From positions 1 to 38,647 of the forward strand of contig CAMATG010000006.1 of the NCBI GenBank assembly GCA_945860645.1: a stretch of 38,647 nt of DNA, read 5' to 3'. Origin of the DNA: Candidatus Sulfopaludibacter sp. SbA3 (GTDB lineage Bacteria; Acidobacteriota; Terriglobia; Bryobacterales; Bryobacteraceae). The notes under the pieces are model-generated. The model was given only the letters and a program-made list of their open reading frames with translations, did no database searches and was not told where the DNA came from. Below are positions 1 to 38,647 of this stretch, one piece after another; position 1 is the stretch's first letter, and the number at the start of each line of letters is the position of its first letter. Made by a program: the position numbers and the translations under genes.

Positions 1-49
1 ATGGGACCAGGATGACCAAGGATTCAAAATCACAATGCCGACTGAGTGA
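1..49 (+). CDS. Possible 3' tail of an upstream gene
   Basis: Frame 2 is open from the window edge to a TGA at 47-49 and reads WDQDDQGFKITMPTE. The alternating hydrophobic pattern with a short polar end resembles the C-terminal beta-strand of a secreted glycoside hydrolase such as an alpha-L-fucosidase, but 15 residues cannot establish a family. If real, this gene converges on the minus-strand cytochrome gene, with the hairpin cluster between them. It could equally be chance open frame. Confidence 0.25.
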   Translation, partial: WDQDDQGFKITMPTE

Positions 50-78
50 AGACGGGGCCGCAAGCGCCGAGATCTGGA

Positions 79-141
79 GCGGCTTTAGCCGCGTCCTGCG
101 ACTTTCAGTCGCCTGCCAACCCCACCGCCTTTAGGCGGTGG
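79..141. repeat. Cluster of REP-like short hairpins
   Basis: Three perfect short hairpins follow each other. GCGGC-TTTA-GCCGC lies at 79-92, GCGACT-TTC-AGTCGC at 98-112 and CCACCGCC-TTTA-GGCGGTGG at 122-141. Two share the loop TTTA although their stems differ, and the spacing is regular. This is the appearance of an intergenic REP/BIME-type palindromic element. None is followed by a T-run, so they are not typical intrinsic terminators, although they may protect mRNA 3' ends. Whether the unit recurs genome-wide cannot be seen here. Confidence 0.6.
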
Positions 142-156
142 TTGTTTAGGGGCCAA

Positions 157-186
157 CATTAAATGGTGCCTGGCACCAATTTAATG
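157..186. repeat. Long near-perfect inverted repeat downstream of cytochrome gene
   Basis: CATTAAATGGTGCC and GGCACCAATTTAATG form arms of 14 and 15 bases around a central T, with one bulged base. The centre GGTGCCTGGCACC is GC-rich and both flanks are A/T-rich, so transcripts from either side could fold it. It lies 20 bases past the stop of the minus-strand cytochrome gene and could act as its terminator, or belong to the adjacent palindromic cluster. Confidence 0.55.
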
Positions 187-206
187 AAAGCGCTTGTGAC
201 ACGTGT

Positions 207-1643
207 TTATGGGATTTGCGCCAGCATGCGGAGCGCGGCGGGGTGGGCGGGCTCGTAGTCCAGAACCGTCTTCAGGCTGGCCTTAGCCGCGGCCGAGTTG
301 CCGCTTTGATACTGCGCCACGGCCAGGTTCAACCGGGCACTGATTAGCGCCGGGTTGCGCGCCAGCGCCTGCAACCACAAAGCCATCGCCTCCTTCGCGC
401 TGCCCTGACGGATTCTGTACGTCCCCACGTTCACGGCCGCCGTGGTGTTGGCGGGGTCAATCTGCAGGATTTGACCATAGAGCTTTTCGGCCTTTTCCTC
501 GGCGTTCCCTCGCTCGTGATACAGGGCCAGCTGGAGCAGCAGCGGGATATCCTTCGGATTCGCCTTGGCGGCTTCCTCCAACAAGGGGTAAGCGGAATCC
601 AGGTTGGCGGCGGCGTAGGCCAGGGCCGTATCCCGGGGATTCGATTGGCCGGTCCAGAACTCGCGGAGCGACTGCGCGGTCTGCGTCGACGGCGGCGTGG
701 GCCGGCGCGGAATGGCGTGGTCGGTAAACGCCAGATGCTCCACGGAGCGGGCGGCGGCCCGTTTGGGCATATGGCAGTCGATGCAGTTCTGACTCTGGCT
801 GCCCGTGCACTTCTTCTCCGCGTGGCAGGACTGGCACTGCTGGTTGTAGTGGGCGGGGGTGGAGTCAGTATGCGCTTCGTGACAGGTGCCACACCACAGC
901 TTCTCCCCGCTCGCCTGACGGCAGCGGCTGCGGTTCAGCTTCTCGAAATGACTGGTCGCGGTTGGCTCCAAGCCCTCAGGGGTGTCCCAGATGAAGACGG
1001 CGATCGAATCGCTGAGCTTCTCGCCGGGGGTGAAGGCGCCGCGGGCACGGCCGGCGCGGGCGATGCGCGCGGCGCCGGTCAGGTGGCATTGGGCGCAGAC
1101 GCTGTCCCGTTGCTCCGCCGGCAAGACCGCGGGGTTGACGATGTTCCGCTTGCCGGGAGCCGCCGCGTGCTTTTCGCCCGGGCCGTGGCAGCGTTCGCAA
1201 GTCACCCCGCTATCGACAAACGGCCGCGAGGGGCTGGCATGGCATTGGAGGCACGCTGGCTCGACGGCGCGCGTCAGCTCCGGGTAGGGCTTGGTTTCGT
1301 AGCCTGGGGAAGTGTCCCACCTTTTCGGGGCCGAGTAATAGGAGAGGGGTGCCTGGAAAAGCTGGCCTGCCTTGCGGAACAGGTAGCTGCGCCCGATGTG
1401 GCCCGAGCCGAGAAAGTACTCCAACTGGCGCGTGGCCCCTTCGATCTGGAGCTGATAAGTCGGCGTAACGTTGGGGTGGCCGAACTGTTCTTTGAATGCG
1501 GACTGGCCGGTGCGTCCGCTGGTTTGCGCCATGCCGGTGGCCGCGTAGTTCTTCGCGATCGCGGCGTGACACCGGGCGCAGACCGCGTTGCCGGTGTCGG
1601 CCAGGACGGGGAGGGCGGCAATGAAGACAATCAGCGCGCGCAT
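207..1643 (-). CDS. Secreted seven-heme cytochrome c with TPR tail
   Basis: A short signal peptide (MRALIVFIAALPVLA) precedes seven CXXCH heme-binding motifs: CARCH, CLQCH, CERCH, CAQCH, CGTCH, CQSCH and CIDCH. The first is at residues 22-26. From about residue 335 the chain becomes tetratricopeptide-like, with repeated A..L.P....A motifs. This fits the cytochrome c554-type multiheme plus TPR proteins common in Acidobacteriota, which are presumed periplasmic electron carriers or redox enzymes. The catalytic role is unknown. Its ATG abuts the TAA of the LamG gene without a gap, so the two are translationally coupled and probably share a transcript with the kinase. A paralogue with the same N-terminal layout starts at 37516. 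Confidence 0.85.
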   Translation of the reverse strand: MRALIVFIAALPVLADTGNAVCARCHAAIAKNYAATGMAQTSGRTGQSAFKEQFGHPNVTPTYQLQIEGATRQLEYFLGSGHIGRSYLFRKAGQLFQAPLSYYSAPKRWDTSPGYETKPYPELTRAVEPACLQCHASPSRPFVDSGVTCERCHGPGEKHAAAPGKRNIVNPAVLPAEQRDSVCAQCHLTGAARIARAGRARGAFTPGEKLSDSIAVFIWDTPEGLEPTATSHFEKLNRSRCRQASGEKLWCGTCHEAHTDSTPAHYNQQCQSCHAEKKCTGSQSQNCIDCHMPKRAAARSVEHLAFTDHAIPRRPTPPSTQTAQSLREFWTGQSNPRDTALAYAAANLDSAYPLLEEAAKANPKDIPLLLQLALYHERGNAEEKAEKLYGQILQIDPANTTAAVNVGTYRIRQGSAKEAMALWLQALARNPALISARLNLAVAQYQSGNSAAAKASLKTVLDYEPAHPAALRMLAQIP

Positions 1644-2291
1644 TTACGGGACGCGCAGGAATTCCGCTGGCGTGAGCGCACGGCGGGTCATGCGCGAGAG
1701 GCGGATGGCGCCTTTGAAATAGTCCACCTTGTTGATTCGCACGCCGACGGAGGTACGCCCGGGGCCTTCGGGCGAGAGCGTGACGGCGGCCTTAACCTGC
1801 AGTTTGCCGTTGACGTAGTTGCTGTACTCTTTGCCATCGTAGACGGCGGCGACGTGGACCCATTTGTCGGCGGGGTGAAGCAGGTTCACGTCCATCAGAG
1901 CCTTCGAGCCGGCCGACGTCGCCGCAAAGCTATCGAGCGCCCATTGCTTATTGATGATGCGGGTTTCAAACAGATACCGATGCTGGGAGCCGTTCTCCTG
2001 CATGTGGAAGAAACGCTGGGCGGGCGGGCCGTCGGAGTCCGGCCGGAAGATGACTTCCCAGGTGAATTTCTCAGCGCCGGCGAGGGGGTGCACCTCGAAG
2101 AACAGCGCGTCGGTGGCGCCGTTAAACTGGACCGCTTTGCCGAGCGGCGTATCGATGACCTTGGGCGTGCCGAGCACCGTGACGGAGTGGCCGCCGATCT
2201 TCTGGAGGTTATCGAAGGTCCAGGTTACCGATTCATCGGCGGCGAAGGCGAGGACGGTGCAGAGGGGCAGGAGGAGGCGGAGAGAAGGCAC
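1644..2291 (-). CDS. Secreted LamG/concanavalin-like domain protein
   Basis: This 215-residue protein starts with GTG and has a signal peptide (PSLRLLLPLCTVLAFA). The rest is one jelly-roll domain of the LamG/concanavalin A-like type. Recognisable pieces are a buried AVQFNGATDALFF strand, W.H.A.VYDG..... YVNG and a closing G.IRLSRMTRRALTPAEF. Such domains bind carbohydrate or protein ligands outside the cytoplasm, and no hydrolase residues are evident. It sits 27 bases after the kinase stop and directly before the multiheme cytochrome, so the three are probably one transcription unit. No Shine-Dalgarno sequence precedes the GTG, and an internal start is possible. Confidence 0.75.
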   Translation of the reverse strand: MPSLRLLLPLCTVLAFAADESVTWTFDNLQKIGGHSVTVLGTPKVIDTPLGKAVQFNGATDALFFEVHPLAGAEKFTWEVIFRPDSDGPPAQRFFHMQENGSQHRYLFETRIINKQWALDSFAATSAGSKALMDVNLLHPADKWVHVAAVYDGKEYSNYVNGKLQVKAAVTLSPEGPGRTSVGVRINKVDYFKGAIRLSRMTRRALTPAEFLRVP

Positions 2292-2318
2292 GATGCGGTT
2301 ATATCACGATGGCTTCGG

Positions 2319-4955
2319 TCAGCGTTGCAAATCGAGAATCACTTGGATCGCCGAACTCGTCTGCTCCTCTGGCGGCACCACCAACAGAAGGCGATCTCCG
2401 TCCGGCGAGGCCAAGAATCGGTTGCGGCGCGGCTCGCCCAGGACCTTTTCGAAAAGAGCTTTGGGCGCGCCGGCGTCGAATTCCGCGCCGGCCGTGGAAA
2501 CGTCAATTGCCATCAGGGCCTGGTGGCGGACGTAGAAAAGTTCTTTGCCGTCGCGACGCCATTCTGGTTCTGACCCGCCATCGGTAGAGACCAGCCACTT
2601 GCGGCCGGCGCCACCGGTCGCATCAAACGCACGCACGTAGATCTCATCTTTGCCGGACTCATTCGAACAATAGGCGATCCAGCGGCCGTTGGGCGAAACC
2701 CGCCCCATCGTCTCACGAAACTTCGAAGGGAACAGAGGTGTTGCCTTATGCCCAGCGTCGAGCGAAACCGCAATCAGGTCACTACCGGTGGAAGTATCGA
2801 AGTTGTAGAGGATGTGTTTGTTATCGGGCGCCCACTGCTCCACATTTTTCGTGCCGGGGCCGCTCGTCACCAGTTCCGGTGCACCGGCTCCGGTTGCGTC
2901 GGTGATGTAGATTTCGCGCTGGCCGTTCTTCTTGCCCCCCGAGTAGGCGATCCGCTTCCCATCTGGGGACCAGGCGGGGTTGAGTTCGTCACCAGGGTCA
3001 GAGGTGAAGCGGGTTGAAGTCCCTCGTTTGAGATCGTAGACCCAGATGTCGCGGGTGTTGACCGCAGGATCCTCTACGCCGACCGCCAGCCAACGGCCAT
3101 CGGGGGAAAGCGCGGGGTTGGAGAAACGGCCAAGGCTGCCGGTAATGGCCATGCGCTGGCCGGCCCGATTGAACCAGATCATCTGCCGGTCGATTGCGGT
3201 CGCTCCGGTGCGATAGGCGACGACTCCATTCCAGGAACTGAAGAAGCTCGCCCCGGCCGTATCTGGGCCGAAGGTGAAGAGGCCGCTGGCCAGCTGTGTT
3301 TGCGGGCTGTCCCAATCGAGTTTCGAGGTGCTGAACGGACGCGTGAACAGATTGTTGCCCTGGTTGAAGAGCAGCGAACCCGGCTTTCCGGGAACGATCT
3401 TTGTAGCTCCTTCGAGAAGCCGTTTGGGTTCACCTCCGGCGACCGGCAGCAGGTACGAACCGGGATCGGCCTGGTTGCCGGAGTGTCCGCTGAATACCAG
3501 ATGTTTGCCGTCAGGCAGGAAAATGGGCCAGTACGCGAACAGCGGCTTCGAGATAGGGATCGGTACCGGCGTGCCGCCGCCGGCGGCGACGCGCATCAAT
3601 TTGCCTTGTTGGCCGAAGACAATGACGTCCTCCTGATTCCAGGTCCCTCCCCCGAAATTGGTCCCTAACTCCGTAATGATTGCGCGTGAGCCGGTGGCCA
3701 GATTGACTAGCCATAGTTTGCTGTCGCCGCCCATGTAGGCGATGCGGCGGCCATCGGGCGCCCAGATGGGCAACACTCCATTCTCGGCACCGGGAACGGA
3801 CCGGGTCTCGCCAGTCTCCAGGTCGCGAATCCAGAGCAGCGGCTTGCGTCCCGCGCTTTGGCCAAAAAACATGACCTGGCGGCCGTCTGGCGAGGGTGTG
3901 GGTATGTCGATGCGGAGTAGCTGGGTATTGGGCGGGGGCGGGAATTCGAGGCGTGCGCGGCTGGGCCCTTGCGCTCTTCCGCCCACGCCGTTGAACAGCA
4001 AAACTCCACTCAACGCCGCCAAGGACACGCCCGCCACGGCCCACGGCGCCCAGCGTTTCCACGTGCGCGCTTTTACGATGGGCGGCGCTGTGCGCTCCAC
4101 GGTGCCACCGGTGGCGATCCACTGGAGTTCGCTCATCAGGTCGCGCGCCGTCTGCCAGCGCTGCTCCGGCTGTTTGGCCATGCATTTCCGCACCACGCGG
4201 TCGAGGGACGGGGAAGCGAGCGAGAACGTCTCCGATACGGGCGGCGGTTCGGTGGACATCACCGCGGTAATGAGGCTGGCCTGATTGGCGCCGGCGAAGG
4301 CGCGTTTGCCGGTCAGCATCTCGTAGATCACTGCACCGGCGGCGAAGATATCGCCGCGGGCGTCCCCATCGTTTCCTTCCAAGCGTTCGGGAGACATATA
4401 AGCCAATGTCCCGACGATGGAGCCCGCCATGGTCAGATTGTTGGTAACGGTCACGTCGACGGCGCCGCCCGTTGACGCCACGGCCGGCTTCGCCAGGCCG
4501 AAGTCGAGCAACTTTGCCCCGGAACTGGTGAGCATCACATTCCCAGGCTTCAGGTCGCGATGAATGAGGCCCTTCTGGTGCGCCTGATCCAAGGCGCTAG
4601 CAATTTGAATGGCAATTTCGAGAGCTTCCGGCAGGGGCAGGGGGCCGCGCGTCAGCCGACGGTCGAGCGGTTCGCCCTCCAGGTACTCCATCACCAAATA
4701 TGCGGTGCCGTCGTGCTCCCCCAGGTCGAACAGCGAGCAGATATTCGGGTGGTGCAGCATCGATATCGACCGTGCTTCCCGTTCGAAGCGCTTGCGCATT
4801 TCGGGCTGCTCGGCAAATCGCGCCGGCAACACTTTGATGGCTACATCCCGGTCGAGCCGCGAGTCGCGCGCCTTGTAGACCTCGCCCATACCGCCGGCCC
4901 CAATGATCGCAGAGATGGAGTAAGGGCCAAGCCGGGTACCTGCTTCCAAAGGCAT
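2319..4955 (-). CDS. Membrane Ser/Thr protein kinase with TolB-like propeller
   Basis: The protein has 878 residues from the chosen ATG. An N-terminal eukaryote-like kinase domain shows the glycine loop GAGGMGEVY (19-27), lysine AIK (41), HRDLKPGN (132-139) and DFG (151-153), so it should be active. A single membrane helix follows at about 302-322. The extracytoplasmic part carries repeated PD40/WD40-like blades such as LSPDGRWLAVG and WSPDGKRIAYSGG. This is the usual acidobacterial sensor-kinase design, with the propeller as presumed ligand-sensing part. The track starts 27 codons earlier, but MPLEAGTRLGPY is the family's usual beginning and the extra residues do not look like kinase. It is divergent from the TonB receptor, and its substrates are unknown. 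Confidence 0.9.
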   Translation of the reverse strand: MPLEAGTRLGPYSISAIIGAGGMGEVYKARDSRLDRDVAIKVLPARFAEQPEMRKRFEREARSISMLHHPNICSLFDLGEHDGTAYLVMEYLEGEPLDRRLTRGPLPLPEALEIAIQIASALDQAHQKGLIHRDLKPGNVMLTSSGAKLLDFGLAKPAVASTGGAVDVTVTNNLTMAGSIVGTLAYMSPERLEGNDGDARGDIFAAGAVIYEMLTGKRAFAGANQASLITAVMSTEPPPVSETFSLASPSLDRVVRKCMAKQPEQRWQTARDLMSELQWIATGGTVERTAPPIVKARTWKRWAPWAVAGVSLAALSGVLLFNGVGGRAQGPSRARLEFPPPPNTQLLRIDIPTPSPDGRQVMFFGQSAGRKPLLWIRDLETGETRSVPGAENGVLPIWAPDGRRIAYMGGDSKLWLVNLATGSRAIITELGTNFGGGTWNQEDVIVFGQQGKLMRVAAGGGTPVPIPISKPLFAYWPIFLPDGKHLVFSGHSGNQADPGSYLLPVAGGEPKRLLEGATKIVPGKPGSLLFNQGNNLFTRPFSTSKLDWDSPQTQLASGLFTFGPDTAGASFFSSWNGVVAYRTGATAIDRQMIWFNRAGQRMAITGSLGRFSNPALSPDGRWLAVGVEDPAVNTRDIWVYDLKRGTSTRFTSDPGDELNPAWSPDGKRIAYSGGKKNGQREIYITDATGAGAPELVTSGPGTKNVEQWAPDNKHILYNFDTSTGSDLIAVSLDAGHKATPLFPSKFRETMGRVSPNGRWIAYCSNESGKDEIYVRAFDATGGAGRKWLVSTDGGSEPEWRRDGKELFYVRHQALMAIDVSTAGAEFDAGAPKALFEKVLGEPRRNRFLASPDGDRLLLVVPPEEQTSSAIQVILDLQR

Positions 4956-4963
4956 CGCAAACC

Positions 4964-4969
4964 ATATTA
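4964..4969 (-). promoter_or_regulatory. Candidate -10 box giving a leaderless kinase transcript
   Basis: On the minus strand TAATAT lies 8 bases before the ATG at 4955, and no Shine-Dalgarno sequence is present. A transcript starting about 7 bases after this box would begin at the start codon. No convincing -35 is seen. The assignment rests only on sequence spacing. Confidence 0.35.
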
Positions 4970-5020
4970 CACAACACGGTTCCCGCGGGGCGATGCCTTC
5001 CCTGAACCACTGAAACATTT

Positions 5021-5063
5021 TGATACAATTCACCAACCCAACTACCTACTCGTTTAGGTGGGG
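5021..5063 (+). promoter_or_regulatory. Extended -10 promoter and RBS of the TonB receptor gene
   Basis: TGATACAAT at 5021-5029 fits an extended -10 element (TGN then TACAAT). A strong Shine-Dalgarno AGGTGGGG lies at 5056-5063, nine bases before ATG 5073. This decides the start: the GTG at 5058 used by the ORF track lies inside the ribosome-binding site. Confidence 0.5.
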
Positions 5064-5072
5064 TCTAAAACC

Positions 5073-8000
5073 ATGAAGAAACTCCAAGCGTTTATATTGG
5101 CAATGCTCGCCATGCCACTGCTTTTGTCGCAAACGTTTACCGGAACCATCTCCGGCGTTGTGACTGACCCGAATGCCGCCACCATTCCCGGATCAACCGT
5201 ACGGGTGCGGAATGAAGCCACCGGGGATACCCGGCAAGTGTCCACCGGTTCTGATGGGCTTTTTGTGTTTTCGCAATTGCCGCCGGGCGCCTATGAAGTG
5301 AGCGTGGAGAGCCGCGGCTTCCGGAAGAGTGTGCAGACGGGCGCCGCGTTGCGCGTGAACCAGACGTTGGAATTGAACTTCATCATGCAGCTCGGTGAAG
5401 TGAACCAGACGGTGGAAGTAGCCGCGGCGGTGACGCTGCTGGACACGCAGACGGCCAACCGGGCGGTGACGCTGGATCAGCAGGCGATGTTGGACCTGCC
5501 GACGAATGCGCGCAATCCGTTCCAACTCGTCCACGTGAACGCGGGGGTGATCGCGGTTCGCACGGGTATCTCCCAGGCCACGCAGGATCAGAATCACAAT
5601 CGGTTTTCGATGAACGGCGGGCGCGGGCAGGCCGGGCTGACGCTGATTGACGGCGTGCCGGCATCGGCCGTCGACTGGGGCGGGCTGATCGCTTCGCCGT
5701 CGGTGGATTCGGTGCAGGAGATGAACATTCAGCGGAATCAGTTTGACGCGCAGTTCGGTAAGTCGGACGGCTCGGCGGTGAACATGATTACCCGAGGCGG
5801 GTCGAACTCGTTCCATGGTTCGGTGTACAACTTTCTGCGCAACAACAATCTGGACGCCAATACGTGGGCAAACAACCGGTCGAACATCAAGCGGCCGAGC
5901 TTCCAGCGGAATCAGTTCGGCGGCACCTTTAGCGGTCCGATTTGGAAGGAGAAGAAACTGTTCTTCTTCACGGCCTACGAAGGCCGGCGCGAGGGCAACC
6001 CGGGCACCAGTATCACGAACGTGCCGACGTCGCTGCAGCGGTCGGGCGACTTCTCCGATACGCGAAACAATGCCGGCGTGCTCTCTCCGATTTTCGATCC
6101 GTTCAGCACCGTTCCCAATCCGGCGGGCGCTGGATTTGTCCGGACGCCCTTTGCGGGCAATCGGATTCCGTCGTCAATGTTCGACCCGGTAGCGGTGAAA
6201 GTGATGCAGCTCTTCCCGCAGGCGAATGCCACGCCGGACCCGTTTACGAATGCGCGAAATTTCGCGGCGGCAGGCAAAACGGTAACCACGAATGATCGCG
6301 TGGACCTACGCATTGACTGGGCGCGAAACGAGAAGATGACCATGTTCGGCCGCGTGACGAAGGCGTGGCAGGAAAACGTGGCGCCGAAGTATTTTGGCAA
6401 TGGGGCGGACACGAACTTCTCCGACGTCAATCCACGGCATCAGGTGGTGATCGGCACCACGTTGACGCCGACGCCGACGTGGGTGATCAACATTCTGGTG
6501 GGCTCTGGCCGCTGGCGCGAGAATCAGGTGTCGCCTTCGCAAGGGCTGAACGGAACCGCGCTGGGTTTCAGCGCCGCGACGGTTGGCCAGTGGCAGGCGC
6601 AAACCTACCCTGGGTTTTCGTTCCAGAATTACACCTCGCTCAACAACCGGCGTTTCCTGAACGTACCTCGGGAGACGCACAATCTGCAGGCCAATATTTC
6701 AAAGGAGCAAGGCTCGCACAGCTTGAAGTTCGGGTGGATCACGGAGTTGGCGCGGCTGAACAATACGGATTTCAATACGCCCACATTTTCCTTCGACCGT
6801 GGTATGACCTCGGGCCCGGTGGCGGGGCAGACTTCGACGACCTCCGGCGATGCGCTGGCATCGTTCCTGTTGGGAACGGGCGCCAGCGGCAGCGGGCCGA
6901 TTGGCGCGGCGACGGCGGTGACGGCGATGTACCACGGCGCCTACTTTCAGGACGACTGGCGTGTGAACCGGCGGCTGACGCTGCACATGGGAATCCGCTA
7001 CGAATTGCAGCAGGCGCGCACGGAGCGCTACAACCGCCAGAACAACTTCGATTTCAATGTCGTCAATCCGCTTTCGCAGCAGACGGGCTTGCCGTTGCGG
7101 GGCGGGTTGGTGTTCAACGACGGCAACAACCGTGGCGCGTGGCAGACGGACAAGTTGAACCTGGCGCCGCGCTTCGGCATGGCGTACAAGATCACCGATA
7201 AACTGGTGTTCCGCGGCGGCTACGGGATCTTCTACCCGCAGACAGGCGGCGGCACGCGTGACGGGTTTGCGACGACCACCACCTGGGTCTCATCTGTGGG
7301 CGGCGACGGGATCAATCCCAATCGCTCGGCGCTGTTGAGCAATCCGTTTCCCCAGGGGCTGTCGCAGCCGATCGGTTCGTCGCGCGGACTGCTGACACAG
7401 ACCGGCGACGCGGTGAGCGCGTTTTCGGCGCACCATCCGCTGAGCTACGTACAGAACTACTCGGCCGATTTCCAGTATGAAATCAGCCGCGGCATGGTGC
7501 TGGAAGTGGGCTACACCGGTTCGCAAGGCCGGAAGCTGTTATTCGGCACCGGGCAGCAGGCCAACCAGCTGGACCCGAAGTATTTCAGCCTGGGCGCCGC
7601 GCTGGATGCGCCGGTGGCGAACCCGTTCTTCGGCATCATTCCGACGGGTGTGCTGAGCGGACGAACCGTGCCGCAGCAACGCCTGCTGCGTCCGCATCCG
7701 CAGTTTACGGCGGTGAACCTTTCGGTGGACACGCCGGGCGCCAGTTCCGGGTTCAACGCACTGGTGATCCGCTACAACTGGCAGGTCTCCGGCGGCTTGA
7801 ATTTGCTGACGACCTATCAATGGTCGAAGGCGATTGATAACGCCAGCGAATGGCAGGGCTGGGAAGTGGCGGACACGCCGCGGAACTTCTACGACCTGAA
7901 GGCGGACCGGTCGATCAGTGCGCATGACTTGCCGCAGAGCTTTGTGAATGCGCTGGTGTACGAACTGCCGGTGGGCAAGGGGCGCAAGTTCGGCGCCGAT

Positions 8001-8480
8001 ATGCACCCGGTGGCCAACGCCATTGTGGGCGGCTGGCAGGTATCGTCCATCGTTCGCTTCGGCAGCGGTTTGCCGCTGGGTTTCACGTCGCCGAACACGC
8101 TGGGCAATTATGGCGTCCAGGTGCAGCGGCCGAATGTGGCCGACCTGAAGACGGCATCGGTTGAGAACCCGACGCCGGACCGGTGGTTTAACACGGCGGC
8201 GTTTACCGCGCCGTCCACCTACCAGATGGGCAACGCGCCGCGGTGGATTCCCAACATCCGCTTCGGTCCGACCAACCACGCCGATCTGGCCATCCTGAAG
8301 AACTTCCGGTTTATGGAGAGCATTAAGGCGCAGTTCCGCGCCGAGATGTTCAACTTCACCAACACGCCGCAGTTTGGCCGCGCCAGCACCACGGTCAACG
8401 ACCCGAACTTCGGCAAGGTAACCGGTACAACCAACATCGGGGCAAGGAACGTGCAGCTGGGTTTACGGCTGCAGTTCTGA
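5073..8480 (+). CDS. Oar-like TonB-dependent outer-membrane receptor
   Basis: The protein has 1135 residues from the ATG supported by the upstream SD. Signal peptide MKKLQAFILAMLAMPLLLSQ is followed by a carboxypeptidase-regulatory-like beta-sandwich (about 22-105: GTISGVVTDPNAATIPGSTVRV). Next come a plug domain (FSMNGGRGQAG..LIDGVPAS to the QFDAQFGKSDGSAVNMITRGGSN segment) and a long outer-membrane barrel ending in LGLRLQF, with the terminal aromatic typical of Omp85-inserted barrels. Oar-type receptors are greatly expanded in Acidobacteriota and presumably import large ligands such as oligosaccharides or peptides. The substrate cannot be read from sequence. The gene is monocistronic between its own promoter and a strong terminator, and is divergent from the kinase. 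Confidence 0.92.
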   Translation: MKKLQAFILAMLAMPLLLSQTFTGTISGVVTDPNAATIPGSTVRVRNEATGDTRQVSTGSDGLFVFSQLPPGAYEVSVESRGFRKSVQTGAALRVNQTLELNFIMQLGEVNQTVEVAAAVTLLDTQTANRAVTLDQQAMLDLPTNARNPFQLVHVNAGVIAVRTGISQATQDQNHNRFSMNGGRGQAGLTLIDGVPASAVDWGGLIASPSVDSVQEMNIQRNQFDAQFGKSDGSAVNMITRGGSNSFHGSVYNFLRNNNLDANTWANNRSNIKRPSFQRNQFGGTFSGPIWKEKKLFFFTAYEGRREGNPGTSITNVPTSLQRSGDFSDTRNNAGVLSPIFDPFSTVPNPAGAGFVRTPFAGNRIPSSMFDPVAVKVMQLFPQANATPDPFTNARNFAAAGKTVTTNDRVDLRIDWARNEKMTMFGRVTKAWQENVAPKYFGNGADTNFSDVNPRHQVVIGTTLTPTPTWVINILVGSGRWRENQVSPSQGLNGTALGFSAATVGQWQAQTYPGFSFQNYTSLNNRRFLNVPRETHNLQANISKEQGSHSLKFGWITELARLNNTDFNTPTFSFDRGMTSGPVAGQTSTTSGDALASFLLGTGASGSGPIGAATAVTAMYHGAYFQDDWRVNRRLTLHMGIRYELQQARTERYNRQNNFDFNVVNPLSQQTGLPLRGGLVFNDGNNRGAWQTDKLNLAPRFGMAYKITDKLVFRGGYGIFYPQTGGGTRDGFATTTTWVSSVGGDGINPNRSALLSNPFPQGLSQPIGSSRGLLTQTGDAVSAFSAHHPLSYVQNYSADFQYEISRGMVLEVGYTGSQGRKLLFGTGQQANQLDPKYFSLGAALDAPVANPFFGIIPTGVLSGRTVPQQRLLRPHPQFTAVNLSVDTPGASSGFNALVIRYNWQVSGGLNLLTTYQWSKAIDNASEWQGWEVADTPRNFYDLKADRSISAHDLPQSFVNALVYELPVGKGRKFGADMHPVANAIVGGWQVSSIVRFGSGLPLGFTSPNTLGNYGVQVQRPNVADLKTASVENPTPDRWFNTAAFTAPSTYQMGNAPRWIPNIRFGPTNHADLAILKNFRFMESIKAQFRAEMFNFTNTPQFGRASTTVNDPNFGKVTGTTNIGARNVQLGLRLQF

Positions 8481-8492
8481 TCCTCCGTCACG

Positions 8493-8530
8493 AATAAAAA
8501 CGGGCCTCCTTCGGGAGGCCCGTTTTTATT
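8493..8530. terminator. Bidirectional intrinsic terminator
   Basis: A perfect 17-bp stem, AATAAAAACGGGCCTCC with GGAGGCCCGTTTTTATT, encloses a TTCG tetraloop. A-run and T-run flank the GC core on both sides, so it can terminate the TonB gene on + and the converging JAMM-like gene on -. The TAA of the minus gene (8526-8528) lies inside the stem. Confidence 0.93.
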
Positions 8531-9443
8531 GCTCGAAGTGCTTGCGCATGGCGGTGACGGCGTCCTGCAGTTCCTTGTTGCGCTTGCGCAGATTGAGGAC
8601 TTCGGCGCGCAGGCCGTTGTCCTGTGGTGGCGGTTGGGCGATGACGGGGTCGAACCCAACATAGGTGGTGGAGCGCGAGAGGCGGGGTCCGCCGGCGTAC
8701 TGCACGTTGAGGGTGACGATGATGGTGCTGGTGCGCGGGCGCAGGACGACGCGGCCCTGGGCGGTGAAGGTGGGCGTGATGTCCATGGTCTGTTCGCTTT
8801 CCCCGTCCTGGATGGTGAGCGCGGCCGACTGCAGCGGCTGCGCCAGGACCCCGTGTTGCTGCCAGATGGCGGCGAGTTCGCCGGAGCGGGACTGGACGTC
8901 CAAGGCGAGTTCGGGCGACGGGTTAACGGTCCTCGCATAGTAAGCGGCGCCCACGGCGGCGAGGGTGAGGATCAGGCCGACAGCCAGCCAGGGCAGGCGT
9001 GGCGACGCCGTGCGAACGCGCGGGACGTGCGCCGCCGCCGGGGTGAGCGGCGCCATCAGGGAGAGAGCTTCGCTGGTTGCGTGCCCATCGGTGGTGGGCC
9101 GGCAGACGAGGGCATCACTGGCCGCGCCGTTGACCGCGTTGAGCAGCAGGAAGAGCGGCTGCGTTTGGCGGCAGAGTTCGATTTCCGAGGCGCGCAGCGC
9201 GGGCGCATCGGGCGTTTGCAGGCGGAAAAAGCCGGCGAGTGCGGGGCCAGCGGCCTGGGCCGCCTGGCGCAACGCGTTGGGCTGAACCCGTTTGAATCCG
9301 GTGATGTGCGTAACGCCGTTTTCCGATGAGCCCAGCAGGATGCCGCCCGATTCCTCCTGGCGCGGGATGGCACGCAGGCGGCCCTGTACATATGGGTGGA
9401 TCGCCACCGTGGGTTGAGTAGAAATTACCGTTTTCGGACGCAT
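8526..9443 (-). CDS. Membrane protein with degenerate JAMM/MPN domain (copy 1)
   Basis: The protein has 305 residues. Residues about 10-120 look like a JAMM/MPN domain: HPYVQGRL, then EESGGILLG as the family's E..GG.L.G strand, then GFFRLQTPDAPALRASEIEL where an active enzyme has GWYHSHT....LS..DL. Both histidines and the aspartate of the zinc motif are replaced, so isopeptidase activity should be lost. A membrane helix follows at about 150-168 (LPWLAVGLILTLAAVGAAYYA). Beyond it lies a 90-residue beta-rich domain with TIIVTLNVQYAG and ending TTYVGFDP, then a coiled-coil tail (NLRKRNKELQDAVTAMRKHFEQ). SD GAGGGG lies five bases before ATG. It follows a homologue by 83 bases in the same direction. 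The JAMM reading is by eye and the role is unknown. Confidence 0.7.
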   Translation of the reverse strand: MRPKTVISTQPTVAIHPYVQGRLRAIPRQEESGGILLGSSENGVTHITGFKRVQPNALRQAAQAAGPALAGFFRLQTPDAPALRASEIELCRQTQPLFLLLNAVNGAASDALVCRPTTDGHATSEALSLMAPLTPAAAHVPRVRTASPRLPWLAVGLILTLAAVGAAYYARTVNPSPELALDVQSRSGELAAIWQQHGVLAQPLQSAALTIQDGESEQTMDITPTFTAQGRVVLRPRTSTIIVTLNVQYAGGPRLSRSTTYVGFDPVIAQPPPQDNGLRAEVLNLRKRNKELQDAVTAMRKHFEQ

Positions 9444-9526
9444 AGTACCCCTCTTTTGAGGAGGTGCAACTGGATTGCCAATTGCCAGCGGCGCCAGCCC
9501 GGCCTGCTATGCGTGCGAGGACTTGT

Positions 9527-10414
9527 TTACGAGGCTCTCTTTTTGGTGAAATCCACGGCCCTGGGCGCCGGCCGTTTGGGACTGAAGCCGACGTAGATGG
9601 CGGTGTTCGAAAGGGGAGCTACGCCGCGGTACTGCACGTTGAGCGTGACGATGACATCGCGGCCGGTGGGACGGATGACCAGATGCCCCTTGGGCGAGTA
9701 ACGCCGTGTCAGGTCGATCGTCTTTTCCTTTCCGTCCTCACTCACCAGCAGGGAGGCAGATTGCAACTGCTCCGCCGGCACGCTGGATTGCTCCCATCTG
9801 GCGGTCAATTCCGTGTCTCGCGCCTGGAGATCCAGCGCCAGCGCAGGGGGCGGCAGGGCCGGATTGATCTCTTGATAACACCACGCCGTGGCGACGAGGG
9901 TGAACAGCACGGCAGTGGCGGCCGGCACCCATTTGGGTGGAGTGGGAAACTTGATCCGGAGGCGCGGCACGGCTACGGCGGCTGGCTGCGCGGCCGCCGC
10001 CGGCGGGGGTGTTTCCTCCAGGAGCGAGATCTTCTCCTGCGTCGGGGGGGCATCGCCCTCCCGGGTCCAGACCTGCGCCGATGTACCGATCCCCTCGACG
10101 ACCTGGATCAGCAGAAACACGCTGCGTCCGTGCGGGATGATTTGGCGCCAAAGTTGCTCCTCTTCCGGCTGGAGCGTGGTCATTCCCGGAGTTTGTACCC
10201 GATAGAAGCCAATGAGCTCCGGGCCGGCCGCGTTGGCCGCCTGCCGCAACGTACTGCCGGCCAGTCGCTTAAAACCGGTGATTTGTACGGCGGGCCCGTC
10301 CGCTGTGCCCAGCAGAACGCCGCCCGCTTCATCCTGGCGCCGTTGGAGTCGCAGGCGCCCTTTCACATAGGGGTGTATATCGAGGTCGAGAGCAACCGAG
10401 CGAACAGCTTCCAT
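9527..10414 (-). CDS. Membrane protein with degenerate JAMM/MPN domain (copy 2)
   Basis: The protein has 295 residues and the same order of parts as the next gene. HPYVKGRL and DEAGGVLLG are followed by GFYRVQTPGMTTLQPEEEQL in place of the GWYHSHT....LS..DL metal motif. A proline-rich linker, a membrane helix around 172-190 (VPAATAVLFTLVATAWCYQ) and a beta domain with DVIVTLNVQYRGVAPLS and AIYVGFSP complete it. The coiled-coil tail of copy 1 is absent. AAGGAAG lies about nine bases before ATG 10414. It is transcribed away from imuA across a shared 182-base control region. The two copies are tandem duplicates that have diverged well but conserved the same loss of metal ligands. Confidence 0.7.
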   Translation of the reverse strand: MEAVRSVALDLDIHPYVKGRLRLQRRQDEAGGVLLGTADGPAVQITGFKRLAGSTLRQAANAAGPELIGFYRVQTPGMTTLQPEEEQLWRQIIPHGRSVFLLIQVVEGIGTSAQVWTREGDAPPTQEKISLLEETPPPAAAAQPAAVAVPRLRIKFPTPPKWVPAATAVLFTLVATAWCYQEINPALPPPALALDLQARDTELTARWEQSSVPAEQLQSASLLVSEDGKEKTIDLTRRYSPKGHLVIRPTGRDVIVTLNVQYRGVAPLSNTAIYVGFSPKRPAPRAVDFTKKRAS

Positions 10415-10497
10415 ACAATCAACTTCCTTGTTGACCCGCCCGACACGGCGGCAAACTTCATTACTAAGCCTACCCCTCGTACTACTTGATGTATATA

Positions 10498-10509
10498 AGG
10501 CTTAAGCCT
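10498..10509. promoter_or_regulatory. Perfect 12-bp palindrome in a divergent control region
   Basis: AGGCTTAAGCCT is a perfect palindrome between the JAMM-like gene and the imu promoter. It lies 24 bases upstream of the imu -35 box and next to an AT-rich TATATA stretch that could serve the minus gene. TAAGCCT also occurs about 37 bases to its left. It could be a dimer-binding operator, but the protein is not known. Confidence 0.35.
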
Positions 10510-10532
10510 GAGAGACGGCTGTTCGGAATCCC

Positions 10533-10561
10533 TTGACACCGCCCGCTGATCCCGCGACAAT
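10533..10561 (+). promoter_or_regulatory. Sigma-70 type promoter of the imu cassette
   Basis: TTGACA (10533-10538) and GACAAT (10556-10561) are separated by exactly 17 bases. The -35 is consensus and the -10 differs from TATAAT at two positions. Transcription should start near 10568, placing the direct-repeat operator just inside the transcript. Confidence 0.75.
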
Positions 10562-10572
10562 GGAATTCCAAT

Positions 10573-10591
10573 AGGCGAACAAAAGGCGAAC
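10573..10591 (+). promoter_or_regulatory. Direct-repeat operator, LexA-box-like
   Basis: AGGCGAAC occurs twice, 11 bases apart, giving GAAC-N7-GAAC at 10577-10591. This equals the GTTC-N7-GTTC LexA operator known from Alphaproteobacteria. It sits between the predicted transcription start and ATG 10597, ahead of a cassette that is LexA-controlled in other bacteria. That this organism's LexA reads the box is inference, as no lexA gene is in the window. Confidence 0.6.
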
Positions 10592-10596
10592 CTGAG

Positions 10597-11241
10597 ATGT
10601 CGTTGCCGTTACGGAAGTTGATCGATTTAGCCTCACCGCGGCCCCTGGTTTCGACGGTGTGTCCGTTTACGCCGAAGGATTTGCGGGGCGTGCTGCCGGG
10701 GTTCCCGGAGGGGGCGATAACGGAGATCAGCGGCGTGCGTTCGTCCGGTCGGACGACGATGTTGCAGGCCAGCCTGGCGGCGGCGACGGGGCTGGGCGAA
10801 CTGTGCGCGGTGGTGGACGGGAGCGACGCGTTTGACCCGGCGTCGGCTGCGGCGGCCGGGGTGCGGCTGGAGCGCTTGTTGTGGGTGCAGTGCCACCACG
10901 ACGTACAGGACACGTTGAAGGCGGCGGATCTGATTCTGCATGGCGGCGGGTTCCGGCTGGTGGTGTTGGACCTGTGCGACCTGCCGCCGGTGGAACTGCA
11001 GCGGGTGCCGCCGGCGTGGTGGCACCGGTTGCGATTGTCGGTGGAGAAGACGCCGGGGGTGCTGTTGGTGACCTCCACGGCGCCATTGCTGCGGCAGGCG
11101 GCGGCGATGCAGGTGGAGTTGGCCGGGGCGCAGGCGCAATGGCCGGGAACGCTGTTGGCCAGCGTGGACCTGCGGGTGCGGTTGCGGAAGCCGGTGCAGG
11201 CGGCCGGGGCGGCGGCGACGCTGCGGGCGCGGGCGGTTTGA
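10597..11241 (+). CDS. imuA: ImuA-like RecA-fold protein of the mutagenesis cassette
   Basis: The 214-residue RecA-fold ATPase-like protein has GVRSSGRTT (about 46-54) at the Walker A position, with arginine in place of the usual lysine as is common in ImuA. A Walker B-like strand LVVLDLCDLPP follows. It heads imuA-imuB-dnaE2, the SOS mutasome in which ImuA and ImuB deliver the error-prone polymerase DnaE2 to damaged DNA through the sliding clamp. It starts six bases after the direct-repeat operator, and no good SD is seen (CCTGAG). imuB follows after 10 bases. Overall similarity to ImuA is loose, so part of the call rests on position. Confidence 0.8.
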   Translation: MSLPLRKLIDLASPRPLVSTVCPFTPKDLRGVLPGFPEGAITEISGVRSSGRTTMLQASLAAATGLGELCAVVDGSDAFDPASAAAAGVRLERLLWVQCHHDVQDTLKAADLILHGGGFRLVVLDLCDLPPVELQRVPPAWWHRLRLSVEKTPGVLLVTSTAPLLRQAAAMQVELAGAQAQWPGTLLASVDLRVRLRKPVQAAGAAATLRARAV

Positions 11242-11251
11242 GAGCACGATT

Positions 11252-12508
11252 ATGTTTGCCTGTCTGGTATTGCAGCGCGGGGCGGTGGATGCGTTATTGA
11301 CGCTGATCGACGAGTTCTCGCCGCATTGGGAACGGTGCGACGAGCGCACGGTGCTGATCCCGGCCTACGGGCTGGAACGGCTGATCGGGACGCCCACCGA
11401 TATTGCGGAGGCGGTGTTGCGGCGCGCTGGGGCGTTGGATATCGAGATCTCGCTGGCGATCGCCGGGCATCCGGATACGGCGCTGCTGGCGGCGCAGAAT
11501 ATTGAAGGCATCACGATTATCGACGCGGGCCGGGAGGTGGAGATCCTGGGGCCGTTGCCGTTGGAGATTCTGCCCACGACGATGGACGTGCTGGACACGC
11601 TGCAGCGCTGGGGCGCGGAGACATTGGCCGATTTCGCGGCGCTGCCGCCATTGGGCGTCATCGAACGCCTGGGGGATGAAGGCGGGCGGTTGCAGGCGCT
11701 GGTGGAGGGGCGGGGAACGCGCCCGCTGCGCATTGCGCGGCCGCCGGAGGACTACACGAAAGAGATGCATCTGGACGAGCCTCTGTCCAATTCCGAGCCG
11801 CTGCTGTTTGTGATCTCCGGAATGGTGCACGACATCGTGAAACGGCTGGCTTCGCATGGCTTGGCGGTGAGTGAATTTCGCGGGACGTTCGGCACGGCAC
11901 ATGCCATGCGCATTGCGTTTCCGATGCCGGTGCAGGAGCCGCTGGTGATCTTGAAACAGGTGCAGCTGGACCTGGAGGCGCACCGGCCGCGGCGGGCGAT
12001 TTCGACGGTGCTGGTGGAGTTGCAACCCACGCCGCCGCGGGTGACGCAGCACGGGCTGTTCACGCCGTCGGCACCGGAGCCGGCGCAGTTGCAGACGCTG
12101 CTGGCGCGGCTGCGGGCGGTGGCGGGGGCCGATAGTGTGGGTTCGCCGGAGTTGTTGGACACGCACCGGCCGGATGCCTGGCGGCTGCGGCAGGACGTGT
12201 TGTTCGCGGCCGGGCGTGTGACGGCGGATGACGACGCGGCGGTGCACCTTTCGTTCCGCTGCTTTCGGCCGCCCCTGGGCGCGCGCGTGGCGATTACCCC
12301 GCAGCACCGGCCGTCGCGCGTGGAGGCGCGCGGGGTGAGCGGGCGAGTGGTCTCCTTGGCCGGGCCATGGCGCACGACGGGGGACTGGTGGCGGGACACG
12401 GCGTGGGCTCGGGATGAGTGGGACGTGGGCCTGGAGGACGGGGCGTTGTACCGCGTGTACCGGGAGCACGGCACGAACGAATGGTTCGTGGAGGGGGCCT
12501 ACGACTGA
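11252..12508 (+). CDS. imuB: ImuB-like, catalytically dead Y-family polymerase
   Basis: The protein has 418 residues. Its N-terminus (MFACLVLQ...) is the Y-family palm start, but the metal-binding aspartates are missing. The usual LD.SG segment reads VLIPAYGLERLIG, so no polymerase activity is expected. A helix-hairpin-helix stretch (TLADFAALPPLGVIERLGDEG) and a little-finger-like part follow. ImuB proteins act as adaptors between the clamp, ImuA and DnaE2. GAGAG upstream is a fair SD. The TGA overlaps the dnaE2 ATG by one base (TGATG), so translation is coupled. Confidence 0.87.
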   Translation: MFACLVLQRGAVDALLTLIDEFSPHWERCDERTVLIPAYGLERLIGTPTDIAEAVLRRAGALDIEISLAIAGHPDTALLAAQNIEGITIIDAGREVEILGPLPLEILPTTMDVLDTLQRWGAETLADFAALPPLGVIERLGDEGGRLQALVEGRGTRPLRIARPPEDYTKEMHLDEPLSNSEPLLFVISGMVHDIVKRLASHGLAVSEFRGTFGTAHAMRIAFPMPVQEPLVILKQVQLDLEAHRPRRAISTVLVELQPTPPRVTQHGLFTPSAPEPAQLQTLLARLRAVAGADSVGSPELLDTHRPDAWRLRQDVLFAAGRVTADDDAAVHLSFRCFRPPLGARVAITPQHRPSRVEARGVSGRVVSLAGPWRTTGDWWRDTAWARDEWDVGLEDGALYRVYREHGTNEWFVEGAYD

Positions 12509-15500
12509 TGTTGCTGCCGGAGTTGCGGGCGCGGTCCGCATTCAGTTTTCTGGAAGGGGCCAGCCTGCCGGAGGCGCTTATCGCGCAGGCGGCGGAGTTG
12601 GGCATTCCGGCGGTGGCGCTGCTCGATCGGGACGCGCTGTCGGGCGCGGTGCGTTTCCACAAGGAAGCGAAAAAGCGGGGGATTCGTGCCTGGATCGGGG
12701 CGGAGATCACGGCGACGGAGGGGTTCCGCTATCCGCTGCTGGCGGCCACGCGGGAGGGGTACCAGAACCTGTGCCGGCTGATCACGCGGGTGAAGCTGGA
12801 GAAGCGCGCGGCGCACTTTTCCGATATCGAGGAATACGCGGCGGGGCTGGTGTGTCTGGCGTCGGACCCGCTGGCGTGGGCTCTCGATCAAGGCACAGCG
12901 CCGGCGATGGTGGATAAGCTCCGCGGCGTGTTTCCCGATGGCCGCGTGGTCATCGATCTGCAGCGCCATTTTCTGCGGGAGGAGGAGGCGCGGAACCAGA
13001 CGTTTCTGCAGATGGGGTTGCCCGTTGTGGTGGCGAATGGCGTGAGCCACGCCACGCGCGAGGAGCGGTCGCTGATGGACGTGTTGACCTGCGTGCGGCA
13101 CCACACCACGATCGATGACGCCGGTCGTTTATTGGCGCGGAATTCGGAGCGATTCTTTAAACCGGCGCGGCAGATGCAGGCGCTGTTCGCCGATATGCCG
13201 CAGGCGCTGGATGGAGCGCGGGCGTTGGGGGAACGGTTGGAATTTACGTTGGAGGACCTGGGCTATCAGTTCCCGCGCTACCCGGTGCCGGCGGGCGAGA
13301 CGATGGACAGTTTTCTGTGGAAGCGCACGTTTGAAGGGGCCGAGCGGCGCTATCGGCCGATGTACGAGAAAGCCCGGCGCCAGTTGGAACGGGAGCTGCG
13401 GCTGATTGAAAAGTTGGAACTGGCCGGGTACTTCCTGATCGTCTGGGACATTGTGGAGTTCTGCCGCCGGGAAGGGATCATGGTGCAGGGCCGCGGGTCG
13501 GCCGCCAATAGCGCCGTCTGTTATTCGCTGGGGATCACGGCGGTGGACCCGGTGGGGATGGAGTTGTTGTTCGAGCGGTTCCTCTCCGAAGAGCGCGGCG
13601 AGTGGCCGGACATCGATTTGGACCTGGCCAGCGGGGATCAACGCGAACAAGCCATTCAGTATGTCTACGCGCGCTACGGCCGGCTGGGCGCGGCGATGAC
13701 GGCGAACGTCATCACCTATCGCGGGCGGTCCGCTGTGCGGGACGCGGGCAAGGCGCTGGGGTTTTCTGAAGAGCAGTTGGGCCGGCTGTCGAAGCTGGTG
13801 GGCCGGTGGGGCGACGACGAGGGGCTGGCCGAACGGATGGAGACAGCCGGAGTGACGGCCGATCATCCGCGGGCGAAGCATCTGGCGGCCATGGTGCAAG
13901 GGTTTCTGGAGTTGCCGCGCCACCTGGGCCAGCACTCGGGCGGGATGGTGATTTGCGAGGGGCAACTGGATTGCATCGTGCCCCTGCAACCGGCGTCGAT
14001 GCCCGGGCGCGTGATCGTGCAGTGGGACAAGGAAGACTGCGCCGACATGGGCATCATCAAGGTGGATCTGCTGGGGTTGGGGATGATGGCGGTGTTGAAG
14101 GAGTCGCTCGATCTGATCCGGGTGCACTACCGGGAGGACGTGGATCTGGCGTTGATTCCGAAGGACGATCCGGTGGTCTACGACGCGCTGCAGCGGGCCG
14201 ATACGATCGGCATGTTTCAGGTGGAGAGCCGGGCGCAGATGTCGTGTCTGCCGCGGATGCGACCGGAGAATTTCTACGACATTGTGGTGCAGGTGGCCAT
14301 CATCCGGCCGGGTCCGATCGTGGGCAACATGCTGCATCCGTACCTGCGGCGGCGGCAGGGGATGGAGGCGCCGGTGAGTCTGCATCCGTCGCTGGACGAG
14401 GTGTTGAAACGCACGATGGGCGTGCCGTTGTTTCAGGAGCAGCTGTTGCGGATGGCGATGATCGCAGCCAATTTCACCGGGGGCGAGGCGGAGGATCTGC
14501 GGCGGGCCATGGGGTTCAAACGCTCGCAGAAACGGATGGCGGAGGTGGAGGAGCGGCTGCGGAAAGGGATGACGGCGAATGGGATTCTAGGCGCGGCGCA
14601 GGACGCGATTGTGCAGTCCATCACGGCGTTCGCGCTGTACGGATTCCCGGAGTCGCACGCGGCCAGTTTCGCGCTGTTGAGCTACGCCAGCGCGTACTTG
14701 AAGGAGCATTATTTGGCGGCGTTCACGGCGGCGATTTTGAACAACCAGCCGATGGGATTTTATAACCCCATGACACTGGTGAAGGACGCGCAGCGCCACG
14801 GGCTGCGGGTGTTGCCGGTGGATGTGACGGTGTCCGATTGGCTGTGCACCTTGGAGGCGCGGGACGGGGCGCTGTGCCTGCGATTGGGGTTGAACTATGT
14901 GAAGGGATTGCGGCAGGCGGTGGCGGAGGCACTGGTTGCGGCGCGGCCGTTTGCGAGTATCGATGAGTTGAAGCGGCGGGTGCCGGCGGTGTCGAAGGAG
15001 GAGATGTACCGGTTGGCGGAGTTGGGGGCGTTCAACCGGATTGGGGGCTCGGTGCAGCGGCATCGTAGGGATGCGGTGTGGCAGGCGAGCCTGGCGGCGC
15101 GGCCGTCGGGGCCGTTGTTTGACGCGGGTGGCGATGCGCCGTCGCCGCTGGCGCCGATGGAGGATCTGGACCGACTGCAGGCCGATTTCCGGAACAGCGG
15201 ATTGTCGATCGGGGCGCATCCGATGCGGTTTGCGCGGGAGCGCTTGGACGCGCAGGGCGTGTTGCGAGCGGGGGATTTGTGGCGTGTGGGGAATGAGCGG
15301 TTTGTCCATGTGGCCGGGTTGGTGATCTGTCGGCAGCAGCCGTCGACGGCGAAGGGGTTTGTGTTCTTGAGCCTGGAGGACGAGACGGGGATTTCGAACA
15401 TCATCGTGCCGCCGAAGTTGTTCGCGGAGGTGCGGACGACGGTGCTGCAGCACTCGTATTTACTGGTGGGCGGCGTGCTGCAGAATCAGAGCGGGGCGAT

Positions 15501-15573
15501 TTCGATCCGGGCGCGGAAGGTGGGGCCGGTGCGGAATGCGCAGGTGGCGGTGAAGTCGCATGATTTTCATTAG
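12508..15573 (+). CDS. dnaE2: Error-prone DNA polymerase III alpha subunit DnaE2 (ImuC)
   Basis: The protein has 1021 residues from the ATG that overlaps the imuB stop. The track's start 30 codons earlier lies in imuB and is rejected. The N-terminal PHP domain begins ELRARSAFSFLEGAS and contains LLDRDAL. Metal-binding histidines of active PHP domains (H.H and DHD) are replaced, so intrinsic proofreading is unlikely. The C-family polymerase palm follows, with the catalytic pair in PDIDLD (D368, D370) and conserved GRGSAANSAVCYSLGIT and HLGQHSGGMVI. A C-terminal OB-like domain (HVAGLVICRQQPSTAKGFVFLSLEDETG) ends the protein. DnaE2 carries out damage-induced mutagenic synthesis. Its last four bases overlap the end of a converging small gene. 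Confidence 0.95.
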   Translation: MLLPELRARSAFSFLEGASLPEALIAQAAELGIPAVALLDRDALSGAVRFHKEAKKRGIRAWIGAEITATEGFRYPLLAATREGYQNLCRLITRVKLEKRAAHFSDIEEYAAGLVCLASDPLAWALDQGTAPAMVDKLRGVFPDGRVVIDLQRHFLREEEARNQTFLQMGLPVVVANGVSHATREERSLMDVLTCVRHHTTIDDAGRLLARNSERFFKPARQMQALFADMPQALDGARALGERLEFTLEDLGYQFPRYPVPAGETMDSFLWKRTFEGAERRYRPMYEKARRQLERELRLIEKLELAGYFLIVWDIVEFCRREGIMVQGRGSAANSAVCYSLGITAVDPVGMELLFERFLSEERGEWPDIDLDLASGDQREQAIQYVYARYGRLGAAMTANVITYRGRSAVRDAGKALGFSEEQLGRLSKLVGRWGDDEGLAERMETAGVTADHPRAKHLAAMVQGFLELPRHLGQHSGGMVICEGQLDCIVPLQPASMPGRVIVQWDKEDCADMGIIKVDLLGLGMMAVLKESLDLIRVHYREDVDLALIPKDDPVVYDALQRADTIGMFQVESRAQMSCLPRMRPENFYDIVVQVAIIRPGPIVGNMLHPYLRRRQGMEAPVSLHPSLDEVLKRTMGVPLFQEQLLRMAMIAANFTGGEAEDLRRAMGFKRSQKRMAEVEERLRKGMTANGILGAAQDAIVQSITAFALYGFPESHAASFALLSYASAYLKEHYLAAFTAAILNNQPMGFYNPMTLVKDAQRHGLRVLPVDVTVSDWLCTLEARDGALCLRLGLNYVKGLRQAVAEALVAARPFASIDELKRRVPAVSKEEMYRLAELGAFNRIGGSVQRHRRDAVWQASLAARPSGPLFDAGGDAPSPLAPMEDLDRLQADFRNSGLSIGAHPMRFARERLDAQGVLRAGDLWRVGNERFVHVAGLVICRQQPSTAKGFVFLSLEDETGISNIIVPPKLFAEVRTTVLQHSYLLVGGVLQNQSGAISIRARKVGPVRNAQVAVKSHDFH

Positions 15574-16049
15574 CGCCGAGCGGGGAAGCACTCGCAGATT
15601 GTGCCTTCGTTTCGCTTCGAGCGCTCCAACACCTGGATCTTCGCTGGCGCGACATCAATGAGCAGGCGGAAGGGGGTGCGCGTGAGCGCAACGGCGGCGC
15701 CATCGACGTCTAACTCCATGCCGGGTTGAAGCGCTGGCCCAGTCCACGGACCAGTGAGGCGGACGACCGCGTCGGGCGTGCCGCCATCGTCCACGCTGAC
15801 CAGGAACGTGGGGTTCTGCTGGCCACCGAAGACGGCGAGGATGGTGGCAGGCATAGTGGGCAGCGTGGCCGTCTTGATCTGCGCCATATAGGCGTCGCCA
15901 GACTTGCCGAGCAATGCCTCGCGGATGGCGCGCCACATCTGAACAGCCGGGTTGCCGCGCCGAATGACGCAGTTCCAGTCGTCCTTTGCCGGGGGACGCT
16001 GTGCCGGGAGTGTCATCGTCAGCATTGCCAGAAATGCAATGACGCGCAT
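15570..16049 (-). CDS. Small secreted protein of unknown function
   Basis: The protein has 159 residues from ATG 16049. The track joins it to a 481-residue frame, but the upstream two thirds are the antisense of the sulfatase. It starts with a clean signal peptide (MRVIAFLAMLTMTLPAQ), and AAGGCGAA upstream is an acceptable SD. The mature part looks beta-rich, with FLVSVDDGG, AVVRLTGPW and MELDVDGAAVALTRTPFRLLIDV. Cysteines are few. No family was recognised. It overlaps the end of dnaE2 tail-to-tail by four bases and is divergent from the sulfatase over 36 bases, so it may share that regulation. Confidence 0.7.
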   Translation of the reverse strand: MRVIAFLAMLTMTLPAQRPPAKDDWNCVIRRGNPAVQMWRAIREALLGKSGDAYMAQIKTATLPTMPATILAVFGGQQNPTFLVSVDDGGTPDAVVRLTGPWTGPALQPGMELDVDGAAVALTRTPFRLLIDVAPAKIQVLERSKRNEGTICECFPARR

Positions 16050-16085
16050 GGGTCGTTCGCCTTGCAAGTAGTGTAAGTTATCGGA

Positions 16086-17834
16086 ATGGCAATTTCTCGG
16101 CGGCAGTTTCTGACGGTAGCGGGCAGCGCGGTGGCGTGGGGGCAAACGCGGCGGCCGAACATCGTCGTCATCCTCGCCGATGACCAGGGCTGGGGCGACC
16201 TGAGCGTCCACGGCAATACCAATCTCAGCACGCCGAATATCGACTCTCTCGCGCGCGACGGCGCCCTGTTCGACCGCTTCTACGTCTGCCCCGTATGCGC
16301 GCCCACGCGGGCCGAATTCATGACTGGCCGCTACCACGCGCGCGGCGGTGTGCGCGGCGTCTCCACCGGCGAAGAGCGCCTCAACATCGGCGAGCGAACT
16401 ATCGCCGAAGTTTTCCGCGATGCCGGCTACGCCACCGGCATCTTCGGCAAATGGCACAACGGCAGCCAGCCGCCGTACCACCCGAATTTCCGAGGATTCC
16501 AGGAGTTCTACGGCTTCACCTCCGGCCATTGGGGCGAGTACTTCACCCCCGAGTTGGACCACAACGGCGCCATGATCCGCGGCAACGGATACATCATCGA
16601 CGACCTGACCGACCGCGGCATTGGCTTCATCCAGAAGAACCGCTCCAAGCCGTTCTTCTGCTACCTGGCCTACAACAGCCCGCACTCGCCGATGCAGGTG
16701 CCCGATAAATACTGGGCGAAATTCAAAGACGCCGAATTGAAACTCCGCGCAACGAATCCGAAACAGGAAGATATCGAACACACGCGTGCCGCGCTGGCGA
16801 TGTGCGAAAACATCGATTGGAACGTGGGCCGCGTGCTGGCGAAATTGAAGGAGTGGAAGCTCGACGATGACACCGTCGTCATCTACTTCAGCGACAACGG
16901 GCCGAACGGGTGGCGCTGGACCGGTGGCATGAAGGGGCGCAAAGGAACGGTCGACGAGGGCGGCGTGCGCGCGCCGTTCCTGATCCGCTACCCAGGGCGC
17001 GTGAAGGCCGGACACAAGGTGAAACAGATCGCCGGAGCGATTGATATTCTGCCGACGCTGACCGATCTGGCCGGCGTGAAATGGACGCCACCGAAGCCGC
17101 TAGACGGCGTCAGCCTGAAGCCGTTGCTGACGGGCAACGCGCCGGCGGAGTGGCCGGACCGCATGATCTTCTCCCAGCAGCGCAACCGCTTCAGCGTGCG
17201 CACGCAGCAGTACCGGTTGGATGGCGATGGCAAGCTGTTCGACATGGTGGCCGACCCGGGGCAGAAGCGCGATATCACGGTGGAACGTCAGGATGTCGCC
17301 GCGCGCCTCGGCGAAGCGATGCGGAAGTTCGCGGAGGAGGTGCGGCCCGGCGTTGGCCCCGATGACCGGCCGTATCCCGTGGGCTTCGGGAAGAACACCT
17401 GGCTACCCGCGAGGGATGGCGTTGGCCATGGCGGTGTGGAGCGCAGCGCGCGTGCGCCGAACTGCTCGTTCTTCACGAAGTGGACGAAGAAGGACGACAG
17501 CATCACCTGGGACGTGGACGTGCTGCAGGCAGGCCTCTACAGCGCCGAACTCTACTACACCTGCCCGGCCGCGGACGTGGGCGCGACGGTGGAGTTGAGC
17601 TGCAACACAAGCCGAGTCGCGGGCAAGATCAGCGTGGCGCACGACCCGCCGCTGCGGGGCAAAGAGCATGACCGCGTCGACCGCGGCACCGAATCGTACG
17701 TGAAGGATTTCAAGCCGCTCCGTCTCGGCAATATTCGATTGGAAAAAGGCCGCGGCGCCATGACGCTACGCGCCCTGGAGATTCCGGGCCAACAGGTCGC
17801 CGACGTGCGGTACTTGATCCTGACCCGAAGCTAA
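16086..17834 (+). CDS. Tat-exported type I sulfatase
   Basis: The protein has 582 residues. A twin-arginine signal (SRRQFLTVAGSAVAWG) precedes a type I sulfatase fold. PNIVVILADDQGWGD supplies metal-binding aspartates, and CAPTRAEFMTGR is the Cys-type sulfatase signature, with C71 to be converted to formylglycine. YFSDNGPNG is the second metal site. After about residue 440 an added beta domain follows (APNCSFFTKWTK ... RVAGKISV ... RLEKGRGAMTLRAL), plausibly carbohydrate binding. It should remove sulfate esters from an extracytoplasmic carbohydrate, with substrate unknown. The formylglycine-generating enzyme is not in the window. Its stop overlaps the GntR regulator start by one base, so the two are coupled. 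Confidence 0.92.
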   Translation: MAISRRQFLTVAGSAVAWGQTRRPNIVVILADDQGWGDLSVHGNTNLSTPNIDSLARDGALFDRFYVCPVCAPTRAEFMTGRYHARGGVRGVSTGEERLNIGERTIAEVFRDAGYATGIFGKWHNGSQPPYHPNFRGFQEFYGFTSGHWGEYFTPELDHNGAMIRGNGYIIDDLTDRGIGFIQKNRSKPFFCYLAYNSPHSPMQVPDKYWAKFKDAELKLRATNPKQEDIEHTRAALAMCENIDWNVGRVLAKLKEWKLDDDTVVIYFSDNGPNGWRWTGGMKGRKGTVDEGGVRAPFLIRYPGRVKAGHKVKQIAGAIDILPTLTDLAGVKWTPPKPLDGVSLKPLLTGNAPAEWPDRMIFSQQRNRFSVRTQQYRLDGDGKLFDMVADPGQKRDITVERQDVAARLGEAMRKFAEEVRPGVGPDDRPYPVGFGKNTWLPARDGVGHGGVERSARAPNCSFFTKWTKKDDSITWDVDVLQAGLYSAELYYTCPAADVGATVELSCNTSRVAGKISVAHDPPLRGKEHDRVDRGTESYVKDFKPLRLGNIRLEKGRGAMTLRALEIPGQQVADVRYLILTRS

Positions 17835-18484
17835 TGTCGAAATCGATTCTCCGCGACAACACCTATACCCAGATCCTGGCGGCGATTCTCGACGGCCGCA
17901 TCGCACCCGGCGAAGGCTTGCGAGAGGAGCGTTTGGCGGCGGAACTCAACGTGAGCCGTACGCCCATCCGCGAAGCACTCCGCAAATTGTCCGAAGAGGG
18001 CTTTGTTCTCTACGAGCCCCACCGGGGCGCCCGTTTGCTGACGCCCACGGCGGAGATGGCGCGGGAAGTGTTCCAGATTCGGGAAGGCCTGGAGGCCATC
18101 GCCGCGCGGGAAGCGGCGGTGCGGATGGACGCGGAGACCCGCGCCAGCCTACGCCGGCACTTCGATGTCCTGCGTCCGCGCGTGCGCGTCGGGGATCTCT
18201 CTGATGTCGGCGACAGCATCCACGCGGCGATGTTCGATCACTGCGGCAATCAGCGACTGGTCCAACTCAGCGCCGTCTTGCAGGGGCAGGTCAAATGGCT
18301 GCAGACGTTCGCGGTCAATATTCCCGCACGGCCGGCCCGTGCCTTCCGGGAGCACCTTCGCATCCTCCTGGCCCTTGAAGCACAGGATGCCGAGGGCGCC
18401 GAAACGGCCGTTCGGACCCACATTCAACGCACGCTGGCCGATCTGTTGCGCGCCTTTCGCACAGCGCCCGGCCAGCCCGGATAA
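17834..18484 (+). CDS. GntR-family (FadR/FCD type) transcription regulator
   Basis: The protein has 216 residues. The N-terminal winged helix-turn-helix is clear (LREERLAAELNVSRTPIREALRKLSEEGFVLYEPHRGARL). The rest is an all-helical FCD ligand-binding domain with REGLEAIAAREAA and a later H.RIL.AL...DAEGAE.A...HI. Such regulators bind small acids or sugars and usually repress neighbouring catabolic genes. It is coupled to the sulfatase (TAATG). Three bases after its stop lies ATTGTATACAAT, the classical type of FCD-GntR operator, in the leader of the next operon. That makes the cytochrome/DUF1501 genes its likely target. Confidence 0.9.
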   Translation: MSKSILRDNTYTQILAAILDGRIAPGEGLREERLAAELNVSRTPIREALRKLSEEGFVLYEPHRGARLLTPTAEMAREVFQIREGLEAIAAREAAVRMDAETRASLRRHFDVLRPRVRVGDLSDVGDSIHAAMFDHCGNQRLVQLSAVLQGQVKWLQTFAVNIPARPARAFREHLRILLALEAQDAEGAETAVRTHIQRTLADLLRAFRTAPGQPG

Positions 18485-18486
18485 AG

Positions 18487-18498
18487 ATTGTATACAAT
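18487..18498. promoter_or_regulatory. Perfect GntR/FCD operator overlapping a -10 box
   Basis: ATTGTATACAAT is a perfect 12-bp palindrome containing the TGTATACA core common to FadR-type GntR operators. It lies between gntR and the cytochrome gene. TACAAT (18493-18498) inside it could serve as -10, seven bases before ATG 18506. Regulator binding would then block polymerase directly. No -35 and no SD are seen. Confidence 0.75.
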
Positions 18499-18505
18499 TT
18501 ACCCC

Positions 18506-20914
18506 ATGGCGAGATTCTGGTTATTGCTACCGCTACTGGCGCCCGCCGCCTTCACGCAGGACGTTGCGGATTTGTTTGCCGCGCGGGTGCAACCGGTGCT
18601 TGTGCAGGAGTGTCAGGGCTGCCACGGCGCCTCGATGACGCTCAGCAAGCTGGACGTCCGCAGCCGGGAGTCCCTGCTCCGTGGCGGTGCGCGCGGGCCG
18701 GCCATCGTCCCCGGCAACGCCAAGGCCAGCCTGCTCGTACGAATGATCGAAGGCGCCGACGGTGTGCAAATGCCACCCGCGAAACGGTTGCCGCCGGACA
18801 CCGTTGCGGCCGTGCGCGCGTGGGTCGACGCCGGTGCGCCGTGGAAAGAAGCGAAGACGGAGACGTGGGCAAACTACAAGCCCGAAGACCTCTGGGCCTT
18901 ACGGCCCGTCCGCACACGCGACGCCGCAAAAACCATCGATTCGTTCCTGAAACCCGGCCCCGCCGCCGACCGCCGCACGCTCATCCGCCGCGTCACCATT
19001 GACCTCACCGGCCTGCCCCCATCGCCGGAAGAGATCGACGCCTTCGTCAACGACAAATCCACGCAAGCCTGGCCAAGATTAATAGATCGTTTATTGGCCT
19101 CCCCACGCTACGGCGAGCGCTGGGCCCGCCACTGGCTCGACGTCGTTCGCTATGCCGATACCGGTGGCTACTCCAACGATTTCGAACGCCCCAACGCCTG
19201 GCGCTATCGCGACTACGTCATCCGCGCCTTCAATACCGACAAGCCGTACGACCGCTTCATCCGCGAACAACTCGCCGGCGACGAACTCTACCCCGGCAAC
19301 GCCGAAGCCCTCATCGCCACCGGCTTCCTCCGCATGGGCCCGTGGGAACACACCGGCATGTCGGTCGAAGCCGTCACCCGCCAGATGTTCCTCGACGACG
19401 TTACGCACTCCACCGCCGCCACGTTCCTGGGCCTAACGCTCGGCTGCGCGCGCTGCCACGACCACAAGTTTGACCCGCTGCCGACGAAGGACTATTACCG
19501 CATGCAGGCCGTCTTCGCCAGCACCGAATTCGTGCGGCCCGCGTTGCCGTTTCTCCCCGCCGAAAACGTGGCCGGCCTCGCCCCGGCCAAGGCGCACATG
19601 GATGCCGTCGCCACGCTCGCCAAGCAGCGCATGGACGAGTTGAACAAGCTGCAAAAGCAGAGCAAAGACCCGGAACTGTTCGAAGAGTTCAAGCTCTACC
19701 AGAAGCACACGGCGCTCTACAAAGAATCGCTAGACCGCTTCGAACCCAAAGCTTTCGCCGTTTCCAGCGGCCCGCTCGACGGCGCCACCGATGGCGGTCC
19801 CAATCTCCGCTATCCCAAGGCCGCCCAATACAAACCGGCCGACATACACATCCTCCCCGGCGGCAACGTGCAATCCCCGGCGGAGAAGGTCACGCCCGGC
19901 GTACTCGGTCTCCTGGAGCGCTACGGTGGATATCCGTCCCCCGCGGTGCCGGAGACAACTGAGGGCCGCCGTTCCGCGCTCGCCAACTGGATTGCCGATC
20001 CCCGCAACCCCCTCACCGCGCGCGTAATGACCAACCGTATCTGGCAGTATCACTTCGGCGAAGGCATCGCCGCAGACACTAATAACTTCGGCAAAATGGG
20101 CAAGAAACCCACGAATCCCGAACTGCTCGATTGGCTCGCCGCCACGTTCATCGAGAACGGCTGGAGCGTCAAATCGGTCCACCGCGCCATCCTCCTCTCC
20201 GCCGCCTATCAACAGGCCGACCGCGCCCCTCGCCGTGTCGAAGCCGAAGTCCTGCGCGACAGCATTCTGGCCGTGACCGGCGAACTCAGCCCCGCCACCG
20301 GCGGCCCCGGTACCGTCCCGCAAATCAACGAAGACGTCGCCCGTCAGGCACAGCACCGCATGGGCTCGCTCGCGCCCGTCTACCGCCCATCGCCAAAGAA
20401 GAGTGACCGCAACCGGCGCACCATCTACACCTTCCAACAGCGCAGCCTGGTGAACCCCATGGTCGAAGTCTTCAACGGCCCCAGCCTCGATCTCTCCTGC
20501 GAACGCCGCGATACCGCCACCATCCCAACGCAAGCCTTCACGCTCTTCAATAGCCAGTTCGTCCACGACATGGCCCTGGCGCTGGCCGAAAAGATGAAAG
20601 GGCAACCTGTGCGCAAGGTCTTCCGCCGCGTGCTGGGCCGCTGGCCCGACGCCACGGAAGAGCGAACCCTGAAGGCAACCCTGGACCGCCTGGCGCAACT
20701 CAACCGCGAAGCCCCGCCGCGCCCCGCATCGCAGCCGGTCGTCCACACTATCACCAGCGAACTCACCGGCGCCCAACACCGCTTCGTGCACCAGGAGGAC
20801 CCTGCGGCCTTCGAACACAACCTCCACCCCAGTGAAGCGCCCCCCGCCGTTCGCGCTATGGCCGACGTCATCCTCGCCCTGCTCAACTCCAACGAGTTCG
20901 CCTATGTCTACTAA
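18506..20914 (+). CDS. PSCyt1-DUF1549-DUF1553 cytochrome protein (module A)
   Basis: The protein has 802 residues from ATG 18506. The track's TTG start lies inside the operator and is rejected. Signal peptide ARFWLLLPLLAPAAFT is followed by a planctomycete-type cytochrome domain with CQGCH (36-40), then DUF1549 (RYGERWARHWLDVVRYADTGG to CARCHDHKFDPL, a second CXXCH). DUF1553 follows (RRSALANWIADPRNPLTARVMTNRIWQYHFGEG and later TIPTQAFTLFNS). These proteins are abundant in Planctomycetes and Acidobacteriota. They almost always precede a DUF1501 gene, and their biochemical activity is not established. Its 3' end overlaps the DUF1501 gene by 11 bases. Confidence 0.9.
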   Translation: MARFWLLLPLLAPAAFTQDVADLFAARVQPVLVQECQGCHGASMTLSKLDVRSRESLLRGGARGPAIVPGNAKASLLVRMIEGADGVQMPPAKRLPPDTVAAVRAWVDAGAPWKEAKTETWANYKPEDLWALRPVRTRDAAKTIDSFLKPGPAADRRTLIRRVTIDLTGLPPSPEEIDAFVNDKSTQAWPRLIDRLLASPRYGERWARHWLDVVRYADTGGYSNDFERPNAWRYRDYVIRAFNTDKPYDRFIREQLAGDELYPGNAEALIATGFLRMGPWEHTGMSVEAVTRQMFLDDVTHSTAATFLGLTLGCARCHDHKFDPLPTKDYYRMQAVFASTEFVRPALPFLPAENVAGLAPAKAHMDAVATLAKQRMDELNKLQKQSKDPELFEEFKLYQKHTALYKESLDRFEPKAFAVSSGPLDGATDGGPNLRYPKAAQYKPADIHILPGGNVQSPAEKVTPGVLGLLERYGGYPSPAVPETTEGRRSALANWIADPRNPLTARVMTNRIWQYHFGEGIAADTNNFGKMGKKPTNPELLDWLAATFIENGWSVKSVHRAILLSAAYQQADRAPRRVEAEVLRDSILAVTGELSPATGGPGTVPQINEDVARQAQHRMGSLAPVYRPSPKKSDRNRRTIYTFQQRSLVNPMVEVFNGPSLDLSCERRDTATIPTQAFTLFNSQFVHDMALALAEKMKGQPVRKVFRRVLGRWPDATEERTLKATLDRLAQLNREAPPRPASQPVVHTITSELTGAQHRFVHQEDPAAFEHNLHPSEAPPAVRAMADVILALLNSNEFAYVY

Positions 20915-22280
20915 CCTCTCCCGCCGTCATCTCCTCCTCGGCTCCGGCATGGGCCTCGGCTCGGTCGCCCTCTCGGCCATGATGGCCGAGCAAGGCCCGC
21001 ACCACAAAGCCAAAGCGAAAAACTGCATCTTCCTGCTCATGGAAGGCGGCCCCAGCCACATCGACACCTTCGATCCCAAGCCCCGTCTCGACGCCCTTCA
21101 CATGACGAAATTCCAGAAGGAGCGCAACAAGTTCGAAGCCAACATGAACACCGGCGAACGCTACTACGTGAAGTCGCCCTTCCAGTTTCGCCGCGCCGGA
21201 AAAATGGGCATCGAAATCAATACCCAGTTTGAAGAGTTCTCAAGCGTCGTCGACGACGTCTGCTTCTACCGCGGCCTCCGCGCCGAAAGCGTCAACCACC
21301 CCACCGCGCTCTATCACCTCAACACCGGCACCCAATTCGGTGGCGATCCCGCCATCGGCGCCTGGACCTCCTACGGCCTCGGAACCATCAACAAAAACCT
21401 CCCCTCCTTCATCGTCCTGCCCGACACAGCCTACCCCCAAGGCGGCGCCGCCAACTGGTCCAACGGCTTCCTCCCCGCCATCCATCAGGGCACGCCCCTC
21501 CGTCCCACCGGCTCCCCCGTGCTCGACATGGCGCCGCCCCCCGGCGTCACCCCCGAGCGCCAGCGCGCCACCCTCGACCTGCTCAACACCCTCAATAGCA
21601 AGCACCAACAGCGCCACCCCTCCCACGCCGAACTCGCCGCCCGCGTCGAAAGCTACGAACTCGCCTTCCGCATGCAGGCCGAGATGCCGAAGGTCCTCGA
21701 CCTCGCCACCGAAAACAAACAAACCCTCGACATGTACGGCATCGGCGGGCCGAACAAAGACGCCGACGCAATCGGCCGACGCTGCCTCCTCGCGCGCCGC
21801 TTGGTGCAGGCCGGTGTCCGTTTTGTCCAGGTCATCGTCATGGGTTGGGACTCGCACGACTACATCGAAAACGCCCACGGCGCGCGCATCCGCGCTATCG
21901 ATAAGCCCATCGCCGCGCTGATGAAGGACCTCAAACGCACCGGCCTGCTCGACGAAACCCTCGTCGTTTGGAGCGGGGAATTCGGACGTAGTCCCGACAA
22001 CGGCATCCGCCGCGACGGCACCGCCTGGGGCCGCGATCACAACGCCACCGCCATGTCCTGCTGGCTCGCCGGCGGCGGCGTGAAAGCCGGTCACATCGTG
22101 GGCGCCACAGACGAGACCGGGCTGAAAGGAGTCGAAGTCGTCCACCCCATTCGCGACTTCCACGTCACGCTCCTCCACCTCCTTGGCCTCGACGATTCCA
22201 AGCTCCGCTACCTCCACGCCGGCCGCGAAAAACAACTCAGCCAGACCGGCGGCGAACTGATTCGCGACCTGCTAACGTAA
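20904..22280 (+). CDS. Tat-exported DUF1501 protein (module A)
   Basis: The protein has 458 residues from ATG 20904. The track begins 24 codons upstream inside the preceding gene, but MSTNLSRRHLLLGSGMGLG is a normal Tat leader. The fold is the alkaline-phosphatase/sulfatase-like DUF1501 type: IFLLMEGGPSHIDTFDPKP, then VRFVQVIVMGWDSHDYIEN, LVVWSGEFGRSPDNG and GRDHNATAMSCWLAGGGVK. Metal-binding D/H positions seem kept, but there is no sulfatase cysteine. It pairs with the upstream cytochrome protein and probably acts with it in the periplasm. The substrate is unknown. Confidence 0.9.
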   Translation: MSTNLSRRHLLLGSGMGLGSVALSAMMAEQGPHHKAKAKNCIFLLMEGGPSHIDTFDPKPRLDALHMTKFQKERNKFEANMNTGERYYVKSPFQFRRAGKMGIEINTQFEEFSSVVDDVCFYRGLRAESVNHPTALYHLNTGTQFGGDPAIGAWTSYGLGTINKNLPSFIVLPDTAYPQGGAANWSNGFLPAIHQGTPLRPTGSPVLDMAPPPGVTPERQRATLDLLNTLNSKHQQRHPSHAELAARVESYELAFRMQAEMPKVLDLATENKQTLDMYGIGGPNKDADAIGRRCLLARRLVQAGVRFVQVIVMGWDSHDYIENAHGARIRAIDKPIAALMKDLKRTGLLDETLVVWSGEFGRSPDNGIRRDGTAWGRDHNATAMSCWLAGGGVKAGHIVGATDETGLKGVEVVHPIRDFHVTLLHLLGLDDSKLRYLHAGREKQLSQTGGELIRDLLT

Positions 22281-22284
22281 GGTC

Positions 22285-22674
22285 ATGCTTCTTCGCATAC
22301 TGCTGTTTCTCGCCGCGTTGCCATTACTCGCCGGGGACATTCGCCTGCGTGGCTCACTCGTAGGTAGCGTGGAATCGAGCGGCGATGTCCGCATTCATGG
22401 AAGCCTCGTCGGACGCTTCGAAAGTGGCGGTGATATCCGCGTCAAGGGAAGCCTCGTCGGCAAGATCGAGTCCGACGGCACCATCCGCAAACACGGCTCT
22501 ATCGTCGGCAAAGTGGAGCCCGATGGCGATGTCCGCGTCAACGGTTCGCTCCGCGGCAAAGTCGAAAACGATGGTGATGTCCGCGACCACGGATCCATCA
22601 TCGGCTCCGCGCGCGGCGTGCCCAAAGCGCAAGCCGCGTGCATATTCTTCTACGGTTTCTTCGAACTGAAATAG
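22285..22674 (+). CDS. Secreted protein of 16-residue repeats (beta-flower-like)
   Basis: The protein has 129 residues. A signal peptide (LLRILLFLAALPLLAG) precedes five near-identical 16-residue units of the form GSLVGKIESDGTIRKH, with glycines at 23, 39, 55, 71, 87 and 103, and then a short tail PKAQAACIFFYGFFELK. The period and the alternating polar and hydrophobic residues predict a repetitive all-beta ring or solenoid. It resembles beta-flower folds or a short bactofilin-like helix, but I cannot assign a family. SD TAAGG overlaps the DUF1501 stop, so it is translated with module A. It ends two bases from a converging gene. Confidence 0.75.
   Translation: MLLRILLFLAALPLLAGDIRLRGSLVGSVESSGDVRIHGSLVGRFESGGDIRVKGSLVGKIESDGTIRKHGSIVGKVEPDGDVRVNGSLRGKVENDGDVRDHGSIIGSARGVPKAQAACIFFYGFFELK
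22351..22590 (+). repeat. Five degenerate 48-bp tandem repeats within a gene
   Basis: The five 16-residue units of the preceding protein correspond to 48-base units beginning with GG(A/T/C)TC-like Gly-Ser codons. Units agree more at protein than DNA level, with varied third positions. They are therefore old repeats held by selection rather than a recent expansion. Confidence 0.7.
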
Positions 22675-22676
22675 CT

Positions 22677-23576
22677 CTAAACGAACGCCTTCCGCACCTT
22701 GTGCAAGAATGCCGTCACCACCTCGGCAGGGTCGCCTTCGCCCAGCGCCTCAATCGGCGTGAACCCGCGATAGCCGACCTTGTCGATAATGGCGCGCACC
22801 CGCGGCAGATCGATCTCCACCTTCTTCGTCCCGTACCAGACGTGCTCTTTGATCTGCCAGTTGCTCGCATACGGCAGCAGCTTTTCGATCTCCGCGTACG
22901 GGTCGCCCTGCCGCAAACTGCCCACGTCCAGAATCACGCTGAACCACTCGGAGTTCACCATCTTCACAACGCGAATCGTCTCATCGGCGGTCTTCAAAAA
23001 ATCGTCGTGATGTTGCAGTCCAACGATCACACCATTCTTCTTCCCATACTCCGCGCACTCCTGGAACGCCGGAATCATCCACTGCAACACCTGATCGAAC
23101 GTATAGCCCTTCGGCAGTTCCTTGCCCGCGAACACACGCACCATGTCGCTGCCCAGCTTCGCGGCCACGTCAATCCAGTCCTTCACTAACTGAATATGCC
23201 CGCGCCGGCTCGACGGATCCGTCAGCGCAAAATCGTTGCGCACGCCGGTCCCCGTAATCGTCACGCCGTTCAAAAACGCATGCCGCTTCAGGCTGTAGAT
23301 CAGCTCGTCCTTCGGCACATTCGGATACCCCGGAAAGTAGTAGCCGGTCATGTCCACGCCGTCGATGTTCTGCTTGGCGCAGTAGTCCACAACGTCATGC
23401 ACCGTCATCTTCCCGGCCATCAGTGGCTTGTTGAACGAGTATGCATTCAGGCCAATCTTGATCTTCGTTCCCCCGCGTCGATGCACCTCTCCGCCCGTCG
23501 CCGCCGCGAACGCCGGTGTCAATACGCCACTGCCCAACCCGGCCAGCAACCGCCGCCGATTCATCTGAAAATCCAT
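22677..23576 (-). CDS. Tat-exported TIM-barrel sugar epimerase/isomerase
   Basis: The protein has 299 residues. The start is supported by AGGAG six bases before ATG. NRRRLLAGLGSGVLTPAFAAA is a Tat signal. The remainder is a xylose-isomerase-like TIM barrel of the sugar phosphate isomerase/epimerase family: IKIGLNAYSFN, GVDMTGYYFPGYP, SDMVRVFAGKE, VIVGLQHHDD, FSVILDVGSLRQ, WQIKEHVWYG and GYRGFTPIEALGEGD. Carboxylate and histidine metal ligands of the family seem present. A non-phosphorylated periplasmic sugar is the likely substrate. It is third in a minus-strand set after the module B cytochrome and DUF1501 genes. Confidence 0.87.
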   Translation of the reverse strand: MDFQMNRRRLLAGLGSGVLTPAFAAATGGEVHRRGGTKIKIGLNAYSFNKPLMAGKMTVHDVVDYCAKQNIDGVDMTGYYFPGYPNVPKDELIYSLKRHAFLNGVTITGTGVRNDFALTDPSSRRGHIQLVKDWIDVAAKLGSDMVRVFAGKELPKGYTFDQVLQWMIPAFQECAEYGKKNGVIVGLQHHDDFLKTADETIRVVKMVNSEWFSVILDVGSLRQGDPYAEIEKLLPYASNWQIKEHVWYGTKKVEIDLPRVRAIIDKVGYRGFTPIEALGEGDPAEVVTAFLHKVRKAFV

Positions 23577-23590
23577 AAAATGCTCCTGAA

Positions 23591-24985
23591 TTACGTCAAA
23601 ATCTCGCGCAGCACCCTCGCCGGCGTCACACCTACCAGCGACTCATCGCGCCCTTCGTAATAAAACGTGTTTCGCTGATAATCCACGCCCAGCAGGTGCT
23701 GAATCGTCGCGTGAATATCGGCATGCCCCACGCGATGCTCCGCCACCGCGGCATACCCCAACTCATCGGTCTGCCCCAAATCGTACCCGCGCTTCACGCC
23801 CGCCCCGGCCATCCACATGTTGAACCCATACGGATTGTGATCGCGCCCCGGCGCCGCATTCTTCGCCTCAATGGTTGGCAGCCGCCCGAACTCCCCGCTC
23901 CAAACCACCAGCGTCTCGTCCAGCATGCCTCGCTGGTCCAAATCCGCCAGCAATGCCGACATTCCCTGGTCAATGTAATGGCACAACCCCGGCAACTGGC
24001 CGCCGATATTGGCGTGTGTATCCCAGCCCCCGCCGCCATAAATCTGCACGAAGCGCACACCGCTCTGCACCAGCCGCCGCGCCATCAGACAATGCTTGCC
24101 GAACTGTCCCGACGCCTTGTCGTCGCAGCCATACATCAGCCGCGTCGCCTCCGTCTCGCCGGACAAATCGGCCACCCGCATCGCCTCCACCTGCATCCGC
24201 GCGGCCAACTCGTAGTTGGAAATCCGCGCCTCCAAATCCTGGTCCGCAGGGTGATGCGTCTTCTGCTCCAGGTTCAGCTCTTTCACCATCTCCAACAGCT
24301 GCGTCTGCTGCGCCGCCGTCATCGTGTCCGGCCGCTTGATGTCGAAAATCGGCGCCTGCGCGTCGGCCCGCATCTGCGTCCCCGTGAACACCGGCGGCAG
24401 CCACGCCGACGAATGCGCGCGCGTCCCAATGCTCGCTCCCTCGCCCAGCGCGATATACCCCGGCAGGTTTTGATTCTCAGATCCCAGCGCATAATTCACC
24501 CACGAACCCAAGCTCGGGAACCCCGTAAATCCCCGTCCCGTGACGAACGTGAACTGCGCCGTCGAATGGTCAATCCGGTCCGTCACCATCGACCGCACGA
24601 ACGACACCTTGTCCACCACCTTCTGGAAATGCGGCAGCAGGTTCGAAATCTCCCGCCCGCTCTGCCCGCATTTGGTGAACTCCCACGGGCTCGCCATCAC
24701 TTCCTGTGAACCATTCAGCGCGCGGCCCTTGATTTCAAACGGAGCCGGTTTGCCATTGTACTTGCGCAGCAACGGCTTCGGATCGAACATGTCAATCGTG
24801 CTCGGGCCCCCGCCAATGTAGATGAAAATGACGTTCTTCGCCTTCGGCGCGAAGTGCGGTTTCCGCGGCTGCAAACTGTAGATCTTCTGCTCCGCCCCAA
24901 GCGCCATCATCGAATTCAGCGCCAATCCGCCGAAGCCGAGAGCGGCCTCCTGCAACGCCTGCCGGCGAGATAGAAATCGTTTCAT
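23591..24985 (-). CDS. Tat-exported DUF1501 protein (module B)
   Basis: The protein has 464 residues. LSRRQALQEAALGFGGLAL is a Tat leader. DUF1501 landmarks are NVIFIYIGGGPSTIDMFDPKP, GVRFVQIYGGGGWDTHANI, LVVWSGEFGRLPTIEAKN, GRDHNPYGFNMWMAGAGVKRG and the C-terminal ATIQHLLGVDYQRNTFYYEGRDESL. It is related to the module A protein but clearly diverged, so this is not a recent copy. GAGGAG five bases before ATG overlaps the stop of the upstream cytochrome gene, showing translational coupling. The epimerase follows after 14 bases. Confidence 0.9.
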   Translation of the reverse strand: MKRFLSRRQALQEAALGFGGLALNSMMALGAEQKIYSLQPRKPHFAPKAKNVIFIYIGGGPSTIDMFDPKPLLRKYNGKPAPFEIKGRALNGSQEVMASPWEFTKCGQSGREISNLLPHFQKVVDKVSFVRSMVTDRIDHSTAQFTFVTGRGFTGFPSLGSWVNYALGSENQNLPGYIALGEGASIGTRAHSSAWLPPVFTGTQMRADAQAPIFDIKRPDTMTAAQQTQLLEMVKELNLEQKTHHPADQDLEARISNYELAARMQVEAMRVADLSGETEATRLMYGCDDKASGQFGKHCLMARRLVQSGVRFVQIYGGGGWDTHANIGGQLPGLCHYIDQGMSALLADLDQRGMLDETLVVWSGEFGRLPTIEAKNAAPGRDHNPYGFNMWMAGAGVKRGYDLGQTDELGYAAVAEHRVGHADIHATIQHLLGVDYQRNTFYYEGRDESLVGVTPARVLREILT

Positions 24986-24994
24986 CGCAACTCC

Positions 24995-27484
24995 TCAATA
25001 ACTGTACAGAAAATCGTTTGCGCCAAAAAGCGCCTGCAAAAACAGCCGCAATCCATCCGGCCCGCTCGCCGCGGCGCGCTTGCCCAGTGCCAGTTCCCGC
25101 TCCGTGGCCTCCCGCGTATAAGCCGTCGAAACCGCCAGCCGCAGCGCCTGCTCCACATCGCCCTTGCTCTGTTCCAAAACCTGATCCGCGAACGCCTTCG
25201 TCGTCCGCAGCAACAGCGGGTTGTTCAACAGCGCCAGCGATTGCGTTGGCAGCGCCGACCGGAACCGCTGCGTCTGGTTATCCGCCGTCATCGTCGGCGC
25301 GTCAAAGGCATGCAGGAACGCCACCGGCCGCGTCCGCGACTGCTGCAAGTACAAGCTCCGCCGGTTCGCATTGCCCTTGGCGTCGTCCTCCAGCCACTGC
25401 CCATCCGGCCCGCGCTTCAGCGGTTCCTGCCGCCCGAACATCTTCGTCTGCAATAGCCCGCTCACCTGCAGCATGGAGTCGCGAATCGTCTCGGCTTCCA
25501 ATCGCAACGGCGGCTTCCGCCACAGAAGTTTCGCCGACGGATCTTCTTTCAAACGCTCTGCCACCTCCGCCGAACCCTGCCGGTACACCTGCGACATCAT
25601 GATTTCCTTCGTAAGCCATTGCAGGTCCCAACCCTTTTCCTGAAACGTCACGGCCAGATAATCCAGCAGCTCCGGATGCGTCGGCTTGTCGCCCTGCAAT
25701 CCGAAATCGTCTACCGAACGAACCAACCCTTCCCCGAAGTGAAACTGCCAAACCCGATTCACAAACACCCGCGCCACCAGCGGATTCTCCCGTGATACCA
25801 GCCAGTTCGCCAGCGTCAGCCGCCGCCCCGTATGGTTCCATTCCGGGTGCGCCTGCGGGTCCGGAAACGCAAAAGGCTTCGCCGGATCGTCTAGCACCGC
25901 CGGCAACCCCGGCTTCACCTCCGCCCCCGGCGCCAGGTAATTCCCGCGCTGCAAAACATAGGTCGGCGACGGCGTCTTCGACACATCCCACGCCGCCTCA
26001 ATGTAGTTCGGCTCCACCGCCGATTGATTCTTCCTCCGGTTCGCCCGCAGCGTCGCAATCTCCGCTTTCCACTTTCCAAACTCCGGGAACCGCGCGTCCA
26101 GTTCCGCGTCCGTCAGTCCGTCCTTCGGCGCAGTCCGGTCCACTTCCAAATCCGGATCATTCTCAATCGCCTCGCGCAACTGCGCCCGCCGCTCAACCGG
26201 CAACTCGCGCCCAGACTTCACCTCCGCGCGGAATTTCTGATACGTCGCCTCCAGCAAATCGTCCTTTCGCCGCAGCAGTTTCGCTCCGCTGCTCGTCACG
26301 TCCTTAATCCACGTCTCCCGCTTCGCCGGATCCATATCCAGCACCATCCGGCTCGGCCACGGCCCGAAATTCAAACTCCCCGCCAGCCAGTTTTCCGGAT
26401 CCCAAACCGATTGATACACCGCCGTCAGCTTGTAATAATCCCGCTGCAAAAACGGATCAAACTTATGGTCGTGGCAACGCGCGCAGCCGATCGAAAGTCC
26501 CAGCACCGAAGACAGGCTCGTCTCCATCGCCTTCTGCAGCGCATCGAAATACTTGTCCACCTCGTAGATCGTCTGGTTGTCCGTAATATCCGCCGTCGTC
26601 CGCAGGAACCCTGTCGCCGTCAACGGCTCAATCTGCTCCGGCGTCGGCACCGCATTGTGCTTGTAGTTCACCAACTGGTCGCCGGCAATCTGCTCCAGCA
26701 AAAACCGGTTAATCGGCTTGTTCTTGTTGAACGCCTGAATCACATAGTCCCGATACTTCCACGACACTTCCCGCTCGGAATCCCCCGCGTCCCCCCGCGT
26801 GTCCGAATACCCCGCGATGTCCAGCCAGTGCCGGCCCCAATGCTCGCCATAGCGCGGCGAAGCCAGCAGCCGGTCCACCAATTTCTCATACGCATTCGCG
26901 GAAGTATCACTCAAAAACGCCTTCGCCTCCGCCGGCGTCGGCGGCAACCCTGTCAACCCAAAATGCGCCCGCCGCAGCAACGAAACCCGGTCAGCCTCCG
27001 GATGCATTTTCCAGCCCTTTTCATTCAACTTCGCGGCAATAAACCCATCAATCGAATGCGCCCCCGCTGGCTTCACCGGCTTCACGAACGACCACCACTG
27101 CCGCGCCTCCGGCGTAATCCGCTTGGCCTCTTTCGCCGCCCGCTCTGCGTCACTCTCGCCCGCCGGAAACCGTCCCTGCTCAATATAGGTCCGAATCAGT
27201 TGCTTCTGCGCCGCCGTCAGCGCCCCGCCCACCGGCATCTTATCGGACGCAATCATCACCCACAGCAAACTGCGCTCCGGCTTGCCCGGCGCAATCGCCG
27301 GCCCGCTCGCCCCGCCCTTCATCACGCCCGTAAACGTACTGAGGTCCAACCCGCCCATCTTCTGCTGCGCGCCGTGACACTTCGTGCAACTCTTCTCTAA
27401 TACCGGAAGAATCTCGTCCTTAAACAAAGGCGCCCGCTGCGCACACAGCGATACCACACTAAAAATGAGCCAAAGCCGCCTCAT
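24995..27484 (-). CDS. PSCyt1-DUF1549-DUF1553 cytochrome protein (module B)
   Basis: The protein has 829 residues. Signal peptide RRLWLIFSVVSLCAQ is followed by a cytochrome domain with CTKCH (33-37), DUF1549 (RYGEHWGRHWLDIAGYSDTRGD to CARCHDHKFDPF) and DUF1553 (RRLTLANWLVSRENPLVARVFVNRVWQFHFGEG and later ALPTQSLALLNN). The layout matches module A. It leads the minus-strand operon cytochrome-DUF1501-epimerase. No SD is present, but an extended -10 lies six bases ahead of ATG, suggesting a leaderless message. It is divergent from the creatininase-like gene across only 27 bases. Confidence 0.9.
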   Translation of the reverse strand: MRRLWLIFSVVSLCAQRAPLFKDEILPVLEKSCTKCHGAQQKMGGLDLSTFTGVMKGGASGPAIAPGKPERSLLWVMIASDKMPVGGALTAAQKQLIRTYIEQGRFPAGESDAERAAKEAKRITPEARQWWSFVKPVKPAGAHSIDGFIAAKLNEKGWKMHPEADRVSLLRRAHFGLTGLPPTPAEAKAFLSDTSANAYEKLVDRLLASPRYGEHWGRHWLDIAGYSDTRGDAGDSEREVSWKYRDYVIQAFNKNKPINRFLLEQIAGDQLVNYKHNAVPTPEQIEPLTATGFLRTTADITDNQTIYEVDKYFDALQKAMETSLSSVLGLSIGCARCHDHKFDPFLQRDYYKLTAVYQSVWDPENWLAGSLNFGPWPSRMVLDMDPAKRETWIKDVTSSGAKLLRRKDDLLEATYQKFRAEVKSGRELPVERRAQLREAIENDPDLEVDRTAPKDGLTDAELDARFPEFGKWKAEIATLRANRRKNQSAVEPNYIEAAWDVSKTPSPTYVLQRGNYLAPGAEVKPGLPAVLDDPAKPFAFPDPQAHPEWNHTGRRLTLANWLVSRENPLVARVFVNRVWQFHFGEGLVRSVDDFGLQGDKPTHPELLDYLAVTFQEKGWDLQWLTKEIMMSQVYRQGSAEVAERLKEDPSAKLLWRKPPLRLEAETIRDSMLQVSGLLQTKMFGRQEPLKRGPDGQWLEDDAKGNANRRSLYLQQSRTRPVAFLHAFDAPTMTADNQTQRFRSALPTQSLALLNNPLLLRTTKAFADQVLEQSKGDVEQALRLAVSTAYTREATERELALGKRAAASGPDGLRLFLQALFGANDFLYSY

Positions 27485-27490
27485 GCCAAT

Positions 27491-27499
27491 TTTATATCA
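27491..27499 (-). promoter_or_regulatory. Extended -10 giving a leaderless module B transcript
   Basis: On the minus strand TGATATAAA (extended -10, TGN plus TATAAA) ends six bases before ATG 27484. The whole divergent gap is 27 bases and neither flanking gene has an SD. Transcription would begin at or next to the start codon. Confidence 0.5.
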
Positions 27500-27511
27500 T
27501 AGTGTCCACCC

Positions 27512-28411
27512 ATGCCGCTCGTTCTAATCGCTTTGCTAACGCTTCTGCTCCCCGCCAGCGCCCAGGTCCGCAAACTCCACACGCGCGACCTCACCCGCCT
27601 CAGCCAGGTCCAGGTGGCCGAACAGCTCAAACGTTCCGACGTCATCTTCATTCCCGTCGGCGCCGTCGAAACCAACGGCATCCAGCCCTCCGGCCGCGAC
27701 TACACCTGGCCCCTCGCCTACGCCCAGCTCATGGCCGAAGAAACCGGCGGCCTCTACACGCAAGGCCTCGTCTGGTCCTACCCCGGTACAACCGCGCTCG
27801 CCCCGGCCACCATCAACAACACCCCCGCCGCCGGAACCATCTTCCTCAAATCCCTCGCCCACTCCCTCCTCCGCCAGGGCTTCCGCCGCCAGGTCTACAT
27901 CTCCGCCAGCCATGGCCCAGCGCCCCTCACCGTCGGCACCATGGTCCGCGAGTTCTTCGAAGAGACCCAGGTCCCCATCCTCTACATCAACATGGATACC
28001 TACCTCCCCCGCCTCCAACTCACCGAAGCCGAACGCTCCCGCACCCTCTACGGCGCCTTCTCCCTCACCGGCCATCTCGTCGACCTCCCCCTCAAAGGCG
28101 ACTACGGCCCCGCCGAATCCGGCCCCGCCGCCCCCGTCCCCGAAAACAAAGGCCTCGCCGCCCTCGGCAAGCTCGGCTTCTCCGGCAGCCTCACCCTCGG
28201 CTCCTGGGTCCCCGACGTCATGTCCCACGGAGGAGACAACGATCTCCCCGCCACCCCAGCCGACCGCGCCTCCTGGGCCAAGCTCGGCGAAGACCAGCTC
28301 CGCGCTATTGTCAAACGCATGCGCATGCCCGAAGCTATGGACGCGCTGCGCCAGCACGACCTCTACACCCAAAACTACATCGCCCCCAAATTCAACCTGA
28401 AAAAACCATGA
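27512..28411 (+). CDS. Secreted creatininase-like protein with altered metal site
   Basis: The protein has 299 residues. A signal peptide (PLVLIALLTLLLPASAQ) precedes a creatininase-family fold. IFIPVGAVETNGIQPSGRDYTWPLAYAQLMAEETGGL corresponds to the family's VPVG..EQHGPHLPL.TD, and ISASHGPAP to NGHGGN. The first histidine ligand is replaced by asparagine, while Glu and a later Asp remain, so metal binding may be altered or lost. Export is also unlike classical cytoplasmic creatininase. It heads an eight-gene + operon, with the cupin gene overlapping by four bases (ATGA). Confidence 0.75.
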   Translation: MPLVLIALLTLLLPASAQVRKLHTRDLTRLSQVQVAEQLKRSDVIFIPVGAVETNGIQPSGRDYTWPLAYAQLMAEETGGLYTQGLVWSYPGTTALAPATINNTPAAGTIFLKSLAHSLLRQGFRRQVYISASHGPAPLTVGTMVREFFEETQVPILYINMDTYLPRLQLTEAERSRTLYGAFSLTGHLVDLPLKGDYGPAESGPAAPVPENKGLAALGKLGFSGSLTLGSWVPDVMSHGGDNDLPATPADRASWAKLGEDQLRAIVKRMRMPEAMDALRQHDLYTQNYIAPKFNLKKP

Positions 28412-28812
28412 ACCGACGCCAACTCGCCCTCTTCGCCACCGCCCTCGCCGCCCGCGCCCAGCAACCCGCGCTGCCCTCAAAAACCTATAAATACGAGGAC
28501 CTCCCCGTCCGCCCCAGCGGCAACGGCCAGAACAAATCCCGCCCCGTCCTCGACGGCAAAACCCACACCGGCTTCCGCGTCGAAATGCACGAAACCGAAC
28601 TCGGCCCCGGCCTCGCGCCCCACCCGCCGCACTCGCACGTCCACGAAGAAATGGTCATCGTCAACGAAGGAACCATCGAAGTCACCATCGGCACCGCCGT
28701 CTCCCAACTCGGCCCCGGCTCGGTCGCCTACGTCGAATCGAACATCGAACACGGCTGGCGCAATATCGGCAAAACCCGCGCCCGCTACTTCATCCTCACC
28801 CTGCGCGGATAA
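28408..28812 (+). CDS. Exported cupin-domain protein
   Basis: The protein has 134 residues from the ATG that overlaps the previous stop. The long track frame upstream is antisense or shadow sequence. NRRQLALFATALAARAQ is a Tat-like or Sec leader. A single small cupin barrel follows: HPPHSHVHEEMVIVNEG (metal-binding motif with three histidines and Glu) and PGSVAYVESNIEHGWRNIG (second motif). It may be an isomerase, dioxygenase or sugar/acid-binding protein, and sequence alone does not choose. The phosphotransferase gene follows after nine bases. Confidence 0.85.
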   Translation: MNRRQLALFATALAARAQQPALPSKTYKYEDLPVRPSGNGQNKSRPVLDGKTHTGFRVEMHETELGPGLAPHPPHSHVHEEMVIVNEGTIEVTIGTAVSQLGPGSVAYVESNIEHGWRNIGKTRARYFILTLRG

Positions 28813-28821
28813 ACTAACAAG

Positions 28822-29835
28822 GTGCAACCGGACACAGCCGCCGTCCGCCACGGCGAAGAACTCAACACCGCTAACCTCTCCGCCTTCCTAGGCGAACCGG
28901 TTACCGTCGAACAGTTCCCCGGCGGCCATTCCAATCTGACGTACTTCGTCGAAACCCCAACAAAACAGCTTGTCCTCCGCCGCCCGCCCTTCGGCACCAT
29001 CGCCCCCAAGGCGCACGACATGGCCCGCGAATTCCGCCTCCTCGCCGCCATCCACCCCCACTTTCCCGAAGCCCCGCAACCCTTCCAGCTCTGTGAAGAC
29101 CCCGCCGTTCTCGGCGCCACCTTCTTCCTCATGGAGCGCCGCCACGGCCACATCCTCCGCGACGCCATCCCCCCGCAGATCCCCAACAGCCCTCGCGAAA
29201 TCAGCGAACTCTTCACCGATTGCCTCGCCCGCCTCCACAACATCCCGCTCACGAATGGCCTCGAAAACCTGGGCAAACCCGATGGCTTCGTCGCCCGCCA
29301 GGTGAAGGGCTGGTCCGAACGCTGGCGTCGCGCCCAAACCACCGACGTGCCATTGATGGAACAGGTCATCGCCTGGCTCGAACAACACCTCCCCGTCTCT
29401 GGCCCGCCCGCCCTCGTCCACAACGACTACAAGCTCGATAACGTCATGCTCGCCCCCGGCAAAATCGCCGCCGTCCTCGACTGGGAAATGACCACCATCG
29501 GCGATCCGCTCACTGACCTCGGCATCACCCTCTCCTACTGGTGCTGGGTCAATCGCCCCAACGTCCGAACCGCCGGCGTCCCCTCCCTCACCCTCGAACC
29601 CGGCTGGTTCACCCGTGCCGAGTTCCTCGCCCGCTACGAACAACAAACCGGTCGAAACGTCAGCAATATCGCCTATTATGAGGTGCTCGGCGTCTTCAAA
29701 CTCGCCGTCATTATCCAACAAATCTACCTCCGCTACCACCTCGGCCAAACCACCGACCCCCGCTTCCAGGACTTCGGCCAACGCGCCATTGGCCTCGTCG
29801 AACTCGCCGCCGAAATGGCCGACACCCTCGCATGA
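28822..29835 (+). CDS. ACAD10/11-type aminoglycoside-phosphotransferase-fold kinase
   Basis: The protein has 337 residues with a GTG start after AACAAGG. The APH kinase fold shows GGHSNLTYFV near the N-terminus, KQLVLRRPPFG, the catalytic loop HNDYKLDN (200-207) and the metal aspartate in VLDWEMTTIGDPLTDLG (D220). This closely follows the APH domain of animal ACAD10/ACAD11 and the LvaA-type kinases that phosphorylate the hydroxyl of 4-hydroxyacyl-CoA, rather than true antibiotic kinases. Nearby acyl-CoA dehydrogenase and enoyl-CoA hydratase genes support that role. Its stop overlaps the next gene (ATGA). Confidence 0.87.
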   Translation: MQPDTAAVRHGEELNTANLSAFLGEPVTVEQFPGGHSNLTYFVETPTKQLVLRRPPFGTIAPKAHDMAREFRLLAAIHPHFPEAPQPFQLCEDPAVLGATFFLMERRHGHILRDAIPPQIPNSPREISELFTDCLARLHNIPLTNGLENLGKPDGFVARQVKGWSERWRRAQTTDVPLMEQVIAWLEQHLPVSGPPALVHNDYKLDNVMLAPGKIAAVLDWEMTTIGDPLTDLGITLSYWCWVNRPNVRTAGVPSLTLEPGWFTRAEFLARYEQQTGRNVSNIAYYEVLGVFKLAVIIQQIYLRYHLGQTTDPRFQDFGQRAIGLVELAAEMADTLA

Positions 29836-30548
29836 GCCACATCTATCTAATCCGTCACGGTCAGGCCGGCACGCGCCAGCACTACGACACTCTGTCCCAA
29901 CTCGGCCAGCAACAAGCCCGTCTCCTCGGCGAATACTTCGCCGCCCACAACATCGAATTCCACGCCGCCTACTCCGGCGGTATGTCCCGCCAGCAACAGA
30001 CCGCCGCGCAAGTCGCGGCGGTCTATGCCGACGCCGCCAAACCCTTCCCCGAAATCCAAACCCACGACGCCTGGCGCGAGTTCGATCTCGATCACGTCTA
30101 CCGCGCCATGGCCCCGCAACTCTGCGCCGCCGACCCCGTTTTCAAACAGGAATACGAAGCCCAGCGCGACCAGGCCCGCGCCGACGCTGCCGACGAAACC
30201 GCCGCCATCCACCGCCGCTGGACCCCCTGCGACATGAAAATCGTCGAAGCTTGGCTCCACGACAAATTCCCCTACGACGGCGAATCCTGGGCCGCATTCC
30301 AACAACGCGTCGCCACCGCGCCCATCCCCGATCACGACTCGAACATCGCCGTCTTCACCTCCGCCACGCCCACCGCCATCTGGGCCGGCCGCGCCCTCGA
30401 CATCCATGACACTCGCGCCCTCCGCATCGCCGGAGTGCTGCACAATGCATCCTTCACCGTCCTGCGCGTCCGCGGCGAACAGGTCCGGCTTTTCAGCATG
30501 AACGAAGTCCCCCATCTCACCCGCGCCGAATGGAGAACCCACCGATGA
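29832..30548 (+). CDS. Histidine phosphatase superfamily protein
   Basis: The protein has 238 residues. MSHIYLIRHGQAG is the RHG phosphohistidine motif (8-10). YSGGMSRQQQTA and a late histidine region (NIAVFTSATPTAI, with the usual SHG altered) follow. The fold is phosphoglycerate-mutase-like. The second catalytic histidine seems to be replaced in VFTSATPTAIW, where related enzymes have V.HG..I, so activity may be modified. Position between kinase and dehydrogenase genes suggests it acts on a phosphorylated acyl intermediate or product. It overlaps both neighbours by four bases. Confidence 0.85.
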   Translation: MSHIYLIRHGQAGTRQHYDTLSQLGQQQARLLGEYFAAHNIEFHAAYSGGMSRQQQTAAQVAAVYADAAKPFPEIQTHDAWREFDLDHVYRAMAPQLCAADPVFKQEYEAQRDQARADAADETAAIHRRWTPCDMKIVEAWLHDKFPYDGESWAAFQQRVATAPIPDHDSNIAVFTSATPTAIWAGRALDIHDTRALRIAGVLHNASFTVLRVRGEQVRLFSMNEVPHLTRAEWRTHR

Positions 30549-31381
30549 GCTTTGAACAAATTGTGTTCGACATTTCCGACCGCATCGCCACCATCACGCT
30601 CCACCGCCCGGACAAGCTCAACGCTTGGACCGCGCATATGGACCAGGAAGTGCGCGCCGCCATCGCCACCGCCGAAGCCGATCCGGACGTCCGCGTCATC
30701 ATCCTTACCGGCGCCGGCCGCGGCTTCTGCGCCGGTGCCGACATGTCGCTGCTCCAAAGCATCGCCGATGCCGGCTCCATCCCCGATGGCACCCACCAGG
30801 CCCTCGGCCACCACGCCCCCGCCGCGCTCAACCCCAACGCCCGCCCCGATTTCCAACGCAAATACTCCTATTTCCCGTCTCTCTCGAAGCCCATCATCGC
30901 CGCCATCAACGGCCACGCCGTCGGCCTCGGCCTCATCTTGACGCTCTACTGCGACCTCCGCTTCGCCTCCTCCGACGCCAAGTTCGGCACCGCCTTCGCC
31001 CGCCGCGGCCTCATCGCCGAATACGGCATGGCCTGGATGCTGCCCAAGCTGATCGGCCACGCCAACGCCCTCGATCTCCTCTTCTCCGCCCGCATCATCG
31101 AAGCCGGCGAGGCCGCGAAAATGGGCCTCGTCAATCGCGTCATCCCCGCCGAAACGTTCGCCGCCGATGTCCGCCAATACGCCCTCGAACTCGCCAACAA
31201 CGTCTCCCCCCGCTCCATGAGCGTCATCAAAAAACAGGTCTACGACGCCATGTTCCAAACCCTCGAAGAAGCCACCATGGCCAGCGAAGAAGCGATGGTA
31301 TCCAGCCTCCGCTCCGACGACTTCAAAGAGGGCGTCGCCCACTTCCTCGAAAAACGCGCCCCCAACTTCACCGGGAAATAA
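30545..31381 (+). CDS. Enoyl-CoA hydratase/isomerase family protein
   Basis: The protein has 278 residues from ATG 30545 in the ATGA overlap. Crotonase-fold landmarks are ITLHRPDKLNAW, oxyanion-hole RGFCAGADMSLL and INGHAVGLGLILTLYCDLRFASSDAKFGTAF, then RGLIAEYGMAWMLP, whose Glu is at the catalytic position. It should hydrate enoyl-CoA made by the ACAD-like gene three bases downstream. The track's start five codons upstream lies in the phosphatase frame overlap and has no better support. Confidence 0.9.
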   Translation: MSFEQIVFDISDRIATITLHRPDKLNAWTAHMDQEVRAAIATAEADPDVRVIILTGAGRGFCAGADMSLLQSIADAGSIPDGTHQALGHHAPAALNPNARPDFQRKYSYFPSLSKPIIAAINGHAVGLGLILTLYCDLRFASSDAKFGTAFARRGLIAEYGMAWMLPKLIGHANALDLLFSARIIEAGEAAKMGLVNRVIPAETFAADVRQYALELANNVSPRSMSVIKKQVYDAMFQTLEEATMASEEAMVSSLRSDDFKEGVAHFLEKRAPNFTGK

Positions 31382-31384
31382 GCC

Positions 31385-32578
31385 ATGCACTTCGATTTCA
31401 CGCCCAAAGTTCAGGACCTCCAAAAGCGCCTGCAAGCGTTCATGGAAGAGCACATCTACCCCAACGAAAAGCTCTTCTACGAACAGATCGCGCAGAACCG
31501 CTGGCAACCCGTCCCCATCATCGAAGAGCTGAAGCCCAAAGCCCGCGCCGCCGGCCTCTGGAATCTCTTCCTGCCCCACAGCGCCAACGGCGCCGGCCTG
31601 ACGAATCTCGAATACGCCCCGCTCTGCGAAATCATGGGCCGCGTCCACTTCGCGCCCGAAGTTTTCAACTGCTCCGCGCCCGACACCGGCAACATGGAAG
31701 TCATCGAACGCTACGGCACTGAAGCCCACAAACAGCAGTGGCTCCAACCTCTGTTAAACGGCGAAATCCGCAGCTGCTTCGCCATGACCGAACCCGCCGT
31801 CGCCTCCTCCGACGCGACGAACATCGAAAGCTCTATCCAACGCGATGGCGACGAATACGTCATCAACGGCCGCAAATGGTGGACCTCCGGCGCCGGCGAC
31901 CCGCGCTGCAAAATCGCCATTTTCATGGGCAAAACCGACCCGACCGCCCACCGCCACAAACAGCAGTCCATGATCCTCGTCCCCATGGACACGCCCGGCG
32001 TCAAGATCGAACGTCTCCTCACCGTCTACGGCTACGACCACGCCCCCCACGGCCACGGCGAACTCAGCTTCACCAACGTCCGCGTCCCCGCTTCGAATCT
32101 CCTCCTCGGCGAAGGCCGCGGCTTTGAAATCGCGCAAGGTCGCCTCGGCCCCGGCCGCATCCACCACTGCATGCGCCTCATCGGCGTCGGTGAACGTGCG
32201 CTCGAAATGATGTGCCGCCGCGTCAAATCCCGCACTGCCTTCGGAAAAACAATCTCGGAACAAGGCACCATCCGCGCCCACATCGCCACCTCCCGCATCG
32301 AACTCGAACAGGCCCGCCTGCTCACCCTCAAAGCGGCCTACATGATGGACACCGTCGGCAACAAAGTGGCCCGCGCCGAAATCGCCATGATCAAAGTCGT
32401 CGCCCCCAACGTCGCGCTCAACATCCTCGACCGTGCCATCCAGGCCCACGGCGGTGCCGGCGTCTCCGACGATTTCGAACTCGCCGCGATGTGGGCCAAC
32501 GCCCGTACTCTCCGCCTCGCCGATGGCCCCGACGAAGTCCACCGCGAAGCCATCGCCAAATGGGAGCTCAGCCGATGA
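31385..32578 (+). CDS. ACAD10/11-like acyl-CoA dehydrogenase family protein
   Basis: The protein has 397 residues. All acyl-CoA dehydrogenase parts are present: [19 protein letters not shown] (flavin binding), [43 protein letters not shown] and a C-terminal [36 protein letters not shown]. The last segment matches the animal ACAD11 end almost word for word. The canonical catalytic Glu of the (Y)EGT loop is here Asp (D380 in ADGP). In LvaC/ACAD11 chemistry this class converts 4-phosphoacyl-CoA to enoyl-CoA, so simple dehydrogenation should not be assumed. It overlaps the cytochrome gene by four bases. Confidence 0.9.
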
Positions 32579-33294
32579 AAATCGCCCTCTTCCTTTGTGT
32601 GTCCCTCTCCGCCCTTCCCCAATCTCTCGATACCGGCAAGCGCATCTTCGAATCCCAATGCGCCCTCTGCCACGGCCAGGACGGCTCCGGCGGCCGCGGC
32701 CCCAGCCTCCGCAAGGCCAAGCTGAAGAAGACCCCCGACGACGCAGCCCTCAAAAAGGCCATCGCCGATGGCCTCCCGCCCGAAATGCCCGGCGCTTGGC
32801 AACTCCACCCCCGCGAAGTCGACGCCACCGCCGCCTACGTCCGCTCCCTCGGCAAACTGATCGTAGAAGAGATCCCCGGCATCCCCGCCGCCGGCGAAGA
32901 AATCTTCAATAAAACCGGCTGTGCCAACTGCCATATCGTTAACGGCAAGGGCAACGCCCGCGGCCCCGAACTCTCCGCCATCGGCGCCCGCCGCAACGCC
33001 AAACATCTCCGCGAATCCATCCTCACGCCCAATAGCTTCCTCCCCGAAGACTTTCTCCTCGTCGAACTCACCGACGCGGCTGGCAAAACCGTCAAAGGCG
33101 TAAAGGCCAACGAAGATCTCTTCACCATCCAACTCGCCCTGCCCAACGGCCGCCACGCCAGCTTCGACAAAGCGACCCTGAAAAACCTCAAACGCCTCAC
33201 CGGCCAAAGCACCATGCCCGCCTTCCCCAACATCCCCGCCGCCGATCTCGATAACCTCATCGCCTACCTCGCCAGCCTGAAGGGGGCCGAATGA
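32575..33294 (+). CDS. Secreted diheme cytochrome c
   Basis: The protein has 239 residues from the ATGA-overlap start. The 360-residue track frame adds dehydrogenase antiframe. Signal peptide [15 protein letters not shown] is followed by two class I cytochrome c domains with CALCH (29-33) and CANCH (116-120), each followed by a downstream methionine candidate ([20 protein letters not shown]). It is encoded directly before, and overlaps, the PQQ dehydrogenase. It is therefore its likely electron acceptor, feeding electrons to the respiratory chain in the periplasm. Confidence 0.9.
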
Positions 33295-34856
33295 AATTCG
33301 CTCTGATCCTCCTCAGTCTCACCGCCCTCGCCCAGGTCCCCTTCGAACGCATTCGCGACGCCGCCAAGGAGCCCGGCAATTGGCTCACCTACTCCGGCAA
33401 TCTGGCTGGCCACCGCCATTCGCCCCTCGCCGAAATCACCCCCGCCAACGTCGCCAATCTCAAGGTGAAATGGGCCTACCAGTTCCCCACGGGCCAAAAT
33501 CAAACCAGCCCCATCGTCGTCGATGGCGTCATGTACGTCACCTCGCCCAACCGCGCCGCCGCGCTCGATCTCCGCACCGGCCGCGAACTCTGGACGTGGG
33601 AACGCCCCATCCCCAAGGACTACCAGTCCATCGGCTTCGGCCAGGTCAACCGCGGCCCCGCCATTCTCGACGACAAGCTCTACATCGCCACTCTCGATTG
33701 CTACCTGGTCGCGCTCGACATAAAGACCGGCCAGCAACGCTGGGCCACCAAAGTCGAAGACTACAAACCCGGCTACTCCATGACCCTCGCCCCCCTCGCC
33801 ATCAAAGGCAAAGTGGTCGTCGGCGTCAGCGGCGGCGAAGCCGGCATCCGCGGCTTCATCGATGCCTACGACGCCAACACCGGCACCCGCGCCTGGCGCT
33901 TTTTCACCATCCCCGCCCCCGGCGAACCCGGCAACGACACCTGGGCCGGCGACAGCTGGAAAACCGGTGCCGGCTCCACCTGGGTCACCGGCGCCTTCGA
34001 TCCCGAACTCAACCTCCTCTACTGGGGCATCGGCAACCCAGGTCCCGATTGGAACGGCGATAGCCGCAAAGGCGACAACCTCTACACGTGCTCGTTCGTC
34101 GCCCTCGATGGCGACACCGGCAAGCTGAAGTGGCACTTCCAGTTCACCCCGCACGACACCCACGACTGGGACTCCGCCCACGTCCCCATGCTCATCGACG
34201 CTCCCGTCCGCGGCAAGATGCGGAAGCTCATCGTCAACCCCAACCGCAACGCGTTCTACTACGCGCTGGACCGTACAACCGGCGAATTCATCGCCGGCCA
34301 GGCCTACGCCAAACAGACCTGGGCCAATGGCCTCGACGACAAAGGCCGCCCAATCGTCATCCCCGGCACCGAACCCAACGAAGCCGGCAACCTCGTCTAC
34401 CCCGCGCTTAACGGCGCCACGATCTGGTACAGCCCCAGCTACAGCCCCAAAACGAATCTGGTCTACGTAGCCACCCGCGAGGCCGGCGCAACGTACTTCA
34501 AGCGCGAAGCCGACTACAAGCCCGGCACCTTCTTCGCCGGCGGCGGCGAGCGCCGCATTCCGGAGAGCCAACAATGGGGAGCCATCCGCGCCCTGGAACC
34601 AACCACGGGAAAGCTGGCGTGGGAGTTCAAACTCGTCTCCCCGCCCTGGACGGGCGTTATGTCCACCGCCGGCGGCCTGGTCATCTCCGGGTCGAACGAA
34701 GGCAACATCTTTGCCCTCGACGCCCGCACCGGCAAGCCCCTCTGGAACTTCCACTCCGGCGGCCAAGTCTCCTCGAACCCCATCTCATTCCACATCGACG
34801 GCCACCAGCACATCGCCATCGCCGCCAACCGCGTTCTCTACGTCTTCGGACTATAG
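33291..34856 (+). CDS. PQQ-dependent alcohol dehydrogenase
   Basis: The protein has 521 residues. Signal peptide [14 protein letters not shown] is followed by an eight-bladed propeller with repeated A.D..TG...W motifs (ALDLRTGRELWTW, ALDIKTGQQRW, ALDGDTGKLKW, ALDARTGKPLWNF). FTPHDTHDWDSA supplies the catalytic Asp (D292). D294 two residues later matches the extra acidic ligand of lanthanide-type (XoxF/PedH) enzymes, whereas calcium types have Ala or Ser. The adjacent-cysteine disulfide of methanol dehydrogenases is absent. It should oxidise a periplasmic alcohol or aldehyde. It closes the operon and overlaps the converging DUF2442 gene by 19 bases. Confidence 0.9.
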   Translation: MKFALILLSLTALAQVPFERIRDAAKEPGNWLTYSGNLAGHRHSPLAEITPANVANLKVKWAYQFPTGQNQTSPIVVDGVMYVTSPNRAAALDLRTGRELWTWERPIPKDYQSIGFGQVNRGPAILDDKLYIATLDCYLVALDIKTGQQRWATKVEDYKPGYSMTLAPLAIKGKVVVGVSGGEAGIRGFIDAYDANTGTRAWRFFTIPAPGEPGNDTWAGDSWKTGAGSTWVTGAFDPELNLLYWGIGNPGPDWNGDSRKGDNLYTCSFVALDGDTGKLKWHFQFTPHDTHDWDSAHVPMLIDAPVRGKMRKLIVNPNRNAFYYALDRTTGEFIAGQAYAKQTWANGLDDKGRPIVIPGTEPNEAGNLVYPALNGATIWYSPSYSPKTNLVYVATREAGATYFKREADYKPGTFFAGGGERRIPESQQWGAIRALEPTTGKLAWEFKLVSPPWTGVMSTAGGLVISGSNEGNIFALDARTGKPLWNFHSGGQVSSNPISFHIDGHQHIAIAANRVLYVFGL

Positions 34857-35104
34857 TTGGCGAGTGGCGGCAAGCCACCCCAGATCACAACATCCGGGCA
34901 GAGGTCGATGCCGCCGGGCCACACCAACGCTCCCTCATCCGCACGTACCTTACGGAACACTTCTGCGTCGGTTCGTATCGAATCAAAGACGGGCCCCCTA
35001 AGAAACTGGCCAACCTCTCGTCGAATGACTTCACCAGTCGTCAACGTGATCTCAAGTTCGAAGTTGTCGAGTGGCTTTACACCCGAAATTCTGACCAACG
35101 CCAT
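34838..35104 (-). CDS. DUF2442 domain protein
   Basis: The protein has 88 residues. The pattern of a two-stranded start (VRISGVKPLDNFELEITLTTGEVIRREV) and the FDSIR...VFRKVR..EG.LVWPGGIDLCPDVV end is typical of DUF2442. AGGGAG lies seven bases before ATG. DUF2442 genes often sit beside DUF4160 genes as possible toxin-antitoxin pairs, but no DUF4160 frame is visible here, so this copy looks orphan. It sits next to a PIN toxin-antitoxin pair in the same orientation. Confidence 0.82.
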   Translation of the reverse strand: MALVRISGVKPLDNFELEITLTTGEVIRREVGQFLRGPVFDSIRTDAEVFRKVRADEGALVWPGGIDLCPDVVIWGGLPPLANYSPKT

Positions 35105-35257
35105 TCATGCACTCCCTCTTCTCTAGTCTAATGGCGCAATAGGCGCCAATGGAACGCCTCGCCGTGCGCACCCGAGAAACCTCAGCCCTTTCTCTTCGCC
35201 CCCGACGCCTAACTGACTTCAAGACACGGAACAGGGTGAACCCGTCCGCAGGTCAAA

Positions 35258-35728
35258 TCAGGAACTGCTGCCAAACTGCGCACGCACCACGGCCAGGAAT
35301 TCCACCGGGTCGACGATCCGAAGCTTGGGCAACGTCTTGACGATGGCATCCGCACTCTCCAAAAGGTCGTGGTCACGAGACACCAGGTAGTCGGCCCTAC
35401 AGTCGGCGGCCAGATTGAGGTACGGTTCGTCCTTTGGATCGCGAGCCAGCGTGATACCGGTTCCGACTTCATCCACGCGGACGGCGATTCCCTCGATTCG
35501 CGCGACGAACTCGGCGACAACGTCATCTGTCAGTTGCCGGAATCGGGTCCGGATTTGAGGTCGGCTCAGTACATCCTGAACTTCCGCGAGGATAGCTGGG
35601 CTGACGAAGAGCGCCAAAAGACCCTGCTCAGCCAAGGTGAGGCAGGCGCCAGCTGGACTCCCTCGTCGCGCCGCCGCCTGCAGGAAGATCATACAGTCGA
35701 AAACGACCCGCGGCCGTTGTTCCAACAT
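35258..35728 (-). CDS. PIN-domain toxin (COG1569-type)
   Basis: The protein has 156 residues. PIN nuclease acidic residues are in place: VVFDCMIF (D11), LAEVQDVLSRP (E49), RDPKDEPYLNLA (D100) and YLVSRDHDLL (D119). These RNases cut RNA and are held inactive by a partner antitoxin. It starts three bases after the stop of the antitoxin gene and so is in the same transcript. No terminator is clear downstream, and the 153 bases before the DUF2442 start hold only a weak six-base-pair hairpin (35132-35148). Confidence 0.88.
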   Translation of the reverse strand: MLEQRPRVVFDCMIFLQAAARRGSPAGACLTLAEQGLLALFVSPAILAEVQDVLSRPQIRTRFRQLTDDVVAEFVARIEGIAVRVDEVGTGITLARDPKDEPYLNLAADCRADYLVSRDHDLLESADAIVKTLPKLRIVDPVEFLAVVRAQFGSSS

Positions 35729-35731
35729 CGC

Positions 35732-36004
35732 CTATTCCGAACGGGAACCACTGCGCTCGGCAAACGAGTCCCGCCGGGCCGAATCAAACAGTTGATCCAG
35801 TTCTACGTCGGATACACCACTTGCTGCCACCTCCTCGCGAAAGCCGCCCAGAATTTCATCAATGGATCTCGGACCGGCTAAGTCACGGGACACTAGGGCG
35901 CGAACGTATTGTTCGCGGTCGAGACCTGCGCTCCGGGCTTTATACTCAAGCCGGGCAATCAACTCGTCTGGTATGGGGACTTCGACGGTCATACCCTTAA
36001 CCAT
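35732..36004 (-). CDS. Antitoxin of the PIN pair, ribbon-helix-helix-like
   Basis: The protein has 90 residues from ATG 36004, or 86 from MTVEVPI at 35992. The track's start at 36019 is less likely, because GAGG upstream fits 36004. The N-terminal half is MTVEVPIPDELIARLEYKARSAGLDREQYVRALVSRDL, a beta strand with two helices as in CopG/RHH DNA-binding antitoxins. The C-terminal half (SIDEILGGFREEVAASGVSDVELDQLF) would wrap the PIN toxin. It should bind its own promoter, and it precedes the toxin by three bases. Confidence 0.8.
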   Translation of the reverse strand: MVKGMTVEVPIPDELIARLEYKARSAGLDREQYVRALVSRDLAGPRSIDEILGGFREEVAASGVSDVELDQLFDSARRDSFAERSGSRSE

Positions 36005-36044
36005 ACTCCTACACCTCAACCCACCTCAATCACCCGGCAACGCT

Positions 36045-36050
36045 ATCATA
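36045..36050 (-). promoter_or_regulatory. Weak candidate -10 of the toxin-antitoxin operon
   Basis: On the minus strand TATGAT occurs 40 bases before the antitoxin start, directly beside AGAACTTCT, a short symmetric sequence that could be an antitoxin-bound operator. No -35 at proper spacing is seen, so this is weak. Confidence 0.3.
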
Positions 36051-36191
36051 GAAGTTCTGTTCCCCAACCCGCCAATCGGCGGACGGATGTGATCAGTTGG
36101 CTTCCCTGACACCGGGAGCCGCCCGCGTGCCGAACACGCCGCGAATGAGCACCGGATCGCACCCGGATCGAATCGAAAGCAGGAGTAAAGA

Positions 36192-37511
36192 ATGTTTGGA
36201 CGTGGGAATTGGGCCATCGTCGGTCTCGTCAAAGAGTCGCTCGAAGCCTTCCAACTCAACCTCGCCGACCCTCTCCGCATGGCGGTCGCCTCTCAACTCG
36301 CCGCCGGCGCCGTCGCCCGCCTCTACGGCAGCGACGCCACGGGCATCAACCCCTACAGCGGCCCTCGCCTCGACCAGGAACAGGAACTCAACCTCGACCA
36401 GCAGACCGAACTGGCCCAACACGCCATCGCCGAACAGGAAGACGGCGCCGCCGCCACAATCCCCGCTGAAATCCTCGAAGGCCCCGGCTACGGCCGCGGC
36501 GTCGAAGCCTTCCAAATCCACGGCGAACTCCCCTGGTTCGGCCTGTGGGCCGTCTCCAACGAGTGGAAGAATCAGAGCGATCTGCCCTCCATCAAGGAAG
36601 GCCGCTCCTACGTCATGCTGGAGCGCCCCTACAAATTTCTCCAGCCCACCGACAAACGCACCGTCGACGACAAAACCCAGGACGCCACCGCCGTCTCCCG
36701 CACCCAGGTCCCCGTCCTCCTCGACTTCAACCTCGGCCGCGTCTACATCGAAAGCACCAACCAAAAGCAGATCCACGCCATCATCGTCGCCCTCAGCCGC
36801 CTCGGCGCCGAAATCGTCCCCGTCGCCTGGAACTACCCGGTCAACAATTGGACCGAGGTCATCCTCAATCAGCTCTACGAAAACACCCAGTTCCGCGACG
36901 AATTCGCCAAGCGCGCCGAAGAAGCCAAGCGCTTCAAGGAAAGCGAAATCGAAAAACTCGAAGACCGCGAAATGGAGATGATCGTCTCCAAGTTCTTCTC
37001 CATGACCGAACTGCGCATCGGCATTTGGGTCGGCATCTCCGGCCCCACCCGCATTCGCCTCCACGAAGCCACTCCGCCCGTCGCCGTTCGCAACCCCGCC
37101 ATGGCCACCACTCTCCTCGACCTCACCTCCAACGCCGGCATCGTCACCGGCTCCCTCACCCTCCAGGAATCCATCACCGTCACCACCAAGAGCGGCGGCG
37201 AACGCAACATCCGTCGCGACATGGCCCGTTTCGATCTCAACGAGCGCATTAACCTCACCGAAATCGGCGCCGCCATGCTCCGCGGTTTCGACATGCCTTC
37301 GCACAAGAAGGACGTCTTCCGCGAAATCCGCGAAACCCGCCAGGTCCCCGCCATTCCCCAGTTCTGGGGCGGCTGGCTCCAGCAGCTAAGCAACGCCGTC
37401 CGGACCATCGAAGAAGCATTCCGGGAAGTCCTCGAACTCGCCGGCGATCAGCCCGGCGGCATCGTGCCCATGCAGATCTCCGGCGGCGGGGAAGAAGTCC
37501 CCAAACCATAG
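36192..37511 (+). CDS. Unrecognised 439-residue protein
   Basis: A very good SD (AGGAG at 36181-36185) lies six bases before ATG. There is no signal peptide or membrane helix. The first 100 residues are Ala/Gln/Glu-rich. A mixed alpha/beta middle (VPVLLDFNLGRVYIESTNQKQIHAIIVALSRLGAEIVPVAWNYP) follows, then a charged coiled coil around 235-265 (FAKRAEEAKRFKESEIEKLEDREMEMI). A final beta domain (TLLDLTSNAGIVTGSLTLQESITVTTKSGGER) precedes a Pro/Gly-rich end. I do not recognise a family. The multiheme cytochrome starts four bases after its stop, so the two are probably co-transcribed. Confidence 0.8.
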   Translation: MFGRGNWAIVGLVKESLEAFQLNLADPLRMAVASQLAAGAVARLYGSDATGINPYSGPRLDQEQELNLDQQTELAQHAIAEQEDGAAATIPAEILEGPGYGRGVEAFQIHGELPWFGLWAVSNEWKNQSDLPSIKEGRSYVMLERPYKFLQPTDKRTVDDKTQDATAVSRTQVPVLLDFNLGRVYIESTNQKQIHAIIVALSRLGAEIVPVAWNYPVNNWTEVILNQLYENTQFRDEFAKRAEEAKRFKESEIEKLEDREMEMIVSKFFSMTELRIGIWVGISGPTRIRLHEATPPVAVRNPAMATTLLDLTSNAGIVTGSLTLQESITVTTKSGGERNIRRDMARFDLNERINLTEIGAAMLRGFDMPSHKKDVFREIRETRQVPAIPQFWGGWLQQLSNAVRTIEEAFREVLELAGDQPGGIVPMQISGGGEEVPKP

Positions 37512-37515
37512 CGCC

Positions 37516-38647
37516 ATGACGATCCGGGGCACAGCCGCGAAACGAGGGCCACGCATCCTCCGCCCGCTTGTGCCCATCGTCGCCCTCTCCGCCGCACTCT
37601 ACATCGCCGCTCAACCCCAGGCCAACAACTACGCCCCGCCCCAGACCTGCGCCGCCTGCCACCGCGCCATCGCGGAGACCTACCGCCAAACCGGAATGGG
37701 CCGCTCGTTCTCCACTCCAACCCCCGCCAACACCGGCACCGCCACCTACTACCACGCCCCCTCGGAAAGCCATTTCACCATGCTCCGCCGAGGCGCAAAA
37801 CTCTTCCAGCGCCGCCACCAGCTCGGCCCCGATGGCCGCGAAACCAACGTCATGGAAAAGCAGGTCGATTTCGTCCTCGGCTCCGGCAATCACGCCCGCA
37901 CGTTCCTCCATCGCACCCCCCGCAATACCCTCATCGAACTCCCGCTCGGCTGGTATGCCGAGAAGGTGGGCCACTGGGCCATGAACCCCGGCTACGACCG
38001 CCCCGATCACGAAGGCTTCCGCCGAAAAGTCGCCTACGATTGCATGTACTGCCACAACGGCTACCCGAAAATCCCCGACGGCCACGCACAACCCTTCGCC
38101 GAACCCGTCTACACGGACCCACTCCCCACCGGCATCGATTGCCAACGCTGCCACGGCCCAGGCCGCCAGCACGCCGAAATCGCCGCCTCCGGCAAGGCAA
38201 CGCCCGAAGCCATTCGCGCCGCCATCGTCAACCCCGCCCGCCTCACCCCGGAGCGCCGCGAAGAGGTCTGCATCCAGTGCCACCTCGAAACCACCAGCTT
38301 CCCCCTCCCCAACTCCCTCCAGCGTTACGACCGCGGCCCCTTCGACTATCAACCCGGCCAGCCCCTCAGCAACCAATGGCTCTTCTTCGATCACGCCCCC
38401 GCCGCCGGCCGCGATGACAAGTTCGAAATCGTCAACGCCGTCTACCGCATCCGTCGTTCGAAATGCTTCCTCGAAAGTAAGGGCGCCATGGAATGCGGCA
38501 CCTGCCACAATCCCCACGACGTCCCTCGAGGCGCGAAGGCCGTGGCCCACTATGACGCCGCCTGCCGCAAGTGCCACGGCGAACCATTCGCCAAAACCGT
38601 CGCCGCCGGGAAACACACGAAGGCCGCCGGCTGCGCGGATTGCCACA
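37516..38647 (+). CDS. Multiheme cytochrome c, C-terminus beyond window
   Basis: This gene is not in the ORF track because no stop lies within the window. From ATG 37516 the frame is open to the edge (377 codons). An N-terminal hydrophobic segment (LRPLVPIVALSAALYIAA) serves as signal or anchor. Seven CXXCH motifs follow: CAACH, CMYCH, CQRCH, CIQCH, CGTCH, CRKCH and CADCH. Start and spacing (CAACHRAIAETYRQTGMGRS) match the cytochrome at 207-1643 (CARCHAAIAKNYAATGMAQT), so a TPR tail may follow outside. No clear SD precedes it, and coupling to the 439-residue gene is likely. Its redox partner is unknown. Confidence 0.88.
   Translation, partial: MTIRGTAAKRGPRILRPLVPIVALSAALYIAAQPQANNYAPPQTCAACHRAIAETYRQTGMGRSFSTPTPANTGTATYYHAPSESHFTMLRRGAKLFQRRHQLGPDGRETNVMEKQVDFVLGSGNHARTFLHRTPRNTLIELPLGWYAEKVGHWAMNPGYDRPDHEGFRRKVAYDCMYCHNGYPKIPDGHAQPFAEPVYTDPLPTGIDCQRCHGPGRQHAEIAASGKATPEAIRAAIVNPARLTPERREEVCIQCHLETTSFPLPNSLQRYDRGPFDYQPGQPLSNQWLFFDHAPAAGRDDKFEIVNAVYRIRRSKCFLESKGAMECGTCHNPHDVPRGAKAVAHYDAACRKCHGEPFAKTVAAGKHTKAAGCADCH

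Follow-up and report, generated by a model that had tools for sequence, protein, structure and literature searches.

The best-known pseudo-MPN proteins belong to eukaryotic complexes such as the proteasome lid, the COP9 signalosome, and eIF3. The MPN-minus subunits Rpn8, CSN6, eIF3h/f, and Abraxas retain the MPN fold, have lost the zinc ligands, and act as non-catalytic scaffolds, as soluble members of large complexes. Archaeal Rpn11/JAMM1 (PDB 6fjv and 5lda) and the bacterial Prok-JAB proteins are active zinc enzymes of the same fold, carrying the motif H-S-H-P...D. The tandem gene pair described here, A and B, resembles the MPN-minus subunits, which are among its top Foldseek matches, in combining the fold with lost zinc ligands, but encodes stand-alone bacterial single-pass membrane proteins with a fibronectin-III-like (fn3-like) domain. 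With Rpn11/JAMM1 and Prok-JAB, its nearest solved relatives by profile, the pair shares the fold and the motif frame, whereas its own motif reads R-L/V-Q-T-P...E.

Membrane-anchored HxHP JAMMs of other Acidobacteriota (loci L082, L083, L085, L087, and L088) likewise comprise a JAMM domain, a linker, and one hydrophobic helix, here C-terminal; unlike the pair, they keep an intact HSHP/HTHP catalytic motif, and no fn3-like domain was recognised in them by eye. They are possibly the active ancestral type. Some relatives of A and B resemble the TonB family energy transducers in ending with a TonB_C domain after the fn3 domain, whereas the window proteins lack TonB_C and have a large, putatively cytoplasmic MPN domain ahead of the transmembrane (TM) helix. 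We regard A and B, with reasonable though far from full confidence, as tandem paralogues specific to their genus, within a Bryobacteraceae (Acidobacteriota) family of pseudo-JAMM proteins that cross the membrane once, a grading given jointly with the tether reading set out below.

Architecture of the tandem pair

The window, that is, the whole 38,647-nucleotide stretch of DNA analysed, corresponds to contig C6 of an acidobacterial genome of 6.53 Mb in 857 contigs. The features of the two genes, all on the minus strand, are as follows.

8526..9443, minus strand: gene A, pseudo-JAMM (MPN), TM, fn3-like, and coiled-coil parts in that order (305 aa; open reading frame)
9060..9395, minus strand: A, predicted MPN-fold domain, residues 17-128 (AlphaFold model, Foldseek, column counts)
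8925..8990, minus strand: A, predicted TM helix, residues 152-173 (AlphaFold model and hydropathy; positive side towards the N-terminus)
8658..8912, minus strand: A, fibronectin-III-like seven-strand domain, residues 178-262, predicted periplasmic (AlphaFold model, Foldseek; topology from TonB_C fusions in relatives)
8532..8618, minus strand: A, predicted C-terminal coiled coil, residues 276-304, containing LRKRNKELQ (AlphaFold model)
9527..10414, minus strand: gene B, paralogue of A lacking the C-terminal coiled coil (295 aa; open reading frame)
10025..10372, minus strand: B, predicted MPN-fold domain (AlphaFold model, pLDDT 86.1, pTM 0.81; Foldseek)
9875..9931, minus strand: B, predicted TM helix, about residues 162-180 (hydropathy)
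9581..9853, minus strand: B, putative fn3-like domain (alignment to A and to the family)

The two proteins are paralogues with 46% identity over 262 aa; orthologues of A were found in four genomes of the genus and those of B in two. The first-pass annotation of this DNA had recognised JAMM framework motifs in both copies, together with TLNVQY and YVGF strands and an added membrane helix and beta domain. The framework motifs (EESGGILLG/DEAGGVLLG and GFFRLQTP/GFYRVQTP) and both strand motifs are indeed present in the translations, and a single TM helix and a seven-strand beta domain are predicted.

Evidence for the MPN fold

Taken as single sequences, A and B gave no Pfam match, JAB (PF01398) and Prok-JAB (PF14464) included, no NCBIfam family match, and only weak JAB matches in PADLOC (E 0.03-0.06). 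The JAB/MPN relationship emerges through the family. The window clade aligned with the wider family in hhalign at 98.4% (E 7e-15), and 26 of 50 aligned family members match Pfam JAB at E ≤ 0.1 (best 5.9e-9). Three intact-motif relatives (L012, L057, and L178) exceed the curated JAB cut-off, L012 with 27.6 bits (cut-off 22.5) and L178 with 36.2 bits. A family profile built from 11 MPN regions matched archaeal Rpn11 (PDB 6fjv) at E 1.3e-6, all 16 of its PDB matches being MPN-type; the window-clade profile alone, too shallow for this purpose, returned only Abraxas 2 (E 0.44).

Structure prediction agrees with these comparisons. The AlphaFold model of A (pLDDT 80.9) comprises an MPN domain, a TM helix, a seven-strand sandwich, and a coiled coil, and the Foldseek matches of its first domain include Rpn11/Rpn8 and P. 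furiosus JAMM1. For the MPN domain of B, ranks 1-31 of the Foldseek search against the PDB are all MPN-type (BRCC36/Abraxas, Cap3, Rpn11/Rpn8, eIF3, and CSN). The N-terminal domains of A and B are thus, by modelling and profile comparison, predicted MPN folds. It had been proposed that homologues with an intact H.H motif would mark a different family; such homologues exist, but inside the same family, and their membership strengthens the assignment.

The degraded zinc site

The site of a JAMM metalloprotease (MPN+) reads E...H-S/T-H-P...S/T-x2-D. In its place, A has E31, R74, L75, Q76, T77, P78, and E87, and B has the equivalent residues, so that H-S-H...D becomes R-L-Q...E in A and R-V-Q...E in B, the upstream glutamate being kept. 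The positions, assigned in A from column counts and all on the minus strand, are as follows.

9351-9353, minus strand: A, E31, the kept Glu
9222-9224, minus strand: A, R74, first-His position
9216-9218, minus strand: A, Q76, second-His position
9183-9185, minus strand: A, E87, Asp position
10328-10330, minus strand: B, E29, the kept Glu
10199-10201, minus strand: B, R72
10193-10195, minus strand: B, Q74
10160-10162, minus strand: B, E85

On this sequence evidence, the zinc site of both proteins is degraded. The first-pass annotation was right in reading arginine and glutamine at the H-S/T-H positions, but the Asp position, which it had listed among the lost ligands, holds a glutamate that is not clearly a non-metal residue. 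Across 48 homologues, the glutamate equivalent to E31 and the aspartate at position 87 (Glu in A and B) are invariant, the first-His position is occupied by Arg in 36, His in 8, and Leu in 4, and the second by His in 39 and Asn in 9. Among the 96 proteins scored at the first-His position out of 100 in the family, Arg occurs in 74, His in 14, and Leu/Val in 8; the arginine is hence conserved rather than drifting.

A wider family in the Bryobacteraceae

Four groups of family members can be distinguished: group I with an intact WYHSHTRS motif, group II with W(F/Y)(L/V)SHTRS, the core group III with R(S/G)(H/N)TR, and group IV, the window clade. In the tree, the Arg forms (III and IV) split once from the His forms with a support of 100/100, and canonical HxHP JAMMs of other Acidobacteriota, when added, group with I and II on the His side; the window clade is a long branch whose exact place within the Arg group is unsure. 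Should the intact motif be ancestral, the tree gives a single origin of the His-to-Arg change, ancestral to the core and window copies, and a stepwise loss of the zinc site: Arg replaced the first His at the root of the core family, Glu then took the place of Asp in the window clade, and Gln that of the second His in the pair itself. Group II lost its first His independently (His to Leu/Val). The earlier argument, which took a common loss in two diverged copies as a sign of selection, is accordingly not supported: the His-to-Arg change goes back to the ancestor of all core members, and both genes inherited the loss rather than acquiring it through parallel selection.

The MPN profile matches 231 of 237 Bryobacteraceae-type (Acidobacteriota) genomes and 37 of 396 in a phylum-wide draw, many of the latter being ordinary JABs on inspection. 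The named loci belong mostly to Bryobacterales, Bryobacteraceae, Solibacter, or unclassified Acidobacteria MAGs; two records titled Bordetella parapertussis (L138) and Arcobacter (L156) also carry the acidobacterial family and are probably mislabelled MAGs. The intact pattern W[YF]H[ST]HTR occurs in at least 67 of the 237 genomes, a lower bound as the exact motif was required, and in none of 19 genus genomes, the source genome included. One genome (G019) carries intact, first-His-less, and Arg forms together. The core copy has Arg in place of the first His in every member seen, and in 53 loci its gene stands next to rsmI in divergent orientation.

The search for further copies in the source genome was fruitful, yielding a core copy on contig C150, beside rsmI, and a degraded relative on C220. 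The latter (C220:3564-4157, L003), like L010 and L022, is further degraded, with W-S-I/L-H/R-R in the H.H region, but retains the TM helix and fn3 domain. The search for active paralogues returned no intact family motif in this genome and one ordinary JAMM (HSHPDCDAYFSKTD). Its gene lies on contig C109 (G000; L075 1016-1615) between cysteine synthase and MoeB-like E1 genes, an arrangement like that of the cysteine biosynthesis operon which Iyer et al. 2006 (PMC1779556) list for Solibacter; the passages found in that paper name Solibacter only for the JAB/cysteine synthase operon and a Ubl-Mut7-C fusion.

The first-pass annotation knew of no described family with this architecture, and no named family was found in Pfam, NCBIfam, or PADLOC; a literature search likewise found no paper describing a membrane-anchored pseudo-JAMM family. 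The family is larger than the window pair and, apparently, undescribed.

Selection

Pairs of close orthologues give dN/dS values (Nei-Gojobori) of 0.14-0.20 for A and 0.13 for B. By part, it is 0.02-0.13 in the MPN domain, 0.05-0.19 in the fn3 domain, and mostly 0.4-0.8 in the linker and TM helix (0.17 in one B pair), and purifying selection on the MPN domain is strong. It is these values and the near-universal presence of the family, not the shared loss, that demonstrate selection for retention. As in MPN-minus scaffold proteins, the fold is kept, the catalytic residues are lost, and the genes are retained by selection. The A orthologue of G004 (L004 1501-2415) has an in-frame TAA five codons before its end, a minor truncation.

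Gene neighbourhood

The tandem is flanked by a convergent gene for a CarboxypepD_reg/OMP_b-brl_4 outer-membrane protein (5058-8480) and by a divergent imuA-imuB-dnaE2 cassette (10597-15573), which was recognised by an NCBIfam error-prone polymerase match of 1160 bits and by RecA/ImuA-like and Pol IV-like matches. The earlier description of the pair as lying beside the mutasome genes is true of this locus, but the core copy lies beside rsmI and other genes intervene in relatives of the genus. A functional link was rejected as other genes separate the A and B orthologues from imuA in G005 and G014; proximity to the mutasome genes is incidental. Immediately ahead of the imuA start is a GAAC-N7-GAAC direct repeat (10577-10591), the only such site in the window, identical in form to GTTC-N7-GTTC, the LexA box known from alphaproteobacteria. 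An SOS link through this repeat was also considered and set aside, the site not being seen near imuA in related loci.

No partner genes were found in the neighbourhoods of A/B orthologues or core loci, and no adjacent E1, E2, or Ubl genes among the window ORFs read or the most recurrent neighbours of 80 loci. The gene neighbourhoods as a whole pointed to no pathway, and neither did the neighbours of intact forms (a YCF48-like protein, a PAS histidine kinase, and DUF1501).

Membrane topology and the beta domain

The beta domain of A matches integrin beta-4 fn3 in Foldseek and is predicted to be a fibronectin-III-like sandwich. The ubiquitin-like fold once suggested for the pair is rejected for this domain, its Foldseek matches being fn3 sandwiches. 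An excess of Lys/Arg lies on the N-terminal side of the TM helix in 76 of 100 family proteins, with the reverse in 5. The Pfam domain TonB_C (PF03544) is C-terminal in five relatives (L016, L218, L219, L220, and L221), and exceeds the Pfam cut-off in relatives of G019, G020, and G027; A and B have no Pfam match to it, and the core copy also lacks it. From the charge bias and the C-terminal TonB_C of relatives, we infer a cytoplasmic MPN domain and a periplasmic fn3 domain. Among the proteins with an fn3-like module and TonB_C, L016 and L218 show an MPN motif and L219 its glycine motif only, whereas none was seen in L220 or L221, so that the fn3-TonB part may also stand by itself.

Proposed role and alternatives

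Taken together, the fixed arginine, the kept glutamate, the strong constraint, and the topology are best read as those of a module that is anchored in the inner membrane and binds rather than catalyses. We consider it fairly probable that A and B are membrane tethers in which a cytoplasmic pseudo-JAMM pocket binds a partner and is coupled to the periplasm. The MPN domain would not hydrolyse isopeptide bonds; going by conservation, the former active-site pocket, with its invariant Glu and its new conserved Arg, would instead bind a peptide, a C-terminal tail, or a partner protein, and the TM helix would couple this binding to the envelope. The pair would then act like an MPN-minus scaffold subunit (Rpn8, CSN6, or Abraxas) bolted to the inner membrane, a design to which some relatives would add the TonB C-terminal domain.

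Alternatively, the pseudo-JAMM may pair with an intact family member and control an active JAMM at the membrane, in the manner of Rpn8-Rpn11, CSN6-CSN5, and Abraxas-BRCC36. The co-occurrence of all three forms in G019, the intact motif in at least 67 of 237 genomes alongside nearly ubiquitous core Arg forms, and the BRCC36/Abraxas heterodimer chains topping the Foldseek matches of B are in its favour, yet the genus has retained A, B, and the core copy with the intact family motif in none of its 19 genomes, and the only intact JAMM found in the source genome is of soluble type, in a cysteine-synthase/MoeB operon; we hold it to be unlikely. Equally unlikely is an atypical TonB-type energy or signal transducer, whose periplasmic fn3 arm (sometimes with TonB_C) would be under cytoplasmic pseudo-JAMM control and act on outer-membrane receptors such as the 5058-8480 neighbour. 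It would account for the TonB_C relatives of G019, G020, and G027, and elsewhere in the genus the CarboxypepD_reg/OMP_b-brl_4 neighbour also adjoins orthologues of A; TonB_C is, however, absent from A, B, and the core copy, and such outer-membrane proteins are commonly numerous in genomes of this kind, which makes the adjacency weak evidence.

Still less probable is a cryptic enzyme, in which the altered site binds metal through Glu/Gln (E31, E87, and Q76) and catalyses a different hydrolysis. E31 is invariant, position 87 holds Asp in each of the 48 other homologues and Glu in the window pair, most core members retain the second His, and there is a precedent in eIF3f, an MPN protein with a non-canonical motif for which deubiquitinase activity is reported (PMC2990700). 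Against this, the positive charge of the arginine replacing the first zinc-ligand His is unlikely to tolerate zinc, and both window proteins have Gln for the second His. Decay into functionless pseudogenes, to which the lost catalytic residues, the confinement of A and B to part of the genus, and the in-frame TAA in the G004 orthologue might point, is very improbable and was rejected on dN/dS (0.13-0.20 overall and 0.02-0.13 in the MPN domain), the frames being open in several species.

Significance

The non-catalytic tether thus remains the preferred reading. As a more speculative extension, to which we give only limited credence, the family could form a hitherto undescribed system for signalling or tethering across the envelope, present in nearly all Bryobacteraceae: a catalytically dead deubiquitinase-fold domain would sense a cytoplasmic ligand with its Arg-substituted pocket and so drive a periplasmic fn3/TonB-type arm. 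Membrane-anchored bacterial pseudo-JAMMs, with their intact relatives, stepwise loss, and fixed His-to-Arg change, offer a clean test case for the passage of a deubiquitinase fold into a non-enzymatic binding module. A protein carried by nearly every genome of an abundant family of soil bacteria thereby gains a name and a testable anatomy, that of a "dead" JAMM form probably kept for a binding job.
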